Virus record (IMG/VR): IMGVR_UViG_3300017743_000032
Location: 1 to 41,282 of that record
Strand: one strand, 5' to 3'
Length of the DNA: 41,282 nucleotides
Source: a virus
This document shows positions 1 to 41,282 of this stretch, one piece after another. Below the pieces are notes generated by a model. That model was not told where the DNA came from and searched no databases. It saw nothing but the letters and a program-made list of their open reading frames with translations. Each line of letters begins with the position of its first letter. Within the stretch, counting starts at the first letter, position 1. A program made the position numbers and the translations under genes.

Positions 1-2
1 AA

Positions 3-80
3 AGCCTTAATCACATAGAGAATATGGTTAAAGTAGCTTCGATAATATATGCAAAATTAGAATTTATAAATAAAATATAA
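3..80 (+). CDS. C-terminal end of an upstream gene (partial, tentative)
   Basis: One plus-strand frame is open from the window edge to a TAA at 78-80 and encodes 25 residues that read as a plausible amphipathic helical tail (IENMVKVASIIYAKLEF). The other two plus frames are closed within 20 bases. It lies just upstream of a promoter, as the end of a preceding gene would. The fragment is too short for a family assignment and could be chance. Confidence 0.35.
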   Translation, partial: SLNHIENMVKVASIIYAKLEFINKI

Positions 81-98
81 AAAAACTCTTTTTAGGGG

Positions 99-127
99 TT
101 GATTTATGTATCTACATATATTACATT
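99..127 (+). promoter_or_regulatory. Sigma70-like promoter P1
   Basis: TTGATT at 99-104 and TACATT at 122-127 are separated by exactly 17 bases. The spacer contains the inverted repeat TGTATCTACA (107-116), two bases after the -35 box. The leader AACGAACAAC (136-145) and the ribosome site AGGAGA lead to the ATG at 163. The arrangement closely matches the minus-strand promoter near 30150, and its leader matches that of the plus promoter near 30210. It probably drives the DUF932/ATPase-GNAT block. Confidence 0.75.
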
Positions 128-162
128 AATAAAATAACGAACAACAAAATTAGGAGAGACAA

Positions 163-546
163 ATGACTAAATACACTTACTCAGACGAACTAGTATCAGA
201 TTTACATAAAGATGCTTGGGGTTTTAGACCTCGTGAAAAATTTTGGTTTTATTGGGAAATTTCAGACCAAGATGCAAAGCAAGCTATTTGGGATAACCTT
301 ATTGATGATATGGTTAAAAACCAAGCTGAAGAAATTCAAACTAAAAAAGATAATGCTTCAATGCTTGCTGAAAGAATTAAAAGGGTTTGTAAGCTTGGTG
401 CTCAAAATTACAGAACTGCAATTAAATGGATACTTGAAGCAGATGAGTTAGAGCCTGACTTTCAATATGGTGGCGACCATTTAGCTTGGCATTACCATAT
501 TGAATACAGACACAGTAAATTATTTAAACTAGCGGGAGTAGCATAA
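163..546 (+). CDS. Conserved phage hypothetical protein, 127 aa
   Basis: First gene of the rightward block, preceded by promoter P1 and by AGGAGA six bases before the ATG. The N-terminus (YSDELVSDLHKDAWGFRP) is a motif I recognise from many phage conserved hypothetical proteins of unknown function. The rest is helical, charged and rich in Trp and Tyr, with no catalytic motif, signal peptide or membrane segment visible. Its stop overlaps the start of the DUF932 gene (TAATG), so the two are translationally coupled. The function is unknown. Its position directly after a strong promoter, outside the virion genes, suggests an early role. Confidence 0.8.
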   Translation: MTKYTYSDELVSDLHKDAWGFRPREKFWFYWEISDQDAKQAIWDNLIDDMVKNQAEEIQTKKDNASMLAERIKRVCKLGAQNYRTAIKWILEADELEPDFQYGGDHLAWHYHIEYRHSKLFKLAGVA

Positions 547-1460
547 TGTTAGATACAAAAATGGAAGAAGCGTTACAAGACGTATCATTTAAAATTGATG
601 TGAGGGATATTCAAGGTATCCCTTCACATATGGGCAGAAAAGTAGTTCGCCTTAATGCCTATGGTCAGCAAGAAGGTGATCCTCTTGGTATCGTAGGTTC
701 TAGATATAAACCTATACACCATATGGATGCTTTTGGTGGAGCTATAGAATCAATGAAAAATGGTGGTCTAGACTTTACTGATCATGAAATCAAAGTTGAC
801 ACTTATGAAGATGGTGCAATGGCTAAGATGGAATTATTGCTTCCTGCACATAACACTAAAGTTGGCGACCACGATTTATCACTAAAGTTTGTAGCTAGAA
901 ATAGTTACAACGCTAGATGGAAGTTTCAGTCTTTCTTTGGTTGGATGAACCATGTATGTTTTAATACGTTAGTAAGTGGTCAAAAGATTGCTTATACTGC
1001 TAACAGACATACTACTCATTTCAACGTAGACGCCTCTAACAAAAAGATACAGAATGCAGTAAGTGCGATTACTAATGAAGCTCAAACTTTCAACAAGTGG
1101 TGGGATACTAAAGTAGAGGATGAACAAGTTATCGATCTGTTTAAATCTACTATTGCAAAAAGCCAAGCTAACGATATTAAAATTGCTAGTGGTCAGTCAG
1201 ACACTAATAAAAAGCAACTATATCATTTAATGGGCTTATATGAGGCTGAGGTGGCTCAAATTCATGGAAGGGGTGATTATGGCAGAAATGGTGCTAAAGG
1301 CTCTCTATGGTGTGCTTATCAGTCAGCAACTGCTTGGTCTACCCACTTAGGTGACGTAAAAGCTAATAGCACAAATAAATATATAGTCGAGCAACGTAGA
1401 CAAAACGATGTGAGGTCTATGATTAATAGTAACAAGTGGAAACAACTTGAAAATGCATAA
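546..1460 (+). CDS. DUF932 family protein (phage/plasmid-like TIGR03299 type)
   Basis: A 304-residue protein with the general layout of DUF932: an N-terminal part in which the Y(K)PI(H) context follows a GIVGSRYKPI segment (near residues 55-65), a central block containing SLKFVARNSYNARWKF, and a conserved FNTLVSG segment near residue 140. DUF932 proteins are common in phages, plasmids and integrative elements; their biochemical role is not established, though they are often found with replication or recombination genes. It starts in a TAATG overlap with the preceding gene and is followed by a GAAA-loop hairpin that looks like a terminator. Expression of the next gene is therefore likely reduced relative to this one. 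Confidence 0.85.
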   Translation: MLDTKMEEALQDVSFKIDVRDIQGIPSHMGRKVVRLNAYGQQEGDPLGIVGSRYKPIHHMDAFGGAIESMKNGGLDFTDHEIKVDTYEDGAMAKMELLLPAHNTKVGDHDLSLKFVARNSYNARWKFQSFFGWMNHVCFNTLVSGQKIAYTANRHTTHFNVDASNKKIQNAVSAITNEAQTFNKWWDTKVEDEQVIDLFKSTIAKSQANDIKIASGQSDTNKKQLYHLMGLYEAEVAQIHGRGDYGRNGAKGSLWCAYQSATAWSTHLGDVKANSTNKYIVEQRRQNDVRSMINSNKWKQLENA

Positions 1461-1464
1461 TAAT

Positions 1465-1491
1465 AGGGGAGCGAAAGCTCCCTTTACTTTT
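1465..1491 (+). terminator. Intrinsic terminator with GAAA tetraloop, just after the DUF932 gene
   Basis: GGGAGC (1467-1472), loop GAAA (1473-1476), GCTCCC (1477-1482), then TTTACTTTT (1483-1491). A G.T pair can extend the stem by one. It starts five bases after the DUF932 stop and ends before the GAGGAG ribosome site of the next gene at 1504. This is the form of a rho-independent terminator or attenuator; leakiness would set a low level of the ATPase-GNAT. Confidence 0.8.
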
Positions 1492-1503
1492 GAGGAGAAG
1501 GTT

Positions 1504-2649
1504 ATGGAAGATTTATATGGATACAAAAAAACTATATTAAGAAGTGAGGTGGAGCTTTCAGATATAGATAAAGAAATATTTAAAAACTTTGATTATAAGT
1601 TTGATGGGGTCACTGAGTTTGAGTTACCTCATTTCGAGCCTTTCAAGGAGGACTTTTCTATTGGCGTTATTTATGGGTCAAGTGGTAGTGGTAAATCCTC
1701 TATGCTTGCTCAGTATGGTAAAGAAGAGGAATTGACTTGGGATAACAACAGAACCATAGCATCTCATTTTGATAGCGTAGAAGACGCCATAGAGCGATTT
1801 GGTGCAGTTGGTCTTAATACTGTTCCAACTTGGGCTAAACCTCGACATGTATTATCAAATGGTGAAGGCTTTAGATGCGACCTAGCTAGACGTTTAGGTA
1901 ACGATATTGTTATTGATGAGTTTACTTCAGTTGTAAACAGAGATGTAGCTAAGTCATGTTCATTATCTTTATATAAGTATGTAAAGCGTAAAGGGCTTAA
2001 GAATATTGTACTAGCCACTTGTCACGATGATATCTTAGAATGGCTGCAGCCAGATTGGGTATTTAACACTGATGTGAAGCGATTCGCATCAAGGGGGTTA
2101 GTTCGGCAACCCATTAAAGTTAAAATTGTCAAGGGGAACAGAAACCACTGGGAACTATTTAAAAAGCATCACTATCTAAGCGAAGACCTTCCAGCTTCTG
2201 CACACTGCTATCTTGCAGTTTGGAACGATAGAATTATTGGGTTTTCTTCAGTCATGTCTTTGCCTGGTTGGACACCACCTCTTTACGAAGGCGACAAGCG
2301 TCTTAAGTGGCGTGAGGCTAGAACAGTAGTCCTTCCAGACTTTCAAGGGCTAGGGATAGGTGTAAGGCTTTCTGACGCTATTGCAGATATGATGATAGAG
2401 AAGAATGTACGTTATTACTCTAAGACCTCACATATTAGAATGGGTGAATACAGACAAAAGTCACCTCTATGGAGGGCTAGTGCTAGTAATTTAAAAGACA
2501 GAAGTAGTGACATACATGACCATAAGAAGCGTCTTATACCTTTAGAAAGAGATAGAATTTGTTATTCTCACGAATATATAGGCGAAAACAATAAGTCATA
2601 TGACCCCAAGTATAATCGCCCTGACGATCCACAACAAAGCTTGTTCTAA
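1504..2649 (+). CDS. ABC-type ATPase fused to GNAT acyltransferase
   Basis: 381 residues from the ATG at 1504, chosen because GAGGAGAAGG lies directly upstream and because the in-frame TTG/ATG codons at 1447/1453 precede the terminator hairpin. Residues 1-200 are a compact ABC ATPase: Walker A GSSGSGKS (58-65), signature LSNGE (117-121), Walker B DIVIDE (134-139) and an H-loop His at about 174. From about residue 207 a GNAT-type acyltransferase follows, with HHYLSEDLPAS and the acyl-CoA motif QGLGIG. Fusions or pairs of this kind occur in other phages. GNAT domains of this shape are reminiscent of the phage Mu Mom DNA-modification enzyme, but the substrate here is inference only. There is no transmembrane partner, so it is not a transporter. 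The next gene is a paralogue of its GNAT half, and the two overlap by TAATG. Confidence 0.8.
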   Translation: MEDLYGYKKTILRSEVELSDIDKEIFKNFDYKFDGVTEFELPHFEPFKEDFSIGVIYGSSGSGKSSMLAQYGKEEELTWDNNRTIASHFDSVEDAIERFGAVGLNTVPTWAKPRHVLSNGEGFRCDLARRLGNDIVIDEFTSVVNRDVAKSCSLSLYKYVKRKGLKNIVLATCHDDILEWLQPDWVFNTDVKRFASRGLVRQPIKVKIVKGNRNHWELFKKHHYLSEDLPASAHCYLAVWNDRIIGFSSVMSLPGWTPPLYEGDKRLKWREARTVVLPDFQGLGIGVRLSDAIADMMIEKNVRYYSKTSHIRMGEYRQKSPLWRASASNLKDRSSDIHDHKKRLIPLERDRICYSHEYIGENNKSYDPKYNRPDDPQQSLF

Positions 2650-3242
2650 TGATATTTGAATATCATAAAGACAATTCTAAATATCTATCTACAAAACTTA
2701 CGAAGCCTAAAATAAATGTAGATATAATTCATGGTGATAGAAAGCTATGGGATATATTTAAGAAACACCATTATCTTAGTGAAGATTTACCTGCATCCAC
2801 AAGATGTTACTTTGCTGTATGGGAGGGCAATATTATTGGATTTAGTGCTACAATTAGTTTGCCAGGCAAAATACCACCTTTATATGAAGGCGACATAAGA
2901 AAAAAATGGAGGGAATGCAGAACTGTAATAATACCAGACTTTCAAGGATTGGGTATTGGAACTAGATTTTCTGACGCTATAGCTGACATACACATAGAGC
3001 AAGGTTATAGATATTTTAGCAAGACATCTCACATGAGGATGGGGCTATATAGAGAAAAGTCATCTATATGGAAAGCAACAGCGACCAATCTAGCAGACAG
3101 ATCGAAAAGCACCAAAGGAAAAAGTTGGGCACATCTTACGCTTGAAAAAGAACGAATATGTTATTCACATGAATATATAGGTAAAGATAGAAAATCCTAT
3201 AACCCTAAATATAACGCCACTACTCACCCTTTATTGATCTGA
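2649..3242 (+). CDS. GNAT acyltransferase, paralogue of the preceding fusion's C-terminus
   Basis: 197 residues, nearly all GNAT domain. It shares long identical stretches with the C-terminal half of the upstream ATPase fusion: KKHHYLSEDLPAS, PPLYEGD, PDFQGLGIG, SDAIAD, ICYSHEYIG. By eye more than half of about 170 aligned positions are identical, which indicates tandem duplication. The acyl-CoA pyrophosphate loop (QGLGIG) and the His-His-Tyr motif are intact in both copies, so both may be active. It starts inside the stop of the ATPase gene (TAATG). Its end overlaps the convergent minus-strand gene by 23 bases. The substrate is unknown; nucleic acid, protein and small molecules are all possible. 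Confidence 0.8.
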   Translation: MIFEYHKDNSKYLSTKLTKPKINVDIIHGDRKLWDIFKKHHYLSEDLPASTRCYFAVWEGNIIGFSATISLPGKIPPLYEGDIRKKWRECRTVIIPDFQGLGIGTRFSDAIADIHIEQGYRYFSKTSHMRMGLYREKSSIWKATATNLADRSKSTKGKSWAHLTLEKERICYSHEYIGKDRKSYNPKYNATTHPLLI

Positions 3243-3987
3243 GGCTATCCATAACATCGCTAATACTAGGCTCTTTCCCATTAGGGTTTAGTACACATCT
3301 ATAGCTCTTAGGGCATCCAACTCGAATATCTGTAAATTCCATTTCGTATGTTTTTTGTGCTCCTCTATAAATACAAGCCATTTTGTCTTTATAAACCTTC
3401 TGCTTCATAAGTCTACATAAGGTCATTGTAGGAGGTGTTATTATACCTTGATTAAGTTGTTGTTGTTTAGTTAGTCCTTTAAATTGAGTGTTTTTAGACT
3501 GATAGGTGTTACCTTTAGCAAATACTTTAACGCCTACTACTAAACCACCTAACAAAACACCTATACATGTAAAAATAATTCCTACCCATTTTACAGTCTC
3601 TAATAGCTCATCTTGCCTTTTCTTGGCTTGAAGTCTAGCTTTCCTTTGAGCTTCTTTAGCTTCATTTATTCTATTGGCTCTTTCTGCAAGTATCTGATCC
3701 CATGCCTGCGGCCCAAATCTTAGGTTAATTATCATTTTTAGTTCATGACGTTTTTCTTCTAAAAGCTTTCTATCTATAAAATCTGTTGCACTTGATTCTA
3801 TTCCAAACTGCTCTTTAATGCTAAAGCCCTTACCTTGACCTTTATTCATCTGCTCTTCGCCTAGAAAAAAGCCATCGATTTGTTTAGCTATGCCTTGAAT
3901 ATCTTGAACTGTGGATATATTTTCTTTTATGAAGTCAACACTTTTTTTGACTAGTGCTATACCTGTAAGTATTTCAGCAACGACCAT
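3220..3987 (-). CDS. Single-membrane-span phage protein, probable virion protein
   Basis: 255 residues and the last gene of the long leftward operon. The N-terminus (AEILTGIALVKKSVDFIKENI) is a recurring motif in marine phage conserved proteins, some reported as virion-associated. A charged coiled-coil segment (about 105-140, rich in Ala, Arg, Lys and Glu) leads into a hydrophobic helix (about 145-167, WVGIIFTCIGVLLGGLVVGV). The C-terminal domain has four Cys residues, possibly paired (CRLMK, CIYRG, GCPKSYRC). This layout suits an internal or ejected protein that can reach the membrane, but that is inference. It overlaps the stop of the convergent GNAT gene. Confidence 0.7.
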   Translation of the reverse strand: MVVAEILTGIALVKKSVDFIKENISTVQDIQGIAKQIDGFFLGEEQMNKGQGKGFSIKEQFGIESSATDFIDRKLLEEKRHELKMIINLRFGPQAWDQILAERANRINEAKEAQRKARLQAKKRQDELLETVKWVGIIFTCIGVLLGGLVVGVKVFAKGNTYQSKNTQFKGLTKQQQLNQGIITPPTMTLCRLMKQKVYKDKMACIYRGAQKTYEMEFTDIRVGCPKSYRCVLNPNGKEPSISDVMDSLRSIKGE

Positions 3988-3992
3988 ACCAT

Positions 3993-6005
3993 TTACCTAA
4001 CACCAATTACCTGTAATAACTTTTGTTTAGTTTCTTCATCTAGGTCTTTGATGATTGGCTCTATAGCTTGATTAACTTGCTGATCTTCTGCATTTTCTTC
4101 AGTGGCTAATGCATCTGTAACTATTGAAGCGTTTTCAGTTAAATCACTAGCTTCTTGTACGCCAGCCTTTGCTAATCCTGCTACAAACCTATCTGCAAGT
4201 TCATTTATTTTTTGAACAAGTTGTTGCCTTGCTTCATTGTTAGTAAGAGCATTTCTAAGTAAGTCTTTATCCTCGCTTATCAAAAGCCTAGCCACTTGTG
4301 TCATTTGCTCATCATTTAATTGATTTGATTTTGTAGGTATAAATTTTTTAAGAAGTTGTACCCCTGCTCCAATATCAGTACCACCAGACGCCAGAACTCT
4401 AGTTAATGCATAGGCGTCATCAACTGTACCAACTCGACTTGTTGCTTTGGTAGTTTCTGCAGTTGGTGAACCACCCATAATTCTTCCTTGTGCCATAATA
4501 GAAGCTTTTGCTAGATTAATTTTATCTATTACATTATCTAAGGCTTCGTCTGGGTATATTTTTTGAAGTATCAGACTTTCTTTTGTATTTAAATCACCTA
4601 ATTTATTGATAAAATTAACAGATGTGCCACCTTGTTTTTTGCCTCTTATGGCTGAAGCAACGCCTGCTCTAAAACTATCTATTGCTTCTCTATCACCACT
4701 AGCCAATAATCTTTCAAATATAACCTCAGCCTCATCTGCTTGTTTTGTAAAGATTGATCTTCCAACATCAAAACTTTCTTTGGCTTTCATAATCCTAGCC
4801 CAGTTATTTCTTGCTACTGAAAGCTCTGGACTTGCCTCATCTATTATACCTCTGAGATTTTTTTCTAAAGAACTTGCCACCTCACCTAACCTACCATCGC
4901 CACTTTGATAAAGTTTATTTGCTCTTTCAAGTAGTAATCCTCTGATATTTTCAGCAGTTTCTAAGTCTACATCTTGAGTTAATTTTAAAACTCCATCTTT
5001 TACTTCAAAGGGAGTGCCCTTACCTAACGCAGTCATCAACGATCTTATTTTAGGTCTTAGTTGTGGTTGCTTTTGCAATGCTTCTTCAATTGCTAAGTTA
5101 ATATTGTTACTTCTGAAATTACCAAACTTATTATAAATTTGTTTGTAGTTGTCACTAGCACCACTCTTGATAGCATTCATAGAGCCAGTTATGTATTTGT
5201 ATACGTTTCCAATTTGCTCGTTGGGCGATAGGTCTTTTTGTAAATTACCAAAAACATCTTCCATGCCTTGTTGTTTTCTTGAAACAAGTGATTCAGCTAT
5301 GATTGGTTTACTCTTTTCAGAAGCGACATAAAAACCCCTAACTTCTGCTGCTGCGGTCTCTGAGAGTTCTGGTATTGTTTTACCACTTGCTATTTGCTCA
5401 ATTATTTCATCTGTAGTCATTCCAGAAGAATTTGCTATTCTTGCTAATTCGTCTTCTACTGGTTTTGCTAGTTGTCCTTTAATTCTTCTTATAATTGGCT
5501 CAGATATCTTACCTATGCCTTCTATCATTTTACCACCAACTTTTTGTAGTAGTGGGTTTGCTACTGCACCTCCTGCAGTTGAAAGACCAACGTCAACATA
5601 GTCTGTGTCACCTTCTTGCCTTCCTAATGAACTTACACCACCTTGTATAGCTCCTTGTGTCATAAGTTTGCCACCAGTTCCTATGGCGTATCTTCCAACA
5701 GTTGCTGGAATAGATGTGCCTGCAGTAAATGGTGCTAACGCTAGAGCGGGTGCTATTGCCCCACCTATTTCATATTTTAATGAGCCTTCTTTTTCTTGTG
5801 CCTTTTTAAGAGCTTCTCTTTCTTCGCCTAATGCCTCGTCATAGGTTTCGCTACCTAGTGCAGACCTAACCATTGCAAAGAACTCATCACTAAAGTTCAT
5901 TAGAGCACCTTGTGCCATAAGCCTAGCTCTATCTGCGAATGTTAAATCTTGCAGAGCTATTTGAGTATCAAGTAATTTATCTAAGTCGTCTAATTCTGCA
6001 CTCAT
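3993..6005 (-). CDS. Large helical protein, candidate internal/ejection virion protein
   Basis: 670 residues, dominated by helix-forming sequence. Near residues 60-150 there is a long Ala/Gly-rich, weakly hydrophobic stretch (GGAIAPALALAPFTAGTS and following) of the kind seen in DNA-ejection proteins and membrane-active phage proteins. The remainder is charged coiled coil (residues about 180-480), followed by an acidic tail. I cannot assign a named family. It sits in a run of four large genes after the tail genes, where short-tailed phages keep their ejection proteins. Its ATG overlaps the stop of the upstream gene (ATGA), so it is translationally coupled. Confidence 0.7.
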   Translation of the reverse strand: MSAELDDLDKLLDTQIALQDLTFADRARLMAQGALMNFSDEFFAMVRSALGSETYDEALGEEREALKKAQEKEGSLKYEIGGAIAPALALAPFTAGTSIPATVGRYAIGTGGKLMTQGAIQGGVSSLGRQEGDTDYVDVGLSTAGGAVANPLLQKVGGKMIEGIGKISEPIIRRIKGQLAKPVEDELARIANSSGMTTDEIIEQIASGKTIPELSETAAAEVRGFYVASEKSKPIIAESLVSRKQQGMEDVFGNLQKDLSPNEQIGNVYKYITGSMNAIKSGASDNYKQIYNKFGNFRSNNINLAIEEALQKQPQLRPKIRSLMTALGKGTPFEVKDGVLKLTQDVDLETAENIRGLLLERANKLYQSGDGRLGEVASSLEKNLRGIIDEASPELSVARNNWARIMKAKESFDVGRSIFTKQADEAEVIFERLLASGDREAIDSFRAGVASAIRGKKQGGTSVNFINKLGDLNTKESLILQKIYPDEALDNVIDKINLAKASIMAQGRIMGGSPTAETTKATSRVGTVDDAYALTRVLASGGTDIGAGVQLLKKFIPTKSNQLNDEQMTQVARLLISEDKDLLRNALTNNEARQQLVQKINELADRFVAGLAKAGVQEASDLTENASIVTDALATEENAEDQQVNQAIEPIIKDLDEETKQKLLQVIGVR

Positions 6006-7627
6006 TGATTAGATGTCCTTTTTTTCTTTACTAAATCTTTAACGAACTTTAATTGTTGTAAATTTAAATCTTGATTTACAAGAATGTCTCTTAATTGTGG
6101 TATAGTCATCTTTTCTATTTTTTGCTCATCGAAAACAAATGTCTCTACCTTTATTTTGTTTATGTCTATTAAATCTTCTAATGGTACTTCTGGCTCTACA
6201 GTAAAGAAATCAAGCCTTGCACCTTGCTTGTCATCTTGCAGATCAGACGCTAATAAACCTTTAAATTTATTAATTATGTCTACTGCTTTCGTTCTTTCTG
6301 TATTAAATATCTCTATTGATCTATTATAGATATCTGCTCTTAATCTAGGTGGTAGTGCTCCCATTCCATTGAGGGCATTTATTAATGCTGCTTTTACTGA
6401 ATCAGGTAAAGATCCAGCCTTTTGCACTGCAGCTACCTCGCCCTCTCTCGCAACACTTCCTGGATCTATTAATTTAGCAAATTGAACTGCTAGACCATAA
6501 TCACCAATCGGTCCTTTTGTATCATAAAACTTTTTGATTTTTTGATAACCAGACTGTATATCTCTAAAATCTTTTGTTAGCTTTTCTATTTCTGATCTAT
6601 ATTGCTTAACATAACCCATCTCAACTTTATTTAATCTTTTAAGTTTTGGCTTTTCTTCTTCTTTTATTTCAAGTTCTGTGTCGTCAATGTCTTCTTGGTT
6701 TTCAGCCTTTTTTGCTTTTAGTACATCACTAACCTTTTGACCTTCAAATGGTCCTGTTAGATACCTTTTATCACCAAATTCATCTTCAAAGGTTTGTGGT
6801 TTTTCTGGCTTCTCAGTTGAGAATTTTCCAGAGCCTAATTCAGTTTTATACTCATCACCAAACTCCTCGACCATCTTTATTGTACCAGTTCCAATTTCAT
6901 AGATTGGCACTTGTTTTCTAGGCGTTACCTTTTCATAACCTACCAATGATCCTCTTGGCACTTTATTAAATTCGTTTGCAGTTAGCGAAACTTTATCACC
7001 TTGTTTAAAATTAGTGCCTAGACTTCTATTTACAAAATTAGCGTCTACTACAGTATAGTCTTTAGGTGCACCAGTTGGCTTGTCTTTAGCGTACAGTTGT
7101 GTAGCTAGGCTTACCACACCTTGCTTTTCTTTAAGCTTTCTTGCTCTTTCTTTATTAATTCTATCGATATATGATTTAGCAGTATCTGCACCAGCAATAT
7201 TAGCTGCCCCAAATGCAGTAGCACCTGGCTTTGATGCCTCTGCTCCCATCTTAGTAAAGAAGTTGAGGAACATAAGTCCAGTGTTTATTCTGTCTTCTCT
7301 TTCTTGTTGCTCTGGTGTTTTGCCATATAATGTGTTCATTATAGTTTGGGCTTGAGGTATATAATCAGTTATATTGTTTAGAGCACCACCACTAAGGGCT
7401 TGTGTGTTTGTGCCAGATGCACCAAACATTTGATTTTTAAGTTGGGTTGCTGTGTCAATATTGCTCATATTTTGTTTTAGAAGTAATGTGTTATAATCGC
7501 CAGCTTTAGGTATATAGCTGTATTCTCCTGGCGTAAGATTATCTACACCCAACGTATTTTTAAATATGTTGATTTCATTTGGTGTAAACTTATCAATATC
7601 TTCTTGTCTTAAAAGAACTTGAGCCAT
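6002..7627 (-). CDS. Large hypothetical virion-associated protein, 541 aa
   Basis: Begins MAQVLLRQEDIDKFTPNEI. It is mostly hydrophilic, with a Thr/Gly/Ala-rich stretch (about 110-150) and a strongly charged Lys/Glu middle (about 270-340). The C-terminal third is helical, with a region (about residues 370-460) containing IGDYGLAVQFAKLIDPGSVAREGEV. That segment resembles a conserved block in large podovirus internal proteins, where an LIDPGSVVREGE-like motif recurs; the function is unknown. No signal peptide. It lies between two other large probable ejection proteins and is three bases from its upstream neighbour. Confidence 0.7.
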   Translation of the reverse strand: MAQVLLRQEDIDKFTPNEINIFKNTLGVDNLTPGEYSYIPKAGDYNTLLLKQNMSNIDTATQLKNQMFGASGTNTQALSGGALNNITDYIPQAQTIMNTLYGKTPEQQEREDRINTGLMFLNFFTKMGAEASKPGATAFGAANIAGADTAKSYIDRINKERARKLKEKQGVVSLATQLYAKDKPTGAPKDYTVVDANFVNRSLGTNFKQGDKVSLTANEFNKVPRGSLVGYEKVTPRKQVPIYEIGTGTIKMVEEFGDEYKTELGSGKFSTEKPEKPQTFEDEFGDKRYLTGPFEGQKVSDVLKAKKAENQEDIDDTELEIKEEEKPKLKRLNKVEMGYVKQYRSEIEKLTKDFRDIQSGYQKIKKFYDTKGPIGDYGLAVQFAKLIDPGSVAREGEVAAVQKAGSLPDSVKAALINALNGMGALPPRLRADIYNRSIEIFNTERTKAVDIINKFKGLLASDLQDDKQGARLDFFTVEPEVPLEDLIDINKIKVETFVFDEQKIEKMTIPQLRDILVNQDLNLQQLKFVKDLVKKKRTSNQ

Positions 7628-7629
7628 AC

Positions 7630-9108
7630 TTATCCACCTGCTCTATTTCGTGACATAAAGTAAGCACTTCCTAATGCACCCAATCCACCAATTGTCTGTC
7701 CATATATACTTGGTGACTGAATGAACTGTTGACCTTGTGTAAGGCTTATATTTCTAGTGTCGTAAGGTGTTCCTTGTAATACGCCTAATGCGTAGTTTAT
7801 TTGTTCATAAGGATATTCCCTTTGCTCAACATAATCTGCATAAGCCATATCTAAAGCTCTTTGGTCTAGCTCTCTTTGAGCTTGTCCAGAGGTAAATAAA
7901 CCTGCTGCTGCCTGATCACTTAGGGCTTGTGTAAGTGGTGCAAAACCTTGCAAGGCTTCTGTGGCTCTTAATCTACTAGCTTCTTCAGTCTCAAATGCTG
8001 ATCTTGCTGCATCTTGTGCCCCAAATCTAGCTTGCCTTTCTGCATCATATCTAGAACGCATGACGTCTTCTGCACCAAAACGTGCACTTCTATCCCTTTC
8101 AGCCTGTGCTCTGTCTTGCTCAAAGCGACCTCTCATAACATCTTCAGCACCAAATCTAGCTGACCTATCTCTTTCTGCTTGTGCTCTATCTTGTTCGTAT
8201 TGGCTTCGCATTAGGTTTTCTGCAGTAAATCTACCTTCTCTATCTTGCATAAATTGACTACGAAGTAAGTTTTCTGCTCCAAACCTTGCTTGTCTGTCAC
8301 GTTCAGCTTGTGCCCTATCTTGGTCATACCTTCCTGCCGCAAACTGTAGCCCTTGTGCTGCTGCCTGTGCTCTTAAATCAGCAGAACCTCTTGCTCCTTC
8401 ACTTTGTGTTAGGGCTTCTTGTATTCCTAATCTTGACCCACCAAAAGCACCAGACCTAGCTGCTGAAGCTCTATTTCTGGCATTAGCTCTCGCAGTTTGC
8501 CTTTCTAACTCTGCCACTGAGGCGTCTTGTGCACCTTGATATATGTCAAGGAAAGGTTGTGCAGTTTCCATAGTAAATGGCGACATACTATCGCCTACTA
8601 ATTGCTCTCTAGTAGCACCAGTGTAATTACCTAATAAATCTTCACGACTTGCACCTTCATATGCAGGAAGAGAGCTACCTATCAAATCTGCTCTTGATGC
8701 ACCTTGATATGTTGGCAATGCACCACCAAGTAATTCTTCTCTTGATGCCCCACGATATGGACTACCTATTAACTCACTTGTAGACATTCCTTGAAAGCCT
8801 TTACCTAAACCACTAGCCATATCTGAGGCTCTATCTATGTAGTCTTGATATCCAGTCGCATTGTCTCTTAAAAGTCTTTGAGCAGCTAATTCGTCTGGGG
8901 ATAGTTTGGATGTTGCTCCAGTAACTGGGTCTGTATATGATGTTATTCTTGCATCTTCGTATGCTGGGTAAGGTGATCTTGCCAGTGATGACGCTTCTTC
9001 AAATAGTCTTTTACCACCCTCAGAAACCCAACCAGGTAATTGTGTATCTGTTACAACTTCGCTATAATCTGGAAGTGGGTCAACAGTTGTAGTGCAAAAT
9101 CCACCCAT
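7630..9108 (-). CDS. Repeat-rich probable internal virion protein, 492 aa
   Basis: Two kinds of repeat are visible. Residues about 115-175 hold five versions of a YxGASREdLLG unit. Residues about 260-375 hold tandem units of about 20 residues, such as QDRAQAERDRSARFGAEDVM. The latter are Arg/Ala/Glu-rich, predict a long continuous helix, and resemble the alanine- and arginine-rich rods of ejected virion proteins. The N-terminus (MGGFCTTTVDPLPDYSEV) looks like a lipoprotein-style or capping peptide, but no hydrophobic segment precedes its Cys. The C-terminus has an aromatic patch and a Gly-rich end. It is a structural candidate, with no named family. Confidence 0.75.
   Translation of the reverse strand: MGGFCTTTVDPLPDYSEVVTDTQLPGWVSEGGKRLFEEASSLARSPYPAYEDARITSYTDPVTGATSKLSPDELAAQRLLRDNATGYQDYIDRASDMASGLGKGFQGMSTSELIGSPYRGASREELLGGALPTYQGASRADLIGSSLPAYEGASREDLLGNYTGATREQLVGDSMSPFTMETAQPFLDIYQGAQDASVAELERQTARANARNRASAARSGAFGGSRLGIQEALTQSEGARGSADLRAQAAAQGLQFAAGRYDQDRAQAERDRQARFGAENLLRSQFMQDREGRFTAENLMRSQYEQDRAQAERDRSARFGAEDVMRGRFEQDRAQAERDRSARFGAEDVMRSRYDAERQARFGAQDAARSAFETEEASRLRATEALQGFAPLTQALSDQAAAGLFTSGQAQRELDQRALDMAYADYVEQREYPYEQINYALGVLQGTPYDTRNISLTQGQQFIQSPSIYGQTIGGLGALGSAYFMSRNRAGG
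7990..8330 (-). repeat. In-gene tandem repeats encoding RAQAERDR..RFGAED units
   Basis: Approximate span of tandem coding repeats of about 60 bases in the gene at 7630-9108. At least four units share (Q)DRAQAERDR(S/Q)ARFGAE(D/N)(V/L); flanking units are degenerate. Copy number could change by recombination. The boundaries are estimated by eye. Confidence 0.7.
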
Positions 9109-9548
9109 TATTCTTTCTCCACATATGTAGAGCCAGCTTTGACTAGCCCTAATCTTTCATAGAATTTATCCTTTCGATCCAAGTCTCCAGAATAAATATG
9201 CCCTAATCTCACTTTAAGTTTAGCATCTTTTGCCACTTTGATAAACGCCTTTATTAGTGATACTGCAGAATCAGTTTTTCTTTGTGAAGGCGTTACATAA
9301 AACCATACATCAGACAAATAAGGCTGATTAGACCACCAGTCAGTTGTGGTCATGCCACCTATAGAGCCAGTAATCATATTGTCTTTAATGCTTACCAAAA
9401 CTAAACCCTTGTGAACCACTTCGTTGATTTTATTAATCAACTTGTATTCGTCTATGGGTGCTAAATTTATTTCAGTATTGCTATGCATCTCCTTGAGCAT
9501 AACATACAAAGCTGATATTTCATTAGCACCAGCTCTAACAACTTGCAT
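9108..9548 (-). CDS. GNAT-family acetyltransferase
   Basis: 146 residues with the GNAT order: an N-terminal helix pair (ANEISALYVMLKEMH), a beta meander (LVLVSIKDNMITGSIGGM), then beta4-alpha3 (LSDVWFYVTPSQRKTDSAVSLIKAFIKVAKD) and a C-terminal FYERLGLVKAGSTYVEK, which is typical of the fold. The acyl-CoA loop is the degenerate form QRKTDS rather than Q/RxxGxG/A. Similar small GNATs occur among structural genes of marine phages; targets are unknown. It is not closely similar to the GNATs at 1504-3242. It overlaps both neighbours by one base. Confidence 0.8.
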   Translation of the reverse strand: MQVVRAGANEISALYVMLKEMHSNTEINLAPIDEYKLINKINEVVHKGLVLVSIKDNMITGSIGGMTTTDWWSNQPYLSDVWFYVTPSQRKTDSAVSLIKAFIKVAKDAKLKVRLGHIYSGDLDRKDKFYERLGLVKAGSTYVEKE

Positions 9549-9919
9549 TACATATTACCTAATGCACCCATGTCTTTAGGCATATCACCTATTCCCATCT
9601 GATCTTCTTCCATTGCATCGCCAGCACCACTTTGCTCAACCATTTCAATTAATTGTTGCATTTCTGGCAATAATTTAACTAAAACACTAGCAACCTCTGG
9701 TGTGATTGCTTTGTCTAACATTTGCAACTCTTCTGGAGTCATGTTTGTTAGCCTCATGAAAAGTGCATTTTTTATGCCTTCACTTGGTCTCATGATAACA
9801 TCATTTGCCTCTTGAGGCATACCCATGTCTAGTTGAGGATTTGCAGGCATTCTATCTCTAATACCCATCTGAGCCTCCATAGGCATTCTTTCGCCCATCA
9901 TTTCCATATCTTCAGCCAT
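9548..9919 (-). CDS. Met-rich acidic small protein
   Basis: 123 residues from the ATG at 9919. That start is chosen because AAGGAGGT, formed by the last codons of the upstream gene, is placed correctly for it; an upstream in-frame start would overlap that gene. The protein is strikingly rich in Met and in Gln, Glu and Asp, with a central helical segment (MTPEELQMLDKAITPEVASVL). No catalytic motif is visible. It resembles in composition the Met-rich protein at 38867-39355, and both neighbour a protein with the same C-terminal domain. Function unknown; virion or assembly role suspected. Confidence 0.75.
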   Translation of the reverse strand: MAEDMEMMGERMPMEAQMGIRDRMPANPQLDMGMPQEANDVIMRPSEGIKNALFMRLTNMTPEELQMLDKAITPEVASVLVKLLPEMQQLIEMVEQSGAGDAMEEDQMGIGDMPKDMGALGNM

Positions 9920-9921
9920 GA

Positions 9922-11304
9922 TTAAACCTCCTTTGTTTCGTATAATACTGACCAATCTGTTTCTTTACAAAATAAGCCCAAAGTCCAACAAGCTGGCTCA
10001 AAGATTTTTCTATAAAGTTTACCAAGATAATCTGGCTTCTTTCTTTCGCCATATATGTAAGCTATTTCGTTTGCACGATGTTTTACCACATGTGTCCAAA
10101 ATTTTACATATTTACCTTTTCTCATTTGCTTTACCATCCACAATGCCCATAGATGATATCCATTTACATGTTTTGTAGATAGATAATCTCTAGTGAACTT
10201 GTAGTCATTGATAAGTTCTTTCCTTGTTATCAAGCCTTGTTTATTCAATTCATTACATATCACTCGACCACCAAGTGCTCCACCAATCATACCTCCAATA
10301 GCTGTACCTATTCCTGGTAATATAGCAGTACCTATGGATTGACCTATAGTAGTTCCAATCCCAGTCTTTGCTGCCTTTTCAACATCGCCTGTCAAAACAA
10401 GTGTGGTTGCTGCTGAAAACAACCCAGCAGTACCTGCCTGTCCAATATTTGCTTTACCTGCATCTGAAAATGGGTTTATTCTATCACCTACATTTTCAAC
10501 ATACCCAGATACCCCAGAAGCACTTGAAGATGTAACTGGTGCTCCAATATTTCCAAGTTTTGTTCCTTGTGTGGCAATATCATCGAAATCACCCATAAAT
10601 TCAGGTGCTACTTTATATAAACCACCATCAGAACCAAATCCCATACCTTGTTGAGCCATTGCACCTTGGTCATAAACAGACATTGTCATTTTGTCTGGGC
10701 CCAGCAAACTTGAGCTTTCTACTGTAATATCTTGCTGAAATGGCTCTAGTTGATTGTACAAAGCTTCGTTTCCAGTCATCTTTGCTGTTTTCAAAGTGTC
10801 TAATTCAGGAATATAAGCTTGATTAGTTTTTAAATTGGCAGGATCAAAGCCTCTTCGAAGTTCATCTGTTAATCCATATGGGCTACGAGTAAATGTATCT
10901 AAAGCTCCCTCTCCTGCTCTACTTAATGCATCACCTTTGTAGTAACCACCTGGATTAACTATAGCTTCGCCAACTGCTGAACCAACTCTAGGGAGTACGC
11001 CTAATGCAGTTTCTGCTATAGCGTCAGCAAAAGTTGGAGCTTCTGGGTTCTGTAATCTGTATTGTTCATATTGCCTTTGGTATTCTCTATCTTCTGGTCT
11101 ATTTGGGTCATAGGTTCTTTCCCCAACCTTGACTTGTCTAATAAACTCAAAGATAGGCATAGCTTTTGTGCCATATACATTTTGTAAATTATCACCTTGA
11201 CCACTTGAGTAGGCTCTATTTTCGTAAATATTATATGTTTTTGGTGTGTCAAGTGAATCAGATAAATTTAACACATTCCCAAGTTCATCATATTGCACAG
11301 CCAT
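9922..11304 (-). CDS. Virion-type protein with shared C-terminal Cys/Tyr/Trp domain
   Basis: 460 residues. The N-terminal 330 are hydrophilic and then Gly/Ala-rich, ending in a hydrophobic glycine-zipper stretch (IGTTIGQSIGTAILPGIGTAIGG, about 315-345) that could insert in membrane. A distinct domain follows (about 350-450), beginning ICNELNKQG and containing Y.....NGYHLWALWM and a late Cys (PACWTLG). The protein at 37742-38866 ends in the same type of domain. Such C-terminal domains recur on marine phage proteins of unknown function. An ejection or membrane role is inference from the glycine-zipper segment. Confidence 0.7.
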   Translation of the reverse strand: MAVQYDELGNVLNLSDSLDTPKTYNIYENRAYSSGQGDNLQNVYGTKAMPIFEFIRQVKVGERTYDPNRPEDREYQRQYEQYRLQNPEAPTFADAIAETALGVLPRVGSAVGEAIVNPGGYYKGDALSRAGEGALDTFTRSPYGLTDELRRGFDPANLKTNQAYIPELDTLKTAKMTGNEALYNQLEPFQQDITVESSSLLGPDKMTMSVYDQGAMAQQGMGFGSDGGLYKVAPEFMGDFDDIATQGTKLGNIGAPVTSSSASGVSGYVENVGDRINPFSDAGKANIGQAGTAGLFSAATTLVLTGDVEKAAKTGIGTTIGQSIGTAILPGIGTAIGGMIGGALGGRVICNELNKQGLITRKELINDYKFTRDYLSTKHVNGYHLWALWMVKQMRKGKYVKFWTHVVKHRANEIAYIYGERKKPDYLGKLYRKIFEPACWTLGLFCKETDWSVLYETKEV

Positions 11305-11314
11305 TTTAAACTCC

Positions 11315-11635
11315 TTATGTAACCTCTAGAAAACTACCTACAACATGCAATCTGTCTGCAGTTGCTGCAGTTACTTTTAGAATTTGATCTTCTTCTAGCA
11401 CCAAAGGTTGCGTTAACAATTCTTCTGTTCCATTTGCACCAATAGTCTTTGTTTTGTATATACTAAACACATTAGCCCCATTTGTTAAGGTTAAAGTTAT
11501 AGTATCGCCACTTCCACTATCATCTGACACTAATATTGATTTGAATATCGCACTTGTTGCAGTAGGTGCAGTGTACAAAGTTGTTGCATCAGTTGTAGTC
11601 AAGTCTAGTAGTGCATTTTTATAACTATTAGCCAT
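11315..11635 (-). CDS. Small beta-rich phage structural protein, 106 aa
   Basis: A compact, Thr-rich beta protein (LLDLTTTDATTLYTAPT..., ending RLHVVGSFLEVT). Short proteins of this type are common beside tail and fibre genes in phages of this style and are probably virion components, but I do not recognise a named family. It overlaps the upstream 62-residue gene by eight bases. No signal or membrane segment. Confidence 0.65.
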   Translation of the reverse strand: MANSYKNALLDLTTTDATTLYTAPTATSAIFKSILVSDDSGSGDTITLTLTNGANVFSIYKTKTIGANGTEELLTQPLVLEEDQILKVTAATADRLHVVGSFLEVT

Positions 11636-11816
11636 TAAACCAACTCACTGCCTCAGAAATCTCTTGTGTTGTTTTACTTGATGAATTTTGTGACAATATA
11701 ATGTTTCTTGTCTGCAATTCTAATGAATTTACTAAAGAATTTGCCCACGTTGTGGAGTATGTGCCAGTTGGGGTAGGCATTCTAATATTAAGATTTGTTG
11801 GTGCTGACTCACTCAT
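11628..11816 (-). CDS. Small hypothetical protein, 62 aa
   Basis: Starts at an ATGA overlap with the stop of the large tail gene upstream and ends inside the next gene, so it belongs to the translational chain. The sequence contains MPTPTGTYSTTWANSLVNSLE, typical of short phage tail-associated peptides that carry an N-terminal Pro/Thr stretch and a helical end (ISEAVSWFNG). Function unknown. Confidence 0.6.
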   Translation of the reverse strand: MSESAPTNLNIRMPTPTGTYSTTWANSLVNSLELQTRNIILSQNSSSKTTQEISEAVSWFNG

Positions 11817-13717
11817 CTAAAACCATCCTGTCTTGTGTTTATTCTAAAATCGCCTAATTGCCACTGATCTTCTGTACCTGTGCTTGCTATTTTCATTGTC
11901 ATTTGTCTTGCTTTCGCTCTAGTGCTAACCTTTTCTGTTTGATTAGTAACAGTAAAAGTGCCCTTTGTTATATCAGGGGCATTAGGGTATTTTCTAGTTT
12001 TTAACGTAATAGATAAACTTGTATCGTCAGTAGCAGTCAAGTCAGGTATAATTTTATCTACTAAAAATGTATTATCACCACCTTGTGATATTTCCATAGC
12101 AGAACTTTCTACAAAACTATTCATTGCAGAGCCATTGTCGCTTGTCCCAGTTTCATGATTATAAAGTATTCCATTTTCATCAAAAGCAAAAGGCACTTGC
12201 CTAACGCCAAATGCGTCTGACCAAACAGTTCTATTTAAAGTACCTACTGACCAAGCTAATTCTTGATAATTGTATGTTACATAACTATCAGGCTCTGGGT
12301 TATCAGCTTCCCTTGGATTATCGTTGCTAACATAAAACCAAGTAATCTCATTAAATTTTTTGTTATGACCAACAACTGTTTTGTCAATATAATTTAGTTG
12401 CATTCTGTCATAAACGAAATACTGCACTGAGCAAGGCAAGTCTTTGACAATCCCATCATATATAAAGAAACTAGATTTCCCCATCCAATATACTGTGTTG
12501 TCTACAGATATAATTGTGTTTTTACCAGCAGCACCACAATTTGTAGCAAGTAACCTAAAGGAAAATATAAATGGCGGACCTATAAAACTCATGCCATAAG
12601 CTGCCTCGTCAGTAGCTATGAATGTTTCATCTTTGGCATTTGCTACGCCAATAATCTTAGTGCCCACCTCTAGCCTTTGGTCTCCTGCAGTATTAGTTAC
12701 TGTTGGTTGCCATTGTGCAAAATTCTCTTGGTTTGACCACCTAACTAACATAGGGTCGATGTTGCCTAAGCTTCCTATTGGGTCGCTACCAAAACATACT
12801 AGATGTCTATCTGGAAAAGATATCAATGAAACTCTAGCAGTAGTAGGCACAGAAGTGGCGTCTGCCTCATCTGAAACCAATGAAGCTCTGGTCATCTCAC
12901 CTACTGAGGTATCCCAATAATATATTTGTCCATTACGAACAGTAGCTATCAAATCTTCACCCCAAAGATTTAAACTCCATTGTGAATTTTCTAACCTAAT
13001 ATCACTTTGGTTAGTGCTTCTGGGTGTTCCCCATGTACCTGTGCTCCATGTGCCAACACCCCATCCTAGTGCTGGATCTGCTGACTGCTGACCTAATCCT
13101 TCTTGTACACCTATTAGATATTTAACATCTAAACTAGTGCCACCACCAGTTGCAGTACTACTGGCTGCCGTTGGTACTGTTATACTATAACTATTGGCGT
13201 TTATATATGTTATTTGGTATCCTTCTATACGATTTAGTGTATCAGCATCTATGCCTCCAACTGCAGTGGCTTGCTCCATAATTATAAAGTCACCATCTGA
13301 AGCACCATGAGATGTGTCAGTTACAGTTACAGTCGTGCTCCCATCTGTAGTTGATAATGGATTGCTTAAATTTGTAGATGTGGCTCTTAATGGAGTTATG
13401 TCGTATAGAGCGTTATTTACAATCAAATATAGATGATTGTGTGTACCTATAGCAATTCTATCTTCGCCATCAGTATTTGCTCTCCATGATATCATGTTTC
13501 TAGCAATACCTTGTATTGTGGCTTCTTCATTAGTTATATCGCCATTTGCATCAACTTTGTCATATACTTCCTTTAACCATCCTCCAATTTTCTCTGCATA
13601 ACCATTTTTAAATCTAATAAAGTTTCCATCTATCCAATACGGCCCGTTCTTACCAGCAGCATATTGTGTGATATCCTTTACTATTCCTGGTTTAATTTGC
13701 ATCAATTGTAATGGCAT
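11813..13717 (-). CDS. P22 gp10-like tail / DNA-stabilisation protein
   Basis: 634 residues. The N-terminus is of the KPGIVKDITQYAAGKNGPYWIDGNFIRF style, which in phages marks the large tail hub or packaged-DNA-stabilisation protein (P22 gp10 class). Repeated beta-rich blades with Trp (RWSNQENFAQWQPT; VYWMGKSSFFIYDG; ITWFYVSND) fit a propeller-like fold. The C-terminal stretch ends LGDFRINTRQDGFR, a typical end for this class. In P22, gp10 binds under the gp4 ring and closes the DNA channel. A gp4-like gene is present at 22551, so the pair supports a short tail. Assignment is by motif style, not by alignment. Confidence 0.65.
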   Translation of the reverse strand: MPLQLMQIKPGIVKDITQYAAGKNGPYWIDGNFIRFKNGYAEKIGGWLKEVYDKVDANGDITNEEATIQGIARNMISWRANTDGEDRIAIGTHNHLYLIVNNALYDITPLRATSTNLSNPLSTTDGSTTVTVTDTSHGASDGDFIIMEQATAVGGIDADTLNRIEGYQITYINANSYSITVPTAASSTATGGGTSLDVKYLIGVQEGLGQQSADPALGWGVGTWSTGTWGTPRSTNQSDIRLENSQWSLNLWGEDLIATVRNGQIYYWDTSVGEMTRASLVSDEADATSVPTTARVSLISFPDRHLVCFGSDPIGSLGNIDPMLVRWSNQENFAQWQPTVTNTAGDQRLEVGTKIIGVANAKDETFIATDEAAYGMSFIGPPFIFSFRLLATNCGAAGKNTIISVDNTVYWMGKSSFFIYDGIVKDLPCSVQYFVYDRMQLNYIDKTVVGHNKKFNEITWFYVSNDNPREADNPEPDSYVTYNYQELAWSVGTLNRTVWSDAFGVRQVPFAFDENGILYNHETGTSDNGSAMNSFVESSAMEISQGGDNTFLVDKIIPDLTATDDTSLSITLKTRKYPNAPDITKGTFTVTNQTEKVSTRAKARQMTMKIASTGTEDQWQLGDFRINTRQDGFR

Positions 13718-14169
13718 TATGTAACAAACCCTATATTTCTCATTCTTTCACAAAGCCTATTAGCTCTATTAGGAACTTGTTTTGCCCATTTACTATCTTC
13801 CATTTGTATTGCTGCTTCTATCCAATTATGATCATCTACTGCCGCTTTCATTTTTTTAAATGCACTTAAACGAGGGCGACCAAGATTAAACATCATATTG
13901 GCAATGATTAATTGTGCCTCTTCTGGCAACTCATAAAAGTTGTCATAGAGTATGGTGCAGTCATCTAAGACCTTTTCTATGTCTTCAGCAAATAACTCAT
14001 TTACTCTTTCTACAGAAACTGGATCTCCTACTTCTAAATTGTTTTCTGGGTCTGTAGCTCTACATAGATGCCCAATGCCACAAGTCTTGTACCCAAGATG
14101 ATCTAGGTATATTTCGTACTCACAACCTTCGTCTTCTATTAATTGCTGTTTTAAAACTTCTATATCCAT
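13717..14169 (-). CDS. Endolysin, T4-type lysozyme (GH24)
   Basis: 150 residues, close to the 164 of T4 lysozyme. The catalytic triad is visible: Glu14 (IEDEGCE), Asp23 (IYLDHLGY) and Thr29 (KTCGIGH), with the GIGH motif right after. The C-terminal part holds the substrate-lobe signature MMFNLG and KSKWAKQVPNRA-like sequence (DSKWAKQVPNRANRL). It cleaves the beta-1,4 bonds between N-acetylmuramic acid and N-acetylglucosamine in peptidoglycan. There is no signal peptide, so it should need the holin encoded directly upstream; the two genes overlap by one base. Confidence 0.95.
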   Translation of the reverse strand: MDIEVLKQQLIEDEGCEYEIYLDHLGYKTCGIGHLCRATDPENNLEVGDPVSVERVNELFAEDIEKVLDDCTILYDNFYELPEEAQLIIANMMFNLGRPRLSAFKKMKAAVDDHNWIEAAIQMEDSKWAKQVPNRANRLCERMRNIGFVT

Positions 14170-14564
14170 TACTTAGTTAATCCTTTTTGCTTCTCATATG
14201 TTCTGAGCCCGCCAAGTCCCAGCATTCCCATCAAAACGGTCATAAGTGAACCCATATCAAAACTTGGCAAATCTGGTATAGTTACTCCTAAATATGCACA
14301 TAAGAATATTGTAACAGGAGCTAGGACAAAATGCCAACATAAAGCGATACCACATGTCCAACCAATAAATGGTCTCCAGCCTGCAACAAATATTGATTTG
14401 TGTTGTGCTTCTGCTTTGTTGATTTCTAACTGACCTTTAGCAAGTTCTTGAGCATGTTTCTCAGACATGGTGGCTATATCGTGAGCCAATTTAGCCTTTT
14501 GGTCTTTGTCTTCTATGAATTTGTCTAAAAGTCCTGTAACGGGACCAATTAAAGCTTGCAACAT
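14169..14564 (-). CDS. Holin, GTA_holin_3TM type
   Basis: 131 residues: an N-terminal amphipathic, charged helix (KFIEDKDQKAKLAHDIATMSEKHAQE), then AGWRPFIGWTCGIALCW, hydrophobic segments at about 68-95 and 103-120, and a short basic tail (TYEKQKGLTK). The WRPFIGW motif and layout match the three-transmembrane holin family (PF11351) found in gene-transfer agents and many marine phages. It lies immediately upstream of the endolysin gene, which fits its pore-forming role at lysis. Confidence 0.9.
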   Translation of the reverse strand: MLQALIGPVTGLLDKFIEDKDQKAKLAHDIATMSEKHAQELAKGQLEINKAEAQHKSIFVAGWRPFIGWTCGIALCWHFVLAPVTIFLCAYLGVTIPDLPSFDMGSLMTVLMGMLGLGGLRTYEKQKGLTK

Positions 14565-14758
14565 TAATATACCCTCACCTTATTTGTATCTACATTAGCT
14601 ACCAATTTACACATACATTGATAAACTTGCTCTTTATCATTTTTTTTAATAATTTGATTATGCAACTGATTTTTATAAGCCAAACAGTCATTTATGTTTT
14701 TAAAGTATATAAATTCCATTGTAGCCCCTAAATAACAGACTAGCATGAACGCAGTCAC
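14564..14758 (-). CDS. Small secreted or membrane-anchored protein in the lysis cassette
   Basis: Up to 64 residues if it starts at the GTG (14758) that overlaps the upstream TGA; an ATG at 14746 is the alternative, and a third ATG at 14719 has a fair AGGGG ribosome site. The hydrophobic N-terminus (FMLVCYLGAT) resembles a signal peptide, and the mature part has three Cys, including a CMC pair. Short proteins of this kind (YFKNINDCLAYKNQL pattern) accompany holin genes in marine phages; the function is not known. A spanin role cannot be shown. Confidence 0.6.
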   Translation of the reverse strand: MTAFMLVCYLGATMEFIYFKNINDCLAYKNQLHNQIIKKNDKEQVYQCMCKLVANVDTNKVRVY

Positions 14759-15063
14759 TTTCTAGACATCCATGCAGTAGTACCCATATATGCCCCTACA
14801 ATACCAGCACCTGATAAATAAAATAGGTTCGATATATCAGATAACGCCTTAACTCTTTCTATATCTACAAAAAACATAGCTAGTGTAAACAAGCCCATAG
14901 ATATTAATGTATACCTAGCCATTCTCAGTTGGGCTAAGTGTTTTCTTAATTCGTCTTCAGTTTTTTTTATTTCTTTAACATGAGATAGCTCTTCGTCAGT
15001 TACGATACCATCGCCATCTTCATCGTATTCTTCGTATTTACTATTTTTTTGAAATTTCTTCAT
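14755..15063 (-). CDS. EF-hand-containing membrane protein
   Basis: 102 residues from the ATG at 15063, two bases after the upstream stop. An earlier in-frame start would overlap the upstream gene by 35 bases, so it is less likely. Residues 14-25 are a perfect EF-hand loop (DEDGDGIVTDEE: Asp at 1, 3 and 5, Gly at 6, Glu at 12). A charged helix and two hydrophobic helices follow (YTLISMGLFTLAMFFV and ISNLFYLSGAGIVGAYMG). The loop suggests binding of calcium on one side of the membrane. It sits within the lysis cassette, so a role in the timing or localisation of lysis is possible but unproven. Confidence 0.7.
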   Translation of the reverse strand: MKKFQKNSKYEEYDEDGDGIVTDEELSHVKEIKKTEDELRKHLAQLRMARYTLISMGLFTLAMFFVDIERVKALSDISNLFYLSGAGIVGAYMGTTAWMSRK

Positions 15064-15064
15064 T

Positions 15065-15229
15065 TTACATTTTGTATATAATAGTTGCCATAAATACAAT
15101 TAAAGTACTTGCAAAGCCTATCATTATGCTTTCAATTCTTTTAATACGAAGAATAGTTTCCTTCCAGCGTTCTGCACAAACTGCCTCGTGAGTGTCTAAT
15201 TGAGCTTTAACTTCTGTTGTTTTTACCAT
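15065..15229 (-). CDS. Small single-span membrane protein (XhlA-like layout)
   Basis: 54 residues from the ATG at 15229, chosen because GAGG lies six bases upstream; an in-frame ATG at 15250 has no such site. A helical charged half (AVCAERWKETILRIKRIES) precedes one C-terminal membrane helix (IMIGFASTLIVFMATIIY). The layout is like haemolysin XhlA-type and other accessory lysis proteins, but it is short and the match is by shape only. It heads the lysis cassette. Confidence 0.6.
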   Translation of the reverse strand: MVKTTEVKAQLDTHEAVCAERWKETILRIKRIESIMIGFASTLIVFMATIIYKM

Positions 15230-15286
15230 TTCAACCTCATTTGTATACATACATAATACACAAAAAAGACTTTTTAGACTAGCCCA

Positions 15287-15856
15287 TTATTTAAAAGGTT
15301 GTCCACAGAACCATGCTACTAAGGAGTATCTTGTTCCTTTTGTTACAGGTCTTACTCTGTGTACCATGTAAGATGGAAAAACAATTACAGTTCCCATTTT
15401 TTCTTTTATTAAGTTCTTGTCTTCAAAAAACTCAAACTCGCCACCTTCATAATCTTCATTAAGCACAATTGTCATTGATAATTTTCTAGTTGTTCTATGA
15501 AGAAATTTGTTGATTGGGTTATTAAATCTTGTAAAGCCATCTCCATCAAAATGAAAATCGTAATGCCCATCTTTTTCGTATTCTGTTATTTGCATTGGCT
15601 CACAAGCACTAATTTCAAAGTTCCAGTTTGAGTTTTTGTTTGCAGTGTGTAAAAACTCCCAACATATATTAAAAAGCCATTCATCATTTGACCATGCCAC
15701 ATTGGTTTTTCTTTTTTCTTTGTCAAGTTTGATTTCTGTAGTCACACCTACTTTTGCTTCTTCCCATTTACCTTTTCCTAACTCAATAATTTTTTGACAT
15801 ATTTCTTTATTTAAAGCTTTATCAAAGACCCAATATGCATGTTTGGCATCACCCAT
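15287..15856 (-). CDS. 2OG-Fe(II) oxygenase, prolyl-4-hydroxylase-like (1 of 3)
   Basis: 189 residues. The facial triad is visible as His102 and Asp104 (YEKDGHYDFHFD) and His166 (PSYMVHRV), with the 2-oxoglutarate-binding Arg176 (GTRYSL). The N-terminal half is the usual helix-rich lead-in, and GGEFEFF precedes the second His as in PKHD/P4H-type enzymes. Such enzymes couple oxidation of 2-oxoglutarate to hydroxylation of a peptide, sugar or small molecule. The target is unknown. It is the last of three adjacent oxygenase genes placed between tail-fibre and lysis genes. Confidence 0.9.
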   Translation of the reverse strand: MGDAKHAYWVFDKALNKEICQKIIELGKGKWEEAKVGVTTEIKLDKEKRKTNVAWSNDEWLFNICWEFLHTANKNSNWNFEISACEPMQITEYEKDGHYDFHFDGDGFTRFNNPINKFLHRTTRKLSMTIVLNEDYEGGEFEFFEDKNLIKEKMGTVIVFPSYMVHRVRPVTKGTRYSLVAWFCGQPFK

Positions 15857-16444
15857 TTAATTATTTTCTGTTATTAGTTTTAAATTAAATGATATAGCTA
15901 TTCTACTTTTGCTCATATTTAAGTCTACTGAGTGTGGTAAATCTGATTTCCATATAAATATATTACCTTTTTGTGCAGGAAAACGCCATTCGTTTGAATT
16001 GTATTTATTATACTCTTTAAAATGAAATCTTGAATTAGGGTCGTTAATAAATTCATGTCTATGAAATATTATATCCGCACTATTGGGTTCTGTATGCACA
16101 TAAAAATTACCACTTAAATCACAGTATCCATTATGTCCATGTACTTTATGTTGACCATATTTATACATCTCTGACACCCATATAGTTTCTATGGATACTC
16201 TATTTACATTTTGTATTTGTAATTTTTCACAATAAGCAAAAGCATTTTTAAAAATAAAATCATATAATACTTGAAACTTTTCGTTATATTCATTCCATAT
16301 ATTAGTATTAAAAAATGATGTCTTGCCAAATTTATATCTTCCATCTTTAGGAAGGCGAGATAAAATGTCTTTACATGGCTGCAATATACTATCTGCTATA
16401 GCCTCGTCTTTGTTTCTTTGAATGTAGGTTGTGAATAAATCCAT
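15857..16444 (-). CDS. 2OG-Fe(II) oxygenase, 2OG-FeII_Oxy_5-like (2 of 3)
   Basis: 195 residues from the ATG at 16444. This start gives the family's typical opening (MDLFTTYI, compare lFPTPI) and lies four bases after the upstream stop; a start farther upstream would overlap that gene by 65 bases. The family pattern is YGQHKVHGHNGYCDLSGNFYV, then IIFHRHEF, then the second metal site LPHSVD and the Arg of SRIAISFN. I assign it to the PF13759-type family, which is common in cyanophages and other marine phages. The substrate is unknown. It is clearly a different subfamily from its two oxygenase neighbours. Confidence 0.8.
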   Translation of the reverse strand: MDLFTTYIQRNKDEAIADSILQPCKDILSRLPKDGRYKFGKTSFFNTNIWNEYNEKFQVLYDFIFKNAFAYCEKLQIQNVNRVSIETIWVSEMYKYGQHKVHGHNGYCDLSGNFYVHTEPNSADIIFHRHEFINDPNSRFHFKEYNKYNSNEWRFPAQKGNIFIWKSDLPHSVDLNMSKSRIAISFNLKLITENN

Positions 16445-16448
16445 CTTA

Positions 16449-17018
16449 TTACCAAAGATAGCTGAACCAACCAGTAATGATAGTTTTTTCTTGAGTTTTT
16501 GATATTTGACCACAATGTGTGTGTGTCCAATCAGCGGGCCAGATAATTGTTTTACCCTTTTGTGCTTTTACAATTCTATTTTGATAGACAAATTTAGTTC
16601 CACCATCTTCTACATCATTTAAATATGTCATAAACACTAAACATCTTTTTAACGTCAAATTAAATGAGCCATCTCTTTCACAATGCTCCGCTTTAAAACC
16701 TTCATCCTTTTTGTAATGTTGTATATTGTAAGGCTCTGCCACGTTGAATCTATATAATTTATTAACTTGTGGGTACGTTTCAACATACAGATTTAAACAA
16801 TTTTGTAATTCGTTACGATAGTCTCCAAAGGGTCTGTCATTGTTATTAGGCTCAATACTTAAATCAGTAGATATTTTAATATCATCTTTTACTGTTTTCT
16901 TGTTTGTTGATTGTACAATTCCTTTGTGGTGTAAATGTATATTATTTTTATAGTAATCTAATATTTCGTCACATATATATTCAGGTATTGTCCAACTTGA
17001 TATAAAATCGCTACTCAT
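16449..17018 (-). CDS. 2OG-Fe(II) oxygenase, P4H-type (3 of 3)
   Basis: 189 residues from the ATG at 17018 (an in-frame TTG lies just before it). The core reads IQHYKKDEGFKAEHCE, so the first metal pair is His-x-Glu, as usual for this phage subfamily, then YLNDVEDGGTKF, WPADWTHTHCG with the second His, and a Lys in QEKTIITGW where other P4H enzymes use Lys or Arg for 2-oxoglutarate. All these elements are intact, so activity is expected. It overlaps the upstream gene by eight bases and is followed, four bases on, by oxygenase 2. Confidence 0.88.
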   Translation of the reverse strand: MSSDFISSWTIPEYICDEILDYYKNNIHLHHKGIVQSTNKKTVKDDIKISTDLSIEPNNNDRPFGDYRNELQNCLNLYVETYPQVNKLYRFNVAEPYNIQHYKKDEGFKAEHCERDGSFNLTLKRCLVFMTYLNDVEDGGTKFVYQNRIVKAQKGKTIIWPADWTHTHCGQISKTQEKTIITGWFSYLW

Positions 17019-17478
17019 CAAATGTTAATAGTTCCCACCCTTGTGTGTTATCTGTTTGATAGGCATCTTCATTCCATGTGTAAGGCGTTTCATTGCTATC
17101 ATCACTTGGTCTAGGAATAGGTGCTTCCCACACACAAGAAGTTTCATTTAATGACCAAGATGGATAAGTTTGAGGCTCATAAAAGGCATTTCTTGTTGCG
17201 TCATATATCCCACCTAATATTGGGTAATTTTTTCTAAATGCTTTACTTTGGTCAGAAGATGGTACAGTAGCTCTACCTTGCTCATCCCTTTCCCAATAAA
17301 TACCCCCAATTGTATTATATGACGCTTGTTTCCAATTTGGGTGTCCAGTTAAATTAGTTAAAAAGTCAATTCCTAGTTGCTCTTGCTCTACACCATTCTC
17401 GTCAAGAATAACTTCATCAGCCACTCTAACTATGTCTTCTACTATATTATCTGTTCCAATTTTTGCAAAGTGTGCCAT
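17011..17478 (-). CDS. Conserved marine-phage tail-associated protein (MAHFAKI type)
   Basis: 155 residues. The start MAHFAKIGTDNIVEDIVRV, then GGIYWERDEQ, the KNYPILGGIYDATRNAFYEP pattern and the late PYPSWSLN/PYTWNED repeats are those of a conserved hypothetical protein found in many marine T4-like and other phages, often beside fibre or tail genes. Its molecular role is unknown. It overlaps the stop of the glycine-rich fibre gene upstream by one base and the start of oxygenase 3 by eight. Confidence 0.75.
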   Translation of the reverse strand: MAHFAKIGTDNIVEDIVRVADEVILDENGVEQEQLGIDFLTNLTGHPNWKQASYNTIGGIYWERDEQGRATVPSSDQSKAFRKNYPILGGIYDATRNAFYEPQTYPSWSLNETSCVWEAPIPRPSDDSNETPYTWNEDAYQTDNTQGWELLTFDE

Positions 17479-18464
17479 TACGCAGTATAACTCCCAGAAC
17501 CTGTAAACTTCATAATAGTATTACTTCCACTTGTTGTAACTGTTGGTGAACCAGTTGTTGTGCCTGAATAGTTAGATGTAGGCACACTTAATATTACTAC
17601 GCCAGAGCCACCTGAGCCACCTCCTGAATTACTGTCAGTAGCACCTCCACCACCACCTAGATTAGCAGTGCCAGGTGTCCCAGCAGTTCCTGTTCCTGCG
17701 GGTCCACCTCCACCAGAACCTCCAGGACCTTCTCTTACGCCACCTCTTCCCGCAGCACCTCCACCACCTGCATAGGTTACTGAGCTTCCAGTTATATTAC
17801 TTACTGAACCATTACCACCACCTGCTTCGTGTCCACTAGAGTTACTTCCTGTGTCTCCTACATTACCTGCACCTCCACCACCTCCACCTTGACCAGTGTT
17901 AGGACTACTAGTTCCTGCACTACCACCCCCATTGTTTCCTTGACTTGGCGATACTGAAGGCACGTTACCTTGTCCTCCAGGTCTTCCTTGAATAGATCCT
18001 CCTCCAGACCCACCAGGGTCTGGGGTATAGATGGCGGGTCCACCTGCATCAAAAGATATCCCACCTGCACCACCTGCACTTTGGATAGTTGTCAGTCCAG
18101 AACCTGATATAGTGGATGTTCCTCCAAATCCTCCATGTGAAGAGTTAGTTCCACCAGAGCCACCAGCACCAACTTGAACTGAAATTACAGTTCCACCATC
18201 TACAGTTTGCGTTGATGTTCTAAATCCACCTGCTCCTGCTCCAGAAGCTGCAAATCTATTTCCACCTCCTCCTCCTCCTGCAACTATAAGGAAGTTAACG
18301 CTATAGGAAGCTGAAGTTCCATAGAAGTCAGCGGCTAGTTCTATTTGTCCAGATGCTGGGGCGTTACCTTTGCCATAATATTCTGATAAAGCGATTGGGT
18401 TAGAGCCACCAAATTCACCTTGAATATCAGATAAACTAATTTGACCAGAACTAGGAAGAGGCAT
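17478..18464 (-). CDS. Glycine-rich tail-fibre / adhesin-like protein
   Basis: 328 residues. The N-terminus (LPSSGQISLSDIQGEFGG) is a recurrent attachment-type segment of marine phage fibre proteins. From about residue 60 a long Gly-rich domain (runs of up to six Gly, with Ser, Asn, Ala and Pro between) resembles polyglycine-sandwich adhesins such as the T4-like gp38 tips. The C-terminus returns to a beta-rich VVILSVP...TVTTSGS end. It follows the S74 fibre gene in the operon, suggesting it forms the tip or a second fibre. Receptor specificity cannot be inferred. Confidence 0.8.
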   Translation of the reverse strand: MPLPSSGQISLSDIQGEFGGSNPIALSEYYGKGNAPASGQIELAADFYGTSASYSVNFLIVAGGGGGGNRFAASGAGAGGFRTSTQTVDGGTVISVQVGAGGSGGTNSSHGGFGGTSTISGSGLTTIQSAGGAGGISFDAGGPAIYTPDPGGSGGGSIQGRPGGQGNVPSVSPSQGNNGGGSAGTSSPNTGQGGGGGGAGNVGDTGSNSSGHEAGGGNGSVSNITGSSVTYAGGGGAAGRGGVREGPGGSGGGGPAGTGTAGTPGTANLGGGGGATDSNSGGGSGGSGVVILSVPTSNYSGTTTGSPTVTTSGSNTIMKFTGSGSYTA

Positions 18465-18467
18465 TTA

Positions 18468-20474
18468 CTAAGCTCCTTTTAATTCATTTATTTCTTGCTT
18501 AAGCTCTTTGATTGACTCAATTAGCAGACCTATGATTTGGTCGTACTGAACAGTCTTATATGCCACACCATCATCCATCTTCAATGGCAACTCTTTCTCT
18601 CTTACTGCACTTGGTAGAACTTTCTCTACTTCTTGTGCAATAACACCAGCAGATTTCTTGCCATCAGCTTTGTATGTGAATGTGTAACCATTTAGCTGAC
18701 TTACTTTGTCTGTAGCATTTTCAATCTTCTCAATGTCTGTCTTCAGTCTTTCATCTGATACAGTTGTTGAGTAAGCAATTACGTCCGCATCTGCATGGAA
18801 GTCACCATTTGACTGCATACGAAATTCATTGCTGTTGTTGATGTAAAAATTAATATCACTTGCACCAATAACAATTTTATCTTGATTGCTTGCACCTTCA
18901 AATGCTCCACTTGATGACTGCACATTACCAGTTACATAGATACCATCTGATTCTGTTCTAAATTTCTCTGAGCCATAGTGATATAAAATTACCTTCCCAG
19001 TTGAACCATCTGCTGTAAAGTAGTTAGTTGTTCCACCTGAACTATTGTCTGATTGTATAAAAATATCGCCATCATTTCTTGATTGACGAATATACAGATT
19101 ACCAGTTCCAGTATGTTCTAGATAGGTATTACTGGCGTCATGTCGCATATTAAAGTCATCGCCAGTACCTAGATAAATGTAATCACTATCTTGCAAGTCT
19201 ACGTTGCCACCCATTGTGAGTGTGCCACTAATATCAGCATTGCCATCTACATCTAAACTATCTGATTGCAATTCTCCAGTTACGTCTACTCCATCTGATT
19301 TGGTGTTTAGTTTTGAACTACCATAATGATATAAAACTACCTGTCCTGTAGAACCATCACATATAATATAATCTGCGTCTCCACCTGAACCATTGTCAGA
19401 TTGGAGAATAATATCCTTGTTTGCGTCTCTTTGTCTAATGTAAAGACTACCATCTCCTTCATGGTCAATAAACGCATTACTACCACTGTGTTGAATTTGC
19501 AAGTCATTACCAGTACCCATTACAAGAATATCACCATCTTGCATATCAAGGTTGGAACTTAATGTAAGTGTGCCACTGATATTACCTGCACCATCAATGT
19601 CTAGGCTATCTGCTTGTAGTTCACCAGTGATGTCTACCCCATCTGTTTTAGTACTAAGTTTGGTACTTCCATAATAGTTCAGTGTCACTACGCCTGTAGA
19701 GCCATCACATTGAATATATGTGGCTAAACCACCAGCAGCATCGTCTGATTGTATGCGAATATCTTGGTTATCAACGTTTTGCCTAATAAACAAAACACCT
19801 ACGCCATCTGAGTCTATATAGCTATTAGAACTATCATGATAAAGCTGTAGGTCATTACTTGCACCAAAACGTGCTCTTTCATTATCACCAAAGTTAACAA
19901 ACCCACTACTGTCAGCAGTCACTGTTTTTGATGCTTGCACTTGACCTAATGTAGAAATGTCATTGTAGTTTAGCTCTGTAGCAGTTGCAGTAATAGATGT
20001 GCCACCTATCTGTAATGTTGTGGCGTCTATAGTTCCAACATTTAAATCAGCAAAAGCATCTGTTACCGCTGCTGTTGATCCACCACCATCTAAATATACT
20101 GCTTTAGTAGCCCCAGTTGGAATTGTGACATTTGATCCACTGCCTTGAGATATATTTATAGACTGACCACCAGTTGTGGCATTTTCTATAAATTGCAACC
20201 TTGATACAGTATTTGGAGCTATAGTTAATGTTCTTGTCGCAGTTAATGTTGCTGACGATGTAACTTTAAAATACATCGCTCTGGCTGGATCACTTGCTCC
20301 ATCTGCCACTGTAGTTGTAGCGTTTGCATCTGTAGTAAAACAATCTTGAGTGCCATAACTTAAACCTTCACCTATCAACTCTAAGTTAAGGTTAGTTATT
20401 GTGCCCCAAGTACCACTAGCATCGCCAGTGCCTAATTCATTAAGCCTAAGATCATTAACATATGTGCTTGCCAT
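18468..20474 (-). CDS. Tail fibre with C-terminal S74 intramolecular chaperone
   Basis: 668 residues. The N-terminus (VNDLRLNELGTGDASGTWGT) is the usual marine-phage fibre anchor. Residues about 190-525 contain three tandem blocks of about 116 residues (NDLQLYHD...IRQ...IQSD...DGSTG...YGS.K). The C-terminus is an S74/Endosialidase-type chaperone (SDERLKTDIEKI, then GVIAQEVEKVLPSAV and a coiled coil, IIGLLIESIKELKQEI). The Ser-Asp pair at codons 18753-18758 marks the usual self-cleavage site, after which the chaperone is released from the trimeric fibre. The first residues probably attach to the tail. Confidence 0.92.
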   Translation of the reverse strand: MASTYVNDLRLNELGTGDASGTWGTITNLNLELIGEGLSYGTQDCFTTDANATTTVADGASDPARAMYFKVTSSATLTATRTLTIAPNTVSRLQFIENATTGGQSINISQGSGSNVTIPTGATKAVYLDGGGSTAAVTDAFADLNVGTIDATTLQIGGTSITATATELNYNDISTLGQVQASKTVTADSSGFVNFGDNERARFGASNDLQLYHDSSNSYIDSDGVGVLFIRQNVDNQDIRIQSDDAAGGLATYIQCDGSTGVVTLNYYGSTKLSTKTDGVDITGELQADSLDIDGAGNISGTLTLSSNLDMQDGDILVMGTGNDLQIQHSGSNAFIDHEGDGSLYIRQRDANKDIILQSDNGSGGDADYIICDGSTGQVVLYHYGSSKLNTKSDGVDVTGELQSDSLDVDGNADISGTLTMGGNVDLQDSDYIYLGTGDDFNMRHDASNTYLEHTGTGNLYIRQSRNDGDIFIQSDNSSGGTTNYFTADGSTGKVILYHYGSEKFRTESDGIYVTGNVQSSSGAFEGASNQDKIVIGASDINFYINNSNEFRMQSNGDFHADADVIAYSTTVSDERLKTDIEKIENATDKVSQLNGYTFTYKADGKKSAGVIAQEVEKVLPSAVREKELPLKMDDGVAYKTVQYDQIIGLLIESIKELKQEINELKGA
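18910..19895 (-). repeat. Three tandem 348-base (116-aa) repeats in the tail-fibre gene
   Basis: Each unit encodes G(A/T)(S/G)(N/D)D(L/F)..H..SN..(I/L), an IRQ strand, DGSTG..(V/L) and YGS.K(L/F). The spacing between equivalent GAS/GTG positions is 116 residues. The copies have diverged by substitutions rather than by indels, apart from the final unit, which lacks the last part. The boundaries are approximate. Confidence 0.8.
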
Positions 20475-20475
20475 T

Positions 20476-20898
20476 TTAGTCTATCCTTATAATCGCTGCT
20501 GCTCCTGCTGCTGGAAATACAATTCTAAATGTACCACTGGATACTGTGAAATCACCACCAAAGTCTAGTACTGCTATCGCTTTGTCGCCATTGGTACTAT
20601 TGTAAATCAATGCACCTCTAGCAGTAAAACTTGCACTAGTCCATGTTGGGTCATCTGCATCAAAATATGCAGTAGTTCCAGATGTATTCACTTCTTGAGT
20701 TGTAAGGGTTTCTCCCCCTGCAGTGTAACCAGTACCAGTTACCTCGTTAGATGTAGTGTATGCAGTTGTAGTCGCACCTAATGTGGCAGAACTTGTATAA
20801 AGAGCTATCTTAATAGTATCTCCACCACTTGCTAGGTTGTGACCTTCTTGCAATATTTCTGACTTAAAAGAAGTCGCCATTGCTTGTGTAATTGCCAT
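20476..20898 (-). CDS. Phage structural protein, tail/head accessory, 140 aa
   Basis: A Thr/Ala/Gly-rich beta protein that starts MAITQAMATSFKSEI and contains IKIALYTSSATLGATTTAYTT and PAAGAAAIIRI. Proteins with this IKIALYTS/ATL pattern are widespread in phage structural clusters, next to fibre genes, and are often called tail or virion proteins. Its position between the fibre and the tail-adaptor genes supports a virion role. Exact function unknown. Confidence 0.7.
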   Translation of the reverse strand: MAITQAMATSFKSEILQEGHNLASGGDTIKIALYTSSATLGATTTAYTTSNEVTGTGYTAGGETLTTQEVNTSGTTAYFDADDPTWTSASFTARGALIYNSTNGDKAIAVLDFGGDFTVSSGTFRIVFPAAGAAAIIRID

Positions 20899-20901
20899 TT
20901 G

Positions 20902-21528
20902 TTAAATACCTCCTTCGTATTCTGCTCTATAATTACGTTGCATCTCTTGTTGAAACAAAGCTATTGCTTCATCAAACTGAGCTTTATACAAGTTTACACT
21001 ATCGGGTGCCTTTAGAAAAGAGGAACTTTCATATAGGCAAGCTGACAATAAAACTTGCTCTGCATTATCTCCTATCCAATTATTTGCATTGGAAACAGAT
21101 AATCCTGTCTCTAGACCTACAAAATCTACCTCATAAGCAAGTGTTGCTGAAGGTACTGGGCCCAGTAATATTGTTATACCACTTGTGTCTGCATCTTTTG
21201 TGGCATACATAAATGGTGTTCCTTGTGTAGATGCATTTGGAACATAATCTCTTAGATATGAATCTAATCTGTGTTTTAAGTATATTACATCACTATCTGC
21301 TTTTGTTACTGATACTTGCCTAATCATCCTAGCGTTAGCAACTGAATATTCTGCAGTGCCAATAACAAGGTTACCTGATTGTTTTTGTCTATAACAAGGT
21401 AAGCTAGGCAATCTAGCAAATATCATAGCCTCTGCTTGTGTTATAATGTCTGGTATAGAGTTTTGAAACTCTGTACTGTCATCTTCCATAAAATTTTGTA
21501 TATCTGCTACTAAGTTTGTATAATTCAT
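20902..21528 (-). CDS. Head-tail adaptor-like structural protein
   Basis: 208 residues, helical at the N-terminus (YTNLVADIQNFMEDD, ITQAEAMIFARL) with a mixed core, and YSVANARMIRQVSV followed by VIYLKHRLDSYLRD. This arrangement resembles tail-tubular or adaptor proteins that ring the portal exit, with a late helix (NAEQVLLSACLYESSSFL, FDEAIALFQQEMQRNY). Several marine phages carry such a gene next to a second adaptor, here at 22551. It is coupled to the next gene with little spacing. The assignment is by fold-like pattern only. Confidence 0.6.
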   Translation of the reverse strand: MNYTNLVADIQNFMEDDSTEFQNSIPDIITQAEAMIFARLPSLPCYRQKQSGNLVIGTAEYSVANARMIRQVSVTKADSDVIYLKHRLDSYLRDYVPNASTQGTPFMYATKDADTSGITILLGPVPSATLAYEVDFVGLETGLSVSNANNWIGDNAEQVLLSACLYESSSFLKAPDSVNLYKAQFDEAIALFQQEMQRNYRAEYEGGI

Positions 21529-22551
21529 TTATTCACCCCAAGCTCCTGAACTCCATGTATCTTCACCAAAACCTCTATTTACCTCAATGCTTGATGTTCC
21601 TATTGCTCCAGTTCCTGCCAAGCCAGTCTCAAAAGCTTCTGCAACCCCAGCTTCTTCACCTATAGCTCCAGTTGCACCAACACCACTTACGCCAGTGACT
21701 TGTAGTAGTATGTTACCATTGCCACTTACACCAAATGCTTCAGTAGCTCCAGTGCCATTTACACCAGTCACACTTAATTCTGCTTCTGGAACGTCTGCAC
21801 CTATAGCTCCTGTTCCAGCTTCGCCAGAAGGTGTGGCGTCAGTTTGGAATGTTTCTTCACCTATCGCCCCAGTTGCTGACACACCAGTCTCACTAATCTC
21901 AGATTCTGGTATCTCTGAACCAATAGTACCTGTACCACTCACACCAGTTACTGGAGCGTCAGTGGTTATAAAGAATGTAAATGTGCCAATAGCTCCAGAA
22001 CCTGCAACGCCAGTTAATGTGTCTGTTTGTGTATCAAATGTTTCGTCACCTATAGCACCAGTACCAATTGCACTTGTAGGCTCTGCTCCAGTATCAAATG
22101 TCTCAATTCCTATAGCTCCAGTAGCTGATACGCCAGTAACAACTACATCTTCATTATCAGAAATAACGAAATCACCAATAGCCATAGTACCAGCAACACC
22201 TGTGGCATCCACCTTCATGTCTGCTCTAATTGTATCTAGGAAACCTACTGAGCCAACGCCTATAATGCCTACACCTTTTTGTGAGCGTTCCACTCTTGAT
22301 GCAAATATATCTTGTGTACTATACCCATAATATATAGATACATTTTCTGGATCATTGTCTGGTCTTGGTTGGAATAATGCAGTTGCATCAACAACATTTT
22401 TGGCTGGCGTTAATTGAGGATGCTTCGGTTCCCATTCGCTAGGCTCAACTCGCAAACCATCCCAAGTTGTCTTAAGATCAGTATATTTAATCTTAAAACC
22501 ACTTCTATCGCTTATCGCTACTGATTTTTTGCCACTAGCTAGTTTCGCCAT
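21529..22551 (-). CDS. Repeat protein with VTGVSGTGAIG units, probable structural protein
   Basis: 340 residues. The N-terminal 95 (MAKLASGKKSVAISDRSGF start, WEPKHPQLTP) form a conserved marine-phage structural domain. From about residue 125 there are about nine short repeats built on TGV(S/A)GTGAIG, separated by linkers of about ten residues rich in Glu, Asp, Thr and Phe. The C-terminus ends FGEDTWSSGAWGE, a Trp-rich tag also typical of this gene type. The repeats may form a beta-solenoid. The start overlaps the stop of the upstream adaptor gene (TAATG). Function unknown. Confidence 0.7.
   Translation of the reverse strand: MAKLASGKKSVAISDRSGFKIKYTDLKTTWDGLRVEPSEWEPKHPQLTPAKNVVDATALFQPRPDNDPENVSIYYGYSTQDIFASRVERSQKGVGIIGVGSVGFLDTIRADMKVDATGVAGTMAIGDFVISDNEDVVVTGVSATGAIGIETFDTGAEPTSAIGTGAIGDETFDTQTDTLTGVAGSGAIGTFTFFITTDAPVTGVSGTGTIGSEIPESEISETGVSATGAIGEETFQTDATPSGEAGTGAIGADVPEAELSVTGVNGTGATEAFGVSGNGNILLQVTGVSGVGATGAIGEEAGVAEAFETGLAGTGAIGTSSIEVNRGFGEDTWSSGAWGE
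21587..22150 (-). repeat. Degenerate tandem coding repeats (TGVSGTGAIG units)
   Basis: About nine repeats with a period of about 20-23 residues. Their regular codon pattern also opens a long antisense frame that is not a gene. The copies differ mainly in the linkers. Boundaries by eye. Confidence 0.75.
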
Positions 22552-23225
22552 TATGTAATATTCAACGCTGTTGGCTGAACCCTCAAGCTAACCCCATCAT
22601 TGTCACTTGATGCCGCAAAGTTAAAAGACCTTTCATACATCTCGTTTAACACTTGAAATTTCTCTGGTGCATACTTCATAGCTAGTTTTGAAGCTAATCC
22701 TGCACATATAGTGTCATTCCATCTATAAGGTATGTCTGCATCTTGATTAGATAAAGTCACATCTTCTAGTTGGTTCATAGCCCAATAAACCATAGAATAT
22801 GTGGATGTATTAGGTACTGCCCAAAAGTAAACGACTGGCGTATATTGCCTATCAATCATATATTGACTTGGCTTGCCTTCGCTATCTTTATTAGGTAATT
22901 GGTTATAATCTTGTATTGTAATTCTGTTTATTATCTGATCTGTACCACTTGAGCTATCTCTTATGACCGCATCTAATATATCTATAGTGCCTACTGGAAG
23001 TGTATAACTTGTAGTACCATTAACTAATGGCAATGTGTTTTGTGATAAAGTCCAATAGTTTATGCCTCTATTAGCAAACTCTGAGAATAATAAATTAATA
23101 CTTCTTCTTGCTGATATAGCGTGGTCACCAGTCCTTGTCTGTATATCTATGCCACAACGCTCAAATGATTCTGTTATTATCTCTTCTACGTTAGGTCTGA
23201 ATGCAACAGTTCCTGAAGTTGCCAT
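22551..23225 (-). CDS. P22 gp4-like head-tail adaptor
   Basis: 224 residues. The opening IITESFERCGIDIQTRTGDHAISARRSINLLFSEFANRGINYW matches the pattern seen in P22 gp4-class packaged-DNA-stabilisation proteins (alrklGv..., then a helix and an aromatic W or Y). A beta core (TTSYTLPVGTIDILDAVI) and a C-terminal helical region with a conserved WNDTICAGLASKLA follow. Such proteins dock under the portal and recruit the gp10-like protein (candidate at 11813). The order capsid, adaptor, tail is consistent with this. Confidence 0.65.
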   Translation of the reverse strand: MATSGTVAFRPNVEEIITESFERCGIDIQTRTGDHAISARRSINLLFSEFANRGINYWTLSQNTLPLVNGTTSYTLPVGTIDILDAVIRDSSSGTDQIINRITIQDYNQLPNKDSEGKPSQYMIDRQYTPVVYFWAVPNTSTYSMVYWAMNQLEDVTLSNQDADIPYRWNDTICAGLASKLAMKYAPEKFQVLNEMYERSFNFAASSDNDGVSLRVQPTALNIT

Positions 23226-23227
23226 AT

Positions 23228-24013
23228 TTAAGCTCCATCATTTTGTATATATATAATATCTAATCCAGCAGACACTGCCAAGTCTGCATTTGATGAACTC
23301 GCTATTGCCCTAACTTCAATGTCTGTTTTCTCTTCGTATTTTCTTGGGTATGTAAAGGTTTGGTGTATTATGTCTTGTGATAATACAAATTTATCTTGAA
23401 CATTAAATACGCCACCAAATGGTCTAGCTACTAAAGATACTGTACCATACTTATTAGCCACCTCTGTATTCATTGTTATGTCTAGTTGGTGCAAATAAGC
23501 AGTATACCCCCTTGGCACAGTCCAGGTACACATAAGTGTTTGGTTATCACCTATAGCTATAGTTGCATACTTGTTTGCAGGTACGCCAGAACTAATAGCT
23601 CCAGTTCCAGCATAAATGACGCCAGCATTTTGACCACCACTTCCTGCTGTCAATACTTTAATTCTATTGACCCTAATAAATTGATTACTTGTAGTTATAG
23701 CAGTTTGCCCTGCAAGAACAACTGTTTCAGTTAATTCATCGTAGTTAGCATCTAAACCAGATACTGCTATGGTTCTAGCACCAGTACCTGTTGAGCTATC
23801 ATCAAGTGAACTACTAGACACTTTAAGGGCAGTAGCTGACGATAAATAAGAATAAAGCCCACCTTCTGCCCATATTGTTTCTAACGAATTATCAACATCT
23901 GGGTTAAAGCCAAATTTAAAATTATCTTTGTGAAATGATATTTGATTACGAGCTACTTGAAGATAAAATGGCTCAGTAGTTCCAACCCTACTAATTGAAG
24001 ATACTTGAGCCAT
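23228..24013 (-). CDS. Beta-rich virion protein, 261 aa
   Basis: Begins MAQVSSISRVGTTEPFYLQVARNQISFH. It contains a segment in which DANYDELTETVVL precedes TTSNQFIRVNRIKV, common to marine-phage structural proteins of unknown role. The C-terminal half is beta-rich, with FNVQDKFVLSQDIIHQTFTYPRKYEEKTDIEVRA. There is no signal peptide or helix-rich segment. It could be a head-exterior or tail-adaptor-associated protein. It sits between the two-gene head-completion pair and the gp4-like adaptor. Confidence 0.65.
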   Translation of the reverse strand: MAQVSSISRVGTTEPFYLQVARNQISFHKDNFKFGFNPDVDNSLETIWAEGGLYSYLSSATALKVSSSSLDDSSTGTGARTIAVSGLDANYDELTETVVLAGQTAITTSNQFIRVNRIKVLTAGSGGQNAGVIYAGTGAISSGVPANKYATIAIGDNQTLMCTWTVPRGYTAYLHQLDITMNTEVANKYGTVSLVARPFGGVFNVQDKFVLSQDIIHQTFTYPRKYEEKTDIEVRAIASSSNADLAVSAGLDIIYIQNDGA

Positions 24014-24024
24014 ATTTAATCCCC

Positions 24025-24438
24025 TTAATAATCTTTGGATACCCTAAGAACTACATGGTAAGCGTCACCAACAGCAGCGGACCCAGTCGTGGTAAATCTT
24101 ATATCACCAGTTGGGCTAGTGCCAAAAGACTTAGTAGAAGGCAACCCACCAAATTTTTCAAAGTTTTGATATCCTTGTTGATCTTCTGCAAGATGTAACA
24201 TGATAATATCAGTAGAGGCGTCAGCTAATACTTCTACTGTTAAGCCATGTAGCACCCACCAGCACTCTAAAATTCTCACCCCTGTACAAGCTTCGCCATT
24301 GGCGTTAGGTGCAAGGGATGAGACGTCTATTTTTAGGACTGCTGATTCATTTCCAGTATCTACATATTGATATTGAAAAGATATAATTGCTTCTTTTGTA
24401 TTCTCTTCAATAGTAGTAGTGGTTGTTATATCAGCCAT
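24025..24438 (-). CDS. Hypothetical virion protein, 137 aa
   Basis: Starts MADITTTTTIEENTKEAIISF and has a beta-sandwich-like composition with a DTGNESAVLKIDVSSL segment. The pattern GVRILECWWVLHGLTVEVLADA is recurrent in conserved marine-phage proteins of this gene position. No enzymatic motif. It follows the 150-residue protein gene by 13 bases. Likely a structural or head-completion component, by context. Confidence 0.6.
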   Translation of the reverse strand: MADITTTTTIEENTKEAIISFQYQYVDTGNESAVLKIDVSSLAPNANGEACTGVRILECWWVLHGLTVEVLADASTDIIMLHLAEDQQGYQNFEKFGGLPSTKSFGTSPTGDIRFTTTGSAAVGDAYHVVLRVSKDY

Positions 24439-24451
24439 TTATACCCCCTAA

Positions 24452-24904
24452 TTATTGGTCAGCAAACACTGGGGCAGTCGCAGAAGTAACAGAACCCATA
24501 ACTCTATAATTTGTGCTATCAACGCCTATAAATGTCACATCAAATCCTGCTGGCACATTTATTTGCAAGCTACTGTTTGAGTTTCCATCTGAGAACACAG
24601 AACTAATTTCATTGTCAGTGTCTAAGAAAGTTACGCCACCAATATAAAAGTTAGCGTTACCAGGTGTTATGAATATAGCGTCTGTTGCATCGGCAGCAGC
24701 TCCACCATATACAAATCTGTAGGATACCCCAGCTTCTGGTGCTGGTAGTGTATATGTGTTGTCTTGACCACCATCTGGAACAAAGTTAATTCTTCCACCA
24801 TGTGTTAATTTTGTAATTGTAATGTCACCATCAGCAAGTTCTACTGGGGCAACTTGAAATCCATTGTTAGATATAACTGGACCTGTAAATGTTGTATTAG
24901 CCAT
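24452..24904 (-). CDS. Hypothetical virion protein, 150 aa
   Basis: Starts MANTTFTGPVISNNGFQVAP, then VELADGDITITKLTHGGRINFVPDG and Gly/Asp-rich beta strands. The sequence is typical of small head or decoration-type proteins downstream of the capsid gene, but I cannot name a family. It is the first gene after the terminator that follows the capsid gene, with AGGAGA upstream of the ATG. Its expression may therefore be lower than that of the capsid, or depend on readthrough. Confidence 0.6.
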   Translation of the reverse strand: MANTTFTGPVISNNGFQVAPVELADGDITITKLTHGGRINFVPDGGQDNTYTLPAPEAGVSYRFVYGGAAADATDAIFITPGNANFYIGGVTFLDTDNEISSVFSDGNSNSSLQINVPAGFDVTFIGVDSTNYRVMGSVTSATAPVFADQ

Positions 24905-24948
24905 ATTATTCTCCTTGTCGTGGCTAGTGTCTGCTTATGCAGTCAAGG

Positions 24949-24983
24949 TTAAAAGTAAAAGGAGAGGAGACTAGCCCCTCTCC
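24949..24983 (-). terminator. Intrinsic terminator after the capsid gene
   Basis: On the minus strand: GGAGAGG(G), loop of seven, (T)CCTCTCC, then TTTTACTTTT. Seven perfect pairs, with a G.T pair possible as the eighth. It starts 13 bases after the capsid stop. Genes downstream must be reached by readthrough, which gives the capsid protein the higher dose. The U-tract pattern (TTTACTTTT) is the same as that of the terminator at 1465-1491. Confidence 0.8.
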
Positions 24984-24996
24984 ATGTGCGAGGTTC

Positions 24997-25899
24997 TTAT
25001 GCTGCACCTTCTGTGCCAAAAACACCACGCCAGTCAGTGAAACCAAAAGAATATCTTTCTCTCACTTTATAACGAATGTTTCCAGTCTCGAAGTCGCCTT
25101 CCATGCCTTTTTTCATTGGGCTTCTTTGGAACATCTTAAGTCCATCAGGCACATCAGTCTTAACAAAGAATGCATCACTGTCTGTTAATCTTCTCATCAC
25201 ATGATAGCCTTGTGGTAAGTATCCACCAGACTTAATAGCGTTGAGATCGTTATCAGCAGTTCCAGTTCTTAACTGACTCTCAAGTAATCTTTCAGCTACG
25301 AAAGTATAAGCAGTTGGGATAATAAGCATTGTGCCTTGTGCAGCAATTCTTAATCCTCTGTCATCCTTCATATCTGCAATGTTTATCAAGATGCTCTCTA
25401 AAGAAGTCTCTGATAAATCAGCCGCAGTAGCTAAAGTGTTACTTTGGTTGCCATTTTGGGTTGGGTGTGATGTGCTCAATAATGAAACGCCATCGCCACC
25501 ATTTGTTGAAGTAGCGTTATTTAAAACATTTGCTGCTTTGATTTCTTTAGTAGAAGCCATAGACCTAGCTAATGCTTTTGTATAACGTGATGCAATTGAC
25601 CCATAAAGACCATCTTCTTCAGCTTCTTCAGTAACTGAGAAAGCTAAAGCAATAGTTTCATGCTGATATCTAGCAGTCCACTGTTGAGATGCACTATCGT
25701 AACTTACGCTTGCACCTTCGTCTTTAGTTGGAGCCGCTCCAAAACCTGTCAACAATACATCTTCTTCAAATGCTTTTTGAGATGTGTTGCTTTCAAATAC
25801 TGCAGCATACTCTGGTGGGTAACTATCATATTCTAAGCCGAACAAGGTATTCAAACCAGGCTCAAGCATTTTTGCAAATTGTGCTCTATTCATTGCCAT
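24997..25899 (-). CDS. Major capsid protein, Mu gpT-like (HK97 fold)
   Basis: 300 residues. The pattern is that of the Mu gpT-like capsid family: N-terminal FAKMLEPGLNTLFGLEYDSYP, TARYQHETIALAFSVTEEAEEDGLYG as the spine-helix and strand region, then ARSMASTKEIKAANVLNNA, the P-domain SHPTQNGNQSN and IPTAYTFVAERLLESQ, and a C-terminal NIRYKVRERYSFGFTDWRGVFGT. It forms the icosahedral shell after scaffold-guided assembly. GGGAG sits nine bases before the ATG. The scaffold (26975) and two other head genes lie upstream, and an intrinsic terminator lies downstream. Confidence 0.92.
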   Translation of the reverse strand: MAMNRAQFAKMLEPGLNTLFGLEYDSYPPEYAAVFESNTSQKAFEEDVLLTGFGAAPTKDEGASVSYDSASQQWTARYQHETIALAFSVTEEAEEDGLYGSIASRYTKALARSMASTKEIKAANVLNNATSTNGGDGVSLLSTSHPTQNGNQSNTLATAADLSETSLESILINIADMKDDRGLRIAAQGTMLIIPTAYTFVAERLLESQLRTGTADNDLNAIKSGGYLPQGYHVMRRLTDSDAFFVKTDVPDGLKMFQRSPMKKGMEGDFETGNIRYKVRERYSFGFTDWRGVFGTEGAA

Positions 25900-25913
25900 T
25901 GTTTAAATCTCCC

Positions 25914-26468
25914 TTATATTCCAGCACTATCTTTGAGCAAGTGCTCATTGATAAGAACTTCCATGATTGCATTTGCACCAAAGGCGTTATCTGGAGCATC
26001 ATATAGAGCTATGATTTTTGCAGTAGCCGCAGTGGCTGCCATAGTTCCTGATATTTCAAATCCAGATTGTCCAGTGGTTGTAGAACCAGCACCCGCAACA
26101 ACATCAGCACAATTACCAATGTTTGTCTGAGCAGTAGTTCCTGCAGATTGAACTTTAAACACAGTATAAGGATCGTCATAAACGTAAGCTTTAATATCTG
26201 TAGCAGTAGTTCCTGACGGCCAGTATTGTGAATAAACATAAGAGCCATCTGAAGCAGTGTATGAAACTCCAGCGAAAACGCCTATATTATTAACTTCTGT
26301 GGCAGTATGAGGTGTTACTACACCATCTGCAGTGATTATGCAGAGATCACCAGTAAAGATGTTCTCAGCTAAACCCGAAGTAATTGTATATACATTTGCA
26401 CGAGAGTAACCATTACCACTAAGATGACGTACGGGTACAAACCCAAAAGCAGCATCAACATTTGCCAT
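25914..26468 (-). CDS. Head-associated (decoration-like) protein, 184 aa
   Basis: Starts MANVDAAFGFVPVRHLSGN, a motif found in many phage proteins encoded between scaffold and capsid, sometimes annotated as head or decoration protein. The body is a beta-barrel-like sequence (NIFTGDLCIITADGVV, GVFAGVSYTASDGSYV). Short acidic or polar loops follow, and the end is helical (GANAIMEVLINEHLL). Position one gene before the capsid makes a head role likely; the exact one is not known. Confidence 0.65.
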   Translation of the reverse strand: MANVDAAFGFVPVRHLSGNGYSRANVYTITSGLAENIFTGDLCIITADGVVTPHTATEVNNIGVFAGVSYTASDGSYVYSQYWPSGTTATDIKAYVYDDPYTVFKVQSAGTTAQTNIGNCADVVAGAGSTTTGQSGFEISGTMAATAATAKIIALYDAPDNAFGANAIMEVLINEHLLKDSAGI

Positions 26469-26489
26469 TTTTTATCTCCTAGTTAATAG

Positions 26490-26972
26490 TTAGTCTTCCA
26501 TAGCAGACAATTGTCTGCCACCACTAACTGAACTCTTCCTCTCTTGATAGATTCGTTGTCCAGTTCTTTGCCCTAATGCATCGAGGTCGCCTGCAAGTGA
26601 TTCATTTTGTTCTACGTTCCTATTAGAGTAATAAGCTTTCATCTGCTTATGTTTCTCTATAGGCATTTCGCATAACAACATGCCTTCAATTCCAATACAA
26701 CCTTCCCACTGTCCATGATTAATAGTTGGGAACAACTTACTCTTCACAGTACTAGCAGGGCGAGCTTCCCACCCTTCACGCATTCTCTTGAATACATTGT
26801 CAGGTGTGTCCTTCCCCTGAATCGAGGTAGCTACCCATCGTTGAACATAACCAGGTCTCGGTTCTGGCGCATCCAACAATGCTGGTGGTGTCCAATGTGT
26901 CTGAGGTCTTGACTCCTCGTCTCGTACACCAGTTCGGGTTTCGTTTGCTCTCACATTTCTATTTTCAGCCAT
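26490..26972 (-). CDS. Hypothetical head-cluster protein, 160 aa
   Basis: Arg/Glu/Gln-rich, with a central segment PRPGYVQRWVATSIQGKDTPDN and WEARPASTVKSKLFPTINHG. Its GQWEGCIGIEGMLLCEMPIEKH part contains two Cys. Proteins with this wording recur between scaffold and capsid in marine podovirus-type genomes. It is hydrophilic, without membrane segment or catalytic motif, and may be an assembly cofactor. It starts three bases after the scaffold stop. Confidence 0.65.
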   Translation of the reverse strand: MAENRNVRANETRTGVRDEESRPQTHWTPPALLDAPEPRPGYVQRWVATSIQGKDTPDNVFKRMREGWEARPASTVKSKLFPTINHGQWEGCIGIEGMLLCEMPIEKHKQMKAYYSNRNVEQNESLAGDLDALGQRTGQRIYQERKSSVSGGRQLSAMED

Positions 26973-26974
26973 GA

Positions 26975-27901
26975 TTAACTCCTTTGACTTTTCTGAATTT
27001 CTGAAGCGTATTTTTTCAAACCTGCCTCATCATTTATTCCAAGCTCTCTAGCCATTCGTAACTGATCCTGTGTCATTCGAACCCTGTTACCTCTATACGA
27101 TGAGCCACCCGTAGTTGGTGTTACTATCTTTCTACTCTTACTCTTCGTACTTTGGTCGTTACTTGATACTAACTCTGGAAACACCTTTTGTAAACGACTA
27201 TTTAATTGGTTGTAATAGTCCTCTGAGTTCTTGTCGAACCCTTCCAAGTCGAGTTGTACATCTATGGCTCTAGCCGCTGCCGTTTCTCTTTCATATCCTT
27301 GAGCATTAAACCATTGGTTTTGTTGCCACCAAGTCATCGCTTTTGGAGGTGCTGGATTAACTGCAGCTTGTTGTGCTCTGCCAACTGTAGGCGATTGTGT
27401 TTGTTGTTGTTGCCTTAGTTGTTTTTGCATTTCGCTAACTCTCATAGCTGCTCTCATATCAGCTAATTGTTCTGAGAAATTAACTTGAGCGTCAGTATCG
27501 CCTTCTTCAACTGCCTTATGCAAAGCTTGCTTTGTGAGTTGGTAACGATTTTCAAACTCACTTTGTGCTCTTGCAGTTTGTTGCTCTACATTTGTGTTTT
27601 CCAATCTAGCTAACCTAGCTTGTAATTGAGCAACTTCTTCTTGATACTTCTTGGCTTCTGTTTCAGCTTGTCGCCTTTGAGCAGACATTTTGTTTAGTCT
27701 AGCTTGCACTGCTTCGCTATACTTTTTGTCTTTCTCTTCTTTGGTTTCAGAAACTTCTTCGACTTCTTCAGTATTCTCTTCAGATTTAGCTTCAACTTTC
27801 TCTTCAGCTATCTCAATTTCAAAGTCATCTGACTGAGCTTTACGCCTAGTCTCTTCTATTTCTTTTTCAATCTCTTCTATTGCACTATTTTTTTCTTCCA
27901 T
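26975..27901 (-). CDS. Probable capsid scaffolding protein
   Basis: 308 residues, highly charged. The N-terminal 65 are acidic (EEIEKEIEETRRKAQ and following) and a long coiled coil spans about 65-190, rich in Gln, Arg, Glu and Ala. The C-terminal part is basic (KSKSRKIVTPTTGG, RVRMTQDQLRMARELGI), as in scaffold proteins whose basic end docks on the capsid protein. Its position between GroES and the capsid cluster fits. The family is inferred from composition and order, since scaffold sequences are poorly conserved. Confidence 0.75.
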   Translation of the reverse strand: MEEKNSAIEEIEKEIEETRRKAQSDDFEIEIAEEKVEAKSEENTEEVEEVSETKEEKDKKYSEAVQARLNKMSAQRRQAETEAKKYQEEVAQLQARLARLENTNVEQQTARAQSEFENRYQLTKQALHKAVEEGDTDAQVNFSEQLADMRAAMRVSEMQKQLRQQQQTQSPTVGRAQQAAVNPAPPKAMTWWQQNQWFNAQGYERETAAARAIDVQLDLEGFDKNSEDYYNQLNSRLQKVFPELVSSNDQSTKSKSRKIVTPTTGGSSYRGNRVRMTQDQLRMARELGINDEAGLKKYASEIQKSQRS

Positions 27902-27913
27902 TACAACCTCCTA

Positions 27914-28321
27914 TTATATGTATGCAGTTACATCTACGCCTTCAGGCAGTATGCTTGTAACCTCATCATCGTTTAATAAAAGAAACCTAACGCCATTGAT
28001 TGTAAGTTTTTGTCCTGCATATTTACCATATGTGACCTTATCACCTACCTTTGGCTTGTTATAGATACGCCAACTTGCTCCACTTTCTCTTTCTCTGTAA
28101 GCAAGCTCACCAATAGCTGCAACTGTTCCATGAGCAGTAAGATATGCTTCGTTCTCTTTTGCCTTTTCTGGAAGTATTATGCCACTTTTGGTTTTCTGTT
28201 TGGCTTGGTTTGGTTGTATTAGAATTTTCCAACCCATAGGTGTTGGAAGTTGGTGGGAACCGATTGTAGCCTTTGACTCTTCATCGGTATATAGCTTTGC
28301 TACGTCATGTTGATGAGACAT
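27914..28321 (-). CDS. GroES-like co-chaperonin (Cpn10)
   Basis: 135 residues. The core is Cpn10: MGWKILIQP, a mobile-loop-like TKSGIILPEKAKENEAYLTAHGTV, then VGDKVTYGKYAGQKLTINGVRFLLLNDDEVTSIL at the end. Host GroES is about 97 residues; here an N-terminal extension of about 25 and an insertion in the middle are present. T4 gp31 and Pseudomonas EL-type phages encode co-chaperonins that adapt host GroEL to fold the phage capsid. The neighbouring scaffold and capsid genes suit that role. No GroEL-like gene is in the window. Confidence 0.9.
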   Translation of the reverse strand: MSHQHDVAKLYTDEESKATIGSHQLPTPMGWKILIQPNQAKQKTKSGIILPEKAKENEAYLTAHGTVAAIGELAYRERESGASWRIYNKPKVGDKVTYGKYAGQKLTINGVRFLLLNDDEVTSILPEGVDVTAYI

Positions 28322-28323
28322 GT

Positions 28324-28521
28324 TTATTCATCTCCTTGATCTAAGTCAGTTAATGTTTTGTCGATTATAGCACAAGCATCTTCAAGTCCTTGAGCTATAC
28401 CAACGTCTTTTTGATATGATTGAAAGTCTGTTTCTCTACCCTCAATCATCTTCTCTGCTATCGCAGATTTCTGTTCTCGTAGGTTGTTCTTTATTCTCTT
28501 CAGTAGTTCTATTGTGTTCAT
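28324..28521 (-). CDS. Small helical hypothetical protein, 65 aa
   Basis: MNTIELLKRIKNNLREQ start, then IAEKMIEGRETDFQSYQ and a second helix with GLEDACAIIDKTLTDL. Small proteins with the pattern KM(I/V)EGR.TDF..Y....G.AQGLE.A are common in phage head clusters; function unknown. GGAGAGG nine bases before the ATG is a good ribosome site. It ends three bases before the GroES gene. It overlaps, in another frame, the doubtful 48-residue gene at 28442. Confidence 0.75.
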   Translation of the reverse strand: MNTIELLKRIKNNLREQKSAIAEKMIEGRETDFQSYQKDVGIAQGLEDACAIIDKTLTDLDQGDE

Positions 28522-28588
28522 TTAGTTTTACCTCTCCAGACATAGAGACGCCAGTGACCACAACCTCTACATCTTTACTTTTTTCCAT
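28442..28588 (-). CDS. Tentative 48-aa protein overlapping two neighbours
   Basis: From the ATG at 28588 a 48-residue frame (MEKSKDVEVVVTGVSMS...) overlaps the 25-residue basic peptide gene by 14 bases and the 65-residue gene by 80 bases. A weak AAGGCAAGAAG region lies upstream. Alternative starts would fuse it with an upstream Lys/Arg-rich stretch. It is included because it fills what would otherwise be an odd 50-base gap, but its C-terminal half may be frame noise from the 65-residue gene. Confidence 0.35.
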   Translation of the reverse strand: MEKSKDVEVVVTGVSMSGEVKLNEHNRTTEENKEQPTRTEICDSREDD

Positions 28589-28652
28589 ACTTCTTGCCTT
28601 TTTTCTTCGTTGTTTTTTTCTTTGTAGTGGTTTTTTTGCCATACATTTTCAT
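28575..28652 (-). CDS. 25-residue Lys/Thr-rich basic peptide
   Basis: A very short frame, ATG at 28652, preceded by AAAGGAAAC. The product MKMYGKKTTTKKKTTKKKG... consists almost only of Lys, Thr, Gly and Tyr. Comparable tiny poly-basic peptides (GKKTTKKK) recur in marine phages and may bind DNA. Other basic short proteins occur in this window at 29966, 34415, 35432, 35871 and 37328. Because of its size the call is tentative. Confidence 0.5.
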   Translation of the reverse strand: MKMYGKKTTTKKKTTKKKGKKYGKK

Positions 28653-28735
28653 TTTGTTTCCTTTCGTCATTAGTGATGGGAATGATGTTCTATTCATGAC
28701 AAATATAATAACGAATTAAAAATAAAAGCCAAATA

Positions 28736-29053
28736 TTATTTTTTTATCTCTATAATTGGTTCTGCGATGGCACTTTCAGAGTATACATACCCTGCTGAGA
28801 CTTTTTGTACTTTCCCATACTCCAATTCGTTCACAGCCTTGGGGTCATCTTCAAAAACATTGCCACCATCTGATTCGTCAGTATTTGGGTTCATTGCATC
28901 TTTGCAAGCTTTAACAAAATCATAATTAGGTCTGTTTTCAGCTACAAGACAATCTGAGCAACATCTAGCGGCGTATCTTTTTTGAACTTGTTTTAGCCTA
29001 GTTCCACATCGTTTACAGAAGTCAAAGTTATTTTTCCCAACTGTAGAAGACAT
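28736..29053 (-). CDS. Zinc-ribbon-like protein, 105 aa
   Basis: Start at the ATG 29053 (an in-frame TTG precedes it; GGTGAT lies upstream). Cys13-x2-Cys16 and Cys31/32-x2-Cys35 make a short zinc ribbon. The C-terminal part is acidic (NTDESDGGNVFEDD) and then beta-like. Such a small ribbon can bind nucleic acid or protein; no partner is indicated. The gene overlaps the stop of the SleB-type hydrolase gene by 26 bases. A weak, AT-rich intergenic stretch of about 80 bases follows. Confidence 0.7.
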   Translation of the reverse strand: MSSTVGKNNFDFCKRCGTRLKQVQKRYAARCCSDCLVAENRPNYDFVKACKDAMNPNTDESDGGNVFEDDPKAVNELEYGKVQKVSAGYVYSESAIAEPIIEIKK

Positions 29054-29504
29054 GATCACCAATTATCCTTATCTTACGTTTGGCATTAACCCAATAAGGT
29101 CTAACATAAATTGCATGATAATGTGTGGCATCTTTCACTAAATCTATATTATCTAAATGCCCTTCATGTATAGACTTAGCTAAATGTAACGAATAATCCC
29201 AAGATTGCAAATCTTTTGGTTTATCTGATTTACCATCACACCACCAACTAAACTGACATTTGTGTTTAATTGGCTGATTATCCCTATAATGACCTTGGAA
29301 AACCACGCCACATACAGTGTTTGGAAACCTTTCGTCTTTAACTCTATTTAAAGTTACCATTGCTACTGCTAATTTGCCCACTGTGGGCTGATTTCGTGCT
29401 TCGTGGTATATGTTAAGGGCTAAACAGTTAACCTCATCACTGCGACAGTTATGGGCAAACATAGTGACTACTGCTAACAGTGTTAGCGTCAAAAGTATCT
29501 TCAT
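29028..29504 (-). CDS. SleB-type cell-wall hydrolase with signal peptide
   Basis: 158 residues. An N-terminal signal peptide (MKILLTLTLLAVVTMFA) is followed by a SleB/Hydrolase_2 domain (PF07486): LALNIYHEARNQPTVGKLAVAMVTLNRV with the catalytic Glu, then FPNTVCGVVFQG, CQFSWWCDGKSDKP and DATHYHAIYVRPYW. SleB-type enzymes are lytic transglycosylases or related muramidases that cut peptidoglycan. The exported form is distinct from the GH24 endolysin at 13717, so the phage has two muralytic enzymes. This one, at the start of the head operon, may aid lysis or entry. Confidence 0.9.
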   Translation of the reverse strand: MKILLTLTLLAVVTMFAHNCRSDEVNCLALNIYHEARNQPTVGKLAVAMVTLNRVKDERFPNTVCGVVFQGHYRDNQPIKHKCQFSWWCDGKSDKPKDLQSWDYSLHLAKSIHEGHLDNIDLVKDATHYHAIYVRPYWVNAKRKIRIIGDHVFYSWEK

Positions 29505-29549
29505 AATAAACCTCCCAGTCTATTAGTTTGCTTTTAATAATATTACCTC

Positions 29550-29804
29550 CTAAGTAACTTTAGCTTCAACTTTGAAATATGGCTCATTAAAAAAATATTG
29601 CCACTTTAAATAAACCTCATACTCTTTAGTCAAATCCTCTAGCTCTTCCATAGGTAAATACTCTACTTCTCTTTCCTTGCACATTTGCATTGAAAGCATG
29701 CACCTTGGATAAAGACCAAAATCTTTCTTGGGGTCTAGGTCTTCTGGTAATTTGTTACCACGATGACTTTTAATTAATTCTTTATAAAATTTTATTGTTG
29801 CCAT
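29550..29804 (-). CDS. Hypothetical protein, 84 aa
   Basis: Strong GGAGG ribosome site six bases before the ATG. Hydrophilic, helical at both ends, with two Cys (PRCMLSMQMCKERE) and an aromatic C-terminal half (EVYLKWQYFFNEPYFKVE). I do not recognise it. No domain or membrane segment is visible. It belongs to the small-gene leader of the leftward operon. Confidence 0.6.
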   Translation of the reverse strand: MATIKFYKELIKSHRGNKLPEDLDPKKDFGLYPRCMLSMQMCKEREVEYLPMEELEDLTKEYEVYLKWQYFFNEPYFKVEAKVT

Positions 29805-29814
29805 TTTTTCCTCC

Positions 29815-29964
29815 TTATGGTCTGTAAATTACAAATTCAGTTTCTAATTTATGTGCTAATTCTTTTAAAATCTCATACGCCTCTTGAGTTTTAGGTGTGC
29901 ACTTTTCTACACCCTTATCTTCTATTAAATTAGTTATGTGAACTAAAGCTTGTACTTCTTCCAT
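29815..29964 (-). CDS. Small helical protein, 49 aa
   Basis: MEEVQALVHITNLIEDK..., ending EFVIYRP. Overlaid ribosome site AAAGGAGGA in the last codons of the preceding gene; the start lies one base after that gene's stop. The gene order and spacing support a real gene. Function unknown, unlike any family I know. Confidence 0.6.
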   Translation of the reverse strand: MEEVQALVHITNLIEDKGVEKCTPKTQEAYEILKELAHKLETEFVIYRP

Positions 29965-29965
29965 A

Positions 29966-30091
29966 TTAATATCCTCCTTTTGAAAGTTTCTTGTCGAATT
30001 GTCTTTGCTTTTTATTGCCTCTTTTCTTCAAAGACTTTTCCCAACCTCTACTTGCTGAGTGTACTTTTGACTTTCTATCTTTAACTTTCAT
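29966..30091 (-). CDS. 41-aa basic peptide, first gene after the leftward promoter
   Basis: MKVKDRKSKVHSASRGWEKS... is Lys/Arg-rich (about a third of its residues). It follows promoter P2 with a TTTGGAG ribosome site. A short basic product made first from a major promoter is a common position for regulatory or DNA-binding peptides, but nothing more can be said. No homologue recognised. Confidence 0.6.
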   Translation of the reverse strand: MKVKDRKSKVHSASRGWEKSLKKRGNKKQRQFDKKLSKGGY

Positions 30092-30134
30092 TTTTTACTC
30101 CAAATTTTGTTAATCATTTTTCGTCTATTTAAGT

Positions 30135-30163
30135 AATATAACATTTGTAAATACATAAGTCAA
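30135..30163 (-). promoter_or_regulatory. Sigma70-like promoter P2, main leftward
   Basis: On the minus strand TTGACT (30163-30158), 17-base spacer, TATATT (30140-30135). The spacer contains the inverted repeat TGTATTTACA (30155-30146), two bases after the -35 box. P1 shares that placement, the 17-base spacing and most bases around it. It should drive the small genes, SleB, GroES, scaffold and capsid. A further weak -10-like TATATT lies in the AT-rich gap near 28700 (no clear -35). Confidence 0.75.
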
Positions 30164-30200
30164 CATCTAATTTGGGTTTATTTAACATCTTTTATGGGTT
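30162..30200. repeat. Direct repeat AACATCT-N5-GGGTT between divergent promoters
   Basis: Two copies at 30162-30178 and 30184-30200, offset by 22 bases, about two helical turns. The inner five bases differ (AATTT, TTTAT). Copy 1 overlaps the -35 box of P2 and copy 2 overlaps the start of the -35 box of P3. Their spacing suggests tandem operator half-sites acting on both promoters. Confidence 0.6.
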
Positions 30201-30227
30201 GACATTGCTTTTTATACATGATAGAAT
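30199..30227 (+). promoter_or_regulatory. Sigma70-like promoter P3
   Basis: TTGACA (30199-30204), 17-base spacer, TAGAAT (30222-30227). The leader AACGAACAAC (30234-30243) and AAGGAAAAACAAA precede the ATG at 30262. This resembles P1: both have GGGTTGA and the same ten-base leader. It should drive the four-gene plus-strand island. Confidence 0.8.
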
Positions 30228-30261
30228 CATTTCAACGAACAACTAAATAAGGAAAAACAAA

Positions 30262-30495
30262 ATGAGCAAATACAAAAACTTTCTAATGGATATTGAAGAA
30301 ACTATCGTAAGCAACATAACTGTTAATATGGTTTCAGACTCAGAAAATGTTACTGAGTTATTTGATATAACTTGTAATAAAATTAAGAAACTTGGCAATG
30401 GGCAATTTATCGTAGGTGCATATGACGACATGATTAGAGATGTTTGTGATTGGGCTTGGGATGAGTATTGGTCACAATATAGGGAGGGTTGCTAA
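30262..30495 (+). CDS. Hypothetical acidic protein, 77 aa
   Basis: First gene of the plus-strand island, after P3, with AAGGAAAA upstream. Acidic and helix-prone (DIEETIVSNITVNMV), with a Trp-rich end (VCDWAWDEYWSQYREGC). No known family. Its stop overlaps the ATG of the next gene (TAATG), so the two are translated together. Confidence 0.7.
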   Translation: MSKYKNFLMDIEETIVSNITVNMVSDSENVTELFDITCNKIKKLGNGQFIVGAYDDMIRDVCDWAWDEYWSQYREGC

Positions 30496-30962
30496 TGGAG
30501 GTAGATTACAGATATCACGATGGTGGTAGGTCAAAGTATTTTAAAGGTAATGCTGGGGATTGTGTCGTAAGGGCAATCTCCATCTCTACCAATACTGACT
30601 ATAAGGTTATTTATGACGAGTTATATCAAGTCAACAAAGATTATAAGAGGTCACGAAATAACAAAGTATCTAAGAAAATGAAAAGTGCCACACCTAGAAA
30701 TGGCAATTTTAAGAAGGTGTATCATAATTTTATTCTTGGGAAAGGTTATCGATATGTGCCATTAATTAAGTTTGGTTCTAAAGAAAGGACTAAGCTTGAC
30801 CAACTGAGTAAGCTCAAAAACATTATTGTCTGTATAAATAGTCATATGATGGCTATGAAAGATGGTGTTGTTTACGATACTTGGGATACTAGGCACTCAT
30901 ATTGGGAAGGCGTCAAAGCTATTAGGACTGTTAACGCTTATTACGAGAGGATAGAGGCATGA
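30495..30962 (+). CDS. Papain-like-fold candidate protein (Cys-His-Asp), 155 aa
   Basis: The ATG at 30495 (GGGAGGG upstream, overlapping the previous TAA) is preferred to the TTG/CTA start two codons earlier. The motif GDCVVRAISIST (Cys23), then SHMMAMKDG (His117) and VVYDTWD (Asp128), has the order of papain-like and transglutaminase-like folds; a GDCVVRAI motif of this kind is common in phage conserved proteins. The region between Cys and His is basic (KRSRNNKVSKKMKSA). A protease or deamidase acting on a host protein is possible. It may also be a non-enzymatic member. The neighbouring genes give no clue. Confidence 0.7.
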   Translation: MEVDYRYHDGGRSKYFKGNAGDCVVRAISISTNTDYKVIYDELYQVNKDYKRSRNNKVSKKMKSATPRNGNFKKVYHNFILGKGYRYVPLIKFGSKERTKLDQLSKLKNIIVCINSHMMAMKDGVVYDTWDTRHSYWEGVKAIRTVNAYYERIEA

Positions 30963-31174
30963 CAATGATGAGTATGATAAAAGGGCACACTTCAGTGTTT
31001 CAGTGCATAGGTGACGCTTATATCAAGAGAGATGACCAAAGGTTTTATTATGCATACTTACTTTGCATAAGAGCTAAGACTGATTTAAAGGCATTGCATA
31101 AATATTTAATTAATAGATATAATTTCAATAGATTAGTTTGTGCAAAATTACTGAGAAAGGCTAGAATGAAATGA
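30959..31174 (+). CDS. Hypothetical protein, 71 aa
   Basis: MTMMSMIKGHTS start in an ATGA overlap with the previous stop. Basic, with two Cys and a Tyr-rich middle (RFYYAYLLCIRAKTD); the end is a helix (NFNRLVCAKLLRKARMK). No known family. Translationally coupled on both sides. Confidence 0.65.
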   Translation: MTMMSMIKGHTSVFQCIGDAYIKRDDQRFYYAYLLCIRAKTDLKALHKYLINRYNFNRLVCAKLLRKARMK

Positions 31175-31302
31175 AGGGTTTTGTAATTACAATTTTACTT
31201 CTGTTGTCATTAAGTTCTTGCACCTACAAATACCAAGTTTCCAAATGGGATAACAGTGTCTTATTAGGAACGATTATAGGTACTTTAGTTAGTTTGAACT
31301 AG
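31171..31302 (+). CDS. Small lipoprotein, 43 aa
   Basis: ATG at 31171, in an ATGA overlap. Signal peptide MKGFVITILLLLSLSSC with a lipobox (SLSSC) and then TYKYQVSKWDN and a short hydrophobic end (VLLGTIIGTLVSLN). Acylation of the Cys by the host would anchor it in the envelope. Phage lipoproteins of this size include outer-membrane spanins and superinfection-exclusion proteins. The gene stop overlaps that of the convergent 884-residue gene by four bases. Confidence 0.7.
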   Translation: MKGFVITILLLLSLSSCTYKYQVSKWDNSVLLGTIIGTLVSLN

Positions 31303-33953
31303 GTAGCATTAGCTTGGGTACTAGGCATATCGCTTAGTGCCCCTAACTGCTCCTCTAATCCTATCGCTGTTCCTGCACCCATAGTAAATAAAGATAATCC
31401 CTTCAGAACTTTTTCTTTCAATTCAGGCGTAATTTTTATTGTCCATGATGATTGCTTTTGGGTAGCATTTCTAAAATCAGCATTATTTTGTGCTTGTTCT
31501 AAGGTTCTAAATGATGCGACTGGCAGATCAGTGCCAACCTCTTTAACTTGATACACTCTATCTAATGGTGAACTACCTCTTAACATTACAACTGTATGTA
31601 AATTTTTTGGTCTTATTTCTACAATTTGTTTGCTGACATTTTCTTTTCCTGCAACCTTCTTCGCCATAGATGGTATCTTATCTTCATAGTGATCAAGTAA
31701 TCCTTCATTGCCCCATCTATCAACTTGGACTTGTCCAGGTGAAAATGAAATACTGTCATGACCTTCTAGAACTGCTCTTTGCAATAATCTTTTGATACCA
31801 AATTTAGTCCACCCCTCAGTGGTTTCAACTACATCTCCACCAGGGATATTGCCAGATAATTTAGTGTCAAGACCATATCTTCTTGCTATCAAATCGTCTG
31901 CATAGTCTTCGAATGTCTTTGCATCTGGAAATTGATTGTTGCCTCTTAAATCATATTTAGTAGGTGGTGTATATCTCACGAATGTGCCAACTATATCCCT
32001 TTGAAGTTCTTTTGGCATTTTTTCAAAAGGCTCAACTACAAATCCAGCTTTTCTCAAAGCCTTAAGTGGCTCTAAAGAAGTTGTTATAGAATCTTCCAAA
32101 TTATTACTATTCACAAAATCTATGTAGTCAGCCATAGTCATAGTCTTATATTCATCAGGCATTCTGCTATTTTCGTAATCAAATACGTTTTCTGGCATTT
32201 TTGCACCTTGATTGTATTTTTCAGCCATTAATCCAGAAACATCCTCTCGTAATGGCACTCTAATTGGTGGTCTGCCTGGGTTCTTCAGTGAATACAAAAG
32301 CTCTTGTTCTGGTGCAGTTAATTTGATTTTTAAATTTCTTAATCCAAATAACTCGTCATCTACTTCATCAAACTTTTGTTTATTTTTCTCATATGACTTA
32401 GTGCCTGGTGCAAAGCCTCTTTGTCTTCCTGCCTGACCTCTATCTGATTGCAGTTCTTCTACATATAATGTTTTGCTTCCATCTTCTAAAGTTCTGTCCT
32501 TTGTTCGAAGGTGAACAATTGGATTATAGTTAGGAAAGTGAATTGGATTTTGATAATCATCGATATCGCTATACTCACCTAATCTTGCTGAGCTTGGATT
32601 ATTAGATTGTTTGCCTATTACGAACTCTCTATAATTTGAGCCACCTTGTTGAGTATTTTCACTAAACCTAGCGTCTTTCGCTACATAATCGCCATTTTGT
32701 ATAGCATAACTTTCTGTCTGTACTATGGCTTCGTTAATGTTTCCTCTATTTGCAATTTCGTCAAATCTAAATGAATCCATATCCTCTCTATTATAATCCA
32801 GAATTTTATATTGTTCTGATTGAGTGATATCAAATATGTCTGCATTTTTATCAAATGTGAGAAAGTTTCCACTTTTATCGTCATAAACTATTCTGTACCC
32901 AGTTTTGTTATCCTCCAAAACTCTTGTAGGATTTGTTAACTCTGTTGCTGACCTTGTTTCATCTGATACATTTAGACCTTTGTTGAGTTCATCGATCTCA
33001 TAATTACTAAATTTATTATACTGAGGCGTTTCTGATATCTTTTTTGTCATATCCTCAAATATTAATGTTGAGCCTTCAGTGATAGGATTATCTTGATACA
33101 CATCTTCGTATAATTCTAGTTTATTAACATTTATTTTTGTTAATATGTCTTTTTTTGTAATAGGTCTGTTGGTAACTTTAAATAAATCATCAAGACCAGT
33201 ATCAACTAACTCTGCTTCAGTTACGCCTTGATTCTGAAAATATTTTTTAAAGTCTGCTCCACTACCTTTGTTTTGTTTCATTTTATTAGCAACTTCTTCT
33301 GATTTATAGAAAAATCCTAATTCATCTAACTTTCTTGGATTTGTCATGACCATATTAGGTGGCATTCTTCTAGTGCTTGCTAACATTACTGGCTCTTTTG
33401 GCAAAGCCCCTACATTTGTAGGTACATTATCGCCTTTGAGCTTTTTTGATAGTGATTGAGAAAAGCCCTTGAGACCTTTTGCTATGGGTTTTGTTATAAG
33501 TGCACCCTCTAACACAGCAGCAGCTCCCTCAATAGCTGGGGCTATATAATCAGTTCCCTTTTGTGCTCTCTTAAATCCTCTTCCAGCTTCTTGAAGATAA
33601 AAAGGTATACCAAAAGGTGTAATATCTAATAAGCCAATTGACTTACTAAACGTCTCAGCATTAGGGTCTCCCACAAAACCTCTAGCCACATTACTTATTG
33701 CTCCCTTTGGCGTGCCTAAATATGTTAGAAGGTCTCTTATGCCATAGTTTAGCTTTTCTCTCATGGTAGGCTTGTATGGCTCTAATGTAGCCCCTTGAGA
33801 TTGTTGTATATTCTTTTCTAGTTGGTTAAGTGGCACATTAGAATTGTATATCATAGAAGCATACTGAGGATTTTCAAAAACGCTAGGCTCTACGCTTTGA
33901 GCTTCCTTAATTCTGTTCTCTCTAAAAAACCTATCTAGCTCATTCTCAGCCAT
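31299..33953 (-). CDS. Polyvalent-type large protein, 884 aa
   Basis: An N-terminal helical part (about 1-180) with a Gly/Ala stretch leads into a module that starts DELGFFYKSEEVANKMKQNK (about 205-245). A conserved C-terminal module follows: IVHLRTKDRTLEDG..LYVEELQSDRGQAGRQ (about 475-510), GWTKFGIKRLLQRAVLEGHDSISF (about 725-750) and VDRWG. I know these blocks from large phage proteins of the polyvalent type, usually co-injected or packaged and of unproven activity. The fragmentary EELQSD and LKR..R.A..G.D motifs are well conserved, which suggests an enzyme. No Walker motif. It ends four bases into the convergent lipoprotein gene. Confidence 0.7.
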   Translation of the reverse strand: MAENELDRFFRENRIKEAQSVEPSVFENPQYASMIYNSNVPLNQLEKNIQQSQGATLEPYKPTMREKLNYGIRDLLTYLGTPKGAISNVARGFVGDPNAETFSKSIGLLDITPFGIPFYLQEAGRGFKRAQKGTDYIAPAIEGAAAVLEGALITKPIAKGLKGFSQSLSKKLKGDNVPTNVGALPKEPVMLASTRRMPPNMVMTNPRKLDELGFFYKSEEVANKMKQNKGSGADFKKYFQNQGVTEAELVDTGLDDLFKVTNRPITKKDILTKINVNKLELYEDVYQDNPITEGSTLIFEDMTKKISETPQYNKFSNYEIDELNKGLNVSDETRSATELTNPTRVLEDNKTGYRIVYDDKSGNFLTFDKNADIFDITQSEQYKILDYNREDMDSFRFDEIANRGNINEAIVQTESYAIQNGDYVAKDARFSENTQQGGSNYREFVIGKQSNNPSSARLGEYSDIDDYQNPIHFPNYNPIVHLRTKDRTLEDGSKTLYVEELQSDRGQAGRQRGFAPGTKSYEKNKQKFDEVDDELFGLRNLKIKLTAPEQELLYSLKNPGRPPIRVPLREDVSGLMAEKYNQGAKMPENVFDYENSRMPDEYKTMTMADYIDFVNSNNLEDSITTSLEPLKALRKAGFVVEPFEKMPKELQRDIVGTFVRYTPPTKYDLRGNNQFPDAKTFEDYADDLIARRYGLDTKLSGNIPGGDVVETTEGWTKFGIKRLLQRAVLEGHDSISFSPGQVQVDRWGNEGLLDHYEDKIPSMAKKVAGKENVSKQIVEIRPKNLHTVVMLRGSSPLDRVYQVKEVGTDLPVASFRTLEQAQNNADFRNATQKQSSWTIKITPELKEKVLKGLSLFTMGAGTAIGLEEQLGALSDMPSTQANAT

Positions 33954-34415
33954 TTAGAACCTATACTCTATATTTGCCCCAATATTCTTTTCTTTTCCAA
34001 GTGGCGTTCCATCCACTGGATCAAAGTAGTAAGGGTTTATTTGACCTTGTATATTTAAGCTTGTGTTTTCTGTAATTGGTATACCTAAATACGCTCTTAA
34101 TTGATTTACTGTAAGACCTTGCCCAAACTGTTGGCTCTCTGGTGCTCCATATGCTTGTACCTCTTGTGGATAATCCACTTGCCCTTGCATATAGTTACCA
34201 CTACCACCAACACCAAATACAGTAGGTTGCCCTTCTACCATAGAAGGTGCAGTAAAGTTTAAATCTACACTACCTTCTGCTCTGTTTTTTGTTCTAATAG
34301 CCTCAGTCTTTCCTGTAGGTAAATATATAGGCATTTCGTTTACAGAACGCCCACCAATAATATTTACCTCTGGGGCTTTCATTTTTAATTTATTTAAAAA
34401 GCTTTTAACATCCAT
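33954..34415 (-). CDS. Beta-rich protein with outer-membrane-like C-terminus
   Basis: 153 residues. The end reads NIGANIEYRF, which matches the C-terminal aromatic signature of outer-membrane beta barrels. Alternating polar-hydrophobic strands (TSLNIQGQINPYYFDP, GSVDLNFTAP) also suggest strands. There is no signal peptide, and the N-terminus is charged (FLNKLKMKAPEVN), so export is doubtful. It could be a virion protein delivered to the envelope. The gene starts next to the 64-residue basic protein. Confidence 0.6.
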   Translation of the reverse strand: MDVKSFLNKLKMKAPEVNIIGGRSVNEMPIYLPTGKTEAIRTKNRAEGSVDLNFTAPSMVEGQPTVFGVGGSGNYMQGQVDYPQEVQAYGAPESQQFGQGLTVNQLRAYLGIPITENTSLNIQGQINPYYFDPVDGTPLGKEKNIGANIEYRF

Positions 34416-34609
34416 TACACTTGTCCTGCTGATAATGTTCTAGCCAATATCTCTAGCGTTTCTTGGAAACCTTTGTCTAGTTTCTTAGCTGCAGTAGCAA
34501 ACTTCTTAGGGCTTACCTCATCTGATTCTAGACCTTTTGATTTTAAAAATTTCTTAGCAGCTCTTATTTCAGCGTTAGCTACCTTTTTTATTTTTGCTTT
34601 CTTAGCCAT
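34415..34609 (-). CDS. Small Lys-rich helical protein, 64 aa
   Basis: MAKKAKIKKVANAEIRAAKKF..., then a short acidic segment (GLESDEVSPKKF) and a helical end (FQETLEILARTLSAGQV). Strongly basic at the N-terminus, so nucleic-acid binding is conceivable. Starts by overlap with the stop of the candidate ADP-ribosyltransferase gene. No family recognised. Confidence 0.65.
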   Translation of the reverse strand: MAKKAKIKKVANAEIRAAKKFLKSKGLESDEVSPKKFATAAKKLDKGFQETLEILARTLSAGQV

Positions 34610-35181
34610 TACTCAACCTTTACTTTGTCATTGCTAATAATAACTTCTTGCTCATCAAATGTTCTGCCACCTCCAAAGAAGGCGTTTATATCTGGGCTTG
34701 CCAATATATCTTTTTTCTTTACTTTAAATGCTTGTAGTGGACTTTGCAATCGCTTTTGCCAAGGTAAGCTAAGGTCAACATTATAATTAGGGTTTAATGT
34801 AAACGAACTGACGCCACTATTTTCGTCTAAATCGCCATATCTATAAACTGTTACTTCTTCTGGTAAGTCTTTAAGATAATCTTGTGTAAGTTCTTGTATT
34901 TCTTTCTGAGCATCATTAAGTTCTTTGTCTGTCAATGATGGTGGCATATCTTCACTACCAAATTTTAAAGCTCCAGACTTTAACTCCCCACCATAACCTT
35001 TGGCAAACTCTTTATCTGCATGAAATAAGTTTTTGTAGGCGTCTGGCGTATCTAATTGTACACTTTGGTCAATAATATCAGAATACTCACTTAAGCTTTT
35101 GCTAGTGCTTGGTAATGCCCCTATTTTATTTCCTAGAGCATCTACAACATATGTGATGCCTTTTACTATAGGATTTACCAT
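34609..35181 (-). CDS. Candidate ADP-ribosyltransferase (R-S-ExE type)
   Basis: 190 residues. The C-terminal half carries, in order, VTVYRYG (Arg114), VSSFTLNP (Ser125-Ser126-Phe-Thr) and FDEQEVII (Glu177-x-Glu179), separated by about 11 and 50 residues. This is the R...STS...ExE order of arginine-specific mono-ADP-ribosyltransferases, such as T4 Alt and ModA. Strand-like hydrophobic residues flank each motif. The N-terminal 110 are helical and may be a targeting part. The enzyme would transfer ADP-ribose from NAD to a host protein. The fold call rests on motif order alone. The neighbours are short basic proteins and large polyvalent-type proteins, as in many phages that inject effectors. Confidence 0.55.
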   Translation of the reverse strand: MVNPIVKGITYVVDALGNKIGALPSTSKSLSEYSDIIDQSVQLDTPDAYKNLFHADKEFAKGYGGELKSGALKFGSEDMPPSLTDKELNDAQKEIQELTQDYLKDLPEEVTVYRYGDLDENSGVSSFTLNPNYNVDLSLPWQKRLQSPLQAFKVKKKDILASPDINAFFGGGRTFDEQEVIISNDKVKVE

Positions 35182-35439
35182 TTACCAAGCCTTACATGAC
35201 CAATATCTAGCTTTTGTTTTCGGGCCTGGATTGTCACAATTGTGTCTAGACCTAAAGCTTTTTCTATTACCTTTTTGGTTTTTCTTAATTCGCATGTTTG
35301 GGTCACCAAATGTCACACGCTTTACCTTATCACCATCCATTACATAGACAACTGACTTCTTCTTGCCATAAGATGTTTCGCCCTTAGCTATTCTTCTAGG
35401 CTTGTTTAGAGATACACTTTTGCCTTTGTATTTAGCCAT
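35182..35439 (-). CDS. Conserved basic protein (FGDPNM..RHNCDNPGPKTKARYWSCKAW)
   Basis: 85 residues. The C-terminal half has FGDPNMRIKKNQ, then SFRSRHNCDNPGPKTKARYW and SCKAW. This is a motif I know from many marine phages and from algal viruses, where it is also found at the end of larger proteins. Two Cys (RHNC, WSC) and a conserved His may bind metal. The N-terminal half is Lys-rich (SYGKKKSVVYVMDGDKVKRV). Function not known. It overlaps the previous short basic gene by eight bases. Confidence 0.75.
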   Translation of the reverse strand: MAKYKGKSVSLNKPRRIAKGETSYGKKKSVVYVMDGDKVKRVTFGDPNMRIKKNQKGNRKSFRSRHNCDNPGPKTKARYWSCKAW

Positions 35440-35611
35440 TAGCTTTCTTCGCTTTCTTTTTGGCTGCTGCCGATAAATCTTTCATGTGTACTAAGTACTT
35501 ACTATTTTTTGTATGTTTAGCACCTGACATAACTTTACCCTTAGCATCTTTATGAGTTGCTCCCGTATACTTAGTGCCATCTTTAAAATAATGATTAACG
35601 CCTTTAGCCAT
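35432..35611 (-). CDS. Short basic protein, 59 aa
   Basis: ATG at 35611 overlapping the upstream TAA (TAATG), ending GCTAATGGCTAA so that its last codons contain the ATG of the next gene. The product MAKGVNHYFKDGTKYTGATH..., ending in KKKAKKANG, is rich in Lys, His and Gly. The pattern (HYFKDGTKYTGATHKDAKG, then M.GA.HT..S..LVHMKDLS) recurs in marine phages. Overlap on both sides is strong support that the gene is real. Function unknown. Confidence 0.75.
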   Translation of the reverse strand: MAKGVNHYFKDGTKYTGATHKDAKGKVMSGAKHTKNSKYLVHMKDLSAAAKKKAKKANG

Positions 35612-35871
35612 TATGCTTTCCTCTTCTTTTTAACTATTGTTTTGACTTTTTTCATAGGATTAGCTCTTTTTCTTTTGACTGCAGACTTGATTTGTCCTTT
35701 TGACATAGCGTTTGCTTTTGCTCTAGGCACACACTTGGGATATTTTCTCTTGGCGTCTTTCTTTTGTTTTGTTCTACCACACTTAGCATATCCTCCACCC
35801 TTCTTCTTAGAGCCAATATCTACCCAGTCTTCTTTAAACCACTTTGTTAATCCACCACTACTCTTTGCCAT
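35611..35871 (-). CDS. DUF5872-type small basic protein
   Basis: 86 residues. Starts MAKSSGGLTKWFKEDWVDIG, then GGYAKCGR, KYPKCVPRAKANAMSKGQI and a basic end (VKTIVKKKRKA). The WFKEDWVDI..P/K..GGGY..CGR pattern is a conserved family of phages and large algal viruses that I recall as DUF5872. Two Cys and the Lys/Arg richness suggest nucleic-acid or metal binding, unproven. Overlaps both neighbours by one to three bases. Confidence 0.75.
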   Translation of the reverse strand: MAKSSGGLTKWFKEDWVDIGSKKKGGGYAKCGRTKQKKDAKRKYPKCVPRAKANAMSKGQIKSAVKRKRANPMKKVKTIVKKKRKA

Positions 35872-36062
35872 TATGCTGACCTATAGCCTCCACCTCTTGA
35901 CTTGTATGTTTTAACAAGCCATGCATTTGCATAAGCGGATGGGTATACATCGAACTTACGCTTTGCTTCTGCTTTTACTCTTGCATACAACGCCTTATTA
36001 GTTGGAACTGAACCTTTTTTCTTAGTTGACTTTTTCTTAGTTGTTTTCTTTTTAACTGCCAT
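35871..36062 (-). CDS. Small basic protein, 63 aa (PSAYANAWLVKTYKSRGG)
   Basis: An N-terminal Lys/Thr stretch (VKKKTTKKKSTKKKG) is followed by a compact helical motif, PSAYANAWLVKTYKSRGGGY, which recurs in marine-phage and viral proteins. The N-terminus resembles the 25-residue peptide at 28575. Function unknown. It overlaps the DUF5872-type gene by TAATG. Confidence 0.7.
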   Translation of the reverse strand: MAVKKKTTKKKSTKKKGSVPTNKALYARVKAEAKRKFDVYPSAYANAWLVKTYKSRGGGYRSA

Positions 36063-36070
36063 ATCAACTC

Positions 36071-37327
36071 CTATGTAGCTGGTATTAAACTTTGAGCGTA
36101 TTTATATGCTTCTTCATCGCCTAGTGTCCTTTGTATCTCTAAGAACTTAGACGCCTCATCTATCAATTGTTGGTCTACTGGTTGAACTGGCGTATTCATA
36201 GCCAACTTTCTATAATCTGCAGGCATAGATTTAAATTCACCAAGACCCTTGCCCTCCGCTCTGACCTTAGACATTGGGTCTCTAAGCATTATAGTTTTAG
36301 GTATACTAGTTCCAAAGGTAAAAACTTCTGCATCAGGTGCTTTCATAATTTGTGAATCATAACTTGGATGCTTGCTAGGGAAAACACCAGACTTTAAGTC
36401 TGCAAACCTAGAACCCATACCTAAAAAATCATCTGCTATTAATCCTGGGTTGGTTGTGGCTAGTCGTATCTGACCTATGTTTGGTGCTCCTAAATTCTGC
36501 ATTTCTGCTTTATCAAAAACTTCAACCAATTTTTTTCTTGATGATCCAGGAAGATTTCTAAAATATGTTGCAAATTCATCTATATTACTTAGATTAGGTG
36601 CATCACTAAATGGTGTATAATTTTTACCTTTAATTGAATATTTATGATCTTTTATAACTTTAGACATTTCATTAAGGTTTTTCTTAGTATTTTTCCCAAC
36701 TCTCAATGATTCAATAATTACGTTAGCAACATCTACTGAAAAGTCTCCACCTCTTTCACCCATTGTAACAGTCATTCCAACAGGATTGCCACCCATTTGC
36801 TCTACTGTTTCTAATTTTTTATTAAACTCTTCCATAGTTCCAAGCATAGATGCCCAGCCTTGGTTTGCATCATCCATAAATTGTATGCCCCCAAATGTTC
36901 TTACAGGGTTTTCAAACTGCAAATCACCTATCCCAGTGATAATTACATCTCTACTAGTTCTATCTCCAACTAAAGGAATTATTGTTTTACCTTGTAAGAC
37001 AGATGCATCTCTAGCAAGTGTAGGGTTTTGTTGCAATGCTCCTACTTGCCCTCTCATGTTAAAATCTTTTAGTGGGTCTCTAACAAGTTTAGTGTAACTT
37101 CTCTGAAATGGTGGAGGTTTATCTTTGATCATGTCTATGGCTCTTGTTTTGTCGCCAAAAGCACCAAGTATTTCATCACCTGTTATCTCAAACTTAGGTA
37201 ATGCTCCAAATTCTTTCTTTATTTGCTCTGTAGTGGCTACATTACCTAAAGCACCAAGTTCATTCTCACTGAATAAAGGCTTAAAGTTCTTAGTCAAAAA
37301 CTCTAATAGAAACTTACTTTTAGACAT
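36071..37327 (-). CDS. Polyvalent-type domain protein, 418 aa
   Basis: Residues 110-170 contain LQGKTIIPLVGDRTSRDVIITGIGDLQFENPVRT and GGIQFMDDANQGWASM, a module that I recognise from large phage polyvalent proteins (pattern R.L.P..GDRT..G.ltG..G..l..PV..QGG). It continues with an N-acetyltransferase-unlike mixed fold. A late region (about 305-345) has DDFLGMGSRFADLKSGVFPSKHPSYD. The protein starts helical. Its enzymatic function is unknown. It lies between the small basic genes and the portal-proximal block. Confidence 0.65.
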   Translation of the reverse strand: MSKSKFLLEFLTKNFKPLFSENELGALGNVATTEQIKKEFGALPKFEITGDEILGAFGDKTRAIDMIKDKPPPFQRSYTKLVRDPLKDFNMRGQVGALQQNPTLARDASVLQGKTIIPLVGDRTSRDVIITGIGDLQFENPVRTFGGIQFMDDANQGWASMLGTMEEFNKKLETVEQMGGNPVGMTVTMGERGGDFSVDVANVIIESLRVGKNTKKNLNEMSKVIKDHKYSIKGKNYTPFSDAPNLSNIDEFATYFRNLPGSSRKKLVEVFDKAEMQNLGAPNIGQIRLATTNPGLIADDFLGMGSRFADLKSGVFPSKHPSYDSQIMKAPDAEVFTFGTSIPKTIMLRDPMSKVRAEGKGLGEFKSMPADYRKLAMNTPVQPVDQQLIDEASKFLEIQRTLGDEEAYKYAQSLIPAT

Positions 37328-37462
37328 TTATGCCTTCTTTGATTTAGACTTCTTTTTCTTTAACATAGCTAGTTTTTTAAAATCAGCCCCAGTCAACTTG
37401 TTCTTTGGCTTTGCCATGTTAGCAATCTTTTTTTGTTTTGATGAATATACTTTTCCTGGCAT
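37328..37462 (-). CDS. 44-residue Lys-rich protein
   Basis: MPGKVYSSKQKKIANMAKPK..., ending KKKKSKSKKA; the middle reads NKLTGADFKKLAML. Directly adjoins the next gene (stop at 37328, ATG at 37327). The pattern KQKKIA......ITGADFKKL is a recurring tiny-protein motif in marine phages. Function unknown, possibly packaged with DNA. Confidence 0.65.
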   Translation of the reverse strand: MPGKVYSSKQKKIANMAKPKNKLTGADFKKLAMLKKKKSKSKKA

Positions 37463-37464
37463 GA

Positions 37465-37749
37465 TTACATTCCTATCTTTGGTGAGCCATGACCAAGTAT
37501 CTCATCCATGACGCCTCGCATATCGCCACTATCTACTTTCATGACTTTGACCTTAACGTCTCCATCCATCTCTTCGTAATTTTCTTCCTCTTCTTCGTCT
37601 GGAAGTATCATACCTTGATAGCATAACAACAGAAAGTTAACTAACTGATCATCAGATAGCTCTAAACCTGGTGCATTATGAGGAAAACCCATCTTTTCCA
37701 TGAAAAGTTCAGCGTTCTCTTCCATGTTCTCTATGTTGATATCAGCCAT
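37465..37749 (-). CDS. Acidic small protein, 94 aa
   Basis: Acidic, with the run DEEEEENYEEMDGD (about 52-65) and two helices (VNFLLLCYQGM, GVMDEILGHGSP). A conserved-type small phage protein with no catalytic motif, the opposite in charge to its basic neighbour. Overlaps the EF-hand protein gene by eight bases. Confidence 0.65.
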   Translation of the reverse strand: MADINIENMEENAELFMEKMGFPHNAPGLELSDDQLVNFLLLCYQGMILPDEEEEENYEEMDGDVKVKVMKVDSGDMRGVMDEILGHGSPKIGM

Positions 37750-38866
37750 ATTTTTCTCCTATAAGTTGCTTGATATTAGATACAAAACCCAAAGCGTAAC
37801 AAATCCCTTCGCCCACTTTACTTATTACCTTAACTACCTTGCTCTTCTTGCCATATCTTCCCTTGGACAAGTCATAAGCCATTTGTTTAGCCCAAGCTAA
37901 AGCTAAAGGCTTGGTAATTTTGTAGACTATTCCTTTGTCTCTCATTTTTGTAGCTACATATTCTCCCCATACACAATAACCTTTATACACCAATGGGTCT
38001 ACACGTTTTCCATATATCTGATCATATTTGTAGATATATTTTTTCATATCACCCATTTCATAAAGAGCAGTGCATATGTATGTAGATGAATCAGAAGAAG
38101 AAGCTGCGTCATCGCTGAATGTGTTTGATAAATCTTTGCCACTAGTTGTGTCTGTTACAGAAGTCTCTGCCCCAGTCTGAGAACTTTGGCTAGGGTCTAC
38201 CCCTTCTGACCTACCAAATCCTAAACCTATGCCCTTACTGCCAGTGTACCCAGATCCAGTTGCACCACCTAAGTCTCCAGTAGCACCAACACCACTTCCT
38301 ATCCCACTTGAAATATTATCTACTTGTTGCTGAGTATATATGCTAGGTGTCGTTGTTCTAGCCTCATATCCTCCAAGCACACCACCACTTGGGTCAATCT
38401 TTCCTAGATTGGTAACACCAACTGTTCCCTTTGTATAGCCACTCATTGGGTTTAACCCCACATTATATGATGTTAGCTTGCCTTGATTCATGCCAAAGTT
38501 TTGTGCCTCTCTTTTCGACACCACGCCATCTTTATTAACATCTGCCATACTTCTTGCAGTATCTAATGATGGGTCTGTAACCATGCCAGTTACTGTATCT
38601 ACAAAACCTCTGTTCTGACCAAGTGCAGACTGAGCTGCTTTTTCTGCATTATAGCTTGTAATACCCTGAGCTACAGTTCCTAATGCACTTATTGCAGGAT
38701 TGCCAGTTAATCCCAAGCCATATCCTAATGCTGAACCTTTGCTTACGCCAATCCCTCCCAAGTTCAATCCACTAGGATTAGTCATCTCAAAGCCTCGTGA
38801 CAAGTCTCCATATTGACCTTGAGTTAATGAACCTAGTGCACCTAAGTTTTGATTGGCTCTTGCCAT
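37742..38866 (-). CDS. EF-hand protein with shared C-terminal domain, 374 aa
   Basis: The N-terminus is Gly/Ser/Ala-rich and contains a full EF-hand loop, DVNKDGVVSKRE (about residue 110: D1, N3, D5, G6, E12). A Ser/Thr/Gly linker leads to a C-terminal domain (about 265-370) that starts ICTALYEMGDMKKYIYKYDQ, then VYKGYCVWGEYV, AWAKQMAYDL and GEGICYALG. The protein at 9922-11304 ends in the same domain. The EF-hand may bind calcium in the environment. Portal-proximal position suggests an internal virion protein. No enzyme motif. Confidence 0.7.
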   Translation of the reverse strand: MARANQNLGALGSLTQGQYGDLSRGFEMTNPSGLNLGGIGVSKGSALGYGLGLTGNPAISALGTVAQGITSYNAEKAAQSALGQNRGFVDTVTGMVTDPSLDTARSMADVNKDGVVSKREAQNFGMNQGKLTSYNVGLNPMSGYTKGTVGVTNLGKIDPSGGVLGGYEARTTTPSIYTQQQVDNISSGIGSGVGATGDLGGATGSGYTGSKGIGLGFGRSEGVDPSQSSQTGAETSVTDTTSGKDLSNTFSDDAASSSDSSTYICTALYEMGDMKKYIYKYDQIYGKRVDPLVYKGYCVWGEYVATKMRDKGIVYKITKPLALAWAKQMAYDLSKGRYGKKSKVVKVISKVGEGICYALGFVSNIKQLIGEKYG

Positions 38867-39355
38867 TTATCTGACCATGCCCTCAGCGAAAGGATCGATA
38901 CCTCTTCTTAGCATATCCATCTGCTCTCTTGACATGCCACTTGCATCAAAAGGTCTTTGTGGTGGTGCTTGAGGTGGCATCTGAGGTAAAGCCCCTAACT
39001 GTTGTGGCATTTGTTGACCACCCATTGTCTGAGGTCTTGGCATAGGAGCTTGCATTTGTTGCCCACCAAACTCTTCTGGTCTTACTGTGCCCATTGATCG
39101 TTCTCTAACAACTGCTTCAATAGCATCTTGCTCATTTAATCCCATGTCCATAAGTAAACGTACTTTGTCTATGTCTGTCATATCTCGTTGTGGCATCATG
39201 CTATCCATACCCATATCCATATTTGATGGTATGTTTTCTCTAGCCATTTGACTCATCTCGCTTTCACGAACAACGCTTCTTGGGTCTAACATTTGATTTA
39301 TTTCGCCTTCTCTCATAACAGCTCTAGGGTCTGTCATTCTGTTGTCTTGCGGCAT
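38867..39355 (-). CDS. Met/Gln/Pro-rich protein, 162 aa
   Basis: Two repeats of DPRxVxRExE(I/M)xQM near the start. The centre has MDMGLNEQDAIEAVV and the end is rich in Met, Gln and Pro (MPRPQTMGGQQMPQQLG). AAGGAG about ten bases before the ATG is a good ribosome site. It overlaps the portal gene by 32 bases. It resembles, in composition and in order, the Met-rich protein at 9548. Function unknown; portal-associated protein suggested. Confidence 0.7.
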   Translation of the reverse strand: MPQDNRMTDPRAVMREGEINQMLDPRSVVRESEMSQMARENIPSNMDMGMDSMMPQRDMTDIDKVRLLMDMGLNEQDAIEAVVRERSMGTVRPEEFGGQQMQAPMPRPQTMGGQQMPQQLGALPQMPPQAPPQRPFDASGMSREQMDMLRRGIDPFAEGMVR

Positions 39356-41282
39356 CCTTTATAATCTCCTTTTGTATTTCAGCTTGGTTTTTCTCACGCT
39401 CCATCTGCAGTTCAAGTTCCAACTTGGCTACTTTGGCTTGTAAGTCTGCTTGTAGCTTGGCTTGCTCTATCTGCAAATCTTGTTTCGCTTCTGCTTCGTT
39501 AATTGCTAGTTTCTGTTGTGCTTTAGCTTGGTCAGCTTGTATCTGCACTTGTGTTCTAGCTTTCAATGCTTCAGCTTCTAATTTTGCTAATTCTTGTGCA
39601 TATTGTAATGGGTTTTGTTTCTGTTGCTGTTGTTGCATCATTTTAGCTAATGGTGCGATTGCTTCCATCTGAGGTGCTTTTGCTACAACTTCTGCTGCTC
39701 TTTCGCTTATAATCCTATCCATTTGTGGGTTAATGTCTTCGAACTTGAACTTAGGGTCACGAAGCTCTGGCAAGGTTGGAAGGGATACGCCAATACTCGC
39801 TTGCATCTTTTGTCTGTATAACAGAGCAATGTGTTCAGCTATATGGGCTATCATGATTGGTTGCATAGCCGCAGCACCTGGATTACCAGCTAAAGATGGG
39901 TCTTGTAAAAACTGAAGGTGAACTGCAATGTGTGCTTCATGATCTTGATCTGGAAAGGCTCTTATGGCTTTGCCATACATCAAGGCAGTATTTTCAGTTA
40001 TTGGGTCTAACCTTGATGCATCGTCTGGCTTTTTTAGTATTTCGTCTATGTTGTTAATACGAATAGCTTCGAGCATTCTTTTGTTAGCTTCATACTGATC
40101 GTATAATTGTGGACTAGCAGTAGACATCTGAAGAACTGCTTGAGCTTGGGCAATTCTCTGTGCAGTACTAAATATGTTAGGGTCACTAACTGGTATTATA
40201 TCTATTCTTTCGTCAAAGTCTTTTGCAAATATAGTTTCGCTTATACCACCCATAGCAAAGGTAAAGCTCTCTGGCAGATATTCTGCATTAAGCTTCGCCA
40301 ACATCTTGAACTCTTGACCTTGTGAATAATGTAGTCTTTTGTGTATGGCACTAAAGGCTTTACTACCTTGCTCAATCAGTGCAACTGTTGAACCCACGGG
40401 AGCGTTTGGGTTAACATCGCCAACATTAAGGTCTGCAGTACTAGCAAACCTTCTTCCAGCATCAGCGATAGCGTTCATAAGATTGAACAAGGTGCTTGAA
40501 GGCTCTTTAAATGGTAAAGGCATAATAGCTTTGTTTACATCATCAACAGTGGCATCTAAATCTGCAAACTCACCAGGGTTTATCTGCATTTCTCCACCAG
40601 TCACTCGACCTTTGAGCTTGAATCCACCTTGCATGTTAGCGAAAGCCGCTGAATCTAATAATGCTCTTAGTGATCCAGTAGCCGCTTTACCTAGCCCACC
40701 TATCATGTGATACAAGCCAAAACCATAGAACCCAGTACCAGGCAAGAACTTATAACTTACAAACCAGTCTCTTCTTTTCTGTCTAGGGTCTTCTTCTCTC
40801 CAATTACGCCTTATGCTAACTATCTTTTCTGCATCGTAATCAATTGTAATTACATAAGGTAACGCAACCATATTATCATCATCTTCTTCTTCGATAGTGT
40901 CTATGCCATCGAATGTTTGGTAAGCGTGTACCTCTAGAAGCGTCATAACCTCATCTTCACTATCACCATATGGGTCAACGCCCTCTATCTCACTACCTAC
41001 GTCTCCACTAGGGTCTATGTCTTCCCCACTATACTTACTTGGTAAATAAAACCCAGCCTTAACATATTTGTTAAAGTCATTCTTAGGCATACGAATAACG
41101 TGAGTGTATCTGCTTGATGTGTATAGGTCTTTACTCTCTGGAGAAACTACAAAGTCTTCTGCCTTTACAAATTGTGAGCATTGCCTATCTAGGTTAGCAT
41201 CCCACCAAACTTTTTTGAAAGTGTGACCAATTAGAGGTAATTGAAATAACATTTGGTCTAAATCAGGGAAGTACTCTGGCAT
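39324..41282 (-). CDS. Portal protein (5' end beyond window)
   Basis: 652 residues in the window, but the first codon is at the edge and is probably not the true start: the opening PDLDQMLFQLPLIGHTFKKVWWDAN corresponds to an internal block of P22-type portals. The middle contains FVVSPESKDLYTSSRYTHVIRM, DWFVSYKFLPGTGFYGFGLYHMIG and the PVGSTVALIEQGSKAFSAIHKRLH segment, all typical of the portal wing and stem. The C-terminus is a long Gln/Ala/Lys coiled coil (crown and barrel). It forms the dodecameric ring for DNA entry and exit. The terminase genes should be just beyond. Confidence 0.9.
   Translation of the reverse strand: MPEYFPDLDQMLFQLPLIGHTFKKVWWDANLDRQCSQFVKAEDFVVSPESKDLYTSSRYTHVIRMPKNDFNKYVKAGFYLPSKYSGEDIDPSGDVGSEIEGVDPYGDSEDEVMTLLEVHAYQTFDGIDTIEEEDDDNMVALPYVITIDYDAEKIVSIRRNWREEDPRQKRRDWFVSYKFLPGTGFYGFGLYHMIGGLGKAATGSLRALLDSAAFANMQGGFKLKGRVTGGEMQINPGEFADLDATVDDVNKAIMPLPFKEPSSTLFNLMNAIADAGRRFASTADLNVGDVNPNAPVGSTVALIEQGSKAFSAIHKRLHYSQGQEFKMLAKLNAEYLPESFTFAMGGISETIFAKDFDERIDIIPVSDPNIFSTAQRIAQAQAVLQMSTASPQLYDQYEANKRMLEAIRINNIDEILKKPDDASRLDPITENTALMYGKAIRAFPDQDHEAHIAVHLQFLQDPSLAGNPGAAAMQPIMIAHIAEHIALLYRQKMQASIGVSLPTLPELRDPKFKFEDINPQMDRIISERAAEVVAKAPQMEAIAPLAKMMQQQQQKQNPLQYAQELAKLEAEALKARTQVQIQADQAKAQQKLAINEAEAKQDLQIEQAKLQADLQAKVAKLELELQMEREKNQAEIQKEIIKDAARQQNDRP

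Follow-up and report, generated by a model that had tools for sequence, protein, structure and literature searches.

The window, that is, the whole stretch of 41,282 nucleotides of marine phage DNA analysed here, carries on its plus strand a gene (positions 1504 to 2649) for a protein of 381 aa in which an ABC-type ATPase is joined to a GNAT acyltransferase. It is followed on the same strand by a free GNAT (197 aa, positions 2649 to 3242) that is a tandem paralogue of the fused domain. On balance, we consider that this pair probably acylates the bases of phage DNA, as a system analogous to Mom, but ATP-driven and differently built. Computation establishes the protein folds, the intact motifs, the GNAT duplication, the selection acting on it and the gene neighbourhoods, and the neighbourhoods suggest DNA as the target. 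From these properties we infer the target, the donor and the purpose of the pair, which would act as follows. The ABC ATPase would form an ATP-dependent dimer on DNA or around it and open a base to the fused GNAT, which would move an acyl group from acyl-CoA to an exocyclic amine of that base. The acyl mark may shield the phage DNA from host restriction, and the free GNAT would be a duplicate that has been kept and brings a second specificity, for donor or for target.

The ATPase half contains an ABC nucleotide-binding domain at residues 7 to 200 (positions 1522 to 2103, VIA-align 2), with the Walker A motif GSSGSGKS at residues 58 to 65 (positions 1675 to 1698), the ABC signature LSNGE at residues 117 to 121 (positions 1852 to 1866), a Walker B region at positions 1903 to 1920 and the H-loop histidine H174 at positions 2023 to 2025, all on the plus strand. 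Ten key ABC residues are all invariant in an alignment of 93 sequences, where the invariant positions include G58, S60, G61, G63 and K64 of Walker A, S118 and G120 of the signature, D138 and E139 of Walker B, and H174. An earlier note on this DNA had described an ATPase with intact Walker A, signature, Walker B and H-loop fused to a GNAT, and this description holds, given that all the motifs were found and that the AlphaFold model of the fusion is confident (pLDDT 92.4, pTM 0.88). The ATPase domain aligns with PmtCD (6xji_C; Z 13.5, rmsd 3.1, 165 residues aligned) and with MJ0796 (1l2t_A; Z 13.2, rmsd 3.3, 169 aligned; both VIA-align 2). Since the Pfam model ABC_tran scores below its cut-off on the fusion protein, the ABC assignment is based on the motifs and the fold. 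The ATG start at 1504 is preceded by what appears by eye to be a good ribosome-binding sequence; the same open reading frame has an alternative, longer TTG start at 1447. The fusion matches PHROG 11143, for which no function is assigned, over its full length (residues 12 to 364 on profile positions 5 to 354 of 357, E 1.1e-105) and shows no difference from it, while the match of the free GNAT is confined to the C-terminal half of the PHROG. This PHROG also matches 14 of 14 control genomes, presumably because it picks up ABC ATPases at large, and is useless as a test of presence.

Upstream of the fusion and on the same strand are a small protein assigned by its PHROG match to phrog_21968 (positions 163 to 546) and, as its operon neighbour, a DUF932 protein (positions 546 to 1460), for which the earlier assignment is supported by a match to PF06067 (E 4.3e-14). 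The DUF932 gene precedes the fusion in 18 neighbourhood loci, counting the copies of the window, and is seen within this phage clade. In the longer record behind one of the relatives (L001), the copies of the four proteins encoded at 163 to 3242 are identical to those of the window, and exonuclease-like, Erf-like, SSB-like and HNH genes are found upstream on the same strand. These recombination-type genes agree with the earlier placement of the block outside the virion genes, and their position ahead of the fusion fits a DNA target. None of the three neighbours that were checked (163 to 546, 546 to 1460 and 3220 to 3987) matches a transporter family, as the claim that no transporter partner exists had anticipated. 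The reading of the ATPase as part of a transporter was set aside because no membrane-transporter gene was seen beside the family ATPases in the annotated neighbourhoods that were viewed, one record of which carries no annotation. By eye, the convergent gene at 3220 to 3987 has one hydrophobic stretch.

The fused GNAT domain covers residues 204 to 366 (positions 2113 to 2601, plus strand), as supported by Pfam, by the model and by the structure 2bsw, and Pfam Acetyltransf_1 (PF00583) is above its cut-off for both the fusion (E 2.6e-6) and the free GNAT (E 2.8e-5). The HHYL motif lies at H222 to L225 of the fusion (positions 2167 to 2178) and at H40 to L43 of the free GNAT (positions 2766 to 2777), and the acyl-CoA loop QGLGIG at residues 281 to 286 (positions 2344 to 2361) and 99 to 104 (positions 2943 to 2960), respectively, all on the plus strand. 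H223, Y224, Q281 and G282 are invariant in the 93 aligned sequences, and so are H41, Y42, Q99 and G100 in 110 sequences aligned with the free GNAT. The loop and the longer motif HHYLS were found in each of the two GNATs, as had been noted before. The fusion stop and the free GNAT start overlap by one base (TAATG), and the two GNATs share 112 of 190 residues (59% identity), which upholds the view that the second gene is a tandem duplicate of the fused domain. The free GNAT copies form a single clade (support 100/99), which groups with the fusions of the window clade with moderate support (83/91).

The free GNAT might be a duplicate that is decaying or lacks catalysis and has no role of its own; this reading, which would concern only this part of the proposal, is quite unlikely. 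The evolution of the free GNAT is indeed somewhat more rapid than that of the fused copy (dN/dS of 0.06-0.14 versus 0.02-0.09, approximate values given that several dS are saturated, up to 3.0), and the fusions of four loci (L014, L015, L016 and L017) have no free GNAT behind them. Nonetheless, purifying selection is seen in 10 of 10 pairs, the residues that are invariant in 110 sequences are retained, and the reading frame is open in all five relatives.

The family to which the fusion belongs is widespread: it accounts for at least 584 of the 600 candidate stretches from viral contigs and for 392 of the 429 from species genomes, and it has members in 55 phage records, where some copies are annotated as ABC transporters. 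The 196 loci with a GNAT match comprise 183 fusions, seven fusions with a free GNAT, five split pairs and one GNAT-only locus on a truncated contig, in a search whose queries and patterns include the ATPase and therefore under-sample lone GNATs. The ABC ATPase-GNAT fusion is not new, given that it is represented by PHROG 11143 and matches a published prediction. In section 3.4.7 of PMC7824862, Iyer et al. predict a 'GNAT coupled with an ABC ATPase' to acylate DNA bases, cite as ref. 136 earlier work of Iyer, Aravind and colleagues, and name Tenacibaculum phage pT24 as an example (QAX98348.1). In pT24, the genes BPT24_038 and BPT24_037 lie in the region that the fusion matches (37% identity, E 3e-50) and match the ATPase and GNAT profiles built here, and they are probably the pair meant in that article. 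The predicted system has the same two domains as the fusion of the window; in pT24 they are annotated as two genes, whereas the window has a fusion plus a second, free GNAT. Nonlabens phage P12024S also carries the fused form. Homologous but unfused pairs of adjacent ATPase and GNAT genes are found in Lactococcus phage P335 (Orf24-25), Streptococcus phage Javan141 and Oenococcus phage Vinitor-27, with the ATPase annotated as an ABC transporter or an iron-siderophore transporter, and stand behind a ParB_N gene that is above Pfam's cut-off. COG2401, an archaeal cellular family, is named 'ABC-type ATPase fused to a predicted acetyltransferase domain', which would give it the same domain pair. No bench test of DNA acylation by an ABC ATPase-GNAT, and no measured nucleoside data, were found in the accessible parts of the literature; the family is not described in the available portions of PMC12839542 or PMC10853773, and the literature on restriction of Leptospira phages LE3/LE4 and of pT24 gave nothing usable.

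The association with ParB_N extends well beyond these three phages. For neighbourhoods taken as the best 80 relatives of each scan, a ParB_N-like gene on the same strand, no more than 300 bp upstream, is found in 61 of the 80 cellular-contig loci, in 4 of the 9 phage-record loci and in 2 of the 104 viral loci, where it is rare generally; such an upstream gene is present in 6 of 10 further phage loci. These counts use all 80 genome loci, whereas the clustering of neighbours kept 64 of them, the simple gene caller having dropped the target in the others. Twelve ParB_N-like partners were compared with Pfam, with five above the cut-off, four below it and three without a match; a profile built solely from the five above the cut-off is matched by 57 of the 61 cellular-contig partners. 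Most PHROG matches of the partners are to 'ParB-like partition protein', and the Gordonia and Leptospira partners match the DNA methyltransferase PHROG phrog_498 (E 1.1e-24 and 4.1e-13, respectively). The ParB_N-like gene and the ATPase gene overlap by the same 22 nt in 22 of 67 loci, the overlaps being approximate because gene starts were set at the first start codon after a stop. ParB_N is absent from all ten window-clade records examined, which may be fragments.

In eight loci of the window clade, a true Mom gene (PF25680, above its cut-off) is located 33 nt downstream of the fusion, in the slot that the free GNAT occupies in five other loci, so that in these sister phages Mom fills the place of the free GNAT. 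The eight loci are near-identical and therefore represent one phage group, and one further locus (L008) was left unscored for the slot since only 0.3 kb of contig remains after its fusion. The same Mom gene is also found 33 nt downstream of the GNAT half on the truncated contig L026, outside the count of eight. As a background, 284 of 50,697 phage records have any Mom match. Three further viral loci have a Mom gene above the cut-off 1.1, 1.7 and 4.9 kb upstream, and in Microbacterium phage Antuna, Mom comes after a ParB-like gene that matches the five-partner ParB_N profile. The XF1762-like proteins beside L029, L074 and L165, which are encoded directly downstream in L029 and L074, resemble Mom in a profile built here; given that they are below Pfam's Mom cut-off, they were not counted as Mom.

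The target could instead be RNA, with the ATPase remodelling tRNA or mRNA and the GNAT acetylating a base as in TmcA and NAT10, which have an ATPase-GNAT architecture of their own. We regard this as unlikely. The ATPase-GNAT fusion itself would fit, and the matches of the GNAT profile in the PDB include NAT10; this match is not significant (E 0.029) and spans 24 residues of the acyl-CoA loop only, while DNA is the target suggested by the neighbourhoods with ParB_N-like, Mom and terminase genes. No tRNA gene was found in the window, which bears weakly against an RNA target.

Although the context points to Mom-like chemistry, the fused and free GNATs are not members of the Mom family. The Pfam Mom model PF25680, which does find Mu Mom and the gene of the sister phages, matches neither GNAT up to E 1. 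When the GNAT profile was compared with Mom by hhalign, the probability was 6% (E 0.0062 in a single comparison) over 31 columns around HHYL/KHY. A rerun with other match columns gave a score of 19.7, which was reached by 4 of 100 column shuffles (median 12.5; five highest scores 19.4, 19.7, 20.1, 20.3 and 21.3). Membership of Mom by profile was thus rejected, given that the similarity is not significant. The invariant residues of the Mom alignment include H58, Y59 and D149, and H58-Y59 of Mu Mom fall in the same place as H41-Y42 of the free GNAT within this non-significant local alignment; the HY pair common to Mom and the GNATs is a lead and not a test, because shuffles reach the profile score. 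Mu Mom (8bv8), whose chemistry is the modification of adenine in DNA, shares the GNAT fold, but by eye it has RNSES where these GNATs have the canonical loop QGLGIG, and it is not fused to an ATPase. For the idea of a Mom-like DNA modification advanced in the earlier note, the gene context (the ParB_N-like partner, Mom in the slot and the published prediction) therefore argues in favour, and family membership against.

In structural comparisons, the fused GNAT aligns with 2bsw (Z 13.6, rmsd 3.0, 134 residues aligned) and the AlphaFold model of the free GNAT (pLDDT 86.8, pTM 0.82) with 1y9k_A (Z 13.4, rmsd 3.2, 134 aligned; both VIA-align 2), and the closest solved structures are amine and protein acetyltransferases. 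Mom (8bv8_A; Z 11.7, rmsd 4.4, 158 aligned) is tied with ordinary GNATs, which reach up to Z 13.4 (VIA-align 2). The earlier note had taken a placement among ordinary acetyltransferases as evidence against a Mom-like role; the GNATs do fall there, but so does Mom itself, and for this reason the placement is not decisive. The same folds, N-terminal and small-molecule acetyltransferases being the closest, would also suit an enzyme that acetylates proteins in order to take over the host or to counter its defences. Phage GNATs of such a kind are described in PMC7824862, such as Rac, which acetylates RNA polymerase alpha. This alternative also seems improbable, given that it leaves unexplained the ABC ATPase that accompanies the GNAT, in fusion or as the adjacent gene, at 195 of the 196 GNAT loci (found with ATPase-based queries, which under-sample lone GNATs), as well as the ParB_N-like, formyltransferase and Mom neighbours.

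Other neighbours may indicate the donor. In 5 of 19 phage loci, the next gene downstream encodes a formyltransferase, and Gordonia phage Axumite has both a formyltransferase and a ParB-like gene. Gordonia phage Jace, as well as a single Gemmataceae genome at two loci, has an aspartate decarboxylase gene together with a CoA-transferase-III-like gene; neither the formyltransferase nor the aspartate decarboxylase was found in the window-clade records, which may be fragments. The aspartate decarboxylase and CoA-transferase-like neighbours hint at a donor such as beta-alanyl-CoA. The decarboxylase could also bring to mind PanZ, the enterobacterial GNAT responsible for PanD maturation, and the top Foldseek rows for the GNAT include acetyltransferases of spermidine and of aminoglycosides, so that a small-molecule or nucleotide acyltransferase, which would make a precursor or disarm a defence signal, may be envisaged. 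We consider this very unlikely, since the ATPase and the ParB_N-like gene would be left unexplained and the aspartate decarboxylase adjoins the family gene in three loci only.

Within the preferred reading of DNA base acylation, a bolder and tentative version, which as a whole is rather doubtful, would make the ABC-GNATs ATP-driven DNA aminoacyl transferases with a modular supply of donors. In some lineages, aspartate decarboxylase would provide beta-alanine, the CoA-transferase-like protein would convert it to beta-alanyl-CoA, and the GNAT would then put the beta-alanyl group on the base; in other lineages, the formyltransferase would cap or replace this group. The second GNAT of the window's phage would make a two-mark system, in a slot that is exchangeable with Mom.

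If the family acylates DNA, it would represent a new class of base modification that includes an ABC ATPase, and the neighbours, namely aspartate decarboxylase with the CoA-transferase-like gene and the formyltransferase, point to a chemistry that can be tested. Should the aminoacyl version be true, sister phages would differ in their DNA chemistry at a single locus. If a GNAT paralogue and Mom do replace each other in a single slot, phages would be seen to exchange one DNA chemistry for another, presumably as a means against restriction.

On its + strand, the window encodes at 1504-3242 two proteins whose frames touch, with one base common to the stop of the first and the start of the second. 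The first (1504-2649, 381 aa), called here the fusion, combines a roughly 200-residue ABC-type ATPase with a GNAT domain of some 160 residues, and the second (2649-3242, 197 aa), the free GNAT, is a GNAT domain alone; the fused and free GNATs are identical at 112 of 190 residues (59%). Pfam Acetyltransf_1 scores above its cut-off in both proteins, and PHROG 11143, whose function is unassigned, spans residues 12-364 of the fusion (E 1.1e-105) and also matches the free GNAT (E 1.1e-37). The predicted models are confident (pLDDT 92.4 for the fusion and 86.8 for the free GNAT), and in that of the fusion the ATPase part is an ABC nucleotide-binding domain (6xji_C, Z 13.5, rmsd 3.1, 165 aligned) and the GNAT part has the GNAT fold (2bsw, Z 13.6, rmsd 3.0, 134 aligned). 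The residues of the Walker A, signature, Walker B and H-loop motifs show no variation in an alignment of 93 sequences, and across 110 GNATs, free ones among them, the same holds for the free GNAT's W34, F37, H41, Y42, R91, P96, Q99, G100 and W141. The earlier note's observation of an ATPase with complete ABC motifs fused to a GNAT and followed by a tandem GNAT is therefore confirmed.

The setting of the pair can be read from L001, a relative whose copies of the four proteins from window 163-3242 match those of the window exactly, and which is therefore the same phage or nearly so. Its record, of 52.6 kb, reaches past both ends of the window. Upstream of the pair, the same strand carries exonuclease-like, Erf-like annealing, SSB-like and HNH genes and the opposite strand primase-helicase and replication initiation genes; a terminase large subunit is encoded past the window's far end. 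The pair is therefore part of a DNA metabolism block and lies, as the earlier note had it, outside the virion genes. The virion gene block holds a third GNAT of a different family (phrog_1249; window 9108-9548, - strand), and three adjoining tail-region genes (window 15287-17021, - strand) resemble 2-oxoglutarate/iron oxygenases by eye.

The free GNAT lies immediately 3' of the fusion in five fetched loci (L001-L004 and L007). In the tree, the free GNATs form a single clade (support 100/99) that is sister, with moderate support (83/91), to the nine tested fusions of the window's clade, so the duplication probably occurred at, or shortly before, the base of this clade. The free copy was probably lost or replaced in other clade members, unless it was transferred between phages. 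With some dS values saturated, dN/dS is 0.06-0.14 for the free GNAT in all ten pairwise comparisons, whereas the fused GNAT gives 0.02-0.09 and the ATPase 0.03-0.09; the free GNAT looks like a working gene under looser constraint.

Among loci of the window's clade, the fusion is followed by the free GNAT in 5 and by Mom, the DNA-modifying GNAT known from phage Mu, in 8 that were counted as one event because their proteins are almost identical; L014 to L017 lack both, and L008 was left out of the count, being too short to score. The protein in this slot (215 aa; L005 copy) matches Pfam Mom (E 5.4e-38) and the PHROG 'Mom-like DNA modification protein' (E 6.9e-59). The Pfam model matches two of the ten window-clade records searched, both from the Mom-slot group, and Mom is rare among phages (284 of 50,697 records at E 1e-3). 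In three further viral loci a Mom gene that clears the Pfam threshold lies upstream of the fusion, at distances of 1.1, 1.7 and 4.9 kb. The T4-like Aeromonas phage PX29 (two records) has both genes far apart, Mom at L199:1432-2316 and ABC-GNAT at L042:3953-5131.

By the tests applied, the fusion and the free GNAT do not group with the Mom family. Pfam Mom gives no match to either protein up to E 1, and hhalign pairs HHYLS with Mom's KHYS over 31 columns at a probability of 6%, the real score on rerun (19.7) being equalled or beaten by 4 of 100 column shuffles. The structural comparison with Mu Mom suggested earlier, run with VIA-align 2, placed 8bv8_A (Z 11.7, rmsd 4.4, 158 aligned) amid ordinary GNATs scoring up to 13.4, so that these model-based scores separate Mom from ordinary GNATs in neither direction. 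For the Mom-like DNA modification first hypothesized, the functional analogy draws on gene context and not on descent.

Relatives were gathered by a viral-contig scan (at least 584 among 600 candidate stretches) and a species-genome scan (392 among 429), with the best 80 taken from each, and neighbours were counted in 195 loci with the ATPase (104 viral, 80 genome, 9 phage-record and 2 window copies). A purpose-built profile detects a ParB_N-like gene on the same strand and at most 300 bp upstream in 61 of 80 genome, 4 of 9 phage-record and 2 of 104 viral loci; in 22 of these 67 it overlaps the ABC-GNAT gene by an identical 22 nt. Twelve partners were run against Pfam ParB_N, with five above the cut-off, four under it and three without a match; a profile built from the five recovers 57 of the 61 partners in genome loci and all 6 in the other loci (E 1e-3). 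The gene is present in six of ten additional phage records; phage loci, 19 in number, were hand-picked for variety from 55 and 51 matching records, and are not a random sample. ParB_N is absent from the ten window-clade records searched, which are possibly incomplete. The best PHROGs of the partners are ParB-like partition proteins or unnamed, and others include phrog_498, which is named DNA methyltransferase and matches two partners (E 1.1e-24 and 4.1e-13). In Microbacterium phage Antuna (L201:1969-3121), a ParB-like gene, also found by the five-partner profile, immediately precedes a Mom-like gene in the arrangement seen for ABC-GNAT genes. Many genome loci look like prophages: of the 64 (out of 80) that entered the count, 53 have at least three genes called downstream, and 36 of these have a terminase large subunit among the first four. 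The sequence representing the larger terminase cluster scores barely below the Pfam cut-off, and that of the other cluster above it. Three public phage records (L035, L208, L213) annotate ABC-GNAT or its ATPase half as an iron siderophore transporter or hemin importer subunit.

The passage of PMC7824862 on Tenacibaculum phage pT24 predicts that an ABC ATPase-coupled GNAT acylates DNA bases, and a pT24 gene pair matches the fusion (37% identity over residues 67-366, E 3e-50), which we infer to be the pair meant; so the family and the idea of DNA acylation are already known. The free GNAT and its exchange with Mom were not found in the literature searched, nor was a decarboxylase link in a narrower search; the primary 2013 paper, outside both, may cover some of this.

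A formyltransferase directly follows the fusion in 5 of the 19 hand-picked phage loci, namely the related Gordonia phages Axumite and NHagos, Komp_PAO1_1, Porphyromonas phage 006a and a faecal phage. The five genes (L037:1805-2452, L041:5900-6517, L207:3352-3825, L210:3171-3890 and L214:1826-2473) are annotated variously as tRNA-methyltransferase, phosphoribosylglycinamide formyltransferase, formyl transferase, hypothetical, or not at all. An aspartate decarboxylase and then a CoA-transferase-III-like gene stand directly behind ABC-GNAT in Gordonia phage Jace (L212:3391-4502) and at two loci of one Gemmataceae genome (L167:1508-2576 and L177:7100-8074). The decarboxylases match PF02261 (E 2e-33, 5.9e-32 and 4.1e-20, respectively), the L177 frame as called lacking the domain start; the CoA-transferase-III-like proteins, of which two of three pass the PF02515 cut-off, are short (227 and 235 aa; two frames in L177) and match the model only in part, and these are putative enzymes. 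Such a decarboxylase is rare (15 of 50,697 phage records, two being Jace). In viral locus L073 it lies 1.2 kb upstream of the fusion, with Mom farther upstream; these three genes and a dCMP-deaminase-like gene all fall within 8 kb of this contig (L073:482-8275). Together, decarboxylase and CoA-transferase could yield beta-alanyl-CoA, a plausible acyl donor. The ten window-clade records searched, possibly incomplete, have no formyltransferase, aspartate decarboxylase or CoA-transferase-like gene, and this clade may draw on host acyl-CoA.

DNA is somewhat favoured as the target of the ABC-GNAT system, and an RNA or a protein target would together take up most of the remaining probability. With DNA as the target, ATP binding would close the ABC dimer on it, so that each protomer delivers its GNAT to the helix and a base is exposed; the GNAT, with acyl-CoA in its QGLGIG loop and aided by the invariant HY pair, would acylate an exocyclic amine, and hydrolysis would reset the clamp. 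A ParB_N-like protein, in the loci that encode one, may load the complex or set its position; the free GNAT, which has no ATPase, may partner the fused GNAT or use a different acyl-CoA.
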